64,000 nucleotides of DNA from Comamonadaceae bacterium. Its GTDB lineage: Bacteria > Pseudomonadota > Gammaproteobacteria > Burkholderiales > Burkholderiaceae_C. The notes under the pieces were generated by a model, which saw only the letters and a program-made list of their open reading frames with translations, searched no databases and was not told where the DNA came from. This document shows positions 1-64,000 of this stretch, piece by piece; the first letter of the stretch is position 1, and every line of letters begins with the position of its first letter. The stretch is taken from the NCBI GenBank assembly GCA_947456305.1, contig CANGPN010000005.1, forward strand, positions 1-64,000, read 5' to 3'. The position numbers were made by a program, and so were the translations under genes.

Positions 1-47
1 GCGCGGTGAACTTTGCGTTCAGCAGGGGTCAGTTGGATAGCAGGCAT
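1..47 (-). CDS. yhbY: Ribosome-assembly RNA-binding protein YhbY, N-terminal fragment
   Basis: Read leftward from an ATG at 47-45, the first 15 codons give [15 protein letters not shown], the usual N-terminus of the CRM-domain protein YhbY, which binds pre-50S ribosomal particles. Divergent yhbY/rlmE is a common proteobacterial arrangement and rlmE follows at once on the other strand, which supports the call. Only the start is inside the window, so the domain itself is not seen. The identification rests on 15 residues plus context. Confidence 0.7.
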
Positions 48-81
48 ACGGGTATTATCTTCCTACACAGAGGGTGTTGAA

Positions 82-735
82 TTGAAAGTCAAAACGCAGA
101 GCAAAAAAGTGAACAAGTCATGGTTGAACGACCATGTCAACGACCCTTATGTGAAGATGGCAAAAAAGGACGGCTACCGGGCGCGGGCCGCTTACAAACT
201 CAAAGAAATCGATGAAACCCTGGGCTTGTTCAAGCCCGGCATGGTCGTTGTTGATCTGGGCAGCGCGCCCGGCGCCTGGAGCCAGTACCTCAGACGTTGT
301 ATGGCTCCAGAGGGTGCAGCCGCAGGCAAGCTGGACGCCACGCTGATTGCGCTGGATTTGCTGCCCATGGAGCCGATCGAAGGCGTGCATTTTCTGCAAG
401 GTGATTTCAGAGAACCCGAGGTATTGGAGCAGTTGAGCCACCACCTGGATGGAAGAATAGTCGACGTGGTTGTCTCGGACATGGCGCCGAATTTGTCTGG
501 CGTCGAATCAGCAGACGCCGCGCGCATGGCGCATCTGGTGGAATTGGCAGTGGAATTTTGTCAGGCGCACATGAAAAAAGAAGGTGCTTTGGTAGTGAAA
601 GTTTTCCACGGTAGCGGTTACAGCCAACTGGTCAAACATTTCAAGGAGACCTTTAAAGAGGTCAAGCCTTTCAAGCCCAAAGCCAGTCGTGACAAATCGG
701 CTGAAAATTTTCTGGTCGGGATAGGCTTGAAATAG
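82..735 (+). CDS. rlmE: 23S rRNA (uridine-2'-O)-methyltransferase RlmE
   Basis: SAM-dependent enzyme that 2'-O-methylates U2552 in the A loop of 23S rRNA and supports late 50S assembly (family knowledge). I place the start at the TTG at 82: an AGAGGG ribosome-binding site lies at 69-74, the product is 217 aa (the family is about 210 aa), and a longer reading frame starting at 13 would overlap yhbY. Visible features are the SAM-binding GSAPGAW motif at residues 60-66, the catalytic-tetrad lysine K39 in RARAAYKLK, the aspartate in VSDMAPN, the lysine in LVVKVFHG, and a C-terminal [12 protein letters not shown] motif holding the last tetrad residue. It is transcribed away from yhbY, and a small palindrome follows it. 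Confidence 0.93.
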
Positions 736-745
736 CCTCGGGCAA

Positions 746-761
746 AAAAGCCGCGGCTTTT
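746..761. terminator. Palindrome after rlmE, possible weak terminator
   Basis: A perfect 16-nt palindrome, AAAAGCCGCGGCTTTT, lies just after the rlmE stop. It could fold as AAAAGC/GCTTTT with a CGCG loop. The stem is short and the T run is only four bases, so termination is uncertain. The rest of the rlmE-ftsH gap (about 230 bp) presumably holds the ftsH promoter, but I could not assign convincing -35/-10 boxes. Confidence 0.35.
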
Positions 762-963
762 CTAGCAATGCTTTTGTTTTTGGAAGCTTTTTAGAAATAG
801 TTTTTAAGCAATCATTTACTGACAGACTGCCTGCAGGTATGCCAATTCCGCACGTGGCACATGGTTCGACTCAACAGAATTCTTCATTACGCCTTGAAAA
901 GCCTAAAATGAACGCAACCTTCTTATCGGCATCTCGCCGGTATCTCTCTAACTGGAGTTCGCT

Positions 964-2877
964 TTGAACAACCCCTGGTTTTCCAAATTGGCTGTTTGGC
1001 TGGTAATTGCATTGGTGCTTTTTACCGTGTTCAAGCAATTCGATACCCGCGGTCAGGCCGGTAACGGCTACCTGGCGTACTCCGACTTCCTCGAGGAAGT
1101 GCGCGGTAAGCGGATCAAGTCGGCCACCATACAAGAAGGACAGGGCGGTACTGAAATTATCGCCACCACCACCGACGACCGTAAAGTGCGCACCAATGCC
1201 ACTTATCTGGATCGAGGGCTGGTCGGTGACCTGATCGCCAATAACGTCAAGTTCGACGTCAAGCCGCGCGAAGAAGGCTCTTTGCTGATGACTTTGCTGG
1301 TCAGTTGGGGCCCTATGCTGCTGCTGATCGGCGTATGGGTTTATTTCATGCGCCAAATGCAAGGCGGCGGCAAAGGTGGCGCTTTCAGTTTCGGCAAAAG
1401 CAAAGCCCGCATGCTGGATGAAAACAACAACACCGTCACATTTGCTGATGTGGCCGGTTGTGACGAAGCCAAAGAAGAAGTCAAAGAAGTTGTTGATTTC
1501 CTTAAAGATCCCCAAAAATTCCAAAAGCTGGGCGGACGTATTCCGCGCGGCTTGCTGCTGGTCGGCCCGCCCGGAACCGGTAAAACTTTATTGGCTAAAG
1601 GAATTGCAGGCGAAGCCAAAGTTCCCTTCTTCAGCATCTCAGGCTCAGACTTTGTCGAGATGTTCGTCGGCGTGGGCGCGGCCCGAGTGCGCGACATGTT
1701 CGAGAACGCAAAGAAAAACGCGCCTTGCATTATTTTTATCGATGAGATTGATGCAGTCGGCCGCCAGCGCGGCGCAGGCCTGGGCGGCGGTAACGACGAA
1801 CGCGAACAGACCTTGAACCAGATGTTGGTCGAGATGGACGGTTTTGAGACCAACCTCGGCGTCATTGTGGTCGCAGCCACCAACCGCCCTGATATTCTGG
1901 ACGCCGCCTTGTTGCGTCCCGGCCGTTTTGACCGCCAGGTTTATGTCACCCTGCCTGATATCCGTGGCCGCGAACAGATTTTGAATGTTCATATGCGCAA
2001 GATCCCTGTGGGCCAGGACGTGTCGCCCAGCGTGATTGCTCGCGGCACCCCGGGCATGAGCGGCGCCGACTTAGCCAACCTGACCAACGAAGCCGCTTTG
2101 ATGGCTGCGCGCCGTAATGCGCGTGTGGTTGAAATGCAGGATTTCGAAAAAGCCAAAGACAAAATCCTTATGGGTCCTGAGCGCCGCAGCATGGTCATGC
2201 CCGAAGGTGAGCGCAAGAACACGGCATACCACGAGTCCGGCCATGCATTGATAGGCAAATTGCTGCCCAAATGCGACCCGGTGCACAAAGTCACCATCAT
2301 CCCGCGCGGCCGCGCATTGGGTGTCACCATGAGCCTGCCCGAGGCCGACCGTTACAGCTATGACAGAACGTACATGTTGAGCCAGATCAGCATGTTGTTC
2401 GGCGGGCGTATCGCCGAAGAAGTGTTCATGAACCAAATGACCACTGGAGCATCCAATGACTTCGAACGCGCCACCCAGATCGCCCGCGACATGGTCATGC
2501 GCTACGGCATGTCCGAGGCCTTAGGCCCCATGGTTTATGCTGAAAATGAAGGCGAAGTGTTTTTGGGACGTTCTGTCACCAAAACCACCAACATGAGCGA
2601 ATCCACCATGAAAAAAGTGGACGACGAAGTGCGCAGCATCATTGACGGACAATACAGCCTAGCGCGCCGCTTGATCGAGGAAAACGCCGACAAAATGCAC
2701 GCCATGGCTAACGCGCTGCTGGAATGGGAAACCATTGACAGCGACCAGTTGGACGACATCATGGCAGGACGCCCGCCGCGTCCTCCCAAAGACTGGACAC
2801 CGCGTACACCTTCTTCCGGTGACGGCTCCGGCGGTACGCCGGCGGTTCATTCCAACCCGTCACCTACCACGGCTTGA
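964..2877 (+). CDS. ftsH: ATP-dependent zinc metalloprotease FtsH
   Basis: Membrane-anchored AAA+ protease that degrades misfolded membrane proteins and regulatory substrates. The start is a TTG at 964 with GGAG at 954-957; the product is 637 aa, normal for the family. It has an N-terminal membrane helix (about residues 8-25), a periplasmic segment, and a second helix (about 107-128). The AAA domain shows Walker A GPPGTGKT at 201-208, Walker B IIFIDEID, and a second-region-of-homology RPGRFDR. The protease domain has the zinc motif HESGH at 423-427. The C-terminus is proline/serine/glycine rich. The stop codon overlaps the folP start (TGATG), so the two genes are probably translationally coupled. 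Confidence 0.98.
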
Positions 2878-3761
2878 TGGCAGAGAATGTGTCAGATTCA
2901 ATGGGGCTTAGGCCCCATTTTGGTTTCTGGCAGACCACGCGTTTCAAACTGGTCTTGGACAAGCCTTTGGTGATGGGCATTGTCAATGTCACACCGGATT
3001 CATTTGCTTCTGATATCGGCTTGACAGCTACCCGTAACGCACTGGAACTCGCCAGCCGTTTAAGGCAAGAGGGTGCAGACATACTCGATGTGGGAGGCGA
3101 GTCCACCCGACCGGGGGCTATTCCCTTAACCTACGACGAAGAATGGCAGCGCATACAGCCTGTGCTCAAAGAACTGCTGACTTGGCATCTGCCAGTCTCA
3201 GTCGACACCTACCACCCGCAAACCATGCAACTGGCGCTGGACATGGGCGTTGACATCATCAACGACATTTGGTCGTTGCGACAGCCTGGTGCATTACAAA
3301 CTGTGGCGGCGTACACATGTGGTATTTGTTTGATGCATATGCACGGCGAACCTGCCACCATGCAGATGTCTCCTATGACGGGGGATCCTGTGGATCAAGT
3401 GCTGGCATTTTTTGAAGCACGTATTGAAACCGCTTTGGGGGAAGGAATAGTTACAGACCGGTTAATCATTGACCCGGGAATAGGATTTGGTAAGACAGTT
3501 AAACAAAATTTTTTGCTGCTGCAACAACAGCCTTTGCTGCTGCGCTTGGGTTTGCCCTTGCTCGCAGGTTGGTCGCGCAAATCGTCTTTAGGTGCAGTTA
3601 CAGGCTGCGAGGTCGGCGATAGGCTGATCCCCAGCGTGGCAGCAGCAGTGTTGGCTGCAGATAAAGGCGCTGGCGTACTGCGGGTGCACGATGTGGCCGA
3701 CACGGTGGCTGCTTTGGCAGTCTGGCAATCTGTCAGACATGCTGACTGCCTGGCAGGATAA
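2877..3761 (+). CDS. folP: Dihydropteroate synthase
   Basis: Condenses p-aminobenzoate with dihydropterin pyrophosphate in folate synthesis; the sulfonamide target. The ATG at 2877 overlaps the ftsH stop and gives 294 aa. A second ATG at 2901 would give a length nearer the E. coli protein, so the exact start is open. Family motifs in order: GIVNVTPDSF, ILDVGGESTRPGA, SVDTYHP, INDIWSL, LMHMHGEPATMQ, DPGIGFGKT and GWSRKSSLG. The TIM-barrel pterin-binding residues therefore look intact. It sits in the common ftsH-folP-glmM order, with only 7 bp before glmM. Confidence 0.97.
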   Translation: MAENVSDSMGLRPHFGFWQTTRFKLVLDKPLVMGIVNVTPDSFASDIGLTATRNALELASRLRQEGADILDVGGESTRPGAIPLTYDEEWQRIQPVLKELLTWHLPVSVDTYHPQTMQLALDMGVDIINDIWSLRQPGALQTVAAYTCGICLMHMHGEPATMQMSPMTGDPVDQVLAFFEARIETALGEGIVTDRLIIDPGIGFGKTVKQNFLLLQQQPLLLRLGLPLLAGWSRKSSLGAVTGCEVGDRLIPSVAAAVLAADKGAGVLRVHDVADTVAALAVWQSVRHADCLAG

Positions 3762-3768
3762 TTAGCGT

Positions 3769-5097
3769 ATGAAAAGACTTTATTTCGGCACCGATGGCAT
3801 ACGCGGCACTGTCGGGCAATCCCCGATCACGCCGGACTTTATGCTGCGTCTGGCCAACGCTGTCGGTCACCAACTCAAACAATCTGAAACCCGCCCCAGT
3901 GTTGTCATCGGCAAGGACACGCGTATATCGGGCTATATGCTGGAATCTGCGCTTGAGGCCGGATTCAATTCTGCGGGTGTAGATGTGGTTTTGTTGGGGC
4001 CTATTCCTACACCGGGCGTGGCCTATCTGACCAAGGCTTTGCGCGCCAATCTGGGCGTGGTCATCAGTGCCAGCCACAACCCGTTTGAAGACAACGGCGT
4101 GAAGTTTTTCAGTGCCTCGGGTACCAAGCTGGATGATGAATGGGAGTTGTCAGTTGAGCAACGTTTGTTGCAAGCACCTGAATGGGTGACGTCCAGCCAC
4201 TTGGGCAAGGCCCGCCGCTTGGACGATGCAGTCGGGCGCTATATTGAGTTTTGCAAAAGTACATTTTCTGACCGCTTAACGCTCAAGGGTAAAAAAATCG
4301 TGGTGGATGCGGCCCACGGCGCCGCTTATCTGGCCGCTCCACAAATTTTCAAGGAATTGGGTGCTGAAGTTATCGCCATAGGTTGTGCGCCTGATGGTAT
4401 GAATATTAACCGTGATGTAGGCGCGACTTCGCCCCAGGCTTTGGTTCAGGCCGTTGTGGCAGCGGGTGCTGATTTTGGTGTCGCCCTCGACGGTGATGCA
4501 GACAGATTGCAACTGGTTGACCATAACGGACGCTTATATAACGGTGACGAATTGCTTTATTTGCTGGCGCGTGAGAGGCAAATGCAAGGAATGGAATTGC
4601 CTGGTGTAGTTGGCACCTTGATGACTAACCACGGCGTGGAAACCGCGTTGAAAGCGAGCGGGATTCAACTGGTTCGAGCGGGTGTGGGTGACAGGTATGT
4701 GCTGGAAAAATTGAATGAGCACGGCTGGTTGTTAGGTGGCGAAGGCTCAGGTCATATGCTGATGCTTGACAAGCACAGCACCGGAGATGGCATCATCAGT
4801 TGTCTGCAAGTGTTACAAGCGTGTTTACGCCAACAATCTTCAATCTCAGACTTGCTGTCAGAGCTTGAATTGATGGCCCAGTGTTTGGTGAATGTCAAAT
4901 TGCAAGCGGGTGTCGATTGGAAAACTCACCAAGTCTTTCAATCGGCCTGTAAGCAGGCAGAGTCTGATTTGGCGGGTAAAGGCCGGTTGTTGATCCGACC
5001 TAGTGGCACTGAACCCTTGTTGCGCATCATGGTTGAATCGCCCGACATGCAAACTTCACAGCGCCATGCTGCATTTTTAAGCGATGCCTTGAAATGA
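3769..5097 (+). CDS. glmM: Phosphoglucosamine mutase
   Basis: Interconverts glucosamine-6-phosphate and glucosamine-1-phosphate on the route to UDP-GlcNAc for peptidoglycan and LPS. The 442-aa length is typical. The phosphorylated active-site serine is S102 in [12 protein letters not shown], the Mg2+ loop is DGDADR at 241-246, and the phosphate-binding [10 protein letters not shown] motif is near the C-terminus. All are at positions expected for the alpha-D-phosphohexomutase family. The start ([14 protein letters not shown]) is typical. It is co-transcribed with folP upstream and probably ppk1 downstream (13-bp gap). Confidence 0.97.
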
Positions 5098-5110
5098 AAG
5101 TTGTTTAACC

Positions 5111-7168
5111 ATGTCCATTAACGCACAGCCTTTAATGATTGACCGCGATGAAAGCACGCTAGCATTCAATGCAAGAGTGCTGGACATGGCGCGCCGCGCT
5201 GATATTCCCTTGCTGGAAAGATTGCGCTATTTGTGCATTGTGTCTTCCAATTTGGACGAGTTTTTTGAAGTGCGCGTGGCGTTGCATTTGCACCAGATTA
5301 GCAATGCCAACGCATCTGCGCCTTATTCCCAACTGAGTTTTGAGCGGGTTTCACGCGCCGCTCACATACTGGTCAATCAGCAATACCGATTGTTCAACGA
5401 AGAATTGATGCCTGTTTTGCAGCAACACGGCATACGTTTGATCACTCATGAAGAAAGAAACGCAGCCCAGCACAAATGGGTCAAGCAATACTTTGACCGC
5501 GAAGTCCGTCCTTTGCTGACACCGGTGAGTTTGGATCCGGCCCACCCTTTTCCAATGGTGGCCAACAAATCTTTGAATTTCATTGTCCGGCTCACCGGTA
5601 AAGATGCATTCGGCCGTGAAAACGACATTGCCATTGTCAAAGTGCCGCGCTCACTGCCCCGGGTGATTCGGTTACCTGCCTCTGTTTCAGGCAAGGCTAT
5701 TTGCATGGTCAGTTTGTCCAGCGTCATACGCTCGCATTTGGCGGATTTATTTCCCGATCGGGTCGTCGGGCAGTTTTCGCAATTCCGAGTGACCCGTGAT
5801 TCTGAATTACTGGTTGATGAAGAAGATGCGAAAAATCTGCGCACCGCATTAAGACACGGCTTGGAGCACAGGCAATTCGGGGTGCCAGTGCGCTTGGAGG
5901 TGTCATCAGGCTGCTCAGAATATTTGTCACAGTTTTTGTTGCAGCAATTCAAATTGCCCGAAGCTGCCCTATACATGGTTGCCGGTCCGGTGAATCTGGT
6001 TCGACTCACACAAATGATTGATTTGGTAGACAACCCGCAACTGGTTTTTCCTGCTCACCAAGCGAGTTATCCCAAGCAATTACAACCGGGTGAGTCCTTG
6101 TTCAAGCAGATACGTAAAAACGATATTTTGATTCACCAGCCATTTGAATCATTTACAGGTGTTTTAGATTTTCTGAAAGAAGCAGTCAACGATCCCAAGG
6201 TGCTGGCGATCAAACAAACCATTTACCGTACCGGCAGCGACTCAGCTTTGATGGATTTGTTGCGCGAGGCAGTGCTACGCGGCAAGGAAGTTACTGCCGT
6301 GGTTGAAATCAAAGCTAGATTCGACGAAGAGGCCAATATCAATTGGGCAGAGCGTCTGGAGTCCATAGGTGCGCAAGTGGTCTACGGCGTGGTGGGCTTG
6401 AAAACCCACGCCAAGATGCTGTTAATCACCCGGCGCGAATCGGGCAAGCTGGTGCGTTATGCCCATTTGTCCACTGGTAATTACAACGTCCGTACCGCCA
6501 GGCTCTACACGGATATCAGTTTTTTAACCATGAACCCGGAGATCACGGCGGATATGGAGCAGGTCTTCACCCAATTGGCCAGCCAGACGCGTATCAACCA
6601 TTTGAATCATTTGTGGCTGGCGCCTTTCAGATTGCAAGACCAGTTGATAGAGATGGTAGACAAGATCAGCAAGGCCAGTGCACAGGGCAAGCCGGGCCGC
6701 ATTATTTTGAAAATGAATTCGCTGACCGATGAAAAACTCGCTAAGCATCTGGTGTCAGCTGGTCAGCGCGGTGTAGATATCGACTTGATCGTGCGCGGCG
6801 CGTGCATTTTGCCGGCACAGGTGCCTGGATTCACCGATCGCATCAAGGTTCGCTCCATCATCGGACGTTTCCTGGAGCATTCCCGGCTGTTTTATTTCCG
6901 CTCAGGCAGCAGGGAAGATTTGTACCTTTCCAGTGCTGACTGGATGAACCGCAACATGATGCGGCGCATTGAAGTGGCCTGGCCGGTGCTTGACCCTGTT
7001 TTGCGTCAACGTATTGTGGATGAATGCCTGGTGGCTTATTTGCATGACAACTCGGATGCCTGGGTGTTGCAATTGGATGGGCACTATCAACGCTCGCGGC
7101 CTCCATTAAAGAGTCGTCCACTCAGTGCGCAATCCGAGCTGATGAAACAATACAGCCGTAAAACTTGA
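5111..7168 (+). CDS. ppk1: Polyphosphate kinase 1
   Basis: Makes inorganic polyphosphate from ATP through a phosphohistidine intermediate. The product is 685 aa, the usual PPK1 size, with the N-terminal helical domain (NLDEFFEVRV), the head domain and two phospholipase-D-like catalytic domains. The autophosphorylated histidine is H433 in LKTHAKMLLI, and the second conserved histidine lies in EHSRLFYF. STGNYNVRTARLYTD is also present. The sixA start follows one base after the stop. Pairing PPK with a histidine phosphatase fits phosphate/phosphohistidine metabolism, but any direct link is inference. Confidence 0.97.
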   Translation: MSINAQPLMIDRDESTLAFNARVLDMARRADIPLLERLRYLCIVSSNLDEFFEVRVALHLHQISNANASAPYSQLSFERVSRAAHILVNQQYRLFNEELMPVLQQHGIRLITHEERNAAQHKWVKQYFDREVRPLLTPVSLDPAHPFPMVANKSLNFIVRLTGKDAFGRENDIAIVKVPRSLPRVIRLPASVSGKAICMVSLSSVIRSHLADLFPDRVVGQFSQFRVTRDSELLVDEEDAKNLRTALRHGLEHRQFGVPVRLEVSSGCSEYLSQFLLQQFKLPEAALYMVAGPVNLVRLTQMIDLVDNPQLVFPAHQASYPKQLQPGESLFKQIRKNDILIHQPFESFTGVLDFLKEAVNDPKVLAIKQTIYRTGSDSALMDLLREAVLRGKEVTAVVEIKARFDEEANINWAERLESIGAQVVYGVVGLKTHAKMLLITRRESGKLVRYAHLSTGNYNVRTARLYTDISFLTMNPEITADMEQVFTQLASQTRINHLNHLWLAPFRLQDQLIEMVDKISKASAQGKPGRIILKMNSLTDEKLAKHLVSAGQRGVDIDLIVRGACILPAQVPGFTDRIKVRSIIGRFLEHSRLFYFRSGSREDLYLSSADWMNRNMMRRIEVAWPVLDPVLRQRIVDECLVAYLHDNSDAWVLQLDGHYQRSRPPLKSRPLSAQSELMKQYSRKT

Positions 7169-7169
7169 T

Positions 7170-7634
7170 ATGGATTTATTGCTTTGGCGTCATGCACATG
7201 CCAGGGATGCATTTCCGGGTGAAACGGATATGGACAGACCGTTGACAGACAAAGGTTGGCGTCAATCAGAAAAAATGGCGCGTTGGCTAAACAAACATAT
7301 GCCAAGCGATACCCTGGTACTGTGCAGCCCGGCAGTCAGAACTGTTCAGACAGTACATTCACTCGGTCAGGCTTTCAATTTGTGTCAGGAAATCAAACCC
7401 GACAGTAGTTCAGAGGCTTTGCTCAAGGCCTGTAAGTGGCCACATGCGCCCACCGCTGTATTGGTGGTGGCGCATCAGCCGTTCTTATCATCGGCAGTAT
7501 GTGTTTTGCTGGGTTTGCCAATAACCACTTCTTTGTCGTTTCGCAAAGGGTCACTGTGGTGGTTGCGGAGTCAGGAGGGGATTGGCGCATCAGAAGCCAA
7601 ATTGTTGACAGTTCAGGATCCTGATTTTTTATGA
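7170..7634 (+). CDS. sixA: Phosphohistidine phosphatase SixA
   Basis: Histidine-phosphatase-superfamily enzyme of 154 aa. The RHG-type catalytic motif is RHAHA with the nucleophilic histidine at H8, and the second catalytic histidine is in VVAHQPFLS. SixA removes phosphate from phosphohistidine on phosphotransfer proteins in E. coli; the substrate here is inferred only from family membership. The length is typical. It starts one base after the ppk1 stop and is the last gene of the ftsH-to-sixA run. Confidence 0.88.
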   Translation: MDLLLWRHAHARDAFPGETDMDRPLTDKGWRQSEKMARWLNKHMPSDTLVLCSPAVRTVQTVHSLGQAFNLCQEIKPDSSSEALLKACKWPHAPTAVLVVAHQPFLSSAVCVLLGLPITTSLSFRKGSLWWLRSQEGIGASEAKLLTVQDPDFL

Positions 7635-7717
7635 CTGTCACAATGCGCGATTAATTAGCAGTTATATTATTGATTGGTACTATTTCAAACTGATGTCATT
7701 TTAATTAAAGGAATACC

Positions 7718-7888
7718 ATGCTGTTTTCGCTCAAATCCCTGACCTTGATCGCTGTGATGTTCACAGCTTTATCCTTGACTGGTTGCGCTTCTTTGAGCTC
7801 CGCCTGGGACTCCACCACCTCTACTGTAGGCGATTTCTTCAAAACCGAGAAACCAGCGGCTGATAAAAAGGCTGAAGAGAAAAAGTAA
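7718..7888 (+). CDS. Small lipoprotein, 56 aa
   Basis: A short gene with AAAGGA ribosome-binding site at about 7707 and an ATG at 7718. It encodes a 56-aa protein with a hydrophobic signal segment ending in a lipobox, LTGC, so the mature lipoprotein would begin at C23 and be about 34 residues. The mature part is serine/threonine-rich, then lysine/glutamate-rich at the end (DKKAEEKK). It is followed at once by a strong intrinsic terminator, which supports a real, separately ended transcript. Function unknown. It resembles the many tiny entericidin-like or spacer lipoproteins only in size and layout. Confidence 0.75.
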   Translation: MLFSLKSLTLIAVMFTALSLTGCASLSSAWDSTTSTVGDFFKTEKPAADKKAEEKK

Positions 7889-7899
7889 TTCTTTATTTG

Positions 7900-7940
7900 A
7901 AAAAACCGCAACAACTTTGAGGGTTGTTGCGGTTTTTTTT
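7900..7940. terminator. Strong bidirectional intrinsic terminator
   Basis: A 16-bp perfect stem, 7900-7915 with 7923-7938, has a 7-nt loop (TTTGAGG) and a T8 run at the 3' end. It also has an A-rich 5' side that becomes a T run on the other strand. It separates the rightward lipoprotein gene from the leftward VOC gene ending at 7944, and should stop transcripts from both sides. Confidence 0.9.
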
Positions 7941-7943
7941 ATG

Positions 7944-8318
7944 TCAATCCAATGTTTCTTTGGGTGAAAAATTCAATTCAACCTTAGCGCCGCTGGGATC
8001 GTGGCAAAACAATTGCCATGGCCCTCCTTCCCGGTGCTGTAAGTGATAGGGATAACCGCTTTCATCAAAGCGTGCTTTAACTGCCTTTAAATTGACGGTG
8101 GTGAATGCCATGTGGTCAATGACACCTGCTGCAGGCTGTGGCACCGGTCTATCAAAATACAAATGCAACACCGCTGTTTCGCCTGCATACAACCAGGCGC
8201 CGTCAAAACCTAAGTCGGGTCTGTAGCCAGACTTAAGACCGAGCAGGTTTTCATAAAAAGCTAAAGTTGCCACTGGATCACCGGCTATAGCGGTGAAGTG
8301 GTTCATTCCCAGAATCAT
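7944..8318 (-). CDS. VOC-family (glyoxalase-fold) protein
   Basis: A 124-aa single-module vicinal-oxygen-chelate protein. Candidate metal ligands are H7 in NHFTAIAG, the histidine in LHLYFDR, the histidine in DHMAF and the glutamate in KVELNF. This matches the beta-alpha-beta-beta-beta repeats of glyoxalase I, extradiol dioxygenases and related enzymes. It lies 23 bp after the FAH-family gene on the same strand and so belongs to the TetR-FAH-VOC transcript. A role in the same catabolic route is plausible. The exact reaction cannot be read from the sequence. Confidence 0.75.
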   Translation of the reverse strand: MILGMNHFTAIAGDPVATLAFYENLLGLKSGYRPDLGFDGAWLYAGETAVLHLYFDRPVPQPAAGVIDHMAFTTVNLKAVKARFDESGYPYHLQHREGGPWQLFCHDPSGAKVELNFSPKETLD

Positions 8319-8341
8319 GGTGTGTTTACTCCGTTATCAAT

Positions 8342-9214
8342 TCAAGCTTCAAATCGATTTTCTATATGGCCTAATCCTGCAATCTCTACGCGCACAACAT
8401 CTCCGTTTTGTAAATAACGAGGGGGGGTTAAACCCATGCCAACACCAGCCGGTGTGCCGGTGGCAATGATGTCGCCAGGCATCAGGGTTATACCTCTGGA
8501 GCAGGTTTCAATCAAAGTGGGAATATCGAAGATCATTTGAGCGGCATTACCGTCTTGCCTCAATGCACCATTGACCCAACAGCGTACTTGGGCGGTGAGT
8601 CCATTAAAAGAATCAGCAGTCATCAACCATGGACCCATAGGGCAAAAAGTGTCAAACGATTTACCGAGATCCCATTGCTGATGACGCATTTGCACATCGC
8701 GCGCTGTGACGTCGTTGACAACGGTATATCCATAGACATGCGACATGGCCTGAGCCCGGCTGATATTTTTACCGCCCGTACCAATGATCACAGCCAGTTC
8801 AGCCTCGTAATCAATTTGCTGTGATATGTTGACGGGTAAATTTACAGAGGCATAGGGGCCAGTCACGCATTCGGGAACCTTGGTAAACACAATCGGCCAG
8901 GCATTGGGATCTGTAAGACTGTCTTTGAAAACCGTTGAAGATAATTCTTTTGCGTGAGCATGGTAGTTTCTACCGACACAAAAAATATTGCGTCGGGGAC
9001 GCGGTATGGGAGCAATCAGTTGGACCTGATCCAGCGGCAGGCTGATAACGTCAGTAACCGGCAAAGCCTGTGCAGCGTTTGCCCGGTCCACCAGCGAAAG
9101 CACACCTAATGCGTTTTCTTCCTCTGTGAGTTGAAAGCTCGTGACGCTGCTGTTGTCGTCTGACACTAAGCCTACGCGCTGAAGATTTTGATGAACATAA
9201 GCTGCAAGTTTCAT
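8342..9214 (-). CDS. Fumarylacetoacetate hydrolase-family protein
   Basis: A 290-aa member of the FAH superfamily of metal-dependent enzymes, which hydrolyse, hydrate or decarboxylate 2-oxo acids in catabolism. Visible motifs: CVGRNYHAHAKEL, the metal-ligand segment DYEAELAVIIG, DVTARDVQ, WDLGKSFDTFCPMGPW, and a C-terminal TPAGVGMG plus GDVVRVEIAGLGHIENRF. It overlaps the upstream TetR gene by 4 bp, so it is translationally coupled to it. The protein is a paralogue of the fumarylpyruvate hydrolase at the far end of the window, with a longer N-terminal part. The substrate is unknown. Confidence 0.85.
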   Translation of the reverse strand: MKLAAYVHQNLQRVGLVSDDNSSVTSFQLTEEENALGVLSLVDRANAAQALPVTDVISLPLDQVQLIAPIPRPRRNIFCVGRNYHAHAKELSSTVFKDSLTDPNAWPIVFTKVPECVTGPYASVNLPVNISQQIDYEAELAVIIGTGGKNISRAQAMSHVYGYTVVNDVTARDVQMRHQQWDLGKSFDTFCPMGPWLMTADSFNGLTAQVRCWVNGALRQDGNAAQMIFDIPTLIETCSRGITLMPGDIIATGTPAGVGMGLTPPRYLQNGDVVRVEIAGLGHIENRFEA

Positions 9215-9885
9215 TTCAATCCTTTTTGTTTCGGCTTGAAGTTTATGCGACTGCGGCCTTGTTCCAGCGCTGTGTCTACTAAGGCTTCAGCCATCCAAAG
9301 CAAGGTTTTTCTTACTTCGCTGTTTTTTTCATTACAAATATCTTTGAGAACAATGAATATTTCTATACCGTAGATTACTGCCAGAGCTTTGTGTAACTGT
9401 TCATAAAGATCAAGTGGTAATTCAGTTTGGAGCGGCTCAAGCGCTTTGTGAAGAATCTGGATACGGTGTCCGCGGCGAAATATCTTTTCTTTCAGTAATC
9501 CAGCTTGCGCTAAAGCCTGTTGTTCAAGTGAAAGCTGTACAGCTGTTCTGAGGGTGGACTCGTGTTTACTTAGCCTGGGAAAGCTGCGGTTAAATAAATC
9601 CATCACGCGATCCTTACCTTGCGCATGTTCGGAGGCAAAAGTGCGCATAGGTCCAAGCGATTGACTCACCATAGCACCGAGCATAGCGCCTTTGCTTGGA
9701 AAACAGCGGTAAGCGGTTGCGCGGGAAATGCCTGCTCTTTTTGCAACTTCTGCGATGGAGGGAGCTTTTCCGTTTTCTTGCAGTAATTCAGAAGCGCTTA
9801 TTAAGAGCAAAGCAAAAGTAGTCGGTTTGATACCCGCGGGTGATGTAGGGGAATCAGGGGTTGGCGAGTTAGCAGCGTTTTTCAT
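9211..9885 (-). CDS. TetR-family transcriptional regulator
   Basis: A 224-aa one-component repressor. The N-terminal HTH is clear (PSIAEVAKRAGISRATAYRCF, then PSKGAMLGAMV), and the rest is a helical ligand-binding domain with no recognisable subfamily signature. It heads the leftward TetR-FAH-VOC unit and is divergent from the long operon starting at 10079. The simplest inference is that it controls both through the 193-bp intergenic region, where a short inverted repeat is seen. The effector is presumably a substrate or intermediate of the pathway. Confidence 0.85.
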   Translation of the reverse strand: MKNAANSPTPDSPTSPAGIKPTTFALLLISASELLQENGKAPSIAEVAKRAGISRATAYRCFPSKGAMLGAMVSQSLGPMRTFASEHAQGKDRVMDLFNRSFPRLSKHESTLRTAVQLSLEQQALAQAGLLKEKIFRRGHRIQILHKALEPLQTELPLDLYEQLHKALAVIYGIEIFIVLKDICNEKNSEVRKTLLWMAEALVDTALEQGRSRINFKPKQKGLK

Positions 9886-9966
9886 CAGGGTAAGTCATGA
9901 TTAAAAAAGAGATGGAAGGGCTTTCTATCAAAGAATTCAGGACGTAGTATCTGATTTTTAAAAATG

Positions 9967-9978
9967 AGACAAATGTCT
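9967..9978. promoter_or_regulatory. Candidate TetR operator in divergent promoter region
   Basis: The inverted repeat AGACA-AA-TGTCT lies in the 193-bp gap between the divergent TetR gene and the alpha/beta hydrolase gene. Its position and symmetry fit an operator for the TetR protein. The arms are only 5 bp and a single copy is seen, so chance is not excluded. Confidence 0.35.
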
Positions 9979-10078
9979 TTTTTTGATTCAAGAACCTTTT
10001 GATGCGTATTTGATTTGTTTGGCGGCAGAAAATTTACGGGGATTGTTTTTTGTTTAATCTTTTAATAGATTCGCAGCT

Positions 10079-10864
10079 ATGAGATTGCACCTTATTCAAG
10101 GCATAGCAGTTGAGGATTCAGGCAGCGGTCCTGCTGTGGTTTGTGTACACGGCCTCGGCGGGACTTCCAATACCTGGACGAGTGTGCAATCCGCTTTTGA
10201 AGGCCATCGCCTAATTCGCGTGGACTTGCCAGGGTGCGGCAGGTCTGTGGGCGATACCCAAGATATCAGCGTTCAAGACATGGTGAACTGCCTACAAATG
10301 GTTTGCCGTACTTTGTCAATCGAAAGAGCGCAATGGATGGGGCATTCCATGGGAACTATCGTGTGTCAACATCTGGCGCAAAGTAGCCCCGCGCTGGTGA
10401 AAAGCCTGTTGTTATTCGGGCCGTTGGTCGCACCTGCAGACCCTGCGCGGGAAGCGCTTCGACAACGCGCAGACAAAGTTCGACAGGGCGGTTTGGCTGG
10501 TTTGCAAGAAGTGACGGATGCACTTTTAAACACTGCAGTCAGTGCGCACACCAAAGATCACGACCCTGCGGCTTGTGCATTTGTGCGGGAAAGTTTGATG
10601 CGCCAAACCCCGCAGTCATACGCAGATTACTGTTTGGCTTTGTCGCAAGTCAGAGCTGCTGATATCGAGCGCATTGAAGTACCCACCTTGTTGATTACCG
10701 GAGATGCTGACGCGGTTGCGCCGCCTGCAGCTGTGCAAGCCATGGCCAGACGTATGCCGAAAGCGGTCAGTCAGGTGTTGCATCGATGCGGTCACTGGAC
10801 GCCAGTGGAAAAGCCGCACGAATGCATGCGTGAGACACGCCAATTTTTAAAGCGATATGCCTGA
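10079..10864 (+). CDS. Alpha/beta hydrolase, first gene of the catabolic operon
   Basis: A 261-aa alpha/beta-hydrolase-fold enzyme: oxyanion-hole motif CVHGLGG, nucleophile elbow GHSMGT, acid in ITGDADAVAP, and histidine in CGHWTPVEKP. This catalytic triad is typical of 3-oxoadipate enol-lactonase/meta-cleavage hydrolase relatives, but the substrate cannot be assigned. No signal peptide is seen, so it should be cytoplasmic. It is divergent from the TetR gene and overlaps or abuts the next gene, making it the likely first gene of a rightward operon running to about 24464. Confidence 0.85.
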   Translation: MRLHLIQGIAVEDSGSGPAVVCVHGLGGTSNTWTSVQSAFEGHRLIRVDLPGCGRSVGDTQDISVQDMVNCLQMVCRTLSIERAQWMGHSMGTIVCQHLAQSSPALVKSLLLFGPLVAPADPAREALRQRADKVRQGGLAGLQEVTDALLNTAVSAHTKDHDPAACAFVRESLMRQTPQSYADYCLALSQVRAADIERIEVPTLLITGDADAVAPPAAVQAMARRMPKAVSQVLHRCGHWTPVEKPHECMRETRQFLKRYA

Positions 10865-10874
10865 GGGTCGCCAG

Positions 10875-12191
10875 ATGAACCAAGTTTTATTCACGAATGT
10901 CAATGTGTTTGATGCCAGCGGCGATATGCCTTATTCAGGCGAGGTGCTGGTTGAGGGCAACAAAATTGTGCGTGTCCATCGCGCAGTCTCCGGTATGCGA
11001 AATATGCCTGTGTCAGGTCAGACTGTGATTGACGGAGCGGGTTGTTTTTTAATGCCAGGCATGGTTGAGGCGCACACGCATTTTTCGTGGAACGACCAGC
11101 CTAGCTTGGATGCCATTCAACGCATGCCGCCAGAGGAACATATTTTGTGGTGCGCACAAGTGGCCAAACAGTACTTGGATATGGGGTGGACCAGTTGTGT
11201 AGGTGCCGCAGCGGCCAAACCAAGGCTTGATATCGTCATCCGCAATGCCATCAACGACGGCACCATCATCGGGCCCCGCTATACCGCGCCCAGTCAAGAA
11301 ATCACTGTTCCCGGCGGCTTAGGAGACAGTACCCAGCCGCATCTGCCTCAATCTGAATTTGCCTTTGGTGCTGTCGTTAGCGGCAGTGACGAAATGCGTC
11401 GCTGCGTGCGTATGTTTTGCAAGTACGGCGTGGACACATTGAAAATCAATTTGTCAGGTGAGTCCATCACCGGCATGTCCAGCGAACAAAGCCAGTTCAC
11501 CGAAGAGGAAATCACCACCTGTGTGCAGGAAGCCAAAAGCTGGGGCAAATGGGTAGCTGCACATGCGCGCTCAACTTGGTCGGTGAAGCAGTGCGTCAAG
11601 CAAGGCATACAAGTCATCTACCACGCCAGTTTTTTAGATAACGAAGCCATCGATTTGCTGGACCAGCACCGTCAGTCGCATTTCATCGCCCCCGGTTTGG
11701 CCTGGCTCATCAACACCTGCCACAACGCCAGTGAATATGGATTGACCAAAGACGTGGTTCAGAAAATGGGCTACTTCAAAGAGCTGGATGCTGCCATTGA
11801 GTCTATGCGTGCATTACACAAGCGCGGCGTTCACATCATGCCCGGCGGAGACTATGGATTTGCTTGGACACCGCACGGTACCAATGCCAAAGACTTGGAA
11901 TATTTCGTCAAGCACATAGGCATGTCCAACCTTGAAGCTTTGTTAAGCGCCACGGCTTGGGGCGCACCCATGATGCGCAGTGCTGAACCCTTGGGTCAGA
12001 TCCGTGAAGGCTATCTGGCGGATATGTTGTTGATTGATGGTGACCCGCTGACAGATATCACGGTGTTGCAAGACAAGTCGCGCATATTGGCTGTGATGAA
12101 AGACGGTAAGTTCCATCGTGAGCCGCCATCGGTTTCGCAGCGCGGTGCGCAGCCAGGCCGTTTTCCTATTCCCACCCGCTGGGCTGCTTGA
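10875..12191 (+). CDS. Amidohydrolase-superfamily protein, copy 1
   Basis: A 438-aa metal-dependent hydrolase of the imidazolonepropionase/prolidase-like amidohydrolase group. I start at the ATG at 10875, preceded by GAGGG at about 10863, rather than the in-frame ATG at 10857. Metal-site features: HTHFSW after strand 1, the lysine in LKINLSG that would be carboxylated, AHARS, IYHASF, and aspartate in PGGDYGFAW. The N- and C-terminal beta-sandwich segments are present (VLVEGNKI; ADMLLIDGDPL). It is about the same length as, and clearly homologous to, the next gene, so the pair is a tandem duplication. Substrate unknown; such enzymes cleave C-N bonds of cyclic or linear amides. Confidence 0.85.
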   Translation: MNQVLFTNVNVFDASGDMPYSGEVLVEGNKIVRVHRAVSGMRNMPVSGQTVIDGAGCFLMPGMVEAHTHFSWNDQPSLDAIQRMPPEEHILWCAQVAKQYLDMGWTSCVGAAAAKPRLDIVIRNAINDGTIIGPRYTAPSQEITVPGGLGDSTQPHLPQSEFAFGAVVSGSDEMRRCVRMFCKYGVDTLKINLSGESITGMSSEQSQFTEEEITTCVQEAKSWGKWVAAHARSTWSVKQCVKQGIQVIYHASFLDNEAIDLLDQHRQSHFIAPGLAWLINTCHNASEYGLTKDVVQKMGYFKELDAAIESMRALHKRGVHIMPGGDYGFAWTPHGTNAKDLEYFVKHIGMSNLEALLSATAWGAPMMRSAEPLGQIREGYLADMLLIDGDPLTDITVLQDKSRILAVMKDGKFHREPPSVSQRGAQPGRFPIPTRWAA

Positions 12192-12205
12192 GCAAGGAGA
12201 TACAC

Positions 12206-13489
12206 ATGGGATCCACACTGTTCTCCAACGTCAGAATCATTGATGGCAGCGGTGCTGCACCTTATGCGGGAAGTGTCTTGGTTGAAGGTAATCGCATCAA
12301 ACACATCAGCCGTTCAACCTCACCTATTTCAGCAGGCGACGCTGTACAGATCGATGCAGCAGGTGCCACACTCATGCCGGGCATGTGTGAAGCCCATACC
12401 CATTTCTCGTGGAACAACGCCGCCAACTTAGCTGGTATTCAGACCATGCCATTAGAGGAGCATGTGTTGTGGAGTGCCAAGGTTGCCAAAATTTATTTGG
12501 AAGCCGGATGGACATCGTGTGTGGGAGCCGCATGTGCCAAGCCGCGCTTGGATGTGGTGATTCGCAATGCCATCAACAGCGGACAAATTCCCGGTCCGCG
12601 CTATATGGCCGCGAGTCAGGAGATCACGGTGCCGGGTGCGCTAGGTGACGAAACCCTGCCACATTTGCCATTTCCTGAATTCAGCTTTGGTGCCAATGTC
12701 AATGGCGCAGAGGACATGCGAAAAACTGTTCGCATGTTTTTGAAATACGGCGTGGACTGCATCAAGCTTAATTTGTCAGGCGACAACTTCACGCCAGATT
12801 CGCCCGCAGAAACCCATTGGATGACGGATGCAGAAGTGGCCGCTGCCATGGAAGAAGTGAAGATGCGCGGCAAGCGGGGTACTGCACATGCACGCTCCGG
12901 CCCGTCAGTGCAACAAGCGTTAAAGCATGGCATTGAAATCATTTACCACGCGAGTTTTTGCGATGAAAAAACATTGGACATGTTGGAGGCTGCCAAAGAC
13001 AAGGTCTATGTGGTGCCCGGCATCGCCATCATCTATGCGCTGTTAAATGAAGCCGAAGCTTTCGGTATGACGCGCGCCAAAGCTGAAAGCCTGGGCTATG
13101 CCATTGAGTGGGAGGCTGCTCTCAAGTCGTTGAGCGCCATGCACAAGCGCGGTATTCGCGTCATGCCTGGCGGTGACTATGGGTTTGCATTCACGCCGCA
13201 CGGGCAAAACGCCAGAGACTTGGAGTTCTTTGTGCGTTACCTTGGCTTTACGCCGATGGAAGCCATTCGCTCATGCACTTTGTATGGGGGCCAAATCATG
13301 CTCAAACCCAATGAACTCGGTTTGGTCAAGGAAGGTTTTCTGGCTGACTTGTTGCTGGTTGATGGTGACCCGCTGACTAACTTGTCTATTCTGCGTGAAC
13401 CTTCCCGCATTCTGGCGGTCATGAAGGATGGGGTGTTTGCCAAACACCCGCCAACCACACGGGCCATGCCTTGGGAGCGGGCTGCATGA
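12206..13489 (+). CDS. Amidohydrolase-superfamily protein, copy 2
   Basis: A 427-aa paralogue of the preceding gene, with the ATG at 12206 following a strong AAGGAGA site. It keeps the same metal-site motifs: HTHFSWN, IKLNLSG, AHARS, IYHASF and PGGDYGFAFTPHG. Both copies look catalytically intact. Divergence is concentrated in the loop around residues 200-215 and in the 260-290 region, which may change substrate range or allow a hetero-oligomer (inference). The stop overlaps the next start as ATGA, so it is coupled to the permease gene. Confidence 0.85.
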   Translation: MGSTLFSNVRIIDGSGAAPYAGSVLVEGNRIKHISRSTSPISAGDAVQIDAAGATLMPGMCEAHTHFSWNNAANLAGIQTMPLEEHVLWSAKVAKIYLEAGWTSCVGAACAKPRLDVVIRNAINSGQIPGPRYMAASQEITVPGALGDETLPHLPFPEFSFGANVNGAEDMRKTVRMFLKYGVDCIKLNLSGDNFTPDSPAETHWMTDAEVAAAMEEVKMRGKRGTAHARSGPSVQQALKHGIEIIYHASFCDEKTLDMLEAAKDKVYVVPGIAIIYALLNEAEAFGMTRAKAESLGYAIEWEAALKSLSAMHKRGIRVMPGGDYGFAFTPHGQNARDLEFFVRYLGFTPMEAIRSCTLYGGQIMLKPNELGLVKEGFLADLLLVDGDPLTNLSILREPSRILAVMKDGVFAKHPPTTRAMPWERAA

Positions 13490-14427
13490 AACGCAGTGAA
13501 TTAGCGTTCTGGTGGTTGCTGGTGTTGCCACTGGCCTTGCTTTCGGTTTGGGGCTTGTATGAAGACTCGACCTTGTTTTTGAAAACTACGCTCAATGGAT
13601 TGACGCTGGCCTCTTTGTATTTCATTGTGGCCAGCGGTTTCACTTTGGTGTTTGGTTTGATGCGTAACGTCAACCTCGCGCACGGCTCCTTGTTTCTGAT
13701 CGGGGCCTATGTGGGTTGGATCGTCGGCGAATATTCCGGTTCTTGGTTGCTGGCTGTTCTGGCGGGTTTTGTGTCCTCGGCCATCGTCGGCGTGTTGATA
13801 CAAATCATTGTGTTCAGGCGCATGCAAGGCGAAGATTTGCGACAAACATTGGTCACCATTGGTTTGTCGATTGTGTTGGCAGACCTGATGCTTTGGTATT
13901 TTGGCGGAGAGATTTACACCTTTGATCCGCCTGCTTGGATTTACGGCACAACCAGTTTGCCCATCATTGAAAAATTCCCCACTTACCGCTTAGTGGTGTT
14001 GTGTGTTTCGATTGTGATTGGCTTGGGTTTATGGGGCTTGCTGACACGCACCCGCATGGGCATGATGATCCGCGCCGGTGTGGATGACCGTGGCATGCTG
14101 TCCGCCTCCGGCGTGAATGTGCAGCGCATCTTCGCCATGACTTTTGCGCTTGGTGCAGGCTTGGCGGGTCTGGCCGGCGTGGTCGGCGGCACTGCTTTGT
14201 CTATTTCCCCCGGCGAAGACACGCGCTACTTATTGGCATCTCTGGTGGTGGTGATTGTCGGTGGCATGGGCAGTGTGCCCGGTGCTGCCATCGGTGCTTT
14301 GCTCATCGGCTTGGCCGAGCAATTCGGGCAAGCATATGCACCCACATACTCGGTGGTGTTCACCTTTGTCATCATGATTGTTGCGTTGGCTTTCAGGCCT
14401 CGCGGTGTTTTAGGAAAAGCCACATGA
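13486..14427 (+). CDS. Branched-chain-type ABC transporter permease (LivH family)
   Basis: A 313-aa integral membrane protein with about eight hydrophobic segments, a LivH-type N-terminal half (LNGLTLASLYFIVASGFTLV, NLAHGSLFLIGAYV) and the typical C-terminal VVIVGGMGSVPGAAIGALLIG. The ATG at 13486 overlaps the amidohydrolase stop (ATGA) and the stop overlaps the next start (ATGA). It forms one half of the translocation pathway with the LivM-type protein. LivH/M importers move amino acids, amides, urea and aromatic acids. The coupling to amidohydrolases suggests an amide-like solute (inference). Confidence 0.9.
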   Translation: MKRSELAFWWLLVLPLALLSVWGLYEDSTLFLKTTLNGLTLASLYFIVASGFTLVFGLMRNVNLAHGSLFLIGAYVGWIVGEYSGSWLLAVLAGFVSSAIVGVLIQIIVFRRMQGEDLRQTLVTIGLSIVLADLMLWYFGGEIYTFDPPAWIYGTTSLPIIEKFPTYRLVVLCVSIVIGLGLWGLLTRTRMGMMIRAGVDDRGMLSASGVNVQRIFAMTFALGAGLAGLAGVVGGTALSISPGEDTRYLLASLVVVIVGGMGSVPGAAIGALLIGLAEQFGQAYAPTYSVVFTFVIMIVALAFRPRGVLGKAT

Positions 14428-15578
14428 GCGCTGCACAGTGGCGACGTGCCATGAACACACAAACACCACGCGCCCAAGTCAGCGTGGTGACACAAGCTCC
14501 ATTGCGCACAACGTTTGCTGATTCACCCGTCGCTTCAGCCCGGCCTGATTCACTTGAGGATAGCCGCTGGAGCAGGGCATGGACCCATGTCCGGATCCGG
14601 CATGTCATCGTGTTGCTGGCTTTGCTTATCTATCCCATGGTGGCATCGCCCTTTTTCACTTACCAAATTGCGGCGCAGTCGATGGCGCTGGGACTGATTG
14701 CATTGTCATTGACGTTTCTCGGTGGCTATGGCGGCATGGTGTCTTTATCGCAAATGACGGTAGCCGGTGTCAGCGGCTATTTGATGGCCATCTTCAGCAC
14801 CAGCAGCATGACCAGCATCAGTCTGGGTTGGCCGTGGTGGCTGGCAGTTATTTTTTCTGTGCTTATTTCAATGGCATTTGCCACGCTGGTCGGCTGGTTG
14901 TCTGTGCGTACCGAAGGCATTCATACCATCATGATCACCTTGGCCGTCGGGGTTGCGTTCTTTTATCTCACGCAGCAAAACTACGGTTTGTTCAACGGTT
15001 TCCAAGGCTTTAGCAAAATCAGTGCGCCCACCATTGGGGATGTTGATTTCACACAACCCGAGGCGTTTTACGGATTGGCTGTGGGCTGTGCACTTGTGGC
15101 TTATTGGGGTGTGAAATACCTGGTGCGTTCACCATTTGGCATGGCCTTACAAGGGATTCGTGATAACCCTAGACGAATGAATTCATTGGGTTTTAATGTG
15201 ACCGCACATCGTTTGGCGGCTCATGCTTTCGCCGGATTTTTGGCCGCTGTTGGTGGCATTCTTCTGGTTTGGTACAACAACCGCATCTCCCCCGGATCAA
15301 TCAATACCGGTGCGTTGATCAATATTTTGGTCATTGCCGTGCTCGGTGGCATGAAGCATCCCATAGGCGCATTCATAGGTGCTATTGCATTCGTACTTTT
15401 ACAAAACTTCGCCATCGATTTATTTGACCGTCAACGCTTCAATCTCGTCATAGGCGCAGTATTTTTATTGATTGTGTTTTTCTCGCCCGATGGTTTGTTG
15501 GGCTTGTGGCAAAAATTGCGTGCGCGTTGGAACTCCCCTGGCAGGGAACTGCGCGCATCAGGAAGTCGCCGACCATGA
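14424..15578 (+). CDS. Branched-chain-type ABC transporter permease (LivM family)
   Basis: A 384-aa membrane permease. The first 60 or so residues are polar (TQTPRAQVSVVTQAP...) before the first membrane segment at about residue 59. The core shows LivM features: FLGGYGGMVSLSQMTVAGV, RTEGIHTIMITLAVG, the cytoplasmic EAA-like loop GIRDNPRRMNSLGFN, and LVIAVLGGMKHPIGAFIGA. It overlaps the LivH-type gene by 4 bp. It is somewhat longer than usual because of the N-terminal extension. The true start could be the ATG at 14451, which would remove nine residues. Confidence 0.9.
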   Translation: MSAAQWRRAMNTQTPRAQVSVVTQAPLRTTFADSPVASARPDSLEDSRWSRAWTHVRIRHVIVLLALLIYPMVASPFFTYQIAAQSMALGLIALSLTFLGGYGGMVSLSQMTVAGVSGYLMAIFSTSSMTSISLGWPWWLAVIFSVLISMAFATLVGWLSVRTEGIHTIMITLAVGVAFFYLTQQNYGLFNGFQGFSKISAPTIGDVDFTQPEAFYGLAVGCALVAYWGVKYLVRSPFGMALQGIRDNPRRMNSLGFNVTAHRLAAHAFAGFLAAVGGILLVWYNNRISPGSINTGALINILVIAVLGGMKHPIGAFIGAIAFVLLQNFAIDLFDRQRFNLVIGAVFLLIVFFSPDGLLGLWQKLRARWNSPGRELRASGSRRP

Positions 15579-15673
15579 AAGCAAACACCTTCATGCAGGC
15601 AACCCGACGCAGCCCTCTAGGGCCCGGCGTCTTTTCCGGCCTGACGGCCATCTTTAAACCCGAGGAGACAAAA

Positions 15674-16927
15674 ATGCATTTAAGCAAAAGAACGCTGGCA
15701 CGCACGGCGATCAGCGTAGCAATCCTGGCAGCCACCACTGGTTTTGCGTTCGCGGAAGGCACCTTGAAAGTGGGCCTGCTTTCCATTCTTGAAGGTCCGT
15801 TTGCTGTACCTGGTCAAGACGGTATTCGCGGTGCTGAACTGGCTCTGAAACAAAAGGGCGGAACAGCTGGCGGCATGAAAATTCAACTCATCAGCGGTTC
15901 ATCCGATGGCAACCCTGACAAGGCAGTTGCAGCCACTCGCAAGTTGGTAGAGCAAGACAAAGTGCAAGTCATGATCGGGCCTTTGTCAGGTGACGAAGGT
16001 ATTGCTGTGAAAAACTATGCCAAAACACAGGCGGGCATCACCTTCATCAATGGTTCGTCTGGCGCGCAAGCTGCCACGCTGAATGACCCGTCAAGCAATT
16101 TCTTCCGCTTCAATACCGAAGGTGCGCAGTGGATGGTGGGCTTGGGCGATCACGCATTGGCCAAAGGCTACAAAAAAATGTTCCTGATTGCAGAAGACTA
16201 CGGCTTCCCTTATTCGCAAGTCCAAGGTTTCATGGCCAGCTATTGCGCCAAAGGCGGCAAGGTGCTGGACAAAGCTTGGGTGCCGCTGGGCACCAAAGAC
16301 TACGCATCTGTGATTGCCAAAATCCCCAAAGACGTTGATGCCTTGCTGGTGGTCTTAGGCGGTTCTGATGCAGTCAACTTCCTTACCCAATACGAGCAGG
16401 CCGGTGGTACCAAGCCCATGGTGGGCGGCTCCATCACAGTTGACCAGACGGTGTTGAATTACAAAGGCAAGCGTCGTGAGTCACTGGTAGGTACTGCTTC
16501 CGCAGGCCCCATGGCCGATTCATTGGATACCGCTGAATGGAAAAAATTCGTTGCGGACTACAAAGCCAATTTCAAAGACGGTTTCCCCAGCCCTTCATTG
16601 TTTGCTTACCTCTACTACATCAACACCAAAGCCGCCTTGGATGGTTTGGACGCGGTCAAAGGTGATTTGAGCGGTGGCCAGAAAAAATACCGTGAAGCGC
16701 TGCAAAAGACCAAATTCGTCGGCCCCGCCGGTGAAGTGGTCATCGATGCAAACCGCAACGGCGTAGGACCCACCTACATCACTGAAGTGACCAAAGCACC
16801 AGACGGTTCTTTGTTCAATAAAGTGGTCAAGACAGTGCCTAACGTGACCCAAACTTTGGGCCTGCCTGAAGCAGAGTTCAAGAAGATGGGTCTGGGCACA
16901 CGTGACATTCCTGACTGCCGCAAGTAA
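15674..16927 (+). CDS. Periplasmic substrate-binding protein (LivK family)
   Basis: A 417-aa solute-binding protein starting at the ATG at 15674 behind a GAGGAG site. The in-frame extension upstream is not needed. The signal peptide is clear (lysine/arginine start, hydrophobic core AISVAILAATTG, cleavage after AFA). The mature protein has the type-1 periplasmic-binding fold, with LKVGLLSILEGPFAVPGQDG and the conserved VGGSITVDQTVLN region. It would capture the substrate for the LivHM/LivGF importer. The ligand is not evident; the fold covers branched amino acids, amides and aromatic acids. Confidence 0.9.
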   Translation: MHLSKRTLARTAISVAILAATTGFAFAEGTLKVGLLSILEGPFAVPGQDGIRGAELALKQKGGTAGGMKIQLISGSSDGNPDKAVAATRKLVEQDKVQVMIGPLSGDEGIAVKNYAKTQAGITFINGSSGAQAATLNDPSSNFFRFNTEGAQWMVGLGDHALAKGYKKMFLIAEDYGFPYSQVQGFMASYCAKGGKVLDKAWVPLGTKDYASVIAKIPKDVDALLVVLGGSDAVNFLTQYEQAGGTKPMVGGSITVDQTVLNYKGKRRESLVGTASAGPMADSLDTAEWKKFVADYKANFKDGFPSPSLFAYLYYINTKAALDGLDAVKGDLSGGQKKYREALQKTKFVGPAGEVVIDANRNGVGPTYITEVTKAPDGSLFNKVVKTVPNVTQTLGLPEAEFKKMGLGTRDIPDCRK

Positions 16928-16942
16928 GCAGGGCTGACAACG

Positions 16943-17770
16943 ATGGCATCCATCACCGCATTGCGTTCGGCATTGACTGCCACAGTCATGCCGCGTACCG
17001 ACCCTGCAAGCGATTTGCCGCTGATGTCCTCTGAGGCGTTGGTGCTTGAAGGTGTGACGCGCGCATTCGGCGCATTGCGGGCGGTGGATGATGTCAGTTT
17101 GTCAGTGCTCGCCGGTGAAAAACGCGCCATACTAGGCGCGAATGGTGCAGGCAAGACCACCTTGTTCAATGCCATCACCGGCGACTTTCCCCCCACTTCG
17201 GGCCGGATTCGTTTTTTTGGTGAAGACATCACGCTCATGGACCCGTTCGAACGCATTCGAAAAGGAATGCGCAGAACCTACCAGTCTTCATTGTTATTCC
17301 GCGATTTGAGTGTCAGAGACAACCTGTTCTTGGCTGTCAGAGGTGTCTCCAACGCAAGGTTCAGTTTGAAGCGCCCCGGGCGTGGACATGCTTCGCATGC
17401 GGCCACGCAAGAGTTGCTTGAGCGCGGACGTTTGACGCATATAGCCAATGAAATGGTCAGCAATTTAGCGCATGGTCAACAACGGCAACTTGAAATTGCC
17501 ATGGCATTGGCCGGTGCCCCTCGATTGATTTTGTTTGATGAACCTGCCGCCGGTTTGTCGCCCGCCGAGCGGCGGGAGTTGGTTTTGTTATTGACCTCGT
17601 TGCCACCGCACATGAGTTTTGTTTTGATTGAACATGACTTGGAAATTGCATTGCGCGTGGTTGAACGGGTGACGGTGATGCACAACGGCAGAGTGATCAA
17701 AACCGGCACACCGTCAGATATTGAAAACGACCAACAGGTGCAAGCCATTTACATGGGAGGTAAGCACTGA
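16943..17770 (+). CDS. ABC transporter ATP-binding protein (LivG family)
   Basis: A 275-aa nucleotide-binding subunit with Walker A GANGAGKTTLF, signature LAHGQQRQLEIAMAL, Walker B LILFDEPAAGLSP and H-loop IEHD. It carries about 30 extra N-terminal residues before the ABC fold begins (LVLEGVTRAFGAL); internal ATGs at 16988 and 17024 are alternative starts. The signature reads LAHGQ, as is usual for LivG, rather than LSGGQ. Its stop overlaps the next start by one base (TGATG). It pairs with the LivF domain of the following fusion protein. Confidence 0.9.
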   Translation: MASITALRSALTATVMPRTDPASDLPLMSSEALVLEGVTRAFGALRAVDDVSLSVLAGEKRAILGANGAGKTTLFNAITGDFPPTSGRIRFFGEDITLMDPFERIRKGMRRTYQSSLLFRDLSVRDNLFLAVRGVSNARFSLKRPGRGHASHAATQELLERGRLTHIANEMVSNLAHGQQRQLEIAMALAGAPRLILFDEPAAGLSPAERRELVLLLTSLPPHMSFVLIEHDLEIALRVVERVTVMHNGRVIKTGTPSDIENDQQVQAIYMGGKH

Positions 17771-19929
17771 TGGCATGGTTTGGTGACTCCCCTGTCAATT
17801 CCGCTTGGAAAGGCCCGTTGCTGGTTATTGAAGACCTGCATGTCTATTACGGTCAGGCGCATGCATTGCAAGGCATTTCTTTGAGCTTGACCCAAGGCGT
17901 GCTGGGCGTTGTCGGGCGCAACGGCATGGGTAAAACCACGCTGTGTAACGCCATCACCGGTTTGGTACCTGCGCGTGGCAGCGTTCGCTTGGCTGGTGAA
18001 GAAATACTGGGCATGCCACCGCATGCCATCACCCGGCGTGGTATGGCATATGTACCCCAAGGTCGACGCATGTGGCCATCGCTCACCGTCGATGAAACAC
18101 TCAGACTGGTCGCGCCGCAACGTCGTGATATCGATCGTGTGTATGCCATGTTCCCGCGACTGGCAGAGCGCCGCAGCAATGGCGGTTCACAGTTATCCGG
18201 CGGTGAGCAACAGATGTTGGCCATTGGCCGTGCCTTGTTGCTCAAGCCACGTGTATTGGTGATGGACGAACCGACCGAAGGCTTGGCACCGGTCATCGTC
18301 GAGCAAGTTGAGGCATCGCTGCGGCAATTCGCCACCGAAGATGGCATTGCGATTTTGTTGATTGAACAAAACCTCGGTGTGGCCACTGCAGCGGCGGACC
18401 GCATAGCGGTGATGGTCAACGGTCGTTTACAAGCGGACATGCCTGCGGCCGATTTGGCTGCCGACAAGGTGCTGCAAGAGCGCTTGCTGGGCTTGCGCGC
18501 CAGTGCAGAGGTGTTGGAAGTTTCAACCCCTGAGCCCGTGTCTGATCAGCCCGCTCAAGTGGTTCGGGTTCAGCGGGCACACAGCAATGAAGATTTGCCA
18601 TTGAGTCAGCAATTGGCGCAGTCTGCATTTCAAACGCAGTCACAGAAAAACACATCAGCCTCGCATGGCGGGGCAGGCAAGATTTTTGATTTCCCTGTTG
18701 CCACCAGCACCAACACCGCCGTGTATGTGGCAGGTACGTTTGATACCAAAGGCAAAGAATTGTTTTTCTTGCGCCAATGTCTTGAAAAATTGGGGCTGCG
18801 AGTTGTCACTGTCGACTTGTCCACCAGTGGCAGACCATCTGCGGCTTCGGTGCATCCGCGCGAAGTTGCCAGATACCACCCCAGCGGTGAAACCGCTGTG
18901 TTTACCGCTGACAGAGGAAGCTCTGTCACAGCCATGGCATTGGCGTTTGAACAGTTTATTCAGCACCGTCGCGATGTCGGCGGTTTGATATCAGCAGGCG
19001 GCTCCGGCGGCACCACGCTGGCAACAGCAGCCATGCGTGTGCTACCTATTGGCATTCCCAAAGTCATGGTGTCAACCATGGCATCCGGCGACACACGGTC
19101 TTATGTCGGCCCCAGTGATATTTGCATGATGTATTCCGTCACTGATGTACAAGGCATCAACCGCATCAGTGAAAAAGTGTTGTCCAACGCCGCCCACGCC
19201 ATGGCAGGCATGGTGACGCACACACACAGGGGAGCTGACTCAGTCAAACCGGCGATTGGCTTGACCATGTTTGGTGTGACCACACCCTGCGTACAGGCAG
19301 TCACTAAGCGGCTTGAGCTTGGCTACGACTGCTTGGTGTTTCACGCCACCGGCACTGGCGGGCAGTCGATGGAAAAACTGGCTGCATCGCATTTACTCAA
19401 TGGTGTCATTGATGTGTCTACCACTGAAGTGGCCGACGAAATTGTCGGCGGTGTGTTGTCCGCCGGCCCGACCCGCATGGATGTGTTTGCGCAACTGGAC
19501 ATCCCCTATGTCGGCTCTTGCGGTGCATTAGACATGGTGAATTTCGGTCCTTACGACACGGTGCCTGATAAATTCAAGGGTCGAAATTTGTACCGTCACA
19601 ACCCGAATATCACCTTGATGCGTACCACCGCTGAAGAGTGTCGATTGATCGGTGAATTCATCGGCAAAAAACTCAACGCCATACAGGGACCGGTACGTTT
19701 TCTGATTCCTGAAAAAGGTTTTTCCGCGATTGATCTCACGGGACACCCGTTTCATGACCCCCAAGCTGACCAGGCATTGATCACTGCGTTGGTGTCCACA
19801 TTCAAGCCCTCAGCTAAGCACAAATTGATTCGTTTGCCGCTGCATGTCAATGATGAACCCTTTGCCCAGGCATTGGTGGACGCGTGGCATGACATCGCCG
19901 GGAATTCCACCATCGCCAAATCTGCTTAA
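17770..19929 (+). CDS. Fusion of LivF-type ABC ATPase with Tm-1-like (UPF0261) domain
   Basis: A 719-aa two-domain protein. Residues about 15-245 are a LivF-type ATPase: Walker [11 protein letters not shown], signature [15 protein letters not shown], Walker [15 protein letters not shown]-loop IEQN. A glutamine/serine-rich linker (about 245-315) leads to residues 317-715, a full-length UPF0261/Tm-1-like ATP-binding domain ([75 protein letters not shown]). I see no frameshift or internal start that would split it. The next gene is the TIM-barrel partner of the Tm-1 domain. Known of the family: tomato Tm-1 joins a UPF0261 domain to a TIM-barrel-like domain. Here the first half is tied to an importer ATPase. 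The enzymatic role is unknown. Confidence 0.88.
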
Positions 19930-19948
19930 ACCATTTCAAAGAAACACC

Positions 19949-20785
19949 ATGCCTCGCATCGCTCGATCCTCAATTCTTCAATCACTGAATGCCAAAGTCG
20001 CGCAAGGGCTTCCCATCATTGGCGGCGGTGCGGGTACCGGTTTGTCTGCCAAATGCGAAGAGGCGGGCGGTATCGATTTGATTGTGATTTACAACTCGGG
20101 CCGCTATCGCATGGCGGGTCGCGGTTCACTGGCAGGTTTGCTGGCTTATGGCAATGCCAATGACATTGTGTGCGACATGGCTAAAGAAGTGTTGCCTGTG
20201 GTCAAACACACACCTGTGCTGGCAGGTGTGAATGGCACAGACCCTTTCATGATTGCAGATGAATTGCTGCAGCGACTGATTCAACTTGGTTTTTCAGGGA
20301 TTCAAAATTTCCCCACTGTCGGATTGATCGACGGCTTATTTCGCGCCAATCTGGAAGAAACCGGCATGGGCTATGGCCATGAAATTGATGTGATTCAAAA
20401 GGCACATGCCTTAGATTTACTGACCACACCTTATGTGTTCAATGCAGAACAAGCCGCAGACATGGCTCGCACCGGTGCAGATATCGTGGTGTGTCACATG
20501 GGGTTGACCACCGGCGGCAATATAGGCGCATCAACGGCATTGAAGCTGGCGGATTGCGTGACACCAATACGGCAATGGTGTGAAGCGGCTTTAAAAGTGA
20601 ATCCCAAGGTCTTGCTCTTGTGCCATGGCGGCCCGATTGCCACGCCCGAGGATGCGGCCTGGATATTGGGGCAATGCCCTGAGTTGCATGGTTTTTACGG
20701 CGCAAGTTCGATGGAGCGTTTGCCAACTGAAGTGGCGTTGACGCAAACCACCCGTGAGTTCATGCAGATCAAAAAAGCGACTTAG
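19949..20785 (+). CDS. Phosphoenolpyruvate hydrolase-family TIM-barrel protein (Tm-1 C-terminal-like)
   Basis: A 278-aa TIM-barrel protein. I start at the ATG at 19949 ([14 protein letters not shown]), 19 bp after the fusion gene; the longer in-frame extension upstream overlaps that gene and is unlikely. Family features: [41 protein letters not shown] (glycine-rich first loop), [42 protein letters not shown] and a C-terminal [12 protein letters not shown]. It corresponds to the second half of plant Tm-1-type proteins. The family name reflects a proposed PEP-hydrolase relationship; actual activity is unproven. It probably works with the preceding UPF0261 domain. Confidence 0.82.
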
Positions 20786-20840
20786 CCATCGGCTGGGTCA
20801 AAGAAGTGTGTTGTTTGTTTTTTAAGCTGGAGAAGATTCC

Positions 20841-22535
20841 ATGACTGGCTCTGAATTTGGTGAATTCCTGCTCGGACTGATCGTTGTAGCGATTGTGGTT
20901 GCCGTGGTGGTCTGGTTATTGCACTGGCTGTATTTGCGCAGCAGCAAAGAACGGGCCTTTGTACGCACCGGTTTAGGCGGTGAAAAAGTCGTGGTCGACG
21001 GCGGCGCTTTTGTGTTGCCTATTCTTCACGACGTGATTCCCGTGAACATGAATACGCTGCGTTTAGAAGTGGTTCGCGGCCGTGACAAATCTTTGATCAC
21101 CAAAGATCGCATGCGGGTTGATGTGATTGCCGAGTTTTATGTGCGTGTAGCGGCTGACTCCACATCCGTTGCCGCAGCAGCGCAAACCCTGGGCTTGCGC
21201 ACTTTAGAGCCTGAGCGTTTGAAGGAATTGATCGAAGGTAAATTCATCGATGCATTGCGCACAGCAGCAGCAGACATGACCATGGAAGAGTTGCACGAAA
21301 AACGCGGTGCTTATGTCAAGCGTGTCAGAGAAGCTGTTGCTGAAGATTTGACGAAAAACGGTTTGGAACTGGAGGCGGCATCATTAACGCAGTTAGACCA
21401 GACCAGTATGGAGTACTTCAATCCCAGCAATGCGTTTGATGCCGAAGGTTTGACCCGTTTGACCGAGCAGATCGAGCGACGTAAAAAACAGCGTAACGAT
21501 GTGGAGCAAGACACCATGATCGCCATACGCAATAAAAACTTGGAAGCTGAAAAGCTGTCTTTACAAATTGACAAAGAAAGCGAGTTTGCGCGGATTGAAC
21601 AAATGCAGGACGTTGAAGTCGCGCGTGCACGTCAACGTGCTGAATTGAGCACCGAGCGGGCGCAGCGCGAGCGTGAAGCTGAAAGCGCACAAATACTTGC
21701 ACGTCAATCGATTGAAAGCGCCCGTATTCAATCCGATCAAACCATCGAACAAGAGCGCATACACAAGGAACAGACATTACAAACCATTGAAATTGAACGT
21801 CGCAAGGCCTTAGAACTGGCGGAGCAACAACGTGCCATTGCCATTGCATTGGAGAGCAAACACCACAGCGAGGCGCAAGCGCAGGCAGATACCGCCCGGG
21901 CCATTGCGGTGTCAGCGGAAGAAAAAGTGTTCACCGCGCGTGAAGTGGAGATTGCCAATCGCCGCAAAGAAATTGAATTGATTGCGACGCAGCAAGACAT
22001 AGAGCGCGAAACCATGCGGATTGTGCAAACCGCTGATGCGGAAAATACCGCCAGCACTAGCCGTGGACTGGCCATGCGTGCACTGGCTGAGGCAGAAGCT
22101 GACGCTGACAAAATCCGTTCCATGGCACAAAAAATCCGTGCCGAAGTTGAAGCTGAAGCCCTATCACTAATGAACCATGCGCACAATACCTTGTCATCTG
22201 AAGCCCGCGCTTCAGCATTGCGCATGCGATTGGTTGAAAAAGCTGAAGCCATCATCCGTGAATCTGTGCGGCCCATGGAACGTATTGAAGGCATCAAGAT
22301 CATGCACGTGGATGGATTGGGTGGCAGCGGCGGCCACAGCGGTGGCGAGGGAAACGCGCAAGCAGGTTTTGCTGACGGGATCGTGAATTCAGCTTTACGT
22401 TTCAGAGCGCAAGCCCCCATCGTTGACCAACTTCTAAAGGAAATCGGCTTGGAAGGAGGCGATATTCAACGACTGGTCTCTGGTGTCTCAGGTGCCAATG
22501 CGGGCATGAGCGACACACCAGCCATCAAGGAATGA
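20841..22535 (+). CDS. SPFH/flotillin-like membrane scaffold protein
   Basis: A 564-aa protein with one N-terminal membrane helix (about residues 9-32), an SPFH domain (about 35-230) and a long charged coiled-coil (about 225-480) rich in glutamate, arginine, alanine and glutamine, ending in a glycine-rich tail. This is the YqiK/flotillin arrangement. Such proteins form oligomeric rafts or cages at the inner membrane. It is placed between the Tm-1-like genes and the SRPBCC genes in the same direction (55-bp gap upstream, 4 bp downstream), so co-transcription is likely. Its role in a solute-uptake operon is not obvious; a membrane scaffold for the transporter is one possibility (inference). Confidence 0.85.
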   Translation: MTGSEFGEFLLGLIVVAIVVAVVVWLLHWLYLRSSKERAFVRTGLGGEKVVVDGGAFVLPILHDVIPVNMNTLRLEVVRGRDKSLITKDRMRVDVIAEFYVRVAADSTSVAAAAQTLGLRTLEPERLKELIEGKFIDALRTAAADMTMEELHEKRGAYVKRVREAVAEDLTKNGLELEAASLTQLDQTSMEYFNPSNAFDAEGLTRLTEQIERRKKQRNDVEQDTMIAIRNKNLEAEKLSLQIDKESEFARIEQMQDVEVARARQRAELSTERAQREREAESAQILARQSIESARIQSDQTIEQERIHKEQTLQTIEIERRKALELAEQQRAIAIALESKHHSEAQAQADTARAIAVSAEEKVFTAREVEIANRRKEIELIATQQDIERETMRIVQTADAENTASTSRGLAMRALAEAEADADKIRSMAQKIRAEVEAEALSLMNHAHNTLSSEARASALRMRLVEKAEAIIRESVRPMERIEGIKIMHVDGLGGSGGHSGGEGNAQAGFADGIVNSALRFRAQAPIVDQLLKEIGLEGGDIQRLVSGVSGANAGMSDTPAIKE

Positions 22536-22539
22536 ACAC

Positions 22540-22986
22540 GTGATTCAGGTCTACACCTCCAGCGTGATTGAAACAACAGCAGACGCTGTTTGGTCCAGGA
22601 TCAGAGACTTCAATGCGCTCCCTATCTGGCATCCTAGTATTGCTGATAGTCGCATCGAAAATAACCAACCCTCAGACCGCATCGGCTGTGTGCGTTATTT
22701 TCATTTGCGCGATGGTGGCGGCTTGATTCGTGAACGATTGCTGGCCTTGTCCGACTATGACTTCACTTGCAGCTACAGCATTCTTGAAAGCCCCATGGGT
22801 GTAGAAAATTATGTAGCCACACTCAAACTCACACCAGTCACCGATGGCGGCCGGTGTTTTGCTGAATGGAGTGCTGAATTTGATTGTGCGCCCAGCCGTG
22901 AAAACGAGTTGTCTCAATTAATTGGACAAGGAGTATTTCAGGTAGGTTTTGATGCTTTGAAGCGGCATTTCTCTAGTCGACGTTGA
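22540..22986 (+). CDS. SRPBCC-family protein
   Basis: A 148-aa START/Bet v1-like hydrophobic-pocket protein starting with GTG at 22540, 4 bp after the SPFH gene. Typical features are the N-terminal VIETTADAVWSRIRDFNALPIWHP, the glycine-rich GCVRYFHLRDGG and a C-terminal amphipathic helix (FQVGFDALKRHF). It is homologous to the N-terminal domain of the next gene (shared IRDFN/LRDFN, SDRIGCVR/SDRVGCVR, LKLTPVTDG/LKPVTDG). Such domains bind lipophilic ligands and may be enzymes such as cyclases. No catalytic residues can be assigned. It is coupled to the next gene by TGATG. Confidence 0.82.
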   Translation: MIQVYTSSVIETTADAVWSRIRDFNALPIWHPSIADSRIENNQPSDRIGCVRYFHLRDGGGLIRERLLALSDYDFTCSYSILESPMGVENYVATLKLTPVTDGGRCFAEWSAEFDCAPSRENELSQLIGQGVFQVGFDALKRHFSSRR

Positions 22987-24464
22987 TGGGCTTGCAGCGT
23001 GTTGTCCGTTCAAGCATAGTTGATGCGCCTATAGAGCGCGTCTGGGCAGTTTTGCGCGACTTCAACAGCCATGACCAATGGCACAGCGTAGTGGCTCAAA
23101 GCGAAATCGAAGACAACAAATCCTCAGACCGGGTAGGCTGCGTTAGAAACTTCACTTTGGCTGACGGTAATCACATACGCGAGATGTTGCTGAGTCTGTC
23201 TGACAAAGACTACATCAGCACTTACACCATTGTCGATGCCACGGTGCCTTTGATGCGTTATGTGGCCACTGTCACGCTCAAACCGGTGACCGATGGTAAT
23301 CGCACTTTCTGGCATTGGACATCAAGTTTTGAATCACCACCTGGCATGGAGCGAGAGTTGCGTGACATGGTGGCCCACGGTGTTTACGAAGCCGGGTTTG
23401 CCAATCTCAAAAAATATTTAGCGCTTGGACAAGCGGTTGTCAGCCCTGCATCCTCACTGCGGCAAGTGGTTGCTTCCTGCCATGCAATTGAAGCCCCTGC
23501 CATTCGCTTACGGGATTACGGTGGACCGTCTGAGATGCAGCTTGAAACTGTGTCAGTACCACCGCCTGCCGAGGGCGAGGTTCGCATCCGGCAAACCGCT
23601 ATAGGAGTAAATTATTTTGATGTGTATTTGCGTAAAGGCTGGATACCAGATTTTTTGCCATTACCCGGTACACCCGGAATGGAAGCTGCCGGCGAAGTCA
23701 TAGATGTAGGACCTGAGGTCACCAGCTTGTTGCCTGGTGACAGAGTCGTTTATATGTGTCCTGTACCCGGTTCGTATGCATCAGTTCGCAATGTTTTCGT
23801 ATCGTATACAACGCGAATTCCAGCAGGTGTCAGCGACAATACAGCCGCTGCGTTATTGCTTAAAGGCATCACGGCTGATTATTTGATACGCGATCTAGGG
23901 CACATCCGCAGCGGTACCCGCTTGCTGGTACACGCCGCTGCTGGTGGGGTGGGTCAGATAGTATGTGCATGGGCTGCCAGCATGGGGGCTTTGGTCATTG
24001 GCACAGTCTCAACACCGGAAAAAGCCAGAATCGCCAGGGACCACGGGTGTCAACATGTGATAGTGGGGCGTAATTACCAGTTCAGTCAAGCGGTTCAAAG
24101 CATTTGCGATGGTGCAGATGTAGTGATTGACGGGTTGGGCAGCGCTGCGCGGGAAGAAAATTTTGCGGCACTGGCCAGATGCGGTCATTGGATCAGTCTG
24201 GGTCAAGCCAGCGGACCTCTGCAGGATATTTCACCCGATTGGTTGGTGCAAAAATCTCTGAGTTTTTCTAGACCTGTAGCCTTTGATTACGTGGCAACGC
24301 AAGCTTTGTTGAATGAACGCGCAGAGCGCGTCTGGCATGCTTTGCGCACAGGGGCCATTAAAACGCCGGAGATAGAAACCTTTTCACTGCGTGACGCTGC
24401 ACTCGCGCATGAGAAGTTGGAGTCGCGATCGTCTACGGGCGCTATCGTGTTGCGAGGTGTTTGA
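22986..24464 (+). CDS. Fusion of SRPBCC domain with quinone-oxidoreductase-type MDR domain
   Basis: A 492-aa protein. Residues about 1-150 are an SRPBCC domain similar to the preceding protein. Residues about 172-492 are a medium-chain dehydrogenase/reductase of the zinc-independent quinone oxidoreductase group (GVNYFDVYLRKG, PGMEAAGEV, GDRVVYM, NADPH-binding AAAGGVGQIVCAWA). No structural-zinc cysteine cluster is seen. The ATG at 22986 overlaps the upstream stop. The fusion suggests that the ligand held by the SRPBCC pocket is reduced or oxidised by the MDR domain (inference). It is the last gene of the long operon. Confidence 0.83.
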   Translation: MGLQRVVRSSIVDAPIERVWAVLRDFNSHDQWHSVVAQSEIEDNKSSDRVGCVRNFTLADGNHIREMLLSLSDKDYISTYTIVDATVPLMRYVATVTLKPVTDGNRTFWHWTSSFESPPGMERELRDMVAHGVYEAGFANLKKYLALGQAVVSPASSLRQVVASCHAIEAPAIRLRDYGGPSEMQLETVSVPPPAEGEVRIRQTAIGVNYFDVYLRKGWIPDFLPLPGTPGMEAAGEVIDVGPEVTSLLPGDRVVYMCPVPGSYASVRNVFVSYTTRIPAGVSDNTAAALLLKGITADYLIRDLGHIRSGTRLLVHAAAGGVGQIVCAWAASMGALVIGTVSTPEKARIARDHGCQHVIVGRNYQFSQAVQSICDGADVVIDGLGSAAREENFAALARCGHWISLGQASGPLQDISPDWLVQKSLSFSRPVAFDYVATQALLNERAERVWHALRTGAIKTPEIETFSLRDAALAHEKLESRSSTGAIVLRGV

Positions 24465-24472
24465 TCGGGAAT

Positions 24473-24505
24473 AAAAAAAGCGGACTGTACGCTACAGCCC
24501 GCTTT
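24473..24505 (-). terminator. Intrinsic terminator, mainly for the leftward gene
   Basis: A 13-bp stem with one mismatch (24477-24489 with 24493-24505) and a CGC loop. On the minus strand it is followed by a T7 run, so it ends the leftward secreted-protein gene whose stop is at 24525. On the plus strand the T tract is weak, but the hairpin also lies just after the long operon and may help end it. Confidence 0.8.
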
Positions 24506-24524
24506 GCTGATTTGAAAAATCAGT

Positions 24525-25001
24525 TTATTTTTGCAACTGGCAGTTGCTGAAGGCAGCTACATACAAGCCGTCGTTTTGCACGTTTTTAATTTTGAAAGTA
24601 CAGCTGCCGGTCATACCGGCGAATTTGCCTTTAATGCCTTTGACTTGCTGCTTGCCTACACCCGGGGTGCCGCCAGCTGAGGCGCGCTGGGAGTTGATAA
24701 GAAAAGTATCGCCGTCAACATCTTTGACCAGGCAATGTGACTCGTAATGAGATGATTTGTCTTCGGTCGTGCTCCAACCAACGCAGTTGGCGCCCATCAC
24801 ATCGTTGGTCTTGATCAGTTCAAAATTCGACTTATCAATGATGATCATGGGCTTGAAGTTGACAGTGAAGTAGCTGTCAGCATCGGCGTCGATTTTGGTT
24901 GGTGTATATGAACTTATAGCGAACACCAGTTCCACCTCACCGGAAGCTGCAAAAGTGTGGGAGGCGAAAGCGAACAGCAGGCAACTGAGAATTTTTTTCA
25001 T
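24525..25001 (-). CDS. Secreted hypothetical protein
   Basis: A 158-aa protein with a clear signal peptide (MKKILSCLLFAFASHTFA, cleavage after about residue 18), so it is exported to the periplasm or beyond. The mature part has four cysteines (near residues 73, 89, 134 and 154) that could form two disulfides, and a glycine/lysine-rich segment around TPGVGKQQVKGIKGKF. I do not recognise a family. It is a single gene between the tRNA-Ser gene and its terminator. Function unknown. Confidence 0.7.
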   Translation of the reverse strand: MKKILSCLLFAFASHTFAASGEVELVFAISSYTPTKIDADADSYFTVNFKPMIIIDKSNFELIKTNDVMGANCVGWSTTEDKSSHYESHCLVKDVDGDTFLINSQRASAGGTPGVGKQQVKGIKGKFAGMTGSCTFKIKNVQNDGLYVAAFSNCQLQK

Positions 25002-25041
25002 GGGGTCGGCGCTGGGAGTGAATTGTTGAAACTTGTTGACC

Positions 25042-25132
25042 TGGCGGAGAGGGCGGGATTCGAACCCGCGGAGGGCTATTAACCCTCACACGCTTTCCAG
25101 GCGTGCGACTTAAACCGCTCATCCACCTCTCC
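25042..25132 (-). tRNA. tRNA-Ser(GGA)
   Basis: Reading leftward, the sequence starts GGAGAGGTGGATGAG and ends CCTCTCCGCCA, giving a 7-bp acceptor stem with encoded CCA. The anticodon loop reads CTGGAAA with anticodon GGA, followed by a long class-II variable arm and a T arm with GTTCGAATC. The length of 91 nt fits serine tRNAs. Confidence 0.95.
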
Positions 25133-25217
25133 TGTGATTGTCATTGTAGCAGTCGGGTCGGCGGGTACACTTTCAGGTTTGGCGGCTAAGCAGTGCGCAA
25201 CCCTAACGGAGCAGTTG

Positions 25218-27503
25218 ATGAAATTTCGTTTTCCTATCGTCATCATTGATGAAGATTTTCGGTCCGAGAATACCTCGGGTCTGGGCATCCGCGCGTTGGC
25301 TCAGGCCATCGAAGGCGAGGGTTACGAAGTCATGGGTGTGACCAGTTATGGCGACTTGAGCCAGTTCGCACAACAACAGTCTCGCGCCAGTGCCTTTATT
25401 TTGTCGATTGACGATGAGGAATTCACACCAGGACCTGATCTTGATCCTGCTGTATTGAATTTACGTAATTTTATTGACGAGGTGCGTCGCAAAAACGCTG
25501 ATGTGCCTATTTATGTGTATGGCGAAACCAAAACTTCTCGCCATTTGCCAAATGACATTCTGCGCGAGTTACACGGCTTTATTCACATGTTCGAAGATAC
25601 GCCTGAGTTCGTGGCGCGTCACATCATTCGAGAAGCCAAAAGTTACCTCGAAGGCGTGCAACCGCCGTTCTTCAAAGCTTTGCTCGATTACGCCGAAGAC
25701 GGTTCTTACTCGTGGCATTGCCCCGGTCACTCGGGCGGCGTGGCGTTTTTGAAAAGCCCGGTGGGTCAGATGTTCCACCAGTTTTTCGGCGAAAATATGT
25801 TGCGCGCTGACGTTTGCAATGCGGTGGAAGAGCTCGGACAATTGTTAGACCATGATGGTGCCATCGGTGAAAGCGAGCGAAACGCCGCACGTATTTTCAA
25901 TGCCGACCATTGTTTCTTTGTCACCAACGGCACCAGTACTTCTAACAAAATCGTCTGGCATCACACGGTCGCACCCGGCGATGTGGTGGTGGTCGACCGC
26001 AATTGCCATAAGTCGGTGTTACACGCCATCATCATGACCGGTGCGATCCCGGTATTTTTAAAACCCACGCGCAACCATTTCGGCATCATCGGCCCTATAC
26101 CTAAAAGCGAGTTTGAACCCGAAGCCATCACAGCCAAGATAAAGGCCAACCCCTTGCTCAAAGGACAAGACGTTAAAGCGATCAAACCCAAGGTCATGAC
26201 TTTGACGCAGTCCACCTATGACGGCGTTTTGTACAACACCGAAACCATCAAAGATATGTTGGACGGTTATGTGCCTAACTTGCACTTTGATGAAGCCTGG
26301 TTACCACACGCCGCATTCCATCCCTTCTACGGCACTTTCCACGCCATGGGAAAAAAACGCATGCGCCCTAAGGAAGCCATGGTGTACTCCACGCAGTCGG
26401 TGCATAAATTGCTGGCAGGTATTAGCCAGGCCAGCCATGTGTTGGTGCAGGACTCGCAGGAAAACAAGCTCGATAGGCACTTGTTCAACGAAGCCTATTT
26501 GATGCACACCAGCACCAGTCCCCAGTACAGCATCATTGCCAGTTGCGATGTAGCTGCCGCCATGATGGAGCCACCCGGCGGCACGGCGTTGGTGGAAGAA
26601 AGCATTGCCGAAGCACTGGATTTCCGCCGCGCCATGCGCAAAGTCGATGCCGAATATGGCAAGGACTGGTGGTTCAAGGTGTGGGGCCCGGACAACCTGG
26701 TGGAAGACGGCGTCGGGCGCGCTGACGATTGGGTGATCAAGGCTGAGAAAAAAGGCCGGGCTAAAAAAACAGATGCTCCCAACTGGCATGGATTCGGCGA
26801 TCTGGCTGACGGCTTCAATATGTTGGACCCGATCAAGGCCACCATCGTGACACCGGGTTTGCGTTTAGATGGCAAGTTTGATGACGCCGGCATTCCAGCC
26901 AGTATCGTCACCAAGTTTTTGGCTGAGCATGGCGTGATTGTGGAGAAAACCGGTCTCTACAGTTTCTTCATCATGTTCACCATCGGTATCACCAAAGGCC
27001 GTTGGAATTCATTGTTGACGGCGCTTCAACAGTTCAAGGACGACTACGACCGTAACCAACCGATGTGGCGCATATTGCCCGAGTTCTGCCAAAAACACTC
27101 CAAGTACGAGCGCATGGGTTTGCGCGACTTGTGTCACCACATACATACGCTGTATGCCAAACACGATATTGCGCGCTTGACCACTGAAATGTATTTGAGC
27201 GATTTAAAACCGGCCATGAAGCCCAGCGATGCGTATGCACAAATCGCTCACCGCAACACTGAGCGTGTGCCGATTGACGATTTACTCGGTCGCATCACCA
27301 CCAGTCTGGTCACGCCTTATCCGCCCGGTATTCCGCTGTTGATTCCAGGTGAAGTGTTCAACAAGAAAATCATCGATTACTTGAAATTCGCGCGTGAGTT
27401 CAACCAGAAGTGCCCCGGTTTTGAAACCGACATACACGGATTGGTAGAGGAAAAAGATGAATCGGGCGTGACCCATTATTTTGCAGATTGCGTCAAACTT
27501 TAA
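25218..27503 (+). CDS. Basic amino-acid decarboxylase (arginine/lysine/ornithine type)
   Basis: A 761-aa PLP-dependent fold-III-type decarboxylase of the AdiA/CadA/SpeF family. The start is the ATG at 25218 with an ACGGAG site; the longer frame upstream would run into the tRNA gene. It has an N-terminal wing (response-regulator-like, FPIVIIDEDF), a PLP domain with the aspartate in LHFDEAWLPHAAFHPFY and the Schiff-base lysine at about K397 in STQSVHKLLAG, and a large C-terminal domain. The substrate (arginine, lysine or ornithine) cannot be settled by eye. Only 6 bp separate it from the mutase gene, so it is probably the first gene of the propionyl-CoA operon. Confidence 0.9.
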   Translation: MKFRFPIVIIDEDFRSENTSGLGIRALAQAIEGEGYEVMGVTSYGDLSQFAQQQSRASAFILSIDDEEFTPGPDLDPAVLNLRNFIDEVRRKNADVPIYVYGETKTSRHLPNDILRELHGFIHMFEDTPEFVARHIIREAKSYLEGVQPPFFKALLDYAEDGSYSWHCPGHSGGVAFLKSPVGQMFHQFFGENMLRADVCNAVEELGQLLDHDGAIGESERNAARIFNADHCFFVTNGTSTSNKIVWHHTVAPGDVVVVDRNCHKSVLHAIIMTGAIPVFLKPTRNHFGIIGPIPKSEFEPEAITAKIKANPLLKGQDVKAIKPKVMTLTQSTYDGVLYNTETIKDMLDGYVPNLHFDEAWLPHAAFHPFYGTFHAMGKKRMRPKEAMVYSTQSVHKLLAGISQASHVLVQDSQENKLDRHLFNEAYLMHTSTSPQYSIIASCDVAAAMMEPPGGTALVEESIAEALDFRRAMRKVDAEYGKDWWFKVWGPDNLVEDGVGRADDWVIKAEKKGRAKKTDAPNWHGFGDLADGFNMLDPIKATIVTPGLRLDGKFDDAGIPASIVTKFLAEHGVIVEKTGLYSFFIMFTIGITKGRWNSLLTALQQFKDDYDRNQPMWRILPEFCQKHSKYERMGLRDLCHHIHTLYAKHDIARLTTEMYLSDLKPAMKPSDAYAQIAHRNTERVPIDDLLGRITTSLVTPYPPGIPLLIPGEVFNKKIIDYLKFAREFNQKCPGFETDIHGLVEEKDESGVTHYFADCVKL

Positions 27504-27509
27504 ACAACC

Positions 27510-29690
27510 ATGAGCCAAGACAAACACACTTTCGCCAAGCAAAACATCGCTGACTGGGAAAAAGCGGCGGCCAAATCTGCCCCCGGTGGCGATTTACATT
27601 CCTTGAATTGGGTCACCCCCGACGGCATCACGGTCAAGCCTTTGTACACGGCGCAAGACACGGCCTCATTGCCGCATACCGATACCTTGCCCGGGTTTGC
27701 GCCGTTTTTGCGCGGGCCTCAAGCCAGCATGTATGCGGTTCGCCCTTGGACCATCCGGCAGTACGCAGGCTTTTCTACTGCAGAAGAATCAAACGCCTTT
27801 TATCGCAAAGCATTGGCAGCAGGTGGACAAGGTATTTCGGTGGCTTTTGATTTGGCGACTCATCGTGGGTATGACTCCGACCATCCGCGAGTGACAGGTG
27901 ACGTGGGCAAAGCCGGTGTGGCCATTGATTCAGTGGAAGACATGAAGATTTTGTTTGACCAGATCCCGCTGGATAAAGTGTCTGTGTCTATGACCATGAA
28001 CGGTGCGGTGTTGCCCGTGCTCGCCGGTTATGTGGTGGCGGCCGAAGAGCAGGGCGTGTCACAAGACCAATTGAGCGGCACCATACAAAATGACATTCTC
28101 AAAGAATTCATGGTGCGCAACACCTATATTTATCCGCCCGAGCCCAGCATGCGCATCGTCGGCGACATCATTGCGTACACCGCCGGGCACATGCCCAAGT
28201 TCAACTCGATCAGCATCAGCGGCTACCACATGCAAGAAGCCGGAGCCAATCAGGCGCTAGAGCTTGCGCTGACTTTGGCCGATGGTCAGGAGTACGTGCG
28301 TACCGCCATGAAACAAGGTCTGGACGTGGATGCATTCGCACCGCGCTTGTCATTCTTCTGGGCAATTGGCATGAATTTCTATTTGGAAATCGCCAAGATG
28401 CGTGCTGCACGTTTGCTGTGGTGTCGCATCATGCAAGACGTGGGCGCGAAAAACCCCAAGAGCCTGATGTTGCGCACACATTGTCAAACCTCAGGTTGGT
28501 CGCTCACCGAACAAGACCCGTACAACAACATTGTGAGAACCACCATTGAAGCCATGGCGGCTGTGTTCGGCGGCACACAAAGTTTGCATACCAACAGCTT
28601 TGATGAAGCGATCGCACTGCCCACTGAATTTTCCTCGCGCATCGCCCGCAACACGCAGCTCATCATTCAAGAAGAAACCCACATCACGAACGTGATTGAT
28701 CCTTGGGCGGGCAGCTACATGATGGAAAAGCTGACCCAGGACATGGCGGACGAAGCTTGGAAAATCATCGAAGAAGTCAACGCCATGGGTGGCATGACCA
28801 AAGCGGTGGGTTCGGGCTGGGCCAAATTGAAAATTGAAGCCGCAGCGGCAGACAAGCAAGCGCGTATCGATTCCGGCCAAGACGTGATCGTCGGTGTCAA
28901 CAAATACAAACTTGCCACCGAAGATGCGGTGGAAGTTCGCGACATTGACAACGTCAAAGTACGCGATTCGCAAATCGAAAGATTGCACCGCATCAAAGCG
29001 GCACGCGACAACACTGCGGTTACCAAAGCATTGGACGCGTTGACGCAAGCCGCCCAAGACGGCAGCGGCAACTTGCTCGATTTATCCATCAAAGCCATAC
29101 GCTTGCGGGCAACAGTGGGTGAGATCAGCGACGCGTTGGAAAAGGTCTATGGCAGACACCGCGCTGACACGCAAAAAATCAGCGGTGTGTATGCAGCTGC
29201 TTACGATGGCGGTGAACACGTTGGAGACACCATGGAATACTGGAACGCTCTCAAAGCAGACATCGCAGAGTTCGCACAAAAGCAAGGCCGTCGTCCGCGT
29301 GTCATGATTTCTAAACTCGGCCAGGACGGGCATGACCGTGGTGCCAAAGTGGTGGCCACAGCGTTTGCCGATCTGGGCTATGACGTGGACATCGGACCGT
29401 TGTTTCAAACCCCCGAAGAATGCGCGCGCCAAGCCATTGAAAACGATGTACACGCAGTAGGCGTTTCTACGCTGGCAGCCGGGCACAAAACATTGGTGCC
29501 GGCCATCATTGCCGAACTGAAAAAACAAGGCGCTGACGACATCATTGTGTTTGTCGGCGGCGTGATTCCGCGCCAAGACTACGACTTTTTGTACCAAGCC
29601 GGTGTGAAGGGCATTTACGGCCCGGGTACGCCGATTCCTGTGAGCGCCAAGGATGTGCTTGAACAAATCAATAAGTCATTGGCTTCCTAA
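27510..29690 (+). CDS. Methylmalonyl-CoA mutase, single-chain
   Basis: A 726-aa adenosylcobalamin enzyme converting (R)-methylmalonyl-CoA to succinyl-CoA. The N-terminal TIM barrel shows [18 protein letters not shown] and [17 protein letters not shown]. The C-terminal B12 domain has the DxHxxG motif DGHDRG, with the cobalt-ligating histidine at about residue 608, and the later GG of FVGGVIP. This is the homomeric ScpA/MutB-like form. It is directly followed by its chaperone MeaB and by propionyl-CoA carboxylase genes, which places it in propionate, odd-chain fatty-acid or valine/isoleucine breakdown. Confidence 0.96.
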
Positions 29691-29711
29691 GGCCAATCAC
29701 CCGTATTTCCA

Positions 29712-30728
29712 ATGGTCACCACCTCGACAGATTTGCTTGCTGACATATTAAGCAGTGACCAACGCATGCAGCGCCGGGCCATGGCCAAAGCCATCACCTT
29801 GCTGGAATCGACCCGCGCCGATCACCGCGCGCAGGCAGACCATTTATTGACGCAATTGCTGCCGCATACCGGCCAAAGTTTGCGCATCGGGCTCAGCGGT
29901 GTGCCGGGTGTGGGCAAAAGCACATTGATTGAAACACTGGGCCTGTGGTTGATTGCACAAGGCCACAGGGTTGCTGTGCTGGCGATTGACCCGTCGTCCA
30001 GCGTTTCAGGCGGTTCCATTTTGGGCGACAAAACCCGCATGGAACATTTGTCGGTCCACCCTTCGGCCTTTATACGGCCCAGCCCAAGCAGCGGCACGTT
30101 GGGCGGTGTGGCCGAAAAAACCCGCGAATGCATGCTGGTGTGTGAGGCAGCCGGTTACGACATCGTCATTGTTGAAACTGTGGGTGTGGGCCAAAGCGAA
30201 ACAGCCGTGGCAGGCATGACAGATATGTTTGTATTGATGCAATTGCCGAATGCAGGCGACGATTTGCAGGCCATCAAAAAAGGTGTCATGGAATTGGCAG
30301 ACCTGATTTTGATCAACAAGTCTGATATTGATGAAGATGCTGCAACTCGCGCGCAGTCTTTCATTCAAAGTGCGCTGCATTTGCTGGGCGGCCACCACCC
30401 ATCGGGCGAGGCCTTGGTGTGGCAGGCCGAGGTCATGCGCCTGAGCGCTTTGAACGGCGATGGTGTGAATGCATTGTGGGACAAGGTTTTGCGTTTCAAG
30501 CAATTGCAAACCGATGGCGGACAATGGCTGCAACGGCGGCAGACGCAGGCACTGACATGGATGAACGAGCGTATTCAGTCAGGCTTGAAAGACGCTTTCA
30601 CACAGCACGCAGGCGTTGCTGCAGTACTGTCACACATGCAACAGGAAGTACTCGCCGGACGTATAGCAGCGTCCACAGCCGCACGACAATTGCTGGCTTT
30701 GGCATCCCGGCCCGTGGCTGAAAGCTAA
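29712..30728 (+). CDS. meaB: Methylmalonyl-CoA mutase-associated GTPase MeaB
   Basis: A 338-aa G3E-family P-loop GTPase (also called ArgK). It shows GVPGVGKST (P-loop at about 63-71), the Mg2+ region VLAIDPSSSVSGGSILGDKTRM, VETVGVGQSE and the base-recognition motif NKSD. MeaB protects and reloads the B12 cofactor of methylmalonyl-CoA mutase, whose gene is 21 bp upstream. The C-terminal dimerisation arm is present. Length and context are standard. Confidence 0.95.
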   Translation: MVTTSTDLLADILSSDQRMQRRAMAKAITLLESTRADHRAQADHLLTQLLPHTGQSLRIGLSGVPGVGKSTLIETLGLWLIAQGHRVAVLAIDPSSSVSGGSILGDKTRMEHLSVHPSAFIRPSPSSGTLGGVAEKTRECMLVCEAAGYDIVIVETVGVGQSETAVAGMTDMFVLMQLPNAGDDLQAIKKGVMELADLILINKSDIDEDAATRAQSFIQSALHLLGGHHPSGEALVWQAEVMRLSALNGDGVNALWDKVLRFKQLQTDGGQWLQRRQTQALTWMNERIQSGLKDAFTQHAGVAAVLSHMQQEVLAGRIAASTAARQLLALASRPVAES

Positions 30729-30752
30729 TAAGAAAACCAAAGAGGATTTGAT

Positions 30753-32285
30753 ATGCAGGAAATCATTCATCAACTGGAAGAAAAGCGTGCAGCAGCACGC
30801 TTAGGCGGCGGCGAAAAACGCATTGCCGCGCAGCACAGCAAAGGCAAGCTCACGGCCCGCGAACGCCTGGAGGTGTTACTGGATGAAGGCACGTTTGAAG
30901 AATGGGACATGTTTGTCGAGCACCGTTGTACAGACTTCGGCATGCAAGACAGCAAAATTCCCGGCGACGGTGTGGTCACCGGCTACGGCATGATCAACGG
31001 TCGACTGGTGTTTGTGTACAGCCAGGATTTCACGGTGTATGGCGGTGCACTCTCTGAGAGCCATGCTGAAAAAATTTGCAAGATCATGGACCAGGCCATG
31101 AAAGTCGGCGCACCAGTCATCGGCTTGAATGACTCGGGTGGCGCACGTATTCAAGAGGGTGTGGCTTCACTCGGTGGTTATGCCGAAGTGTTCCAGCGCA
31201 ATGTGATGGCCAGCGGTGTTGTGCCGCAAATCAGCATGATCATGGGCCCGTCGGCCGGTGGCGCGGTGTATTCACCTGCATTGACTGACTTCATCTTCAT
31301 GGTGAAAGACAGCTCGTATATGTTTGTCACCGGACCGGATGTGGTGAAGACCGTGACCCACGAAGAAGTGAGTGCCGAAGAGTTGGGCGGCGCCATCACC
31401 CACACCACCAAAAGCGGCGTTGCCGACTTGGCGTTCAACAACGATGTCGAAGCATTGTTGATGCTGCGCCGCTTATACAACTACCTGCCTTTGAACAACC
31501 GCGAAAAACCACCGGTGCGCCCCAGCGGCGACCCGACCGATCGCATGGACTTGAGCCTGGACACCCTGGTGCCCGACAACCCCAACATGCCTTACGACAT
31601 GAAAGAGTTGATCCTCAAAACCGTGGACGACGGTGACTTTTTCGAACTGCAACCCGAATACGCGAAAAACATACTCATAGGTTTTGCGCGCATGGCCGGA
31701 CAAACCGTGGGCATCGTTGCCAACCAACCTTTGGTGCTGGCCGGTTGTTTGGATATCAAGAGCTCGATCAAAGCAGGGCGTTTTGTGCGGTTTTGCGATG
31801 CGTTCAATATTCCCGTCATTACTTTTGTGGATGTGCCGGGTTTCATGCCGGGTACCAGCCAAGAGTTTGGCGGCATCATCAAACACGGTGCCAAATTGTT
31901 GTATGCCTACGCAGAATGCACCGTGCCGAAAATCACCGTCATCACGCGCAAGGCCTATGGCGGCGCTTACGACGTGATGGCCTCCAAGCATTTGCGCGGT
32001 GATGTCAACTTCGCCTGGCCGCATGCGGAGATTGCAGTCATGGGTGCCAAGGGCGCAGTGGAAATTATTTTCCGCGAAGACAAAGGCGACCCGGAAAAGC
32101 TCGCGGCCAAAGAAGCCGAATACAAAGCGCGGTTTGCCAACCCGTTTGTCGCAGGAGCGCGTGGCTTTATCGATGACGTGATATTGCCCAGCGAAACCCG
32201 CAAACGCATTTGCCGCTCATTGGTGATGTTGAAAGACAAAAAAGTAGAGAACCCGTGGCGCAAGCACGGCAATATTCCGCTGTGA
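30753..32285 (+). CDS. Propionyl-CoA carboxylase beta subunit (carboxyltransferase)
   Basis: A 510-aa carboxyltransferase that moves CO2 from biotin to propionyl-CoA, giving methylmalonyl-CoA. Both crotonase-like halves are complete: [19 protein letters not shown] and [19 protein letters not shown] in the first, and [19 protein letters not shown] and [18 protein letters not shown] in the second. There is a GAGG-type site 10 bp before the ATG. The alpha subunit follows after a 191-bp gap that holds a duplicated start of that gene. Acyl-CoA specificity is inferred from the mutase and epimerase neighbours. Confidence 0.94.
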
Positions 32286-32355
32286 TGTTGATGCACTATG
32301 CATGTATGGTTCGCGCTGGCTTAGATGGCCCGGGCGTTTTAGAAGGAAATATTTA

Positions 32356-32484
32356 ATGTTTAACAAAATTTTGATCGCTAATCGGGGTGACCAGCCGCGA
32401 AGCGGCGCAGCAGCGGAGCTAAATTGCAAGGTGCGCGTAGCGCACGCAGGCGATTTCAACTCGATGGAGATAACCCATGTTTAA
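32356..32484 (+). pseudogene. Truncated duplicate of the pccA start, now an upstream ORF
   Basis: A 42-codon frame with its own AAGGAA site and ATG at 32356. Its first 11 residues, [11 protein letters not shown], nearly match those of the true carboxylase alpha subunit ([11 protein letters not shown]); 30 of 35 bases agree between 32356-32390 and 32477-32511. After that it runs into an unrelated palindromic segment and stops at 32484, 8 bases inside pccA. It is either a dead remnant of a duplication or a translated leader peptide coupled to pccA. It is too short to be an enzyme. Confidence 0.7.
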
Positions 32485-32521
32485 AAAAATACTGATTGCT
32501 AATCGAGGTGAAATCGCCTGC
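32394..32521. repeat. Palindromic insert and inverted repeat around the pccA start
   Basis: Two short hairpins, GCCGC-GAA-GCGGC (32394-32406) and GTGCGC-GTA-GCGCAC (32431-32445), are followed by a 20-bp segment (32446-32465). That segment is an inverted copy, 19 of 20 bases, of pccA codons at 32502-32521. The 36-nt loop between the arms contains the pccA ribosome-binding site (GGAGA, 32466-32470) and ATG (32477). In mRNA the arms could pair and display or mask the start. Confidence 0.75.
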
Positions 32522-34522
32522 CGCGTGATCGCCACCGCCCGCCGCATGGGCGTTGCCACGGTCGCTGTTTACTCCGAAGCAGACCGCAACGCGCGTTTTG
32601 TGGCACTGGCTGATGAAGCCGTGCACATCGGCCCGGCGGCCAGCCGTGAAAGCTATTTGGTGGCAGACAAAATCATTGCAGCCGCCAAACAAACCGGCGC
32701 ACAAGCCATTCACCCGGGCTATGGTTTTTTGAGTGAGAACGAAGATTTCGCCAAACGCAGCGAAGAGCAAGGCATCATCTTCATCGGCCCCAAGCACGAA
32801 GCCATCGCAGCCATGGGCGACAAAATTGCATCCAAAAAATTGGCGGCACTTGCCAAGGTCAACACCATTCCCGGCGTGAACGAAGCCATTGAAACACCTG
32901 AGAAAGCGGTGGATATCGCCAAGAGCATTGGTTATCCGGTGATGATCAAAGCGTCAGCCGGTGGCGGCGGCAAAGGTTTGCGCGTGGCCTACAACGACAA
33001 AGAAGCGCACGAAGGCTTCGCCTCTTGCCGCAACGAAGCGCGCAACAGTTTTGGCGATGACCGGGTCTTCATTGAAAAATTTGTCGAAGAGCCGCGTCAT
33101 ATTGAAATTCAGTTGCTAGGAGACGCGCATGGCAACGTGGTGTTTTTGAATGAGCGCGAATGCTCTATTCAACGCCGTCACCAAAAAGTGATTGAAGAAG
33201 CGCCGTCGCCTTTCATCAGCGATGAAACCCGCGCCGCCATGGGCGCGCAAGCCGTGGCCTTGGCCAAAGCGGTGAAATACCAAAGCGCAGGCACGGTGGA
33301 GTTCGTGGTCGGCAAAGACCAGAGTTTTTATTTCCTTGAAATGAATACCCGTTTGCAGGTCGAGCACCCGGTCACCGAATGCATCACGGGGTTGGATTTG
33401 GTCGAGTGGATGATTCGTGTGGCTGCGGGTGAAAAACTGCCATTCGCGCAAGCCGATATACAGCGCAACGGTTGGTCTATCGAGTGCCGCATCAACGCCG
33501 AAGACCCGTTCCGCAATTTCCTGCCGTCTACCGGTCGCTTGATTCGCTTTCAACCGCCCGAGCAAACCATGGTGCAAGCCGACACCAGCAAACTCTTGGG
33601 TGTGCGGGTGGATACCGGCGTGCAAGAGGGCGGCGAAATTTCCATGCATTACGACTCCATGATCGCCAAGTTGATCGTGCATGGACGTGACCGCAACGAC
33701 GCGATTCACAAAATGCGCGAAGCCTTGAACGGTTTTGTCATTCGTGGCATCAGCTCCAATATTCCGTTTCAAGCGGCGCTGCTGGCGCACCCGGATTTCG
33801 TCAGCGGCAATTTCAACACCGGTTTTATCGCCGAGCATTTCGGCAAAGGTTTTCATGCTGAAGATGTGCCGCATGCCGACCACGATTTTTTGGTGGCGCT
33901 GGCCGCGTTTGTGCGACGCAAATCACGCGAGCGCGCTGCTTCACTCAGCGGCCAGTTACCGGGCTACGACGTGAAGGTGGGACAGAAATACGCCGTCATC
34001 ACTTTGGATGCCAAAGGCGAACACGCATTCACTGAGGTGGAAGTTGATGATGCGGCTGGACGCGGTAACGCTGTCATCAAGGTCAACGGTAAAGACTACG
34101 TCATACACAGCAACTCGCGCTTGAACGATATCGCGATTGAAGGTACGGTGAACGGCCAGCCTTTCACCGCGCAAGTCGAGCGCGGTTCGGCCAAAAACCC
34201 GTTGGTTTTGCAAATTCAACACCATGGCAGACGCATTGATGCGCTGGTGGTATCACCTCGCATGGCCGAGTTGTACCGCCAGATGCCATTCAAAGCGCCG
34301 CCTGATCTCAGTCGTTTTGTGTTGTCGCCCATGCCAGGTCTGCTGGTGGATGTGGCCGTGACTGTCGGACAAAAAGTGCAGGCTGGTGAGCGCGTGGCTG
34401 TCATTGAAGCCATGAAGATGGAAAACGTGTTGTTCGCAGCTGCTGATGGCGTGGTGAAGAGCGTGATGGCGGCCAAAGGCGAGTCGTTGACGGTGGATCA
34501 GGTGATTGTGGAGTTCGCATGA
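32477..34522 (+). CDS. pccA: Propionyl-CoA carboxylase alpha subunit (biotin carboxylase/carrier)
   Basis: A 681-aa protein with an N-terminal biotin-carboxylase ATP-grasp domain ([37 protein letters not shown]), a linker/BT domain and a C-terminal biotinyl domain with the biotinylated lysine K647 in EAMKMENVL. It charges biotin with bicarbonate for the beta subunit encoded just upstream. The start at 32477 has a GGAGA site and the standard [16 protein letters not shown]. Its 5' region is unusual because of the duplicated leader and inverted repeat. The stop overlaps the next gene by 4 bp. Propionyl- rather than acetyl-CoA specificity is inferred from context. Confidence 0.95.
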
Positions 34523-35001
34523 GCAGACCGTTTCAGGTGCTGGGGATTCAGCAAATCGCCATCGGTGCGACTGACAAAAAAGCCTTGCAAAAACTCTGGG
34601 TGGAGTTATTCGGTTTGCAAGTCACCGGGCAATTTTCCTCAGAGCGCGAAAACGTGGATGAAGACATTTGTGCCATCGGCAGCGGGCCGTTCAAGGTGGA
34701 AGTGGACTTGATGCAACCCTTGGATTTGGACAAAAAACCGGCGGTGCACACCACGCCTCTAAACCACATCGGCTTGTGGATAGACAAACTCCCCGAGGCG
34801 GTGGAGTGGCTAACGGCACAAGGTTTGCGTTTTGCACCCGGCGGTATCCGCAAAGGCGCGGCCGGTTTTGATATTTGCTTTGTGCACCCCAAAGGCAATG
34901 AAGAGTTCCCGATCAGCGGCGAAGGCGTGTTGATTGAGTTGGTGCAAGCGCCGCCTGAGGTGGTCAATGCGTTTGCGGCGTTGGCAGCAGATAGCCATTA
35001 A
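34519..35001 (+). CDS. Methylmalonyl-CoA epimerase-like VOC protein
   Basis: A 160-aa VOC protein coupled to pccA by ATGA and so well placed to be the epimerase linking (S)- to (R)-methylmalonyl-CoA. Compared with characterised epimerases, the expected metal-ligand positions read Q12 (IQQIAIG, where H is usual), E61 (FKVEVDL), H83 (LNHIGLW) and E140 (VLIELVQ). It may therefore be a divergent epimerase or a VOC enzyme with another role in the pathway. There is no other epimerase candidate in the operon. Confidence 0.75.
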
Positions 35002-35091
35002 GGCCATTGATGGGTGGTACTCAAACTCAGATTTTCTAAAGCCTGGGTTTTCATCAAAAGCCATGGCCTGCGAGATAGGCCGTGCGTTTGT

Positions 35092-35685
35092 TTAATCTTC
35101 TGAGTGAGCCGTTTGTGCTTTGGCGCGCGCCAGCGCAGCCTCTACGCGGCTTTGTTTGTGTGTCTCAGGCAGACTGGGCGCAGCGACGACAGGCGCAGAC
35201 AAACGCGCTTGTCTGGCCGCATACCGTTGCCTCGCTTGCTCAGCTTCTGATTCAGACCAAGCGGCCCAACCGGTGGTGTCGCCGCTGGCGTTTTCCACAT
35301 GCATGCAATCAACAGGGCAAACAGGTAAACACAGTTCACAGCCCGTGCATGCAGACTCAATGACAGTGTGCATGCGTTTGTGCGTGCCGATGATGGCGTC
35401 TACCGGGCAGGCTTCAATACATAAGGTACAGCCTATGCACCAGTTCTCGTCAATCCACACCACACTGCGCGACGCTTCCATGCCGTGTTCCGGATTGAGA
35501 GGTTTGTAGGTCAGTTGCGTGACCGCTGCCAGACGGTGTATGCCTTCATCGCCGCCGGGAGGACATTGGTTGATGGCCGCTTCACCGGCAGCGATGGCAT
35601 CCGCATAAGCCGCGCAATCCGGGTAGCCGCAACGCGTGCACTGCGTTTGCGGCAACACATCCAGAATGCGCCCGACCAATGTCAC
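35092..35685 (-). CDS. rnfB: RnfB-like Fe-S cluster protein
   Basis: A 197-aa protein with an N-terminal four-cysteine Fe-S motif ([16 protein letters not shown], then NQCPPGG) and two 4Fe-4S ferredoxin repeats ([16 protein letters not shown] and [16 protein letters not shown]). The C-terminal tail is alanine/arginine-rich. It lacks the N-terminal membrane helix of canonical RnfB, so it is probably the soluble RnfB-like form often found alone in Betaproteobacteria. No other rnf genes are nearby. It starts 5 bp after the PHB depolymerase stop on the same strand, so the two may share a transcript. Confidence 0.88.
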
Positions 35686-35690
35686 TGCAT

Positions 35691-37061
35691 TCAGGCAGTC
35701 GCGCGGCGCCTGCTGTTTGTAGCCGTAGTTTTGGCCTTGGCAGGGATTTTGGCAGTCGCTCTGACTGCAGGTTTTTTCACTGCAGCTTTTTTAGCCTTGG
35801 GCTGGTGCGCTTGTATGAAAGCCACGATTTCCGGGTAGACCAGATCGCGCCAACGCCGTCCGCTGAAAATGCCGTAATGGCCTGCACCTTTGACCTCGTA
35901 ATGGTGCTTGTCTTCGGTAGGAATACCCGCACACAGTTTCAAAGCCGCTTTGGTCTGGCCTGAGCCGGAGATGTCGTCGAGTTCACCTTCGACAGTCAAC
36001 AAAGCGCAGCCTGTGATGTCTTGCGGACGCACGCGCTCTATCTTGCCGGTCTCCGAGCGCACATCCCAGGTGCCACGCACAAGTTTGAAATCCTGAAACA
36101 CGGTGGCAATGGTTTCCAAGTAGTAATCGGCGTCCATGTCCAGCACAGCGTTGTATTCGTCATAAAACTGGCGGTGCTGTTCGGCGCTGGCGTCATCGCC
36201 CTTGATCAGGTCTTTGAAATAGTCATAGTGACTGTTCATGTGCCGGTCAGGGTTCATCGCCACGAAGCCAGAGTGTTGCAAAAAGCCGGGGTAAACGCGA
36301 CGCCCGGCGCCTGGGAAACTGGCCGGTACGCGGTAAATGACGTTGTTCTCGAACCAGTCGTAGCTCTTGTTCATGGCCAGGTTGTTGACGGCGGTCGGCG
36401 ATTTGGTCGCGTCAATCGGGCCGCCCATCATGGTCATGCTGAGGGGCAGGGTTTCACCCCGGCTGGCCATCAAAGAGACCGCAGCCAGTACAGGCACGGT
36501 GGGTTGGCACACGCTGATCACATGGCAATGGCCTTGGGTGGACTGAATGTGACGGATGAATTCCTGCACGTAATTGACATAGTCGTCGAGGTGAAATTCA
36601 CCTTCACTCAGGGGCACCAGACGCGCATTTTTCCAGTCGGTGATGTAAACCTTGTGATCCTTTAACAATTGGCGAACAGTGTCGCGCAGCAGCGTGGCGT
36701 AGTGGCCGGAGAGGGGCGCCACCACCAGCACGGCTGGCATGTCGTGCAGGCTTTGCAGGGTTTCGACGTTGTCGCTGAAGCGTTTGAAACGCAGTAAATC
36801 GCAAAAAGGCTTGTTGACTTCGATATGTTCTTGCACTGCCACATCCGAGCCATGGATATGCACCGATTGGATGCCGAAGGCCGGTTTGACATAGTCTTTG
36901 CCCAGGCGGTACATCAGGTCGTAGGAAGCGGATATGCGCTGCACCAGAGGGTTTTGCGCGAAGGGTGACACCGGGTTGGCCAGCATCTTGGAAGACGCTT
37001 GAGCAAATTCGGCAAAGGGTTCCATCAACGCCCGTTGGGCTTCATAGAATTGGTAAAGCAT
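35691..37061 (-). CDS. phaZ: Intracellular polyhydroxyalkanoate depolymerase
   Basis: A 456-aa enzyme that mobilises stored poly-3-hydroxybutyrate. The start ([15 protein letters not shown]) is the family start; a longer frame upstream is not needed. The nucleophile is a cysteine, C185 in ISVCQPTVP, as in Ralstonia PhaZ1 (Cys183), and other family segments ([35 protein letters not shown], the histidine in [13 protein letters not shown]) are intact. The last 35 or so residues form a lysine/alanine-rich, histone-H1-like tail ([16 protein letters not shown]...). This implies that the host makes PHB. Tail function is unknown; granule or DNA contact is possible. Confidence 0.93.
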
Positions 37062-37196
37062 GGCTGTGACCTCACTATGTGTTTGTTGCAATGCAATATA
37101 ACAGCTGAAACGCACTTCTTGCTGACATGCTGTCACTCTTGCAAGCCTGGCGTAGGGCCGACAGCTCAAAATGCGGTTAACTCAGGGAGCAATTGA

Positions 37197-38051
37197 TTGA
37201 ATGCACCGAATTTGACACCCGACACGCCTGAATCCGCTCAAAAACCGCTGCCAGTCATGTTTTTGGGTCACGGCAGCCCGATGAATGCCATCGAAGACAA
37301 CGAATACCGCCGCAGTTGGGTTGAAATGGGCTCCCAATTCGGCCCGGGACAGCGCTGGCCGACGCCAAGATTGATTTTGTGTGTTTCTGCCCATTGGCTG
37401 ACCACCGGATGGCAGATCACGGCAGATCAAAAGCCGCGAACCATTCATGATTTCGGCGGTTTTCCCCAGGCCTTGTTTGACCAGCAATACCCTGCGCCGG
37501 GCGATCCTGCTGAAGCGCAAGCGATTGCGAATCTGCTCAGTCCTGCACCCGATGGCCATAGCGTGACTTTGAGCAGCGATTGGGGCTTGGACCACGGCAG
37601 CTGGTCGGTGCTTAAACCCATGTTTCCTCAAGCGAATATTCCAGTGTTGCAACTCAGCATGGATTACGCGCGCCCAGTCGCCGATCACTTTGCCATAGGA
37701 CGGCAATTGCAAACACTTCGCCGCCAAGGCGTGTTCATCGTCGCCAGCGGCAACACGGTACACAATCTTCGCGCCATGCAAATGCGCATGGGCAACCAAG
37801 AGGCGCTGGAATGGGCGCGCAGTTTTGATGACTGGGTGGCCGCGCGTATTTCTGCCGGTGAACGAGAAACGCTGGTCGATTTTCAGAAGCGCGGTCAGGA
37901 AGCCTCTCTCGCTCATCCTAGTTTTGAGCATTACCTGCCTTTGCTTTACGCAGCAGGCGCTGTCACGGAAGAGGACAAAGTGAGTTATTTCAACACCAGT
38001 TTTCAGCTGGGCTCTATCGCCATGCGCTCGGTGGTGTGGGACAGCGTCTGA
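37197..38051 (+). CDS. YgiD/DODA-type extradiol dioxygenase-family protein
   Basis: A 284-aa class-III extradiol ring-cleavage dioxygenase-fold protein of the YgiD (4,5-DOPA dioxygenase) group. The start is a TTG at 37197 behind AGGGAG at 37183. Metal-site and active-site histidines are in FLGHGSPMNAI, VSAHWLTTGW and HGSWSVLKPMFP, and ASGNTVHNLR is the usual later motif. Family members cleave catechol-like rings in vitro; the physiological substrate is often unknown. It is divergent from phaZ and convergent with the dehalogenase gene. A hairpin lies just after its stop. Confidence 0.87.
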   Translation: MNAPNLTPDTPESAQKPLPVMFLGHGSPMNAIEDNEYRRSWVEMGSQFGPGQRWPTPRLILCVSAHWLTTGWQITADQKPRTIHDFGGFPQALFDQQYPAPGDPAEAQAIANLLSPAPDGHSVTLSSDWGLDHGSWSVLKPMFPQANIPVLQLSMDYARPVADHFAIGRQLQTLRRQGVFIVASGNTVHNLRAMQMRMGNQEALEWARSFDDWVAARISAGERETLVDFQKRGQEASLAHPSFEHYLPLLYAAGAVTEEDKVSYFNTSFQLGSIAMRSVVWDSV

Positions 38052-38054
38052 GAT

Positions 38055-38082
38055 GTTCAACTGCCACTAAGGGCAGTTGAAC
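38055..38082. terminator. Hairpin between convergent genes
   Basis: A perfect 11-bp stem (38055-38065 with 38072-38082) and 6-nt loop lie between the convergent YgiD-like and dehalogenase genes. There is no T tract on either strand, so it is a terminator-like or mRNA-stabilising structure rather than a textbook intrinsic terminator. Confidence 0.5.
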
Positions 38083-38102
38083 CTTGACAGTGCACAAGCG
38101 GT

Positions 38103-38807
38103 TTAAGCGCAGCCCAGTTGCGTCGCCAAATCCATCAAGTCAGCGGCTGAATAATCCATGGGCGATTTAGCTACCGATTCACCCAAGCCCGGGCCGTGTT
38201 CGTCGGGTCTGGCGATGAAAGCGGTTTTCAGACCGGCCCGCGCTGCCGCCACCAAATCGTCCGAGTGCGCCGCCACCATCATGGTTTCTTCAGTTGTAAA
38301 GCCGAGCGCCGCCGCAGAGGCCTGGTAAACAATGGCTTGCGGTTTGTAGTCGCGCGCGATTTCAGCGCCGGTGATGGCGTCCCAATGCCAGTGGTTGTGT
38401 CTGGCCAGATTGACCATCAAACCGATGTGACCATTGGAGCAGGGCGCCAACACAAATTGTTGCCGCAACCGAGTCAATCCTTGCTGCACTTCCGCCCATT
38501 GGTCCAACCGGTGCCAGCCTAGGTTCAGTTGTTGGCGGGTTGCTTCGTCTACTTGCTGCCAGCCCAGGCGCTCGAGCACGATATCCAGATTGCCCCGGTG
38601 TAATTCGTCCAGTTTGCAAAAACCGCGCTGGCCGCTGCGCACTTTTTCCATGGCCGGCTGGTACTCGTTACGCCAGTCGTCAGCAAAAGCATGCCAGTCG
38701 GTGCTCAGACCCAGCGGCGACAGCAGCATTTTGGCCTCATGCGCAATGCTGCTGCGCCAGTCGACCAGGGTACCGAAAACGTCAAAAATCAGTGCTTTGA
38801 TGGCCAT
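38103..38807 (-). CDS. Haloacid dehalogenase, type II
   Basis: A 234-aa HAD-superfamily hydrolase. The nucleophile is D9 in LIFDVFGTLVDW, followed by motif II in PCSNGH, motif III lysine in RDYKPQAIVY and motif IV HSDDLVAAARAGLKTAFI. This matches L-2-haloacid dehalogenases, which form 2-hydroxyacids from 2-haloacids. Many genomic members act on other small substrates, so the natural substrate is unproven. It is followed on the same strand by nothing within reach and preceded (10 bp) by the aminotransferase gene, likely one transcript. Confidence 0.85.
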   Translation of the reverse strand: MAIKALIFDVFGTLVDWRSSIAHEAKMLLSPLGLSTDWHAFADDWRNEYQPAMEKVRSGQRGFCKLDELHRGNLDIVLERLGWQQVDEATRQQLNLGWHRLDQWAEVQQGLTRLRQQFVLAPCSNGHIGLMVNLARHNHWHWDAITGAEIARDYKPQAIVYQASAAALGFTTEETMMVAAHSDDLVAAARAGLKTAFIARPDEHGPGLGESVAKSPMDYSAADLMDLATQLGCA

Positions 38808-38817
38808 GTCCCCGCCT

Positions 38818-40017
38818 TTATTTCAATACGCTTGCTATCGCCTGGCACACATGGCCGATGTTCTGACTGTTCAAAGCAGCCACACACATGCGTCCGGTGT
38901 CGGTGCCGTAAACACCGAACTCAGAGCGCAGACGCAGCATCTGGTCTTTGCTCAGTCCGGAATAACTGAACATACCGATCTGGCGGGTGATGAAACTCAT
39001 GTCTTGCTGTATGCCTGCCGCTTTCAATCCATCGACCAGGCTTTGGCGCATGGTTTTGATGCGCACCCGCATCTCACCGAGTTCTTTTTCCCACAACTGG
39101 CGCAATTCAGGGCTTTGCAATACGGCGGCGACCACCGCGCCGCCGTGTGTCGGCGGGTTGGAATAGTTGGTGCGAATCACAATTTTGAGCTGCGACAAAA
39201 CGCGTGCGGCTTCGTCGGCAGATTGGCACAGAACGGACAGCGCGCCGACGCGTTCGCCGTACAGGCTGAAGCTTTTGGAAAACGAGGTGGCGACCAGAAA
39301 ATTCAAACCGGCTTTGACGAACTTGCCGATGACCGCACCGTCTTCGGCGATTCCGTGACCAAAGCCTTGGTAAGCGATGTCCAAAAATGCCGTGAGTTGA
39401 CGCGCTTTAACGGCTTCGACCACTTGGTCCCATTGTTCGGAGGTGATGTCATAACCGGTGGGGTTGTGGCAGCAGGCGTGCAACACGATGACAGTGCCGG
39501 GAGCGGCGGCGTTCAAGCTGTCCAACATGCCTTGGAAGTTCACGCCACGTGCAGCTGCGTCGTAATACGCGTAAGTTTTCACTGTGAAACCGGCAGCGGC
39601 AAACAAAGCTCTGTGGTTTTCCCAGCTCGGGTCGCTGATCAACACCTCGGCTGAGGGGTTGAGTTTCTTTAAAAAGTCTGCACCGATTTTCAAACCACCA
39701 GTGCCGCCTAGCGCTTGCACAGTGGCGACGCGGTTGGACTTGACGGCTTCGGATTCAGCGCCGAACACCAGGCCTTTGACCGCGGTGTCGTAGGCCGCGA
39801 TACCGTCTATGGGCAGGTAACCGCGCGCTGCGGGCTTGGCCATCAAGCTGTGTTCGGCTTGTTGTACGCAATCCAGCAAAGGCAGTTTGCCTTGGTCATT
39901 GAAATACACGCCGACGCCGAGGTTGACTTTGACCGGTGAGGTGTCAGCCGCAAATTGTTCGTTCAAGCCCAGAATAGGGTCGCGGGGTGCCATTTCAACG
40001 GCAGAAAAAAGAGACAT
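38818..40017 (-). CDS. tyrB: Aromatic amino-acid (aspartate-type) aminotransferase
   Basis: A 399-aa fold-I PLP enzyme of the class-I aspartate/aromatic transaminase group. The start MSLFSAVEMAPRDPILGLNE is the family start; an upstream extension is rejected. Visible: VKVNLGVGVYFNDQGKLPLL, VLHACCHNPTGYD (in place of the usual HNPTG context, intact), FLDIAYQGFG, the PLP lysine in TSFSKSFSLYGERVG and RTNYSNPPTHGG. It could act on aspartate, tyrosine or phenylalanine; the tyrB name is a best guess. It is divergent from uvrB. Confidence 0.87.
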   Translation of the reverse strand: MSLFSAVEMAPRDPILGLNEQFAADTSPVKVNLGVGVYFNDQGKLPLLDCVQQAEHSLMAKPAARGYLPIDGIAAYDTAVKGLVFGAESEAVKSNRVATVQALGGTGGLKIGADFLKKLNPSAEVLISDPSWENHRALFAAAGFTVKTYAYYDAAARGVNFQGMLDSLNAAAPGTVIVLHACCHNPTGYDITSEQWDQVVEAVKARQLTAFLDIAYQGFGHGIAEDGAVIGKFVKAGLNFLVATSFSKSFSLYGERVGALSVLCQSADEAARVLSQLKIVIRTNYSNPPTHGGAVVAAVLQSPELRQLWEKELGEMRVRIKTMRQSLVDGLKAAGIQQDMSFITRQIGMFSYSGLSKDQMLRLRSEFGVYGTDTGRMCVAALNSQNIGHVCQAIASVLK

Positions 40018-40149
40018 CGTCAGTCCTTGAAGAGAAGGGGAAAAAGCGGGTGTGGAATCAAACAGCGCAGACTGCGTTAGGCTTAGCGGTTTGGCGACGA
40101 TTTTAGCGGTTCGCATGTGCGCGCCGGATCGCGCTTTCAAAGTTGGTCA

Positions 40150-42243
40150 ATGAGCAGTCCCTTGTTAAGTGTTGTTGAATCGGAAGACACCCCGGCAGTC
40201 GCAGCGGGTGAGTGGAAAACCTATGCCGGTTCGCCGTTTGAATTGTTCCAGCCCTATCCGCCTGCCGGAGACCAGCCGGTGGCGATCTCCAAGCTGGTGG
40301 AAGGATTGCATGATGGTGAGATGTTTCAAACCTTGCTGGGCGTGACCGGTTCTGGAAAAACCTTCACCATGGCGAATGTCATCGCACAAATGGGCCGCCC
40401 GGCCATCATTTACGCGCCGAATAAAACCCTGGCCGCTCAGCTGTACAGCGAGTTCCGCGAGTTCTTCCCTAAAAACGCGGTGGAGTATTTCGTCAGCTAT
40501 TACGACTACTACCAGCCTGAAGCCTACGTGCCGCAGCGCGATTTGTTCATTGAAAAAGACAGCGCAATCAACGAGCACATAGAGCAAATGCGTTTGTCTT
40601 GCACCAAGAGTTTGCTGGAGCGGCGCGATGTCATTATTGTGGCCACGGTGTCGGCGATTTACGGTATCGGCGAGCCCGAGAGCTACCACCGCATGGTGAT
40701 GACTTTGCGGGTCGGAGACAAGCCGGGGCAGCGCGACATCATCGCGCAGTTGGTGCGTATGCAATATGAACGCAATGACATGGATTTTTCTCGCGGGTGC
40801 TTCCGTGTGCGCGGCGACACCATCGATGTGTTCCCCGCCGAGCACAGCGAGTTAGCCATTCGCATTGAGCTGTTTGACGATGAAATAGAAAGCCTGCAAT
40901 TGCTCGACCCGTTGACCGGGCGAATGATCCAGAAAATCCCGCGCTTCACCGTGTACCCGTCCAGCCACTATGTGACACCGCGAGACAAAGTGTTGGCCGC
41001 TGTTGAAACCATCAAGTTGGAGTTGGGCGACCGGCTCAAGGAATTGGTCGGCATGGGCAAACTGGTCGAGGCCCAGCGTCTTGAGCAACGCACGCGTTTT
41101 GATTTGGAAATGCTCAGTGAGATTGGCCATTGCAAGGGAATTGAAAACTACACGCGGCATTTGTCAGGTGCCGCACCTGGTGAGCCACCCAGCACACTGA
41201 CTGACTATTTGCCCAAAGATGCGCTGATGTTTTTCGACGAAAGCCATGTGCTGATGGGGCAGTTCTCCGGCATGTACAACGGCGACCGAGCCAGAAAACT
41301 CACCTTGGTTGAATTTGGTTTTCGCTTGCCCAGTGCGCTGGACAACCGGCCCTTGAAGCTGGAAGAGTTTGAGCGGCGCATGCGTCAACTGGTGTTTGTG
41401 TCTGCCACGCCGTCTGATTACGAAAAAACACATTCCGGTCAGGTGGTCGAGCAAGTGGTGCGGCCCACCGGACTGGTAGACCCGCAGGTGGAAGTGCGTC
41501 CGGCCACCAACCAAGTCGATGATGTGTTGCAGGAAATCCGCATACGCACAGACAAAAGCGAACGCATACTGATCACCACCTTGACCAAGCGCATGGCCGA
41601 GCAGTTGACCGATTACCTCGGTGACAACGGTGTCAAAGTGCGTTATTTGCACAGTGATATTGATACGGTTGAGCGGGTGGAAATATTGCGCGATTTGCGT
41701 TTGGGCGTGTTCGATGTGCTGGTTGGCATCAACTTGTTGCGCGAGGGTTTGGATTTGCCCGAGGTGTCTCTGGTGGCGATCTTGGACGCTGACAAAGAAG
41801 GCTTTTTGCGTTCTGAGCGCAGTTTGATTCAAACCATTGGACGCGCCGCACGAAATTTAGAGGGAAGGGCGATTTTGTACGCCGACCGCATGACAGATTC
41901 AATGGCGCGTGCCATCGGAGAAACAGAGCGTCGTCGTAACAAGCAAATTGCCTTCAACTTGGAAAACGGCATCACGCCGCGTGGTGTGGTCAAAGGTATT
42001 CGCGATTTGATCGACGGGGTCTACAGCGAAAAATCTGACAAAGAATCCATGCGCATGGAACTGGAGCAGGCGCGTTTGCAGGACATGAGCGAAAAAGACG
42101 TTGCCAAAGAGATCAAGCGTCTTGAAAAACAAATGATGGAACACGCCCGCAACCTGGAGTTCGAGCAGGCTGCGTCCACCCGCGACCAATTGGGCAGATT
42201 GCGCGGCTTGACCTTTGGCGCGACACCCCAAGATAGACCTTAG
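40150..42243 (+). CDS. uvrB: UvrABC excision nuclease subunit B
   Basis: A 697-aa nucleotide-excision-repair helicase. I start at the ATG at 40150; an in-frame upstream ATG at 40117 is less likely. Walker A GVTGSGKT is at 64-71, the damage-probing beta-hairpin [12 protein letters not shown] follows, and then come [11 protein letters not shown], the helicase motifs in domain 3 ([20 protein letters not shown]) and a C-terminal UVR domain ([23 protein letters not shown]). It works with UvrA and UvrC, neither of which is in the window. No clear SOS box was found upstream. Confidence 0.97.
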
Positions 42244-42292
42244 CCACATGTTTGGGCGGCTATTACCCGACTAAATCATTTGGCTTTGTGTT

Positions 42293-42314
42293 ATAGTTGA
42301 CTAATCCAGTCGAC
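42293..42314 (+). promoter_or_regulatory. IscR type-1 binding site upstream of iscR
   Basis: The 22-nt sequence from 42293, containing TGACTAATCCAGTCG, matches the type-1 IscR consensus (ATASYYGACTRWWWYAGTCR) almost base for base. It lies 24 bp before the iscR ATG and overlaps a TATAGT -10-like box at 42292. [2Fe-2S]-IscR should bind here and repress its own operon, as in E. coli. A weaker half-match (CGACTAAATCATTTG, 42268-42282) could be a second site. Confidence 0.82.
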
Positions 42315-42337
42315 AAAGCACCCTCTCAGGAGTTTTT

Positions 42338-42874
42338 ATGCGTCTTACCACCAAAGGCCGTTTTGCTGTCACCGCCATGATTGACCTGGCTTTGCGCCAG
42401 AACAACGGGCCGGTTACCCTGGCTGCCATCAGCCAGCGCCAGCAGATTTCACTCTCCTACCTCGAGCAATTGTTCGGCAAACTGCGTCGCCACAACCTGG
42501 TCGAGTCCACCCGCGGTCCCGGCGGCGGCTACACACTCGGGCGCAAAGCCACAGACATTTCCGTCGCTGACATCATTTTGTCGGTGGACGAGCCGATTGA
42601 CGCCACGCATTGCGCCGGCAAAGAAAACTGCCTGGGCGAGACCGGCCGTTGCATGACACACGAACTTTGGACCTCATTGAACCAGCGCATGATCGATTTC
42701 CTCAATTCGGTCAATTTGCAAAAACTGGTCGACGACCAGTTGGCCAAAGGCCTGCAAATCGAAAACAAACCTCTGGTCAAGCGTTCCATCACGTCTGCGC
42801 CGGTGGTCAAACCTATCCGCGTGAACGCGCCTAACTCCGTGTTTGCCCTTGGCAATGCATTCGTCAAAGGCTGA
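42338..42874 (+). CDS. iscR: Fe-S cluster-sensing regulator IscR
   Basis: A 178-aa Rrf2-family regulator. It has an N-terminal winged HTH ([35 protein letters not shown]) and the three cluster-ligand cysteines C92, C98 and C105, with H108 as the fourth ligand ([20 protein letters not shown]). It represses the isc operon when holding a [2Fe-2S] cluster and acts more widely as apo-protein. It is the first gene of the isc operon, behind its own box and an AGGAG site. Confidence 0.97.
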
Positions 42875-42882
42875 GATTCATC

Positions 42883-44103
42883 ATGGACATGACCCCGCAT
42901 TTCCCGATTTACCTGGACTACGCTGCCACCAACCCGTGTGACGACCGAGTGGTCGATGCCATGATTCCTTGGTTGCGTGAGCACTTCGGCAATCCGGCTT
43001 CACGCAGCCATGCCTGGGGTTGGGAAGCCGAAGAAGCGGTTGAAAAAGCGCGCTTGTATGTGGCTGAACTGATTGGTGCCGACCCGCGTGAAATCGTTTG
43101 GACTTCGGGTGCTACCGAGTCGAACAACCTGGCCATCAAAGGCGCGGCGCATTTCTACAAAACCAAAGGCAAACACCTGATCACCGTGAAAACCGAGCAC
43201 AAAGCCGTGCTCGACACCATGCGTGAACTCGAGCGCCAAGGTTTTGAAGTCACCTACATGGACGTGCAGGAAGACGGACTGCTGGATCTCAACAAACTGA
43301 AAGATGCCATCCGCCCGGACACTTCGCTTATCAGCGTTATGCATGTGAACAATGAAATCGGTGTCATTCAAGACATCGTCGCCATCGGCAATATGTGTCG
43401 CGAAAAAGGCATTATTTTTCACGTGGATGCCGCCCAGTCCACCGGCAAGGTGGACATCAATCTGGCAGAACTGCCAGTCGATTTGATGAGCCTGGCTTCA
43501 CACAAAACCTACGGCCCCAAAGGCATAGGCGCTTTGTATGTGCGTCGCAAACCGCGCGTTCGTTTGGAAGCGCAAATGCACGGCGGTGGACACGAGCGCG
43601 GCATGCGCAGCGGCACCTTGCCCACGCACCAGTGCGTCGGCATGGGCGAAGCATTCCGTATCGCCAAGTTGGAAATGGCCCAAGACATTGCCAAAGCCAG
43701 GCATTTGTCACAACGCCTGCTCAACGGCTTGAAAGACATAGAACAAGTGTTCATCAACGGTCACCTGACACAGCGTGTGCCGCACAACCTGAACATCAGC
43801 TTTAACTATGTTGAAGGTGAGTCTCTCATCATGGGCATCAAAGGCTTGGCGGTGTCCTCCGGATCTGCGTGTACCTCGGCCAGCTTAGAGCCCAGCTATG
43901 TGTTGCGCGCTCTGGGTCGCAGCGACGAATTGGCGCACAGCAGTTTGCGCATGACCGTGGGACGTTTTTCTACCGAAGAAGAAATCGACTACGCTATTTC
44001 CACCATTCGCACGAACGTCAGCAAGTTGCGTGACCTCAGCCCTTTGTGGGACATGTATAAAGAAGGCATAGATCTCAGCACTATCCAATGGGCAGCTCAC
44101 TGA
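42883..44103 (+). CDS. iscS: Cysteine desulfurase IscS
   Basis: A 406-aa PLP enzyme supplying sulfur for Fe-S clusters, tRNA thiolation and cofactors. The PLP lysine is K208 in [10 protein letters not shown], and the persulfide cysteine is C330 in [21 protein letters not shown], on the mobile loop. The start with two extra residues ([18 protein letters not shown]) is the usual betaproteobacterial form. It is 8 bp after iscR and 80 bp before iscU. Confidence 0.97.
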
Positions 44104-44183
44104 GCCGCATCGCACCACAATGAAACACTGCTATGTCGCCCTTGTCCCATTGACGGCTTAGCAGCATTCACAAAAGGAAAAAC

Positions 44184-44570
44184 ATGGCTTACTCAGAAAA
44201 AGTGATTGATCATTACGAAAACCCGCGCAATGTGGGCTCGTTTGAAAAGGGTGACGATTCGGTTGGCACCGGCATGGTCGGCGCACCTGCTTGCGGCGAT
44301 GTGATGAAGCTGCAAATCAAAGTCAATCCTGTCACCGGCATCATCGAAGACGCGCGTTTCAAAACCTATGGCTGCGGCTCTGCCATCGCATCTTCGTCAT
44401 TGGTCACTGAATGGGTCAAAGGCAAAACGCTGGACGAAGCTGCGTCTCTCAAGAACAGTGAAATTGCGCAAGAGCTGGCGCTGCCGCCTGTGAAAATTCA
44501 CTGCTCCATCCTGGCCGAAGATGCCATCAAAGCAGCGGTCGACGATTACAAAAAGAAGCACGCACACTGA
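44184..44570 (+). CDS. iscU: Fe-S cluster scaffold IscU
   Basis: A 128-aa scaffold on which [2Fe-2S] clusters are built. The cluster cysteines are C37 (PACGDVM, with D39), C64 ([11 protein letters not shown]) and C107 ([12 protein letters not shown]). The HscA recognition motif LPPVK is at 100-104. It follows iscS, with an AAGGAAAA site. Confidence 0.97.
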
Positions 44571-44571
44571 T

Positions 44572-44895
44572 ATGTCAGTCTCCATGACCGAAGCTGCCGC
44601 AAGGCACGTGAACCGCTACTTGAGCAAACGCGGCAAGGGCGTGGGCGTGCGTCTGGGTGTCAAAACCACAGGATGCTCTGGCCTGGCTTACAAGCTCGAA
44701 TACGTGGACGAACTCGCACCTGAAGACGTGGTGTTTGAAGCCCATGGTTTGAAAATCCTGATTGATCCCAAGAGCCTGCCTTATTTGGAAGGCACCGAAC
44801 TCGACTTTGTTCGCGAAGGCTTGAATGAAGGCTTTAAATTCAACAATCCCAACGAGCGTGACCGTTGCGGCTGTGGTGAATCTTTCCGGGTTTGA
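44572..44895 (+). CDS. iscA: A-type Fe-S carrier IscA
   Basis: A 107-aa A-type carrier that passes clusters to apo-proteins. The conserved cysteines are C35 (TTGCSGLAY) and C99/C101 (RCGCGESF). The ATG at 44572 lies one base after the iscU stop; an in-frame frame extending into iscU is rejected. Its stop overlaps the next start (TGATG). Confidence 0.96.
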
Positions 44896-45446
44896 TGGTG
44901 AGCAGCGGGGGAGTTTTAGGGTCGCTGACCCTGGCCAGCAGTGATTTTGAATTGTTTGGCTTAGAGCCCCGGTTTCAACTGAATGCCTCAGAGCTAGATT
45001 TGCAATGGAAGCAGTTGCAAAAACAAGTGCATCCTGACCATTTTTCCTCGCAAGGCGCAGCCGACAAACGGTTGGCCATGCAATGGTCGGTCCGCGTCAA
45101 TGAAGCCTATCAACGATTGAAACACCCGCTACGCCGCGCAGCGTATTTGTGTGAATTGAATGGCGCACCCATACGCGCTGAAGACAACACCGCCATGCCG
45201 CCCGCATTTTTGATGCAGCAAATGCAATGGCGGGAAGAACTCGACGAAGCCACAGATGCCGCCGCCATTGAAGCACTGCAACAGCAAATGGCGCTGGAGA
45301 AGCAACTGCTTCTGCAACAATGTGCACAAGCGATAGATAACCGTTCGGATTGGGCACAGGCCGCGCAAACAGTGCGTGCGCTGATGTTCATCGAACGTTT
45401 TGAACACGATCTGGACAACCGCCTTGAGCGCTTAGACAACAACTAA
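44895..45446 (+). CDS. hscB: Fe-S co-chaperone HscB
   Basis: A J-domain protein that delivers IscU to HscA. The HPD motif is at residues 46-48 (QVHPDHF), and the C-terminal three-helix domain that binds IscU is present ([26 protein letters not shown]-type end). The start at 44895 overlaps iscA; a GTG at 44898 is possible. The N-terminus is about ten residues longer than in E. coli. It is followed 17 bp later by hscA. Confidence 0.93.
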
Positions 45447-45463
45447 AAAAGATTTCACGCCCC

Positions 45464-47320
45464 ATGGCATTGCTGCAAATTTCCGAACCCGGGCAAGCGC
45501 CCGACCCGCACGCCCGGCGCATTGCCATCGGCATCGATTTGGGCACCACGCATTCGCTGGTGGCCAGTGTGAGAAACGGTGTGGCCGAATGTTTGCCTGA
45601 TGCACAAGGCCGGGTGATATTGCCTTCTGCTGTGCGTTATCTAGGTGGCGGTAAACGCGCCATCGGCCACGATGCGTTGGCTGCCCAGGCCGAAGACCCG
45701 CAGAACACCATTGTGTCGGTCAAGCGCTTCATGGGTCGCGGTGTGGCCGATATTGCCAACATTGCCAATCTCCCTTACGCGTTGATAGACAAACCCGGCA
45801 TGCTGAGTTTGCAAACCATTGAGGGCGAAAAATCTCCTGTCGAGGTGAGTGCGGAAATTTTGGCCAGCTTGCGCCAGCGCGCTGAAGACACGTTTGACGA
45901 TGAGATTTACGGCGCAGTCATCACCGTGCCCGCCTACTTTGATGATGCGCAACGCCAAGCCACCAAAGACGCTGCGCAAATGGCCGGCTTGAATGTGTTG
46001 CGCTTGATCAATGAGCCCACAGCCGCTGCCATTGCTTACGGTTTGGACAATGGCAGTGAAGGCATTTACGCGGTATATGACTTAGGCGGCGGCACTTTTG
46101 ACGTGTCCATTCTTCGCTTGAGCAAAGGTGTGTTTGAGGTCATGGCCACCGGCGGCGACTCTGCTTTGGGCGGCGATGATTACGATCTTGCGTTGGCCGA
46201 TGTGGTGCTCACAGCCACAGGCCGTACATTGAACAATGCCGCGGACAAATCGCGCTTGCTGACAGCGGCGCGCGCTTGCAAACAGGCTTTGTCCGACAGC
46301 ACAGAACATGTGTTTCAAGTTGAACTCAGCGACGGCGCGATCACCCACAAAGTCAGCCGCGCAGAGTTTGAAGCATGCACCCAGCACCTGACCCGCAAGA
46401 CTTTGCAGGCTGTGAAAAAAGCTTTGCGCGATGCCGGTCTTCAGGCTGTGGATATACAAGGTGTGGTCATGGTAGGCGGCTCTACCCGCATGCCGCATGT
46501 GCAAACCGCAGTCGGCGAACTGTTGCAATCTGTGCCTTTGACCAATGTCAACCCGGATGAAGTGGTTGCCTTGGGCGCTGCCATTCAAGCCAATCAATTG
46601 AGCGGCAATAACCCGAACGGCGAGTTGCTGTTGCTCGATGTGATTCCTTTGTCGCTGGGTATAGAGACCATGGGCGGTTTGGTTGAGCGCATCGTGCCGC
46701 GCAACCAAACCATACCCACCGCCATGGCGCAAGACTTCACCACCTACCAAGATGGTCAAACTGCATTGGCTTTGCACGTGGTGCAAGGCGAGCGTGATCT
46801 GGTGGCCGATTGCCGCAGCCTCGCTCGCTTCGAGTTGCGCGGCATACCTCCCATGGCTGCAGGTGCTGCGCGCATTCGTGTGACATTCACTGTGGATGCA
46901 GACGGCTTGCTCAGCGTGAACGCCACCGAAACAAACAGCGGCGTGCAAGCGCATATCGATGTCAAGCCGAGTTATGGTTTGTCAGACGATCAAATCGCCG
47001 CCATGTTGCAAGACAGTTTTCACACCGCCGAGTTCGACAAAAACGCACGTGCATTGGCCGAAGCCCGGCTAGAAGCCAACCGCATGTGGTTGGCTGCACA
47101 AAGCGCATTGAATGCAGACGAACATTTGCTGACCACTGAAGAAGCCGCCGCCATTCGCGGATTGATGGCAGAGGTGCTGGCCGCTAAATCACTTGAAACA
47201 CCTGCACTGATCGAGGCGGCCACTGAGGCGTTGGCCAAAGGCACAGAAGCCTTTGCCGCAGCCCGCATGAACGACGGCATACGCAAAGCGTTGGCCGGTA
47301 AACACATTGGGGCTATGTAA
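45464..47320 (+). CDS. hscA: Fe-S Hsp70 chaperone HscA
   Basis: A 618-aa specialised Hsp70 that drives cluster transfer from IscU. The ATPase domain has [26 protein letters not shown] and [14 protein letters not shown]. The substrate-binding domain has [17 protein letters not shown] and a shortened lid, typical of HscA versus DnaK. It starts 17 bp after hscB, and its stop overlaps the fdx start (TAATG). Confidence 0.96.
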
Positions 47321-47658
47321 TGACGACCATCAAAATACTTCCGCACGTTGAACTCTGCCCTGAGGGTCGTGAAATACACACATTACCCGGCAACAGCATT
47401 TGCGAGGCCTTGCTGGACAACGGCATCAACATCGAACACGCTTGCGACATGAGCTGCGCTTGCACCACTTGCCATGTCATCGTGCGCCAAGGCATGGTCA
47501 GCTTGAACGAAGCCACGGAAGAGGAAGAGGATTTGCTGGACAAAGCCTGGGGCCTGGAGCCGAATTCACGCTTGGGTTGTCAGGCGCTGGTGGCACAGCA
47601 AGATCTGGTGATTGAGATACCGCGCTACACCATCAACCACGCCAAAGAAAATCATTAA
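47320..47658 (+). CDS. fdx: isc-type [2Fe-2S] ferredoxin
   Basis: A 112-aa adrenodoxin-like ferredoxin giving electrons for cluster assembly. Ligand cysteines are C42, C48, C51 and C87 (CDMSCACTTC, then RLGCQAL). There are two additional cysteines, C13 and C28, outside the cluster motif. It overlaps hscA by one base and is the last isc gene; no iscX is seen before dnaQ. Confidence 0.95.
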   Translation: MTTIKILPHVELCPEGREIHTLPGNSICEALLDNGINIEHACDMSCACTTCHVIVRQGMVSLNEATEEEEDLLDKAWGLEPNSRLGCQALVAQQDLVIEIPRYTINHAKENH

Positions 47659-47663
47659 GCATC

Positions 47664-48371
47664 ATGCGACAAATTGTGTTGGACACCGAAACCACCGGCT
47701 TATCGCCAGATGCCGGTGACCGCATCATTGAAATCGGTTGTGTGGAATTGATGCACCGAAAATTAACAGGCAACAATTTTCATTGCTATCTGAACCCGGA
47801 CCGTGATATTCACGAAGACGCGATGAAAGTGCACGGCATCAGCACCGAGTTTTTGGCTGACAAGCCGCGCTTTGAAAACATTGTTGAAGAATTTCTGGCC
47901 TATGTGCAAGGTGCGGAAATCATTATTCACAACGCGCCGTTCGATGTCGGCTTTTTGAATGCCGAACTTGAACGTGCAGGCAAGCCAGTATTCAAAGAAC
48001 ACGTTAGCGGCGTACTGGATACCTTGGCTATGGCCAAAGAGCTATACCCCGGCAAACGCAATTCGCTAGACGCTCTGTGTGAGCGATTGGGCGTCAGTAA
48101 CGCGGCGCGCACCTTGCACGGTGGCCTGTTGGATGCGGAACTGCTGGCCGACGTGTACATCAACCTCACACGCGGCCAGGACGCTTTGTTGATGGAAGGC
48201 GACGACCCAAACCATTCCGGCCCGGGGGCGGTCAAAATGGATTACAGCAGTTTCACCTTGCCTGTGATCCAACCCTCGGCGCAAGAACTGCAGGCACACG
48301 AGGAGGTGCTGGTGCAGATAGACAAGGCCAGCGGCGGCAAGACTTTGTGGCGTTCACACACAACGGCTTGA
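47664..48371 (+). CDS. dnaQ: DNA polymerase III epsilon subunit (3'-5' exonuclease)
   Basis: A 235-aa DEDDh proofreading exonuclease. Exo I is VLDTETTGL (D7, E9), Exo II is IIHNAPFDVGFLNAEL, and Exo III is HGGLLDAELLADVY with the catalytic histidine. The C-terminal segment that contacts the alpha subunit is present. It is 5 bp after fdx, which suggests read-through from the isc operon. The tRNA-Val gene follows. Confidence 0.95.
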   Translation: MRQIVLDTETTGLSPDAGDRIIEIGCVELMHRKLTGNNFHCYLNPDRDIHEDAMKVHGISTEFLADKPRFENIVEEFLAYVQGAEIIIHNAPFDVGFLNAELERAGKPVFKEHVSGVLDTLAMAKELYPGKRNSLDALCERLGVSNAARTLHGGLLDAELLADVYINLTRGQDALLMEGDDPNHSGPGAVKMDYSSFTLPVIQPSAQELQAHEEVLVQIDKASGGKTLWRSHTTA

Positions 48372-48449
48372 TGGCTTTGGCTTGTGGTTGCTGCTTTTCA
48401 GGGTAGCTGCCGATTTGTGCCAAAATACACGGCTTTGGTAAATAGCATT

Positions 48450-48524
48450 GCGTGGTTAGCTCAGTGGTAGAGCATCGCCTTCACACGGCGGGGGTCGGGG
48501 GTTCAAAGCCCTCACCACGCACCA
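48450..48524 (+). tRNA. tRNA-Val(CAC), integration target
   Basis: A complete 75-nt tRNA with encoded ACCA. The acceptor pairs GCGTGGT with ACCACGC, and the anticodon loop TTCACAC gives anticodon CAC. The T loop reads TTCAAAG, less usual than TTCGAAA but still folding with a GGGGG/CCCTC stem. Its last 49 bases are repeated at 53426-53474, so the 3' part was probably supplied by the inserted element. Confidence 0.95.
48476..48524. repeat. Left attachment-type direct repeat
   Basis: The last 49 bases of the intact tRNA-Val gene, from the anticodon stem to CCA. They match 53426-53474 at 45 of 49 positions, with differences at 48478, 48495, 48505 and 48508. They act as the left boundary of the island. 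Confidence 0.85.
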
Positions 48525-48693
48525 TTTGCTTTTTTTATATATAAATCAAATACTTAAGTGCTTTTCAGGATTTACTTTTCTAGCAAATTTTATATGCTTC
48601 CCAAGGAAGCAAATTTTTAGACGACAAAAATATAATTACTAATAATCAATACAGAGTGTATATCCTAGTGGTATCTCAGTAAAAATTATCATA

Positions 48694-48712
48694 TGCTCAC
48701 GCAACGTGAGCA
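48694..48712. repeat. Perfect inverted repeat near the left end of the island
   Basis: TGCTCACG-CAA-CGTGAGCA, 8-bp arms and a 3-nt centre, lies 33 bp beyond the stop of the last island gene. No T run follows on the minus strand, so it is not a standard intrinsic terminator. It could be a protein-binding dyad (ParB- or recombinase-type) or a transcript end. The rest of the 220-bp gap after the tRNA shows nothing recognisable. Confidence 0.45.
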
Positions 48713-48744
48713 AAGCAGAAATCAAAAAAGTCAGCAAGAGTTAA

Positions 48745-49623
48745 CTACTTATCCATAGATACAGTTTCAATGATGTTTATGAATTCGGTATAGACATCTG
48801 GTTGGTTTTGTTTAATGAATCGAGAGATTTCTTGGTTCTCTATAAGTTTCGAAAGATAGCCCTTTGCTAAAACTAAATTAAGTACGTCTTGTCCATACGA
48901 CTCTTCGACTAATTTGTATTGCTCATTGAGATTACCCATCTCCCGTTCCATCTTCAACAATTGCTCTGCACTTATGCCACGAAACTTTCTTGATCTTCCG
49001 TCTTCAATCAGCATGTGACTTGGGGTTGCTGCAAGTAAGGCCTGAGCGTAGGGTATTTTTATATTGTTTGCCGAAATCATTAATTCAACACATTCAATTT
49101 GCCGCGTTGGCTTCATCTTCCTAAGTATGTCGCTTAATTTTGTTGAGAAGACTTGATCTTTTAGTAGCTTTGTTGCCTCTGGACAAATCCCGTCAAGAAG
49201 CTTTACCTTACGCATAATTTGAGACAGATCTACATTCAGACTTGACGCCAATCTTTCTGGAGAAACACCTCTACTGATTGCTCGCTTTATCATTAAGTGT
49301 TCTTGTACAGTTGAGAGTCGATTGATTCGATTGTTATAGGTATAAGTCTCATCATCTGTGGAAATTAAGCATTGAGCGTCGTTTACTCCTAATTCTTGTA
49401 GTGCAAGTAGTCGTGCATGTCCATCCAATACTATGTGGTTGCCAGAGCTGGTTGTTGGGCTGATGATCAAAGGCTCAATCAAACCAACAGTTCTGAGCGA
49501 TTCAAGAATTTGTTTGTATTTTCGTGATGAATTCGTATTGAAAGGCAACTTCTTGCTTGGAAGCAGTAACGTGATGGAAACAACCAATGGATCTGGAATG
49601 AAGCCAAGTGCAATTTGATTCAT
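48745..49623 (-). CDS. ParB-like protein 2, RepB C-terminal type
   Basis: A 292-aa protein. The N-terminal third has a ParB/sulfiredoxin-like fold signature (LIISPTTSSGNHIVLDGHARLLALQELG, with the DGHxR box). An HTH-like stretch (GVSPERLASSLNVDLSQIMRKV) and a long helical C-terminal part follow. I assign it to the group annotated as plasmid-partition RepB C-terminal proteins. No ParA partner is present, and the island is chromosomal, so classical partition is unlikely. It overlaps ParB-like protein 1 by 4 bp (ATGA) and is last in the operon. Codon use is A/T-biased like the rest of the island. Confidence 0.75.
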   Translation of the reverse strand: MNQIALGFIPDPLVVSITLLLPSKKLPFNTNSSRKYKQILESLRTVGLIEPLIISPTTSSGNHIVLDGHARLLALQELGVNDAQCLISTDDETYTYNNRINRLSTVQEHLMIKRAISRGVSPERLASSLNVDLSQIMRKVKLLDGICPEATKLLKDQVFSTKLSDILRKMKPTRQIECVELMISANNIKIPYAQALLAATPSHMLIEDGRSRKFRGISAEQLLKMEREMGNLNEQYKLVEESYGQDVLNLVLAKGYLSKLIENQEISRFIKQNQPDVYTEFINIIETVSMDK

Positions 49624-50525
49624 AGCGCATGACCATTTGGCCAGACTCGATCAGCAACAAAACTAGGAAGAGTGTCTAATTTTTCAGCACGCAATAATGT
49701 AACAAAATTTTCATTGGAAAGTAGTGATCGAAGTGCGCCAATAACAAACATAAGTCGTTGTTGGGTGAAATCAGATTTTTTGATAAAAATCTTTTGTCTT
49801 TCAACTTCTCTTTTATAACTTCTTACAAGACTAGAGCTTGTAACTTCGGATGAGGCTCTCACTTTCGATCGAGGCCGTAAAGCCTTTCCTAATGTTTGAC
49901 GTTTGACAATCAATCTCCGCGCATTTATGAGCTGTTTACCCCGCAACTGACCAGATTCATAAGCATCATGAAGTGCACCTTGAATTGCTTTGTCATCAAC
50001 ACCCGCGCTACAGATTTCTAATGCAACATTAAGAGGAATTTTTCCTGATTCAACCGCAATCAAAAGGCGGTCTTCACCAAATTCGAGAAGGTGCAAGATG
50101 CCGTGGACGTAATCAATGCTTAAGCCCGTCTTTGCAGCAATGGTTTTTTTATCGTAGCCTTGCTCTTTTAGTCTTTGTATGCCGGCAAGCAGTTCTAATG
50201 GTCGACATTGCCGTCTAGCAATGTTTTCTGAGAGACTCATGATAAATGCATCATCATTGTCGATGTCAATAACCATTGCTGGTATTTCTGTCTCACCAAG
50301 TGCTTTAAAGGCTTTCATTCGTCCTTCGCCGCATACGAGAAGATACTTAGTAAGTCCTTCCGGTGTCTGCCTAGGGGTTACTGTAATTGGCTTCTTAAGC
50401 CCTATTTGCTTGATATTGCCAACAATATCCTCAAAGATTCTGGTATTCCTCTCGCGAGGATTGAGAACTTCAATATCTATGATGGGTATCAATCTCAATT
50501 TTGAATTTTCTTTATAAGTTTTCAC
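49620..50525 (-). CDS. ParB-like protein 1 (ParB/Spo0J N-terminal domain)
   Basis: A 301-aa protein with a clear ParB N-terminal domain: an N-terminal RLIPIIDIEVLNPRER, the box-II-like LVCGEGRMKAFKALG and the box-III-like MSLSENIARRQCRPLE. An HTH follows (YDKKTIAAKTGLSIDYVHGIL), and then a basic helical C-terminal half. ParB boxes II and III bind CTP in canonical ParB; here the GERR motif reads GEGR, so nucleotide use is uncertain. It overlaps the recombinase gene by 4 bp upstream and ParB-like protein 2 by 4 bp downstream, so the three proteins are made together. Confidence 0.82.
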   Translation of the reverse strand: MKTYKENSKLRLIPIIDIEVLNPRERNTRIFEDIVGNIKQIGLKKPITVTPRQTPEGLTKYLLVCGEGRMKAFKALGETEIPAMVIDIDNDDAFIMSLSENIARRQCRPLELLAGIQRLKEQGYDKKTIAAKTGLSIDYVHGILHLLEFGEDRLLIAVESGKIPLNVALEICSAGVDDKAIQGALHDAYESGQLRGKQLINARRLIVKRQTLGKALRPRSKVRASSEVTSSSLVRSYKREVERQKIFIKKSDFTQQRLMFVIGALRSLLSNENFVTLLRAEKLDTLPSFVADRVWPNGHAL

Positions 50526-52081
50526 GCAGCTCTCCTAAATCTTGTTCGTTCGGCCATTCCGTAAAGATAGTCGAGTGACTCAAATCTATATGTTTCAAAT
50601 TCGATGCTGTTACGTTCTGCTAAATTAAAACCACGCCCGCCAAAGTCAAGCCGTGGAAGTAGGTAATAGTCAATGGGAGATTGGTTAGCTTCATCAAGCC
50701 TAACTACAACGGTTATGTCGGGCTGAAGGCTTGTATCAAATCGGACTTTCCATCTTCTTGAGCCTATTGAAGTAGTTTGACAACGAGACAAAACTATTGA
50801 AACAGTGAATTCTCGATTGACTTCTAGAATGTCTGTCCCAATGTCACGTTCTGTATATCCACCTACATCGGCAATTTTTTGCTCGGTCTCACGGATTACT
50901 TGCGGGTGTAACTGGCGTAAGTAGCGATTGATTTCGAGAAATTTATAGTCTCTATCGGGTGTAAATCCAACGGTTTGATATGCGCGAATCAAGCTGCCAA
51001 AACGTTGAACGTAGGCTGATGAAGACGGCATACCCTCAGTTTCATCTATGATAATTCCGGAGAGAATGCCTCGATCTTTATACAGAGTTTTTAATTTTTC
51101 AATTAGTTCTTCATTTGTATATCGATGTCCGCGTGCTCGAATCATTCCTTGTACGGTATAAAAAATCTCTGTTGGAACCACGGCTTCAAATGCTGACTCT
51201 TTTTTTATCCACATCTGGGGTGTGTTGACTACACGATGTTTTTTTAATTTAAATGAAATTCTGTTGTAAACATTGTTGCCGATGTATTTTTCATTTGTTA
51301 AGACTTGATGGATAGTAGCGCGGGTCCAGGGTCTTCCAAGATCTGTTTTCCCTCCTATTTCATTCAGACGTTTAGCTATCTCTGATTCAACTAGTCCATC
51401 ATTTATGAACCATTCATAAATCTTATTTACAGTTTGAATTTCACTTTCTGGACCAGGCATAAGAATCACTCGATCCGTTTGCAAACTCTTATGTTCCCCG
51501 CGTTTTAACTCTGCCTTTAGTTCCCCACTCTGGTCAACCAAGACTCTGCGAAGGCCAAATCCCGCAGGCCCACCTTGCCGAAATCCAAGTTCAATTAGTC
51601 TGCATTGACCAGCAAATACTTTGGTTGAGAGTTCACGACTGTACTCTCCAGCCATTGCTCTTTTTACGCCTTTCACAATAGTTGATACTGGCGATCCATC
51701 ATTTTCAAATTGCTCTGCACAATAAGCTACTTGGATACCTGCTCGTCTACAGATGTACTCGTAATACGCACTTTCATCAGCATCTTGGAAGCGCCCCCAT
51801 CGACTAATGTCGTAAACCAGAATTATTTGAAAATCCGCTTTCCCAGATTCAACGATACGAATCAGTTCTTGCAATCCCTGCCGCCCCTCAATCCTCAAAC
51901 CACTCTTGCCTTCATCAGCATAGGTTCGGATAATCTCAATTCCTCGCTTGTTTGCATACTCATAAATTTTGTCGGATTGGTTTTCTGTTGAATACTGTTG
52001 GTGTTCAGTCGACATGCGTACATACTTCACAGCTTTGAACAACGATTTTTGAACAGATTTTTCGATTCCAGTTTGTGCCAT
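50522..52081 (-). CDS. Serine recombinase (resolvase/invertase family, long form)
   Basis: A 519-aa recombinase. The resolvase domain (about 15-165) has the catalytic serine S24 in YVRMSTEHQQYSTENQ, then DEGKSGLRIEGR and VYDISRWGRFQD. A recombinase domain (about 170-300) has the motif GFRQGGPAGFGLRR and ends in WTRATIHQVLTNEKYIGNNVYN. The C-terminal 200 residues lack the CxxC pairs of the zinc ribbon of large serine integrases; only one cysteine is present there. It begins the recombinase-ParB-ParB operon. It could integrate/excise the island or act on another site. No good Shine-Dalgarno sequence is seen before 52081. Confidence 0.9.
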   Translation of the reverse strand: MAQTGIEKSVQKSLFKAVKYVRMSTEHQQYSTENQSDKIYEYANKRGIEIIRTYADEGKSGLRIEGRQGLQELIRIVESGKADFQIILVYDISRWGRFQDADESAYYEYICRRAGIQVAYCAEQFENDGSPVSTIVKGVKRAMAGEYSRELSTKVFAGQCRLIELGFRQGGPAGFGLRRVLVDQSGELKAELKRGEHKSLQTDRVILMPGPESEIQTVNKIYEWFINDGLVESEIAKRLNEIGGKTDLGRPWTRATIHQVLTNEKYIGNNVYNRISFKLKKHRVVNTPQMWIKKESAFEAVVPTEIFYTVQGMIRARGHRYTNEELIEKLKTLYKDRGILSGIIIDETEGMPSSSAYVQRFGSLIRAYQTVGFTPDRDYKFLEINRYLRQLHPQVIRETEQKIADVGGYTERDIGTDILEVNREFTVSIVLSRCQTTSIGSRRWKVRFDTSLQPDITVVVRLDEANQSPIDYYLLPRLDFGGRGFNLAERNSIEFETYRFESLDYLYGMAERTRFRRAA

Positions 52082-52151
52082 GGCTTATATTCGTTTTGAT
52101 TTATCTTTTCCCAGACTACCGCCTTCACAGCAAAAGTGCATTCGCAAGAAC

Positions 52152-52194
52152 AAAAAGTCCATTGGTAAAAATGTAACCAGTGGACTTTTTTTTT
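52152..52194. terminator. Intrinsic terminator inside the island
   Basis: A 15-bp stem (52152-52166 with 52176-52190, one G-U) and 9-nt loop are followed by T runs on both strands. It lies between the recombinase start and the upstream four-cysteine protein gene. It should end that gene's transcript, so the recombinase operon needs its own promoter or read-through. Confidence 0.85.
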
Positions 52195-52233
52195 GCTATC
52201 AAGTTATCTCTTTATTTGTGATGACGAGTAAAT

Positions 52234-52665
52234 TTAGCTGTCATCAAACTTAGTAAGTTCAATAATCCATACATCCATCTTATGCTTTGGTTTATCTAAC
52301 ACTTTTAGTACAAATACACCTTCCTCTATCCCATTCCAAGTAGGCTTACGAAGTTTGTTACCTGGATGTTGCGGTACCTTTTTCTTGTGCACTTCGTTAG
52401 ATTTATTCTTTTCAAGATCTGATGCTTCGGTTGAATTTCTTGCATTTTCTCGATGATTTCGCCAATAGTCAGGATTGCGATCTGCCCATGCACGTTGGGC
52501 TCTGTATTGGTTATCTTTATAGTCTTGATCTACTTTTCTTTTCTGCTTTTGCCATTCTCTTCTTCTCTCTTTTTGGCAAGCTACCTTAGAGCAATAGACT
52601 TGATTGGGTACCTGAGGAATACGTTCGAAGAGTTCTGAGCAATTGATACAACGTAAATTTGACAT
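52234..52665 (-). CDS. Small basic four-cysteine protein (putative zinc-binding)
   Basis: A 143-aa protein. The N-terminus has C-x2-C and, after about 15 residues, C-x4-C (CINC ... YCSKVAC), fitting a zinc knuckle. A strongly basic stretch (QKERRREWQKQKRKVDQDY) and an aromatic NPDYWR motif follow, then a separate C-terminal beta-like segment (VFVLKVLDKPKHKMDVWIIEL). It is probably nucleic-acid-binding. I have an unverified impression that similar proteins accompany the recombinase/ParB pair in other genomes. Expressed from its own unit, ended by the terminator at 52152-52194. Confidence 0.72.
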   Translation of the reverse strand: MSNLRCINCSELFERIPQVPNQVYCSKVACQKERRREWQKQKRKVDQDYKDNQYRAQRAWADRNPDYWRNHRENARNSTEASDLEKNKSNEVHKKKVPQHPGNKLRKPTWNGIEEGVFVLKVLDKPKHKMDVWIIELTKFDDS

Positions 52666-52890
52666 AGATGTTCTCCAGTTTGTTGATGGACTGGAAACAT
52701 CGCTGTGAAATGATTTCTTTTAATGGCAGAAAGATTTTTTTCTGCTTTTATTACGCGCAATCGAGCATGTAGCAACTGTTATTTGGAAATAATTGCGTAA
52801 TTTCTTTGCCGAAAATTAATTTATGTTTGAATAATAAAAATTCCTATCTTTTGTAAAATTAACGTTTTCCTAGAAATGATGGTCAATTTT

Positions 52891-53217
52891 TTAGTTGCAA
52901 CTTGCAACTACATCACAATCTTCATCTTGTAATGAGATCGATAAATTTTCATACATAAGATTACTAGACAAAATTTCAGATTTAATAGATCCTAGTGCTG
53001 CTCCAATTTCTAATTGCTCAAGTTCGGATGTGCCAACAGGTAGGCTCACACTAATCAATTTGAGACTTGGATTGAATGCAATGGTGTAGTTGCTTGAAGT
53101 GCTCCAGTTCACAGCATCATCTAGACACTGGATCCAATTTTTAATGCTGGATTCTGTGCACTCAGTTGGAGCAAGTTGATAATTAATTCGTGCGTATCTA
53201 ACTTTGATTGTTTTCAT
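52891..53217 (-). CDS. Hypothetical protein of the island, 108 aa
   Basis: A 108-aa, mildly acidic protein with no signal peptide, membrane segment or motif I recognise. It has alternating hydrophobic strands (YTIAFNPSLKLISVSL) and helices. The last codons overlap a perfect 9-bp-arm palindrome (TAGTTGCAA-C-TTGCAACTA, 52892-52910). It is the most upstream island gene, 226 bp before the four-cysteine protein, with no close homologue evident by eye. Function unknown; it could be a control protein or cargo. Confidence 0.6.
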   Translation of the reverse strand: MKTIKVRYARINYQLAPTECTESSIKNWIQCLDDAVNWSTSSNYTIAFNPSLKLISVSLPVGTSELEQLEIGAALGSIKSEILSSNLMYENLSISLQDEDCDVVASCN

Positions 53218-53425
53218 AGCTACTTTCTTCAGTGTCTGAGATGTTGAGTTAGCTTATTGAAAAAGTCAACCGTCAAAACTCTTTACGCTTGCTGTGCTAA
53301 AAGCTCTAAAATTGCGCAATAAATTAATAATTTAAGATTCATTACTATACTACTTGTATGCTACTTTGATAAATTAAATGGCTGTTAAGTTGTTGAATTA
53401 CAATGGAAAATTGGTGATTATCCGG

Positions 53426-53474
53426 CGTCTTCACACGGCGGGGGGCGGGGGTTCGAAACCCTCACCACGCACCA
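53426..53474. repeat. Right attachment-type direct repeat (partial tRNA-Val)
   Basis: A 49-nt copy of the tRNA-Val 3' part with no 5' half, so it is not a functional tRNA. It contains the canonical T loop TTCGAAA and ends in CCA. If integration was at the tRNA 3' end, this is likely the original chromosomal end and the left copy is element-borne (inference). Confidence 0.85.
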
Positions 53475-53499
53475 ATAAAAGTTCTATCACGCTGAGCAA

Positions 53500-54507
53500 T
53501 CATTTATTGGACCGAAAGTTCAAAAGTTTTTTTAACTTACTAAGCAGCTTACCAGTCCAATTCATAGACAAAGACTCAGGCTCAGGTGATTCCATGTACT
53601 TTTTGCTGTTCTCCATGAACGGTATCAAATCCATGGCTGGCTCGTGTCTTGCAGGTGCAGCGGTTTCAGGTTGCGGTGCTTGCATTGAGGCTTGTGGCGG
53701 CTGGGTGCTGTACTTTTTCAACTTTAAAGTCCGTCCCAGCTTTGCCACCATTGCAGCATCCCATGTAGCAGGGTGCTCTACGCCGTATTGGGTCCACACT
53801 TCCATTTGTGGCAACCGCTTCTTAGATTGTTCTGCCACTGTCAAAGGACAAATCCTGCTGTGCGAGTTGTGCAGCAATATGATTTTCCCGTGATAGGCAT
53901 TCAGCAAAGTGTGAAATTGCATACCGAACAAATCGTATTCATAAGCCAAATCAAAATGAGCTGTTGTGTGAACTGCATTGACTGCACGCGGATCAATCGA
54001 TAATAAATCTAATTTATGCTCTGAATGTTTGATTTGTTGATAAAGCGCCATCAACGATGACCAATGCAAACTTGCGCCAATATCATTAAGTATCAAACTA
54101 TGAGCTTTGACTTTTTGTCGATGCGCCAGGTACATGGCCAGTATGCCGCCCATGCTGGTGCCTATGAAATGGATTTTTTGATTTGCATCCCTTGAGGGCC
54201 TGCTTGACAGCGCTGAAATTAAATCTTCAATATCCGCCAGATAAACAGAAGTTGAATAATTTTGATCTTCAGGCAGTGGGTCGGAATACCCCCGGCCGCA
54301 ATAGTCCAGGCTGATCCAGCAGCAATGCTCAAAATCAGTGACCTGACTCCACAACAAATCAAAACTGTCTTGTGTTTCTAAAAGTCCGGGCAGACAGACA
54401 AACAGGTGTTTCGCTTCCAGCCCGCCAAGTTGTTTGTAGGCAATGCGACGCGTGCCACTTTCTTTGTGAACCAGGTGGTGGTGGATGACGGGTACTTCAA
54501 CTGGCAT
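53500..54507 (-). CDS. Alpha/beta hydrolase
   Basis: A 335-aa alpha/beta-fold protein. The nucleophile elbow is GTSMGG, the cap/acid region LLHNSHSRICPLTV, and the histidine in YGVEHPATWD. The first 270 residues form the fold. The last 65 are a proline/glutamine-rich linker plus a lysine/leucine amphipathic end (TGKLLSKLKKLLNF), which might touch membranes (inference). No signal peptide. It is the first chromosomal gene beyond the island, in the opposite direction to the next genes. Substrate unknown. Confidence 0.8.
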   Translation of the reverse strand: MPVEVPVIHHHLVHKESGTRRIAYKQLGGLEAKHLFVCLPGLLETQDSFDLLWSQVTDFEHCCWISLDYCGRGYSDPLPEDQNYSTSVYLADIEDLISALSSRPSRDANQKIHFIGTSMGGILAMYLAHRQKVKAHSLILNDIGASLHWSSLMALYQQIKHSEHKLDLLSIDPRAVNAVHTTAHFDLAYEYDLFGMQFHTLLNAYHGKIILLHNSHSRICPLTVAEQSKKRLPQMEVWTQYGVEHPATWDAAMVAKLGRTLKLKKYSTQPPQASMQAPQPETAAPARHEPAMDLIPFMENSKKYMESPEPESLSMNWTGKLLSKLKKLLNFRSNK

Positions 54508-54644
54508 ACATGTGAATTCGAAACGTGAGATATGTTGAAATTAGACCCGTGCTTTGTGACATAACAGCGCTGATTCAAGCAAAACTATCATTAGCTTGTC
54601 ACATAAACACTGTATAAGCAGAGATTGCATTTTTTAGAGTTGTC

Positions 54645-55373
54645 ATGTTTTTCAACCGATTCCCTGTTGCTCCTGCTGCTACCAATCACCGGAATACTTT
54701 TTTTCTTGGGGTATGCGCATTGGTTTTCAGCATTCTTTCCCTGTGCACCACAGACGGCAAAGCTTTCGACCGCAGCGATACCTTGTTACACATCGTTCAG
54801 CAATGCCTGCAAAAGGACAAGCCGGGCTATTGCGAACAATGCCTCGTACCGGAACGCCACACGGTTTGTGCCGGCAAGACATCGTGCCGGGCTACCACCG
54901 AGCTGTGGACTGAAAACGCTGAATATGTCGCTATCCGGGATATCAAAATGTGCGGATGTCCTGCAGACTTTGTCCATGGTTTGGTATTGCCCAAGCAAGT
55001 TGTCACAGGCATTGAAGATGGCCGGCGGCCTGATTCGATCTGGCAATTTGCTTGGGATGTAGCGGCTCAACGCCTGCCGGCTGAGGAAATTGCACTGGCC
55101 GTGAATTCCAAATCCAGGCGCAGCCAAAACCAGTTGCATATTCACCTGGTCAGGCAAAAGCCGGGTATAGAACCTTTATTAGCCTCCAGTGTCGCTGGTC
55201 ATGTTCAGCGCTTAGCTGATGTCTGGCGATGGGCTGATCAACAGGCACTCAGCAGGAATATGTCCGAATACGGTTTGCTGGTCATGAGTGCGCCCCGTGG
55301 CGGGTACAGGGTTGTCATGACTTCAGACAGTCCTGAATACTTGTTTACCCGAGCAGTTTGCACACCTCAATAA
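54645..55373 (+). CDS. CDP-diacylglycerol pyrophosphatase-like protein (Cdh family)
   Basis: A 242-aa protein with an N-terminal membrane/signal segment (FFLGVCALVFSILSLC) and the key HIT-like motif of Cdh: IALAVNSKSRRSQNQLHIHLV, matching the E. coli family pattern NSRxxRxQNxxHIHI. E. coli Cdh hydrolyses CDP-diacylglycerol to CMP and phosphatidate. Compared with it, this protein has an added cysteine-rich part in the first 100 residues (at least seven cysteines), suggesting disulfides in the periplasm. It is divergent from the hydrolase gene. The family call is firm; the exact substrate is inferred. Confidence 0.78.
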   Translation: MFFNRFPVAPAATNHRNTFFLGVCALVFSILSLCTTDGKAFDRSDTLLHIVQQCLQKDKPGYCEQCLVPERHTVCAGKTSCRATTELWTENAEYVAIRDIKMCGCPADFVHGLVLPKQVVTGIEDGRRPDSIWQFAWDVAAQRLPAEEIALAVNSKSRRSQNQLHIHLVRQKPGIEPLLASSVAGHVQRLADVWRWADQQALSRNMSEYGLLVMSAPRGGYRVVMTSDSPEYLFTRAVCTPQ

Positions 55374-55383
55374 ATGCATTGTG

Positions 55384-55689
55384 ATGAATGAAATACAAAT
55401 GGAAAAAAATACACATTCACTTGAAACTTTCAAAGCTTCCTTAGATAAGCAAGGCTATGTCTCGCCTATGCTTAGCACTTTGACGCCGCGTGAAAAATTG
55501 CGCCGCTCTGCCAGTCAGAAAGAGATTTTTGGTTATGTGCTGGAAGGCGAGTTAGAGCTGGTGACGCAAGAGCAGCATTTCGCATACGCCAAGCACGAAA
55601 TCTTTTTTATCGACGGCAGCGAGAATTTTGAAATTCACTCCGGCGATCAAGGCGTAGAGTATTTGTTTGCTTTTAAAAATAAGTCATAA
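55384..55689 (+). CDS. Small cupin-like protein
   Basis: A 101-aa protein with a single cupin-like beta barrel: EIFGYVLEGELELVTQEQHF, then AKHEIFFIDGSENFEIHSGDQGVEYLFAF. The usual metal-binding histidines of cupin motif 1 are absent, so it is more likely a binding or regulatory fold than an enzyme. The start could be the ATG at 55384 or at 55399. It is 10 bp after the Cdh-like gene, so the two may be co-transcribed. Function unknown. Confidence 0.62.
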   Translation: MNEIQMEKNTHSLETFKASLDKQGYVSPMLSTLTPREKLRRSASQKEIFGYVLEGELELVTQEQHFAYAKHEIFFIDGSENFEIHSGDQGVEYLFAFKNKS

Positions 55690-55792
55690 GCCCTGGGTGA
55701 CTGACTAGAATCGCTTATCTGTTTCATCTTTTACGGTCAAGCATCGTTGAAAAGCCGGAGCCGCAATCAATGCTTTTCAGTGAGTTTAAACA

Positions 55793-56914
55793 ATGCGCAA
55801 TTTATACATTCACAATAACGCGATCACCGAGCGTGAAGTTCTTATAGAAGAGAAGATTTCACAGGGCTTTCATTGGCTGAGTTTGACGCGGCGTGAGTTT
55901 GAAGTTCATCTGAACGAGATACAGGCCATGCTGGACAAGCTCTACCACATACAGGTACTGGACTTGCACGTGTCTGATATCTTGAACAACCAGTTGCCCT
56001 CGCATTACGACTACACCTCGGATTACGACATCATCATTTTCAGGCGTTTGGCCCGGGGCCGCACGGAATCCGATGTCTCCACGCCCGGTCAAATATTGCA
56101 TACCGCCAGTAACAAGGGCGGCCCACCGATATTGAAACGCATAGACACCAGCCCTATATGTTTGCTGGTTTTTGATAAATTGATTATTTCCGTGCATCCG
56201 GCTGATTGCGCGGTGCGGGACTTGTTTGCCAACCGTTTGTTCAACACCGCCGCTGTGTCTGGTACTGTGCATGCAAGCAGTCGTTTGCCCAACAACCCGG
56301 TGGACTTGATGCTGAGGATGATTGGCCTGGTGGTCGACGGTTATTTAGATTTACGCAAAGAATTGACCCGGCAACTGGACCATTGGCAAAGCGAGTTGAT
56401 CAACCCCAGAGCCCGGTTCAACAATTGGAGCGCATTGCTGGATTCGCGCTTGACCTTGCACTACTTGGATGAAATCTGCGAAGACCAGAGGGCCGCCATT
56501 CAAGATTGGATTGAAGCCCTGGACGCCTGGCTCGAGACGGACTCGCTTTCCAGCAAAGATTTGGAGCTGGTGAAAGTGCGCAGCAGAGATGTGTTGGAGC
56601 ATATCGAGCGTGTGGTTCACCACGTCAACCGGCTAGAGCAAAGCGCGGAAACAGCGGTGCAAATGCATTTCAATATTCAAAGCAATCACAACAATGATGT
56701 GATGAAAACGCTGACGGCATTGACAGCTATCTTTTTGCCGCTGAACCTGATCACCGGGTTTTTCGGGATGAACTTTGAACACTTTCCGTTTCTAAAAAAC
56801 GAGGAAGGCTTGCTGCTGACCGAGGTTTTCATGGGAGTGCTGGTGGTGGTGCTGGGCGTGTATTTCTGGATCAACAGTTTCATCACAAACACCAACCAGG
56901 CAAGCAGAAGATAA
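55793..56914 (+). CDS. CorA-family divalent-cation transporter
   Basis: A 373-aa protein with a large cytoplasmic funnel domain and two C-terminal membrane helices. The first ends in the signature GMN (TGFFGMNFEHFP) and the second is VFMGVLVVVLGVYFWINSF. CorA-family channels take up Mg2+ or Co2+/Ni2+, or (ZntB branch) export Zn2+. The GMN loop here is followed by FEHFP rather than the classical MPEL, so the transported ion is not certain. It is a single gene. Confidence 0.87.
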   Translation: MRNLYIHNNAITEREVLIEEKISQGFHWLSLTRREFEVHLNEIQAMLDKLYHIQVLDLHVSDILNNQLPSHYDYTSDYDIIIFRRLARGRTESDVSTPGQILHTASNKGGPPILKRIDTSPICLLVFDKLIISVHPADCAVRDLFANRLFNTAAVSGTVHASSRLPNNPVDLMLRMIGLVVDGYLDLRKELTRQLDHWQSELINPRARFNNWSALLDSRLTLHYLDEICEDQRAAIQDWIEALDAWLETDSLSSKDLELVKVRSRDVLEHIERVVHHVNRLEQSAETAVQMHFNIQSNHNNDVMKTLTALTAIFLPLNLITGFFGMNFEHFPFLKNEEGLLLTEVFMGVLVVVLGVYFWINSFITNTNQASRR

Positions 56915-56936
56915 AACCCGATCAGGTAGTTTTCTG

Positions 56937-58091
56937 TTACGTGATCAACAACGCTTGTGTGTCTTTCAATGAGCCCACACCACTGAGTTTCATAGACAGT
57001 TGCAACTCATCTGTCAGTATTTGCAGCGCATGTTTGGCACCGGCTTCTCCGGCCACTGCCGCGCCGTACAGCATCGCTCTGCCCACCGCCGCGGCCTGAG
57101 CACCCAGCGCGCGCGCTTTCAGTATGTCCACGCCCCGGCGTACGCCGGAGTCAATGATCACATCCACTTTGCCCGCCAACGCTTTGGCTATCGCCGGTAA
57201 GGCATCAGCTGTGGCCAATGCGCCGTCAAGCTGCCGGCCGCCATGATTGGAAATCCACACTGCGTCCACACCCATGCCGGCCAGTCGCGCGGCGTCCAGC
57301 GGATGCTCAACGCCTTTGACCAGCAGTTTGCCTTTCCACGCATCCCGCAGCTTGGTCAGGTCTTCCCAGCCAAAGCCTGCGTCCAGGCTTTGGCCCACGC
57401 GTGCGGCGATGGTCAGGTCTGCATTTTGTTGTCCCATATAGCCTTTGACGTTTTGAAATTGCGGCGAGCCTTGACGCAGCATTTGCCAGGCCCAGCCGGG
57501 GTGTGTCATGCCGCTGATGACTTGCTTTAGGCTGATTTGCAGCGGTATGGAAATGCCGTTGCGCAAATCCCGCTCGCGTTTGCCGCCTGCTTGCAAATCC
57601 ACCGTCACCACCAGCGCGCTATAGCCAGCAGCCCGGGCACGCTCTACCAGTCCGAGGTTGAAAGCCCAGTCCTTCAACACATACAGCTGAAACCAGAGCT
57701 CGCCTTGCACTGCATCGGCCATGGTTTCCATGGCCGTGTTGGACATGGTGGACAGGGTATAGGGCAAGCCGTGCGCGGCTGCCGCACGCGCAATTGATAT
57801 GTCTGCATTCGGCCAAGCCAGCATGCAAGAGCCCATGGGCGCAATCACGATAGGTGCCTTGGCCTCTTTGCCCAGCAAGGCGGTGCGTGTATCGGGCGCG
57901 CTGACATCGTTCAACACGCGCGGTGTCAGCTTGATGCGCTCGAACGCAGCGCGGTTGTCGCGCAAGGTGAGTTCGTCTTCCGCGCCGCCATCGATAAATT
58001 CAAAAACAGTTTGAGGCAGGCGTTTTTGCGCCAGCAAGCGCAAATCTGCAATGCTGTAGGCACGGGCAAGTCGGGAATCTGTGTGTGTCAT
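56937..58091 (-). CDS. FMN-dependent alpha-hydroxyacid dehydrogenase
   Basis: A 384-aa TIM-barrel flavoprotein of the L-lactate/glycolate/mandelate group. Visible features are IAPMGSCMLAWPN, LWFQLYVLKD, VVTVDLQAGGKRERDLRNG, KGVEHPLDAARLAGMGV, ISNHGGRQLDGA (catalytic histidine and arginine) and DSGVRRGVDILKARALGA (phosphate binding). These are the residues needed for hydride transfer from a 2-hydroxyacid to FMN. The substrate could be L-lactate or an aromatic 2-hydroxyacid; neighbours do not decide. Single gene, convergent with the CorA gene. Confidence 0.87.
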   Translation of the reverse strand: MTHTDSRLARAYSIADLRLLAQKRLPQTVFEFIDGGAEDELTLRDNRAAFERIKLTPRVLNDVSAPDTRTALLGKEAKAPIVIAPMGSCMLAWPNADISIARAAAAHGLPYTLSTMSNTAMETMADAVQGELWFQLYVLKDWAFNLGLVERARAAGYSALVVTVDLQAGGKRERDLRNGISIPLQISLKQVISGMTHPGWAWQMLRQGSPQFQNVKGYMGQQNADLTIAARVGQSLDAGFGWEDLTKLRDAWKGKLLVKGVEHPLDAARLAGMGVDAVWISNHGGRQLDGALATADALPAIAKALAGKVDVIIDSGVRRGVDILKARALGAQAAAVGRAMLYGAAVAGEAGAKHALQILTDELQLSMKLSGVGSLKDTQALLIT

Positions 58092-58194
58092 GAGCTAGGA
58101 AAATAGATGAAGCAAGGCGACGAGCGGCGCTTGACTATCGGTGAACAACAAAGAATATTTTGACCTATGCCGGTGCACACACCGCTAGGTGCAT

Positions 58195-59097
58195 TCACTC
58201 ACTGAACAATTCAACGATTCTCTGCCTTAGCCACATATTGGCCGGTTCGCGGTTGTACTTGGCGTGCCAGAACAGGTTAATGGCAATGTCCGGCAGCTTG
58301 AACGGCAGAGGTGAGGTTTCCAGTTGAAACGGCCCGGCGCACTTTTGCGCGAAACGCTCGGGCACGGTGGCTATCAAGTCTGAGCTTTGCAAAATATGAC
58401 CCACCGCCACAAAGTGCGGCACATGCAAATGGATGTCGCGTGCAATGCCTTTGCGGGTCATCCATTCATCCACCTCGCTGTGACCGGTGTTGGCCGAGGT
58501 CACGCCCACATGCGGCAGCGATTTGTATTGCGCCAGACTGATGGGGTTGCGGGCCTTAGGGTGGCCTTGCCTGAACAGGCACACATAGCGCTGCTTGAAC
58601 AAGCGCCTTTGAAAAAAGCCGGTGGTCAAACTTGGTAGCAGGCCTATGGCGATGTCTACATCACCTGCAGCCATATCGTCATTCAGGTGGCCGGTGTTGG
58701 GACGCAGTGTGCTGACCTTAATATGCGGTGCCTGGCTGGAGAGCATGGCCATCAGTGTGGGCATGAAATAAATCTCTCCTATATCGGTCAGACCCAGCGT
58801 GAAGGTGCGCTCGCTGGTCGCCGGGTCAAAACTGTCGCGCTGGTTCAAGGCGTTTTGCAAGGTGCTGAGCGCGTAGCCTATGGGCTCAACCAAATGCAAG
58901 GCGTAAGGTGTCGGCTCCATACCGCGCGAAGTACGTACAAACAATTCATCTTTCAACAGCGTACGCAAGCGTTTGAGTGCGTTGCTGACCGCAGGCTGTG
59001 ACAGCCCTAACTTGTCGGCGGAAGTGGAAACCCGCCTGTCCATCAGCAATTGATTGAAAATAACCAGCAGATTGAGGTCTATGTCTCTGAGTTCCAT
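58195..59097 (-). CDS. nagR: LysR-type regulator, NagR/NahR-like
   Basis: A 300-aa LysR-family protein, the same length as NahR. Its sequence closely follows what I know of NahR/NagR: MELRDIDLNLLVIFNQLL, LGLSQPAVSNALKRLR, FVRTSRGMEPTPYA, TLGLTDIGEIYFMP, LLPSLTTGFFQRRL and a C-terminal INLFWHAKYN. NahR and NagR activate naphthalene/salicylate operons in response to salicylate. It is divergent from the salicylate 5-hydroxylase operon, the expected target. Gene name by similarity and context. Confidence 0.88.
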   Translation of the reverse strand: MELRDIDLNLLVIFNQLLMDRRVSTSADKLGLSQPAVSNALKRLRTLLKDELFVRTSRGMEPTPYALHLVEPIGYALSTLQNALNQRDSFDPATSERTFTLGLTDIGEIYFMPTLMAMLSSQAPHIKVSTLRPNTGHLNDDMAAGDVDIAIGLLPSLTTGFFQRRLFKQRYVCLFRQGHPKARNPISLAQYKSLPHVGVTSANTGHSEVDEWMTRKGIARDIHLHVPHFVAVGHILQSSDLIATVPERFAQKCAGPFQLETSPLPFKLPDIAINLFWHAKYNREPANMWLRQRIVELFSE

Positions 59098-59109
59098 GGC
59101 TTAGCCTTT

Positions 59110-59135
59110 ATTCATGAATCAAATATAACTTATAT
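59110..59135. promoter_or_regulatory. Candidate NagR/LysR-binding region
   Basis: In the 107-bp gap between nagR and nagAa, ATTCATGAATCAAATA (59110-59125) resembles the ATTCA-type NahR box. An adjacent dyad, ATATAA-C-TTATAT, lies at 59123-59135. Position and A/T content suit a LysR activator site, but the match is by eye and from memory of the NahR consensus. Confidence 0.4.
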
Positions 59136-59204
59136 GAGTTGGTTTATTTACTTATAACGCTAAGCTGCCCACAATGCCTGCATTCCCACTCAAACGGACA
59201 TTCC

Positions 59205-60191
59205 ATGGAACTCGTGGTGCAGCCGGACAACCGGAGATTCAACATTCAAAGCGGCCAAAACCTGCTGGAAGTGCTGCGCGACAACGCCGTGCCCATTTCC
59301 TACAGCTGCATGTCCGGCCGTTGCGGCACTTGCCGCTGTAAAGTCACCGGTGGTGAGTTGAGCTACGGCGGCCCGGAGGCGGGCAGGCCGCCAACGGGTC
59401 AGGACACTTATGTGCTGGCTTGCCAATCGGTGTTGACGCAAAGCTGCACGATTGAAATTCCCGACATGGACGAGGTGGTCACGCATCCCGCCAAAATCAT
59501 CAAAGGTACGGTCTCCGCTCTAGACGCATTGACGCACGACATACGACGTGTGCGAATCAAACCGGCCAAGTCCATGGCGTTTTCTCCGGGTCAATATGCC
59601 ACATTGCAATTCACGCCTGACCATATCCGCCCTTACTCATGGGCTGGATTGCCGGACGACTATGAAATGGAATTTTTGATCCGCCAAGTGCCTGGCGGAC
59701 GCGTCACCGAGTATGTATTTTCAAGTTTGAAGATTGGAGACGCGGTGCGCATCAGCGGGCCTTTGGGTACGTCGTATCTGCGACAAAAACACAACGGCCC
59801 CATGTTGTGCGTGGGCGGCGGTACAGGCATTGCGCCGATAGTGTCCATTGTGCGCGGCGCCATGGCCGCAGGTATGCACAATCCGGTGCATGTGTACTTC
59901 GGCGTGCGCAGCGCGCAAGATTGTTTTGACGTGGATCGCTTGCAGCAACTCGCGCTTGACCACGGTCATATGAAACTGCATGTGGTGCTGGCCACTGGCC
60001 CGGTGTCTGCCGGTCAGCGCAGCGGCTTGGTGACCGATGCGATTCGAGAAGATTTACCTGATTTGCAAGATTGGGTGGGTTATTTTTGTGGTGCGCCTGC
60101 CATGGTGGAAGCTTTGAGCAGTGTGGCCAAATCCCTGGGCATGCTGCCGGAAAAAATCCATGCAGATGCTTTTTACCATTCGGGTATTTGA
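59205..60191 (+). CDS. nagAa: Ferredoxin reductase component of salicylate 5-hydroxylase
   Basis: A 328-aa electron-transfer protein, the same length as NagAa. I start at the ATG at 59205 ([17 protein letters not shown]). It has an N-terminal plant-type [2Fe-2S] domain (C35, C40, C43, C73), an FAD domain ([11 protein letters not shown]) and an NAD-binding domain ([15 protein letters not shown]). It takes electrons from NADH and passes them to the Rieske ferredoxin encoded three genes downstream. In naphthalene-degrading relatives the same reductase also serves naphthalene dioxygenase, whose genes are not in this window. Confidence 0.9.
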
Positions 60192-60213
60192 TTTTGATTG
60201 AAGGACATTGGCC

Positions 60214-61473
60214 ATGACACAAACCACTGTATTTCCAACCGACCCCAAGTGGGAAGGCGAGGGCACAAGTCGCATTCCGTTTTGGGCTTACACCCGCGAA
60301 GACTTGTACAAAAAAGAGTTGGACCAATTTTTCTACAACAACCACTGGTGTTACGTGGGTTTGGAAGCTGAGATTCCGAATGCTGGCGACTACAGACGCA
60401 CAGTGGTAGGTGAGCGCTCAGTCATCATGGTGCGCGACCCGGACGGCGGTATCAACGTGATTGAAAACGTGTGCGCGCACCGCGGCATGCGCTTTTGCCG
60501 TGAACGAAACGGCAATGCCAAAGATTTTTTCTGTCCCTACCACCAATGGAATTACAGCGTCAAAGGCGATTTGCAAGGGGTGCCGTTTCGGCGTGGCGTC
60601 AAGCAAGACGGCAAGGTCAACGGCGGCATGCCCAAAGATTTCAAAGTCGAAGATCACGGTTTGACCAAGCTGAAAGTGGCAACCCGTGGCGGCGTGGTGT
60701 TCGCCTCTTTTGACCATGACATCGAGTCATTGGAAGATTTTTTAGGTCCAGTCATTCTGAGTTACTTCGACCGCACTTTCAACGGACGCAAACTTAAAGT
60801 GCTGGGCTATAGACGCCAACGCATTCCGGGCAACTGGAAGCTGATGCAAGAGAACATCAAAGACCCGTACCACCCTGGCTTGTTGCACACCTGGTTTTCC
60901 ACTTTTGGCCTTTGGCGCGCTGACAACAAATCCGAGTTGAAGATGGACGCGCAGTTCAGGCATGCCGCCATGATTTCTACACGCGGACAAGGTGGCAAAA
61001 ACGAAGAAGTGGTCAGCGGTGTAGACAGTTTCAAGGACACCATGACTTTGAATGACAAGCGGTTGCTGGACATCGTGCCCGAAGCCTGGTGGAACGGCCC
61101 TACCGCTGTGATGACCACGGTATTCCCCAGCCTCATCATTCAGCAGCAAGTCAACAGCGTATCGACCCGGCATATACAACCCAACGGCCACGGCTCGTTC
61201 GATTTTGTCTGGACCCATTTCGGTTTTGAAGACGACACACCAGAGATGGAGCAACGCCGTTTGATTCAAGCCAATTTGTTTGGTCCCGCTGGTTTTGTGT
61301 CTGCAGATGACGGTGAAGTCATCGAATGGTCGCAAGAAGGTTTCGAGCAAAAACCCGCGCACCGCACAGTGGTGGAGATGGGTGGTTATGAGGTGGAAGA
61401 CACCGACCACATGGTCACTGAAACATTGATACGCGGCATGTACAAGTACTGGCGCAAAGTGATGGGGGAATGA
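60214..61473 (+). CDS. nagG: Salicylate 5-hydroxylase, large oxygenase subunit
   Basis: A 419-aa Rieske non-heme iron oxygenase alpha subunit (NagG is of similar length). The start is the ATG at 60214 with an AAGGA site. Rieske ligands are C87/H89 and C107/H110. The mononuclear-iron site has D217 as bridge and H220 and H225 in [15 protein letters not shown]. With the small subunit it hydroxylates salicylate to gentisate. Specificity is inferred from the gene order reductase-large-small-ferredoxin-gentisate dioxygenase, which is that of the nag operon; anthranilate or related acids remain possible. Confidence 0.88.
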
Positions 61474-61955
61474 GCATGATGGACTTCAACACCTATTTCG
61501 AGCTCTTAAACCTCTACAGCGATTACGCCATGGTGTGTGATTCGACTGAATGGGAGAAATGGCCTGATTTCTTCACGGAAGATGCTTTCTACCGATTGCA
61601 GCCGCGCGAAAATTTTGAGCAAGGCATGCCCTTGTGTTTGCTGGCCTTAGAAAGCCGTGACATGATCAAAGACCGTGTGTACGGTGTCAAAGAAACGCTG
61701 TACCACGACCCGTATTACCAGCGGCATATCGTGGGCACGCCCAGGGTCTTGTCTGTCACTCAAAACGGAACGCGCATTCACGCTGAGGCCAATTACACGG
61801 TGATACGCACCAAGTTCGACGGCGAGTCCACCATATTGAGCGTCGGTTACTACCACGATCACATCGTCAAGACAAATGAAGGTTTGAAATTTCAGTCGCG
61901 TTTGTGTGTGTACGACAGCGAAATGATCGCCAACTCCATCATCTACCCTATTTAA
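61470..61955 (+). CDS. nagH: Salicylate 5-hydroxylase, small oxygenase subunit
   Basis: A 161-aa ring-hydroxylating-oxygenase beta subunit with an NTF2-like fold ([22 protein letters not shown], then [13 protein letters not shown]). The length equals NagH. It overlaps the large-subunit gene by 4 bp (ATGA), fitting a stoichiometric complex. Beta subunits are structural and can affect specificity; no catalytic metal site is expected. Confidence 0.88.
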
Positions 61956-61965
61956 GGAATAAGCC

Positions 61966-62280
61966 ATGTCTGACAACTGGATCGATGTGCTTGCACTGGA
62001 AGCGGTGCCCGAAGCCGATGTGACTTCTGTCATTGTTGACGGAAGGGAAATCGCACTTTACGAAGTCGAGGGCGAAGTGTTCGCCACCGACAACCTGTGC
62101 ACCCACGGTGCGGCGCGCATGAGCGACGGTTTTCTGGAGGGGCGTGAAATTGAATGCCCGTTGCACCAGGGCCGGTTTGACGTGTGCACGGGTAAAGCTA
62201 TGTGTGCGCCTTTGACGCAAGACATACGGGTTTATCCTGTGCGTATTGAGAACAAGCGCGTGTGGGTTAATACGGCGTAA
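61966..62280 (+). CDS. nagAb: Rieske-type ferredoxin of salicylate 5-hydroxylase
   Basis: A 104-aa Rieske ferredoxin (NagAb has the same length). The ligands are C45/H47 (CTHG) and C64/H67 (CPLH), and the later [14 protein letters not shown] is typical. It carries electrons from NagAa to the oxygenase. It is 10 bp after nagH, with an AAGGAAT site. Confidence 0.9.
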
Positions 62281-62338
62281 TGCATGAGTTACAGATCAAA
62301 CGGGTTGTTGAACAGCATGAATGACACAAGGACAGTCC

Positions 62339-63379
62339 ATGTCAAATGAATTAGGCCGAATAGAAGACTTACCGCCAGACTACGTGCAGGATTTACGCGA
62401 CCTGAATCTGGTGCCCTTGTGGCCGAGTTTGCGCGGCGTACTGCCGCCCAAAATTCCTACACGACAAACAAAGCCTACGCATTGGCCCTACAAAACTTTG
62501 AAGCCCTTGCTATTGAAAGCAGGCGAACTCACACCGATTGAAAAAGCAGAACGCCGCGTATTGGTGTTGGCCAACCCCGGCCATGGTCTGGACAAAATGC
62601 AAGCCAGCGCCGCTATGTATCTAGGTATGCAATTGTTGATGCCTGGTGAGTGGGCACCTAGCCATCGCCATACGCCAAATGCGGTACGCATGATTGTGGA
62701 AGGCGAGGGTGCGTACACCACTGTCGACGGTGAGAAATGCCCTATGAGTCGGGGCGATTTGATTCTCACACCCACGGGTTTGTGGCACGAGCATGGCCAT
62801 GACGGCACAGACCCGGTCATCTGGTTGGATGTGTTGGACTTGCCTCTGGTGTATTACATGGAAGCGTCCTACCATGTGAACGGTGACAGGCAAACCATTG
62901 CGCCCGGTCGCGGCGACAAACAATACGCGCACGGTGGTTTGGTCCCCAGTCACGTGTTTGAACGCAGTCACAAGGCTTACCCCATGTTGCGCTATGCATG
63001 GACAGATGCCAAAGCAGCGCTGCAAACATTGGCCGCTGATTTGCCCGACTTAGAACAAGTGCAAATCACCTATACCAATCCAGAAACCGGTACGGACGCA
63101 GAAAACATTCTTGGTTTTTATGCTTTGATGTTGCGTCCCGGTCAAATTTTGCGTTTGCCTGCGCGCTCACCCGCACAAGTGTTTCACATCATCGAAGGTT
63201 CGGTGCAGGCAGACATGGTCGACAGCAGATTCAGTTTGGCAGAGGCCGACACCTGTTGTGCCCCCGGCTATGAAGCCGTGACATTAACAAATCTGCAAGC
63301 TGACAAAGCTTCTTTTGTATTCATCGCTGATGAATCCCCCTTGCACCGCAAACTCGGTGTTTACGAAACCCGGGGTTGA
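62339..63379 (+). CDS. nagI: Gentisate 1,2-dioxygenase
   Basis: A 346-aa bicupin enzyme that opens gentisate to maleylpyruvate. I start at the ATG at 62339, which has AAGGA 8 bases upstream, rather than the in-frame ATG at 62321. The first cupin carries the Fe(II) site (APSHRHTPNAVRMIVEGEG, then GLWHEHGHDG), and the second (HIIEGSVQADMVDSRFSL) is degenerate, as usual in this family. Its position directly after the hydroxylase genes fits use of the gentisate they make. Confidence 0.92.
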   Translation: MSNELGRIEDLPPDYVQDLRDLNLVPLWPSLRGVLPPKIPTRQTKPTHWPYKTLKPLLLKAGELTPIEKAERRVLVLANPGHGLDKMQASAAMYLGMQLLMPGEWAPSHRHTPNAVRMIVEGEGAYTTVDGEKCPMSRGDLILTPTGLWHEHGHDGTDPVIWLDVLDLPLVYYMEASYHVNGDRQTIAPGRGDKQYAHGGLVPSHVFERSHKAYPMLRYAWTDAKAALQTLAADLPDLEQVQITYTNPETGTDAENILGFYALMLRPGQILRLPARSPAQVFHIIEGSVQADMVDSRFSLAEADTCCAPGYEAVTLTNLQADKASFVFIADESPLHRKLGVYETRG

Positions 63380-63404
63380 GTCTCAACCTCTTTTTGGAAT
63401 CCCT

Positions 63405-64000
63405 ATGACTGTTTACGTGTTCAATCCTCCTGCTGTTCAAGCATTGGCTATCAAAGACAATGCCGATCGTTTTCCTATCAATCGTTTGTTTTTTGTCGGC
63501 CGCAATTACCACGCGCATGCCGTGGAAATGGGCAAGCCGGTGGACAAATCGGTAGAGCGTCCGTTTTATTTCACCAAGGCACCGCAAACATTGTGTGCCA
63601 GTGGAAACACCGTAGCTTATCCACCTGAGACTGCAAATTTCCATTTCGAAATGGAGATGGTGGTGGCCATCGGCAAGCCCGGTTTCCGTGTCAGCCAAGA
63701 GCACGCGCATGAATTGATTTACGGTTATGCCGCCGGACTTGATATGACCCGCCGTGATTTGCAGTTGGTGGCCCGTGACAAAGGCCGCCCTTGGGATTTG
63801 GGTAAAGATGTCGAGCATTCATCTGTTTGCAGCGACATCGTGCCCATGTCCGAGCAAATCATTGACAGCGGCGCGATTGCATTAGAAGTCAACGGCGTGA
63901 CCAAACAGTCGTCCGATGTGAACAAGCTCATTTGGAATGTGCGTGAAATCATCGCCGACTTGTCTTTGTTTTATCACTTGCAACCGGGCGACTTGATTTA
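63405..64000 (+). CDS. nagK: Fumarylpyruvate hydrolase (FAH family), cut by window end
   Basis: The first 198 codons of an FAH-family hydrolase: FFVGRNYHAHAVEMGKPVDK, FHFEMEMVVAIGKPG, GYAAGLDMTRRDLQ, RPWDLGKDVEHSSVCSDIVP. The frame is open to the end of the window. In nag-type operons this enzyme splits fumarylpyruvate to fumarate and pyruvate. A maleylpyruvate isomerase, needed before it, is not in view and may follow. The start is the ATG at 63405, 25 bp after the dioxygenase stop. Fumarylpyruvate specificity is inferred from context. Confidence 0.87.
   Translation, partial: MTVYVFNPPAVQALAIKDNADRFPINRLFFVGRNYHAHAVEMGKPVDKSVERPFYFTKAPQTLCASGNTVAYPPETANFHFEMEMVVAIGKPGFRVSQEHAHELIYGYAAGLDMTRRDLQLVARDKGRPWDLGKDVEHSSVCSDIVPMSEQIIDSGAIALEVNGVTKQSSDVNKLIWNVREIIADLSLFYHLQPGDLI

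What the first reader, a model, noticed from the sequence alone, without database searches (positions are those of the whole stretch)
48745..52665. Candidate undescribed system: serine recombinase, two different ParB-like proteins and a four-cysteine protein
Seen: recombinase (50522-52081), ParB-like 1 (49620-50525) and ParB-like 2 (48745-49623) form one leftward operon with two 4-bp ATGA overlaps. A small zinc-knuckle-type basic protein sits just upstream. There is no ParA, replication or conjugation gene. Known: ParB/RepB proteins normally work with ParA in partition, and DGHxR-type folds also occur in nucleases. Inference: strict coupling of a recombinase with two ParB-like proteins suggests one DNA-processing machine (integration, excision control or defence). 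I have an unverified impression that this set recurs in other bacteria.
Basis: partly seen in the sequence, partly recalled or inferred. Interest (0 to 1): 0.82.

Follow-up and report, generated by a model that had tools for sequence, protein, structure and literature searches.

The report
Gene-moving enzyme with two partners
This is a piece of mobile DNA whose cutting-and-pasting enzyme nearly always travels with the same two DNA-binding partner proteins in many Proteobacteria, which suggests a DNA-moving machine of an unusual build that no paper we found describes.

Summary
A serine recombinase (50522-52081), ParB1 (49620-50525) and ParB2 (48745-49623) form one leftward operon with two 4-bp overlaps (one GTGA, one ATGA). 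A four-cysteine protein (52234-52665) sits upstream. The coupling is not local. In 398 Pseudomonadota genomes, 22 besides this one hold a full-length recombinase of at least 52% identity: 20 have ParB2 beside it, and the other two have ParB1 and then the contig ends. Of 174 strong matches in fetched loci, 154 have ParB1 then ParB2. Units occur in virus-like contigs, plasmids and islands. Three insertions of one 8.7-kb element share near-identical ends, so the module belongs to mobile elements. The recombinase lacks the zinc ribbon of large serine integrases. Both ParBs have the ParB fold with altered, highly conserved pocket residues. I infer that they control the recombinase at DNA ends. In this window the unit lies in a 4.95-kb, 38.5% GC island between tRNA-Val and a displaced tRNA-Val tail. 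One island end matches islands without the trio, one of them with a tyrosine-type integrase, so the tRNA insertion cannot safely be credited to this recombinase. Not a known partition cassette; defence role not shown.

The parts
48450..48524 (+). tRNA-Val(cac), intact; left border of the island
   Evidence: ARAGORN. Its T-loop region GGTTCAAAGCCC differs from the GGTTCGAAACCC of three congeners G723, G729, G736.
48476..48524 (+). Repeat copy 1: 3' part of tRNA-Val, from anticodon stem to CCA
   Evidence: Direct repeat of 49 nt, 92%
48595..48611 (.). Palindrome TGCTTCCCAAGGAAGCA between ParB2 and tRNA; candidate protein-binding site
   Evidence: the palindrome count of this 220-bp stretch was reached in 4 of 500 shuffles and in 3 of 290 window tiles
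48694..48712 (.). Palindrome TGCTCACGCAACGTGAGCA; candidate protein-binding site
   Evidence: same test
48745..49623 (-). ParB2 (RepB/ParB-like, DGHxR motif), 292 aa
49620..50525 (-). ParB1 (ParB/RepB-like; GLKKP, GEGR, ENxxR motifs), 301 aa, GTG start
50522..52081 (-). Serine recombinase, 519 aa (Resolvase + Recombinase domains, no zinc ribbon found)
52149..52193 (.). Hairpin with T-run between the four-Cys gene and the recombinase (terminator-like)
   Evidence: Inverted repeat I3; sequence
52234..52665 (-). Four-cysteine basic protein (C6, C9, C25, C30), 143 aa; an upstream homologue is found in 96 of 174 strong recombinase matches
52671..52698 (.). Imperfect palindrome just before the four-Cys gene; several relatives have palindromes at the same place (operator-like)
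   Evidence: Seen by eye; inference
52891..53217 (-). 108-aa ORF, no family match, inside the island
53257..53411 (.). Island arm homologous to the far end of a tRNA-Val island in congener G719, and found in other congeners, all without the recombinase
53426..53474 (+). Repeat copy 2: displaced tRNA-Val 3' tail; its T-loop region matches the three congeners

Best explanation
The genes are the recombination module of a family of mobile elements. The serine recombinase cuts and rejoins the element ends. ParB1 and ParB2, encoded in the same operon with overlapping genes, are inferred to bind palindromic DNA near the ends as ParB-type nucleotide-gated clamps and to decide when the ends may synapse and in which direction, work that canonical large serine integrases do with their own zinc ribbon and coiled coil plus a separate directionality factor. 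The four-cysteine protein is inferred to be a regulator or an extra DNA-binding subunit. Shown here: near-obligate coupling, conserved order, intact catalytic residues, missing zinc ribbon, ParB fold, conserved pocket motifs, and a shared block with near-identical ends in different contexts in relatives. Inferred: translational coupling, nucleotide gating, end binding, control of direction. In this window the module lies inside a tRNA-Val island whose far end belongs to an island type that in one congener has a tyrosine-type integrase, so here it is probably nested in, or has replaced part of, an older island.
For: Coupling: 20 of 22 full-length recombinases of at least 52% identity in 398 genomes have ParB2 beside them; ParB1 was looked for in 16 of the 22 and found in all 16, including the two cut by contig ends. 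29 of 30 genomes with ParB2 (own included) have a recombinase match. 154 of 174 strong matches have ParB1 then ParB2; 15 are incomplete at record ends; of the other five, two have both by tblastn. In 68 complete trios, distance matrices agree (r 0.93-0.96; best permutation 0.40), and the next gene starts 3 bases before the stop in 61 of 68 recombinase-ParB1 and 44 of 68 ParB1-ParB2 junctions. Catalysis: R22, S24, R94, R97 invariant in 152 sequences (their roles are recalled). No zinc-ribbon family in 10 of 10 by Pfam; CxxC after residue 160 in 3 of 151. ParB fold: best PDB matches are Noc, ParB with nucleotide, and KorB for both models (mean pLDDT 75-76). Pocket: GLK(K/R)P, GxGR and ENxxR in all 104 ParB1; in 107 ParB2 each residue of GxxEP and DGHxR is kept in at least 101. 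Mobility: one 8.7-kb element at 94-97% identity in three contexts begins TGGTGGTGTAGT and ends CAGCGGCACC within a few bases.
Against: No empty site, circular form or activity was shown. The end motifs mapped in relatives were not found in the window (searches was run on loci, 116 also on the window for the left end). No ParB-binding motif is shared across the family: a palindrome beyond all 20 shuffles after ParB2 was found in 12 of 109 loci against about 5 expected. Recombinases at 37-46% identity in six genomes of one genus have no ParB2 match, and none of 24 weaker matches in fetched loci has both ParBs, so the ParBs are not required by every relative. tRNA tails lie near only a minority of modules, and where they do, the module may be a passenger: L035's element also lies about 120 bp from a tRNA-like tail (by eye).
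Confidence: 0.5

Rival explanations
1. The ParB pair is a maintenance device: it partitions or stabilises the excised circle (or a plasmid carrying the element), while the recombinase alone moves it.
For: Both proteins are RepB/ParB-type with the ParB fold, and ParB2 relatives occur on plasmids (107 records with a match).
Against: No ParA is named among 94 annotated features in five stretches around the trio (these gene tables are incomplete). Two different ParBs are kept together with the recombinase, also in chromosomal contigs and in small units. Overlapping genes fit a joint complex better.
Confidence: 0.2
2. The module is cargo of ordinary tyrosine-integrase islands: the islands move by their own integrase and the trio does something else, such as regulation or conflict with other elements.
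For: The far arm of this island matches that of islands in congeners without the trio. G719's island at the same tRNA has a tyrosine-type integrase beside the tRNA (my reading of the C-terminal motif, Pfam gives only SAM-like matches just below cut-off). In congener G851 the trio lies near the far end of a region with a clear phage integrase beside tRNA-Ser. In G849 it lies 1.2 kb from a displaced tail that I read as tRNA-Cys. Tails with CCA pointing away also lie 320 bp (L094) and 502 bp (L071) upstream of the four-cysteine gene, and by eye about 120 bp left of the L035 element.
Against: The 8.7-kb unit has its own ends in L035, L041 and L097, with unrelated flanks. In one viral-contig group a tRNA-Met-like tail lies 1.9-2.1 kb upstream of the recombinase in six of eight members, a gap filled by a Fic or AbiEi-like gene and a small ORF where read, with no room for an integrase. 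Catalytic residues are invariant.
Confidence: 0.25
3. A known plasmid partition cassette that happens to lie next to a recombinase.
For: Automatic annotation calls the genes plasmid partitioning protein RepB and ParB/RepB/Spo0J.
Against: No ParA named in the stretches read; fixed three-gene order in a phylum-wide sample; chromosomal and virus-like locations. ParB1 matches the RepB equivalog models of NCBIfam far below their cut-offs.
Confidence: 0.04

Closest known systems
Large serine recombinases / serine integrases (A118, phiC31, SPbeta YokA)
   Same: Catalytic Resolvase domain and PF07508 Recombinase domain; about 520 aa. Among solved chains that match, the only full-length ones are YokA (SPbeta), alone and fused to YotN; the best match there covers the Recombinase domain.
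   Different: No zinc ribbon or CxxC, whereas the solved Listeria phage integrase has a zinc ribbon with an inserted coiled coil (PMC3783163, abstract and passages). ParB-type partners. That known directionality factors are not ParB-like is recalled, not tested.
Dehalococcoides ssrA-specific islands (DsiB/DsiA integration module)
   Same: CcrB-like serine recombinase with a ParBc-domain gene in one integration module next to the attachment site (PMC3146451, passages).
   Different: One ParB gene of 210 aa, not two; other genes between; second small recombinase, RecF-like and Mom genes; tmRNA target.
Paracoccus prophages with serine recombinases
   Same: Serine recombinases in prophages; one active phage with a predicted tRNA-Met site, and a cluster of 11 without identified sites (PMC6536676, passages). 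Our viral loci L124-L131 carry the trio, six of the eight with a tRNA-Met-like tail upstream.
   Different: The passages read do not mention coupled ParB genes; whether our loci are those phages was not tested.
ParB/Noc/KorB CTPase family
   Same: Fold and domain order of the N-terminal half.
   Different: The Q of GLLQP is K/R in ParB1 and E in ParB2; GERR becomes GEGR/GQGR in ParB1 and DGHxR in ParB2; no ParA named nearby.

Membership tests
Large serine integrase | Catalytic Resolvase domain with active-site serine and arginines | tested here: met
   R22, S24, R94, R97 invariant in 152 (roles recalled)
Large serine integrase | PF07508 Recombinase domain | tested here: met
   10 of 10
Large serine integrase | Zinc ribbon (with inserted coiled coil) in the C-terminal part | tested here: not met
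   No recombinase zinc-ribbon family among hits at E up to 1 in 10 of 10; CxxC after residue 160 in 3 of 151
Large serine integrase | Site-specific integration of an element between defined ends | tested here: inconclusive
   Ends mapped in L035, L041, L097; same left end in L019, L034, L039; no empty site or activity shown
ParABS partition system | ParA ATPase encoded nearby | tested here: not met
   None named in 94 annotated features of five stretches (gene tables incomplete)
ParABS partition system | ParB fold with CTP pocket motifs | tested here: inconclusive
   Fold yes; hydrolysis-type residues altered (their role is recalled)
ParABS partition system | Clustered parS sites | tested here: inconclusive
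   No family-wide motif; two palindromes in the window
Dehalococcoides ssrA-GI module | Target ssrA/tmRNA and DsiA, RecF, Mom genes | tested here: not met
   Window border is tRNA-Val; the ORFs taken as genes of the island are the trio, the four-Cys protein and a 108-aa ORF, with no such family match
Known defence system | Match to a PADLOC defence model | tested here: not met
   Two weak matches for ParB2 (2.5e-05, 0.0038), none for the other four proteins at E up to 1
tRNA-borne integrative island | Intact tRNA plus displaced 3' tail bounding DNA of foreign composition | tested here: met

The most novel reading that the evidence does not exclude
A distinct class of site-specific recombination machine in which a serine recombinase without zinc ribbon is gated by two ParB-type clamps bound at the element ends, so that a nucleotide-switch protein of the partition family, freed from ParA and chromosome segregation, controls DNA synapsis and direction of transposition.
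Probability: 0.33. Interest if true: 0.85.

Novelty: new variant of a known kind. Interest (0 to 1): 0.62.

Why it matters
Serine integrases are important genetic tools and vehicles of gene spread, and their control of direction is a central question. A widespread family whose recombinase is tied to two ParB-type proteins would link the CTP-switch field with site-specific recombination and could give a new, switchable integration tool.

Tried and rejected
Plasmid partition cassette: rejected (no ParA named in the stretches read, fixed coupling to a recombinase). Defence system: two weak PADLOC matches for ParB2 only; AbiE, Fic and other genes are neighbours that change between loci. My own first reading, that this recombinase integrated the island into tRNA-Val, was downgraded after one search showed that the island's far end matches a congener island with a tyrosine-type integrase and no trio. 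The left ends of the two islands are not similar.

tRNA targeting as a rule for the family: rejected. A complete tRNA within the search range was found in 9 of 135 loci with ParB2. In the same 135 loci, tRNA-like 3' tails within 5 kb numbered 13 upstream and 3 downstream, five of the 13 from one group of related viral contigs.

A shared parS-like motif: not found. An end palindrome recurs in one subgroup; in viral contigs its pattern occurs only in four records, all known to carry the trio. The left-end motif occurs in three viral records, one already known and two not read.

Empty site in congeners: the right-flank hydrolase has no relative at E 1e-20 in 59 other genomes of the family. None of seven congener dnaQ-tRNA-Val regions (two cut by contig ends within 2 kb), nor the G721 tail region, has a match to the window's right-flank proteins. 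G849's left flank is 97% alike in G833, but G833 carries another island there with its own tail copy, so no empty site was seen. Empty site for the Paraburkholderia units: a search of 60 genomes of G515's genus, which may not be theirs, found nothing and says nothing. A chromosomal eut-araC locus hosts units in several Paraburkholderia; homology ends at the same place in three of them but at other places in others.

Rows left out of counts: five partial recombinase matches of at least 52% identity (in G414 two, G546, G325, G630) were not counted among the 22; one of them (G414) has ParB2 beside it. The fetched loci are the best 80 of 573 and of 122, so they lean towards close relatives.

Literature: no paper on the recombinase with two ParBs was found. 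This rests on searches in the PMC open library only. Passages of PMC9658991, PMC9203015 and PMC6563490 showed no such arrangement.

Errors of my own, corrected: one search used a wrong spacing and was repeated; one search miscounted ParB1 and was recounted (use). On checking this report I lowered the best explanation from 0.55 to 0.5, raised the cargo rival from 0.2 to 0.25 and lowered the novel case from 0.35 to 0.33, because the tRNA-like tail beside the L035 element had been left out.


Full report
What is in the window. The stated ORFs exist at the stated coordinates. The recombinase has Resolvase and Recombinase domains and an HNH_repeat match below its cut-off; ParB1 and ParB2 are both RepB/ParB-type. 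Long matches to two PHROG families of unknown function (31451 for ParB2, residues 15-291 of 292; 3951 for ParB1, residues 5-262 of 301) show that relatives are known from viruses. The overlaps are GTGA and ATGA. The four-cysteine protein and a 108-aa ORF have no curated family (PHROG gives the four-cysteine protein a weak HNH match at 0.039).

An island at tRNA-Val. The block lies between tRNA-Val(cac) 48450-48524 and a 49-nt, 92% copy of its 3' part at 53426-53474, 4950 bp apart. GC is 38.5% inside against 54.4% and 51.6% beside it. Three congeners (G723, G729, G736) have the tRNA-Val with GGTTCGAAACCC. The displaced copy in the window has that form, while the intact tRNA has GGTTCAAAGCCC. 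This is what integration into a tRNA leaves: the old tail displaced, a new tail brought in. The tRNA-Val site is a hotspot: congener G719 has tail copies 29.6 kb and 37.3 kb downstream of the tRNA end.

Who integrated the island is not settled. The 155 bp just inside the displaced tail (53257-53411) align with the same place in G719's first island (score 64; 1000 shuffles at most 23). That island has a tyrosine-type integrase beside the tRNA (Pfam gives only SAM-like matches just below cut-off), and G719 has no recombinase of this family. Most of the arm also matches four more congeners (G876, G852, G834, G874) and parts of it two others (G854, G846), all six without the recombinase. So the island type exists without the trio, and the trio may be nested in it or may have replaced its integrase. 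Of 84 genomes of the genus, four including this one carry the recombinase. In G851 the trio lies near the far end of a region with a clear phage integrase beside tRNA-Ser; a 13-nt piece of that tRNA lies 650 bp beyond the four-cysteine gene, which alone could be chance. In G849 the trio is 1.2 kb from a displaced tRNA tail that I read as tRNA-Cys. These cases speak for nesting in islands.

The trio is a unit. A phylum-wide sample of 398 genomes was searched with the recombinase and with ParB2 (the handles agree, so I take the samples as the same). Besides the own genome, 22 hold a full-length recombinase (at least 480 residues aligned) of at least 52% identity. Twenty have ParB2 beside it; in the other two, ParB1 follows and the contig ends. 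ParB1 was looked for in 16 of the 22 and found in all 16. Five partial matches of at least 52% were left out of this count. Eight recombinases of 41-47% in seven genomes still have an adjacent ParB2-like match, while those of six genomes of one genus at 37-46% have none. Of 30 genomes with ParB2, 29 have a recombinase match; the one without has a stop inside ParB2. Fetched loci, chosen for high similarity and therefore biased, give the same picture: of 174 recombinase matches of 700 bits or more, 154 have ParB1 then ParB2, 15 are incomplete at record ends, and five show one only. Two of these five (L019, L095) have both by tblastn; three (L034, L069, L119) have a shortened ParB1 and no ParB2. 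Of 24 weaker matches none has both. The four-cysteine protein is upstream in 96 of 174, and in 90 of the 103 closest. In 68 complete trios, chosen by length and spacing, the distance matrices correlate at 0.93-0.96 against at most 0.40 in permutations, and the next gene starts 3 bases before the stop of the last in 61 and 44 of 68.

Where it lives. The trio is on plasmid records of Methylibium, Agrobacterium, Sphingobium and Variovorax, in a fecal contig filed as phage, and in many IMG/VR contigs, where neighbours include phage tail and GTA-type genes. Elsewhere neighbour clusters, each named from one scanned member, are AbiEi, AbiEii, Fic, an SNF2-type helicase, TniQ and TniB, and a DUF3987 protein directly or soon after ParB2 in 20 loci.

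Ends of the elements. Loci L035 (Lysobacterales bin), L041 (Thauera sp. 2A1) and L097 (IMG/VR) share an 8.7-kb block at 94-97% identity with unrelated flanks. It begins TGGTGGTGTAGTCCCC and ends CAGCGGCACC, within a few bases in all three. By eye, a tRNA-like tail lies about 120 bp left of the block in L035. The same left end opens the block of L019, L034 and L039. L019 and L039, with L024, L025 and L029, have another right end: ATTTCGCT-like repeats after the DUF3987 gene. Several other pairs share only the stretch from just before the four-cysteine gene to the end of ParB2. L035 carries AbiEi, AbiEii and an M78-type protein between the left end and the module. Two modules lie about 25 kb apart on one contig of P. 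aspalathi, and L059 has two trios plus a third recombinase. These units therefore move or are exchanged as blocks. I did not find an empty site, so the target rule is unknown.

How it may work. The recombinase keeps R22, S24, R94 and R97 in all 152 sequences, so strand exchange is likely intact (the role of these residues is recalled from the resolvase family). No zinc ribbon was found by Pfam in 10 of 10, and a CxxC after residue 160 occurs in only 3 of 151. In a Listeria phage integrase the zinc ribbon contacts the half-site and the coiled coil is used in synapsis (PMC3783163, abstract and passages). Something else must do that here, and the coupled proteins are the obvious candidates. AlphaFold models (mean pLDDT 75.8 and 75.2; pTM 0.45 and 0.47, so domain placement is uncertain) match Noc, nucleotide-bound ParB and KorB best. 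ParB1 keeps GxGR and ENxxR in 104 of 104 but has K/R where ParB has the Q of GLLQP; ParB2 has E there in 105 of 107 and DGHxR in place of GERR. From memory, that Q and the E of GERR serve CTP hydrolysis, so binding may be kept and hydrolysis changed. I therefore propose that ParB1 and ParB2 are nucleotide-gated end-binding proteins that license synapsis. This step is inference. The window has two perfect palindromes between ParB2 and the tRNA (count reached in 4 of 500 shuffles), but no motif is shared by the whole family.

What is known. The nearest described arrangement is the Dehalococcoides ssrA island module, with one ParBc gene beside a CcrB-like recombinase (PMC3146451, passages). Paracoccus prophages have a cluster of serine recombinases with unidentified sites and one active phage with a predicted tRNA-Met site (PMC6536676, passages); our viral group L124-L131 has tRNA-Met-like tails 1.9-2.1 kb upstream of the recombinase in six of eight. 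I found no paper that describes the recombinase with two ParBs (searches; open PMC library only).

Verdict. A real and widespread recombination module, undescribed as far as these searches reach; new variant of a known kind, with a testable chance of being a new mode of recombination control.

Noticed in passing
G719:C12 (L245-L247): Two tandem islands at tRNA-Val(cac), with displaced tail copies 29.6 and 37.3 kb downstream; the first has a tyrosine-type integrase beside the tRNA. G719's intact tRNA-Val differs from the window's also in its 5' half.
   Followed up: partly
L035 4838-13550, L041 4851-13550, L097 55-8768: A complete 8.7-kb element in three contexts (AbiEi/AbiEii and an M78-type protein identified in L035); by eye, L041 and L097 begin just after terminator-like hairpins.
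   Followed up: partly
L014 13334-14683 and 19 other loci: A protein cluster (the scanned member is DUF3987) follows ParB2 in 20 loci; in L014 it overlaps ParB2 by 4 bp. A possible fifth module gene that the window lacks.
   Followed up: partly
L046, L068, L071 (Paraburkholderia and a Burkholderia): Units lie beside a chromosomal eutBC-araC locus; chromosomal homology ends near ...GGATAAGTGGG in these three but elsewhere in L038 and L089.
   Followed up: partly
L256, L262, L263 (G301, G477, G594): Recombinases of 40-46% identity from one genus without ParB partners; their neighbours were not studied.
   Followed up: no
G833:C1 345000-364900 (L353): The site beside the G849 island holds in G833 another island with a second copy of the same tRNA-like tail about 14.7 kb on.
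   Followed up: no
window 53500-54507: Alpha/beta-hydrolase right of the island has no relative at E 1e-20 in 59 other genomes of the family.
   Followed up: no
L124-L131: Related viral contigs, six of eight with a tRNA-Met-like tail upstream of the trio; ARAGORN calls a complete tRNA-Met in two of them (L125, L131).
   Followed up: partly
L339, L340: Two IMG/VR contigs that hold the left-end motif and were not read.
   Followed up: no
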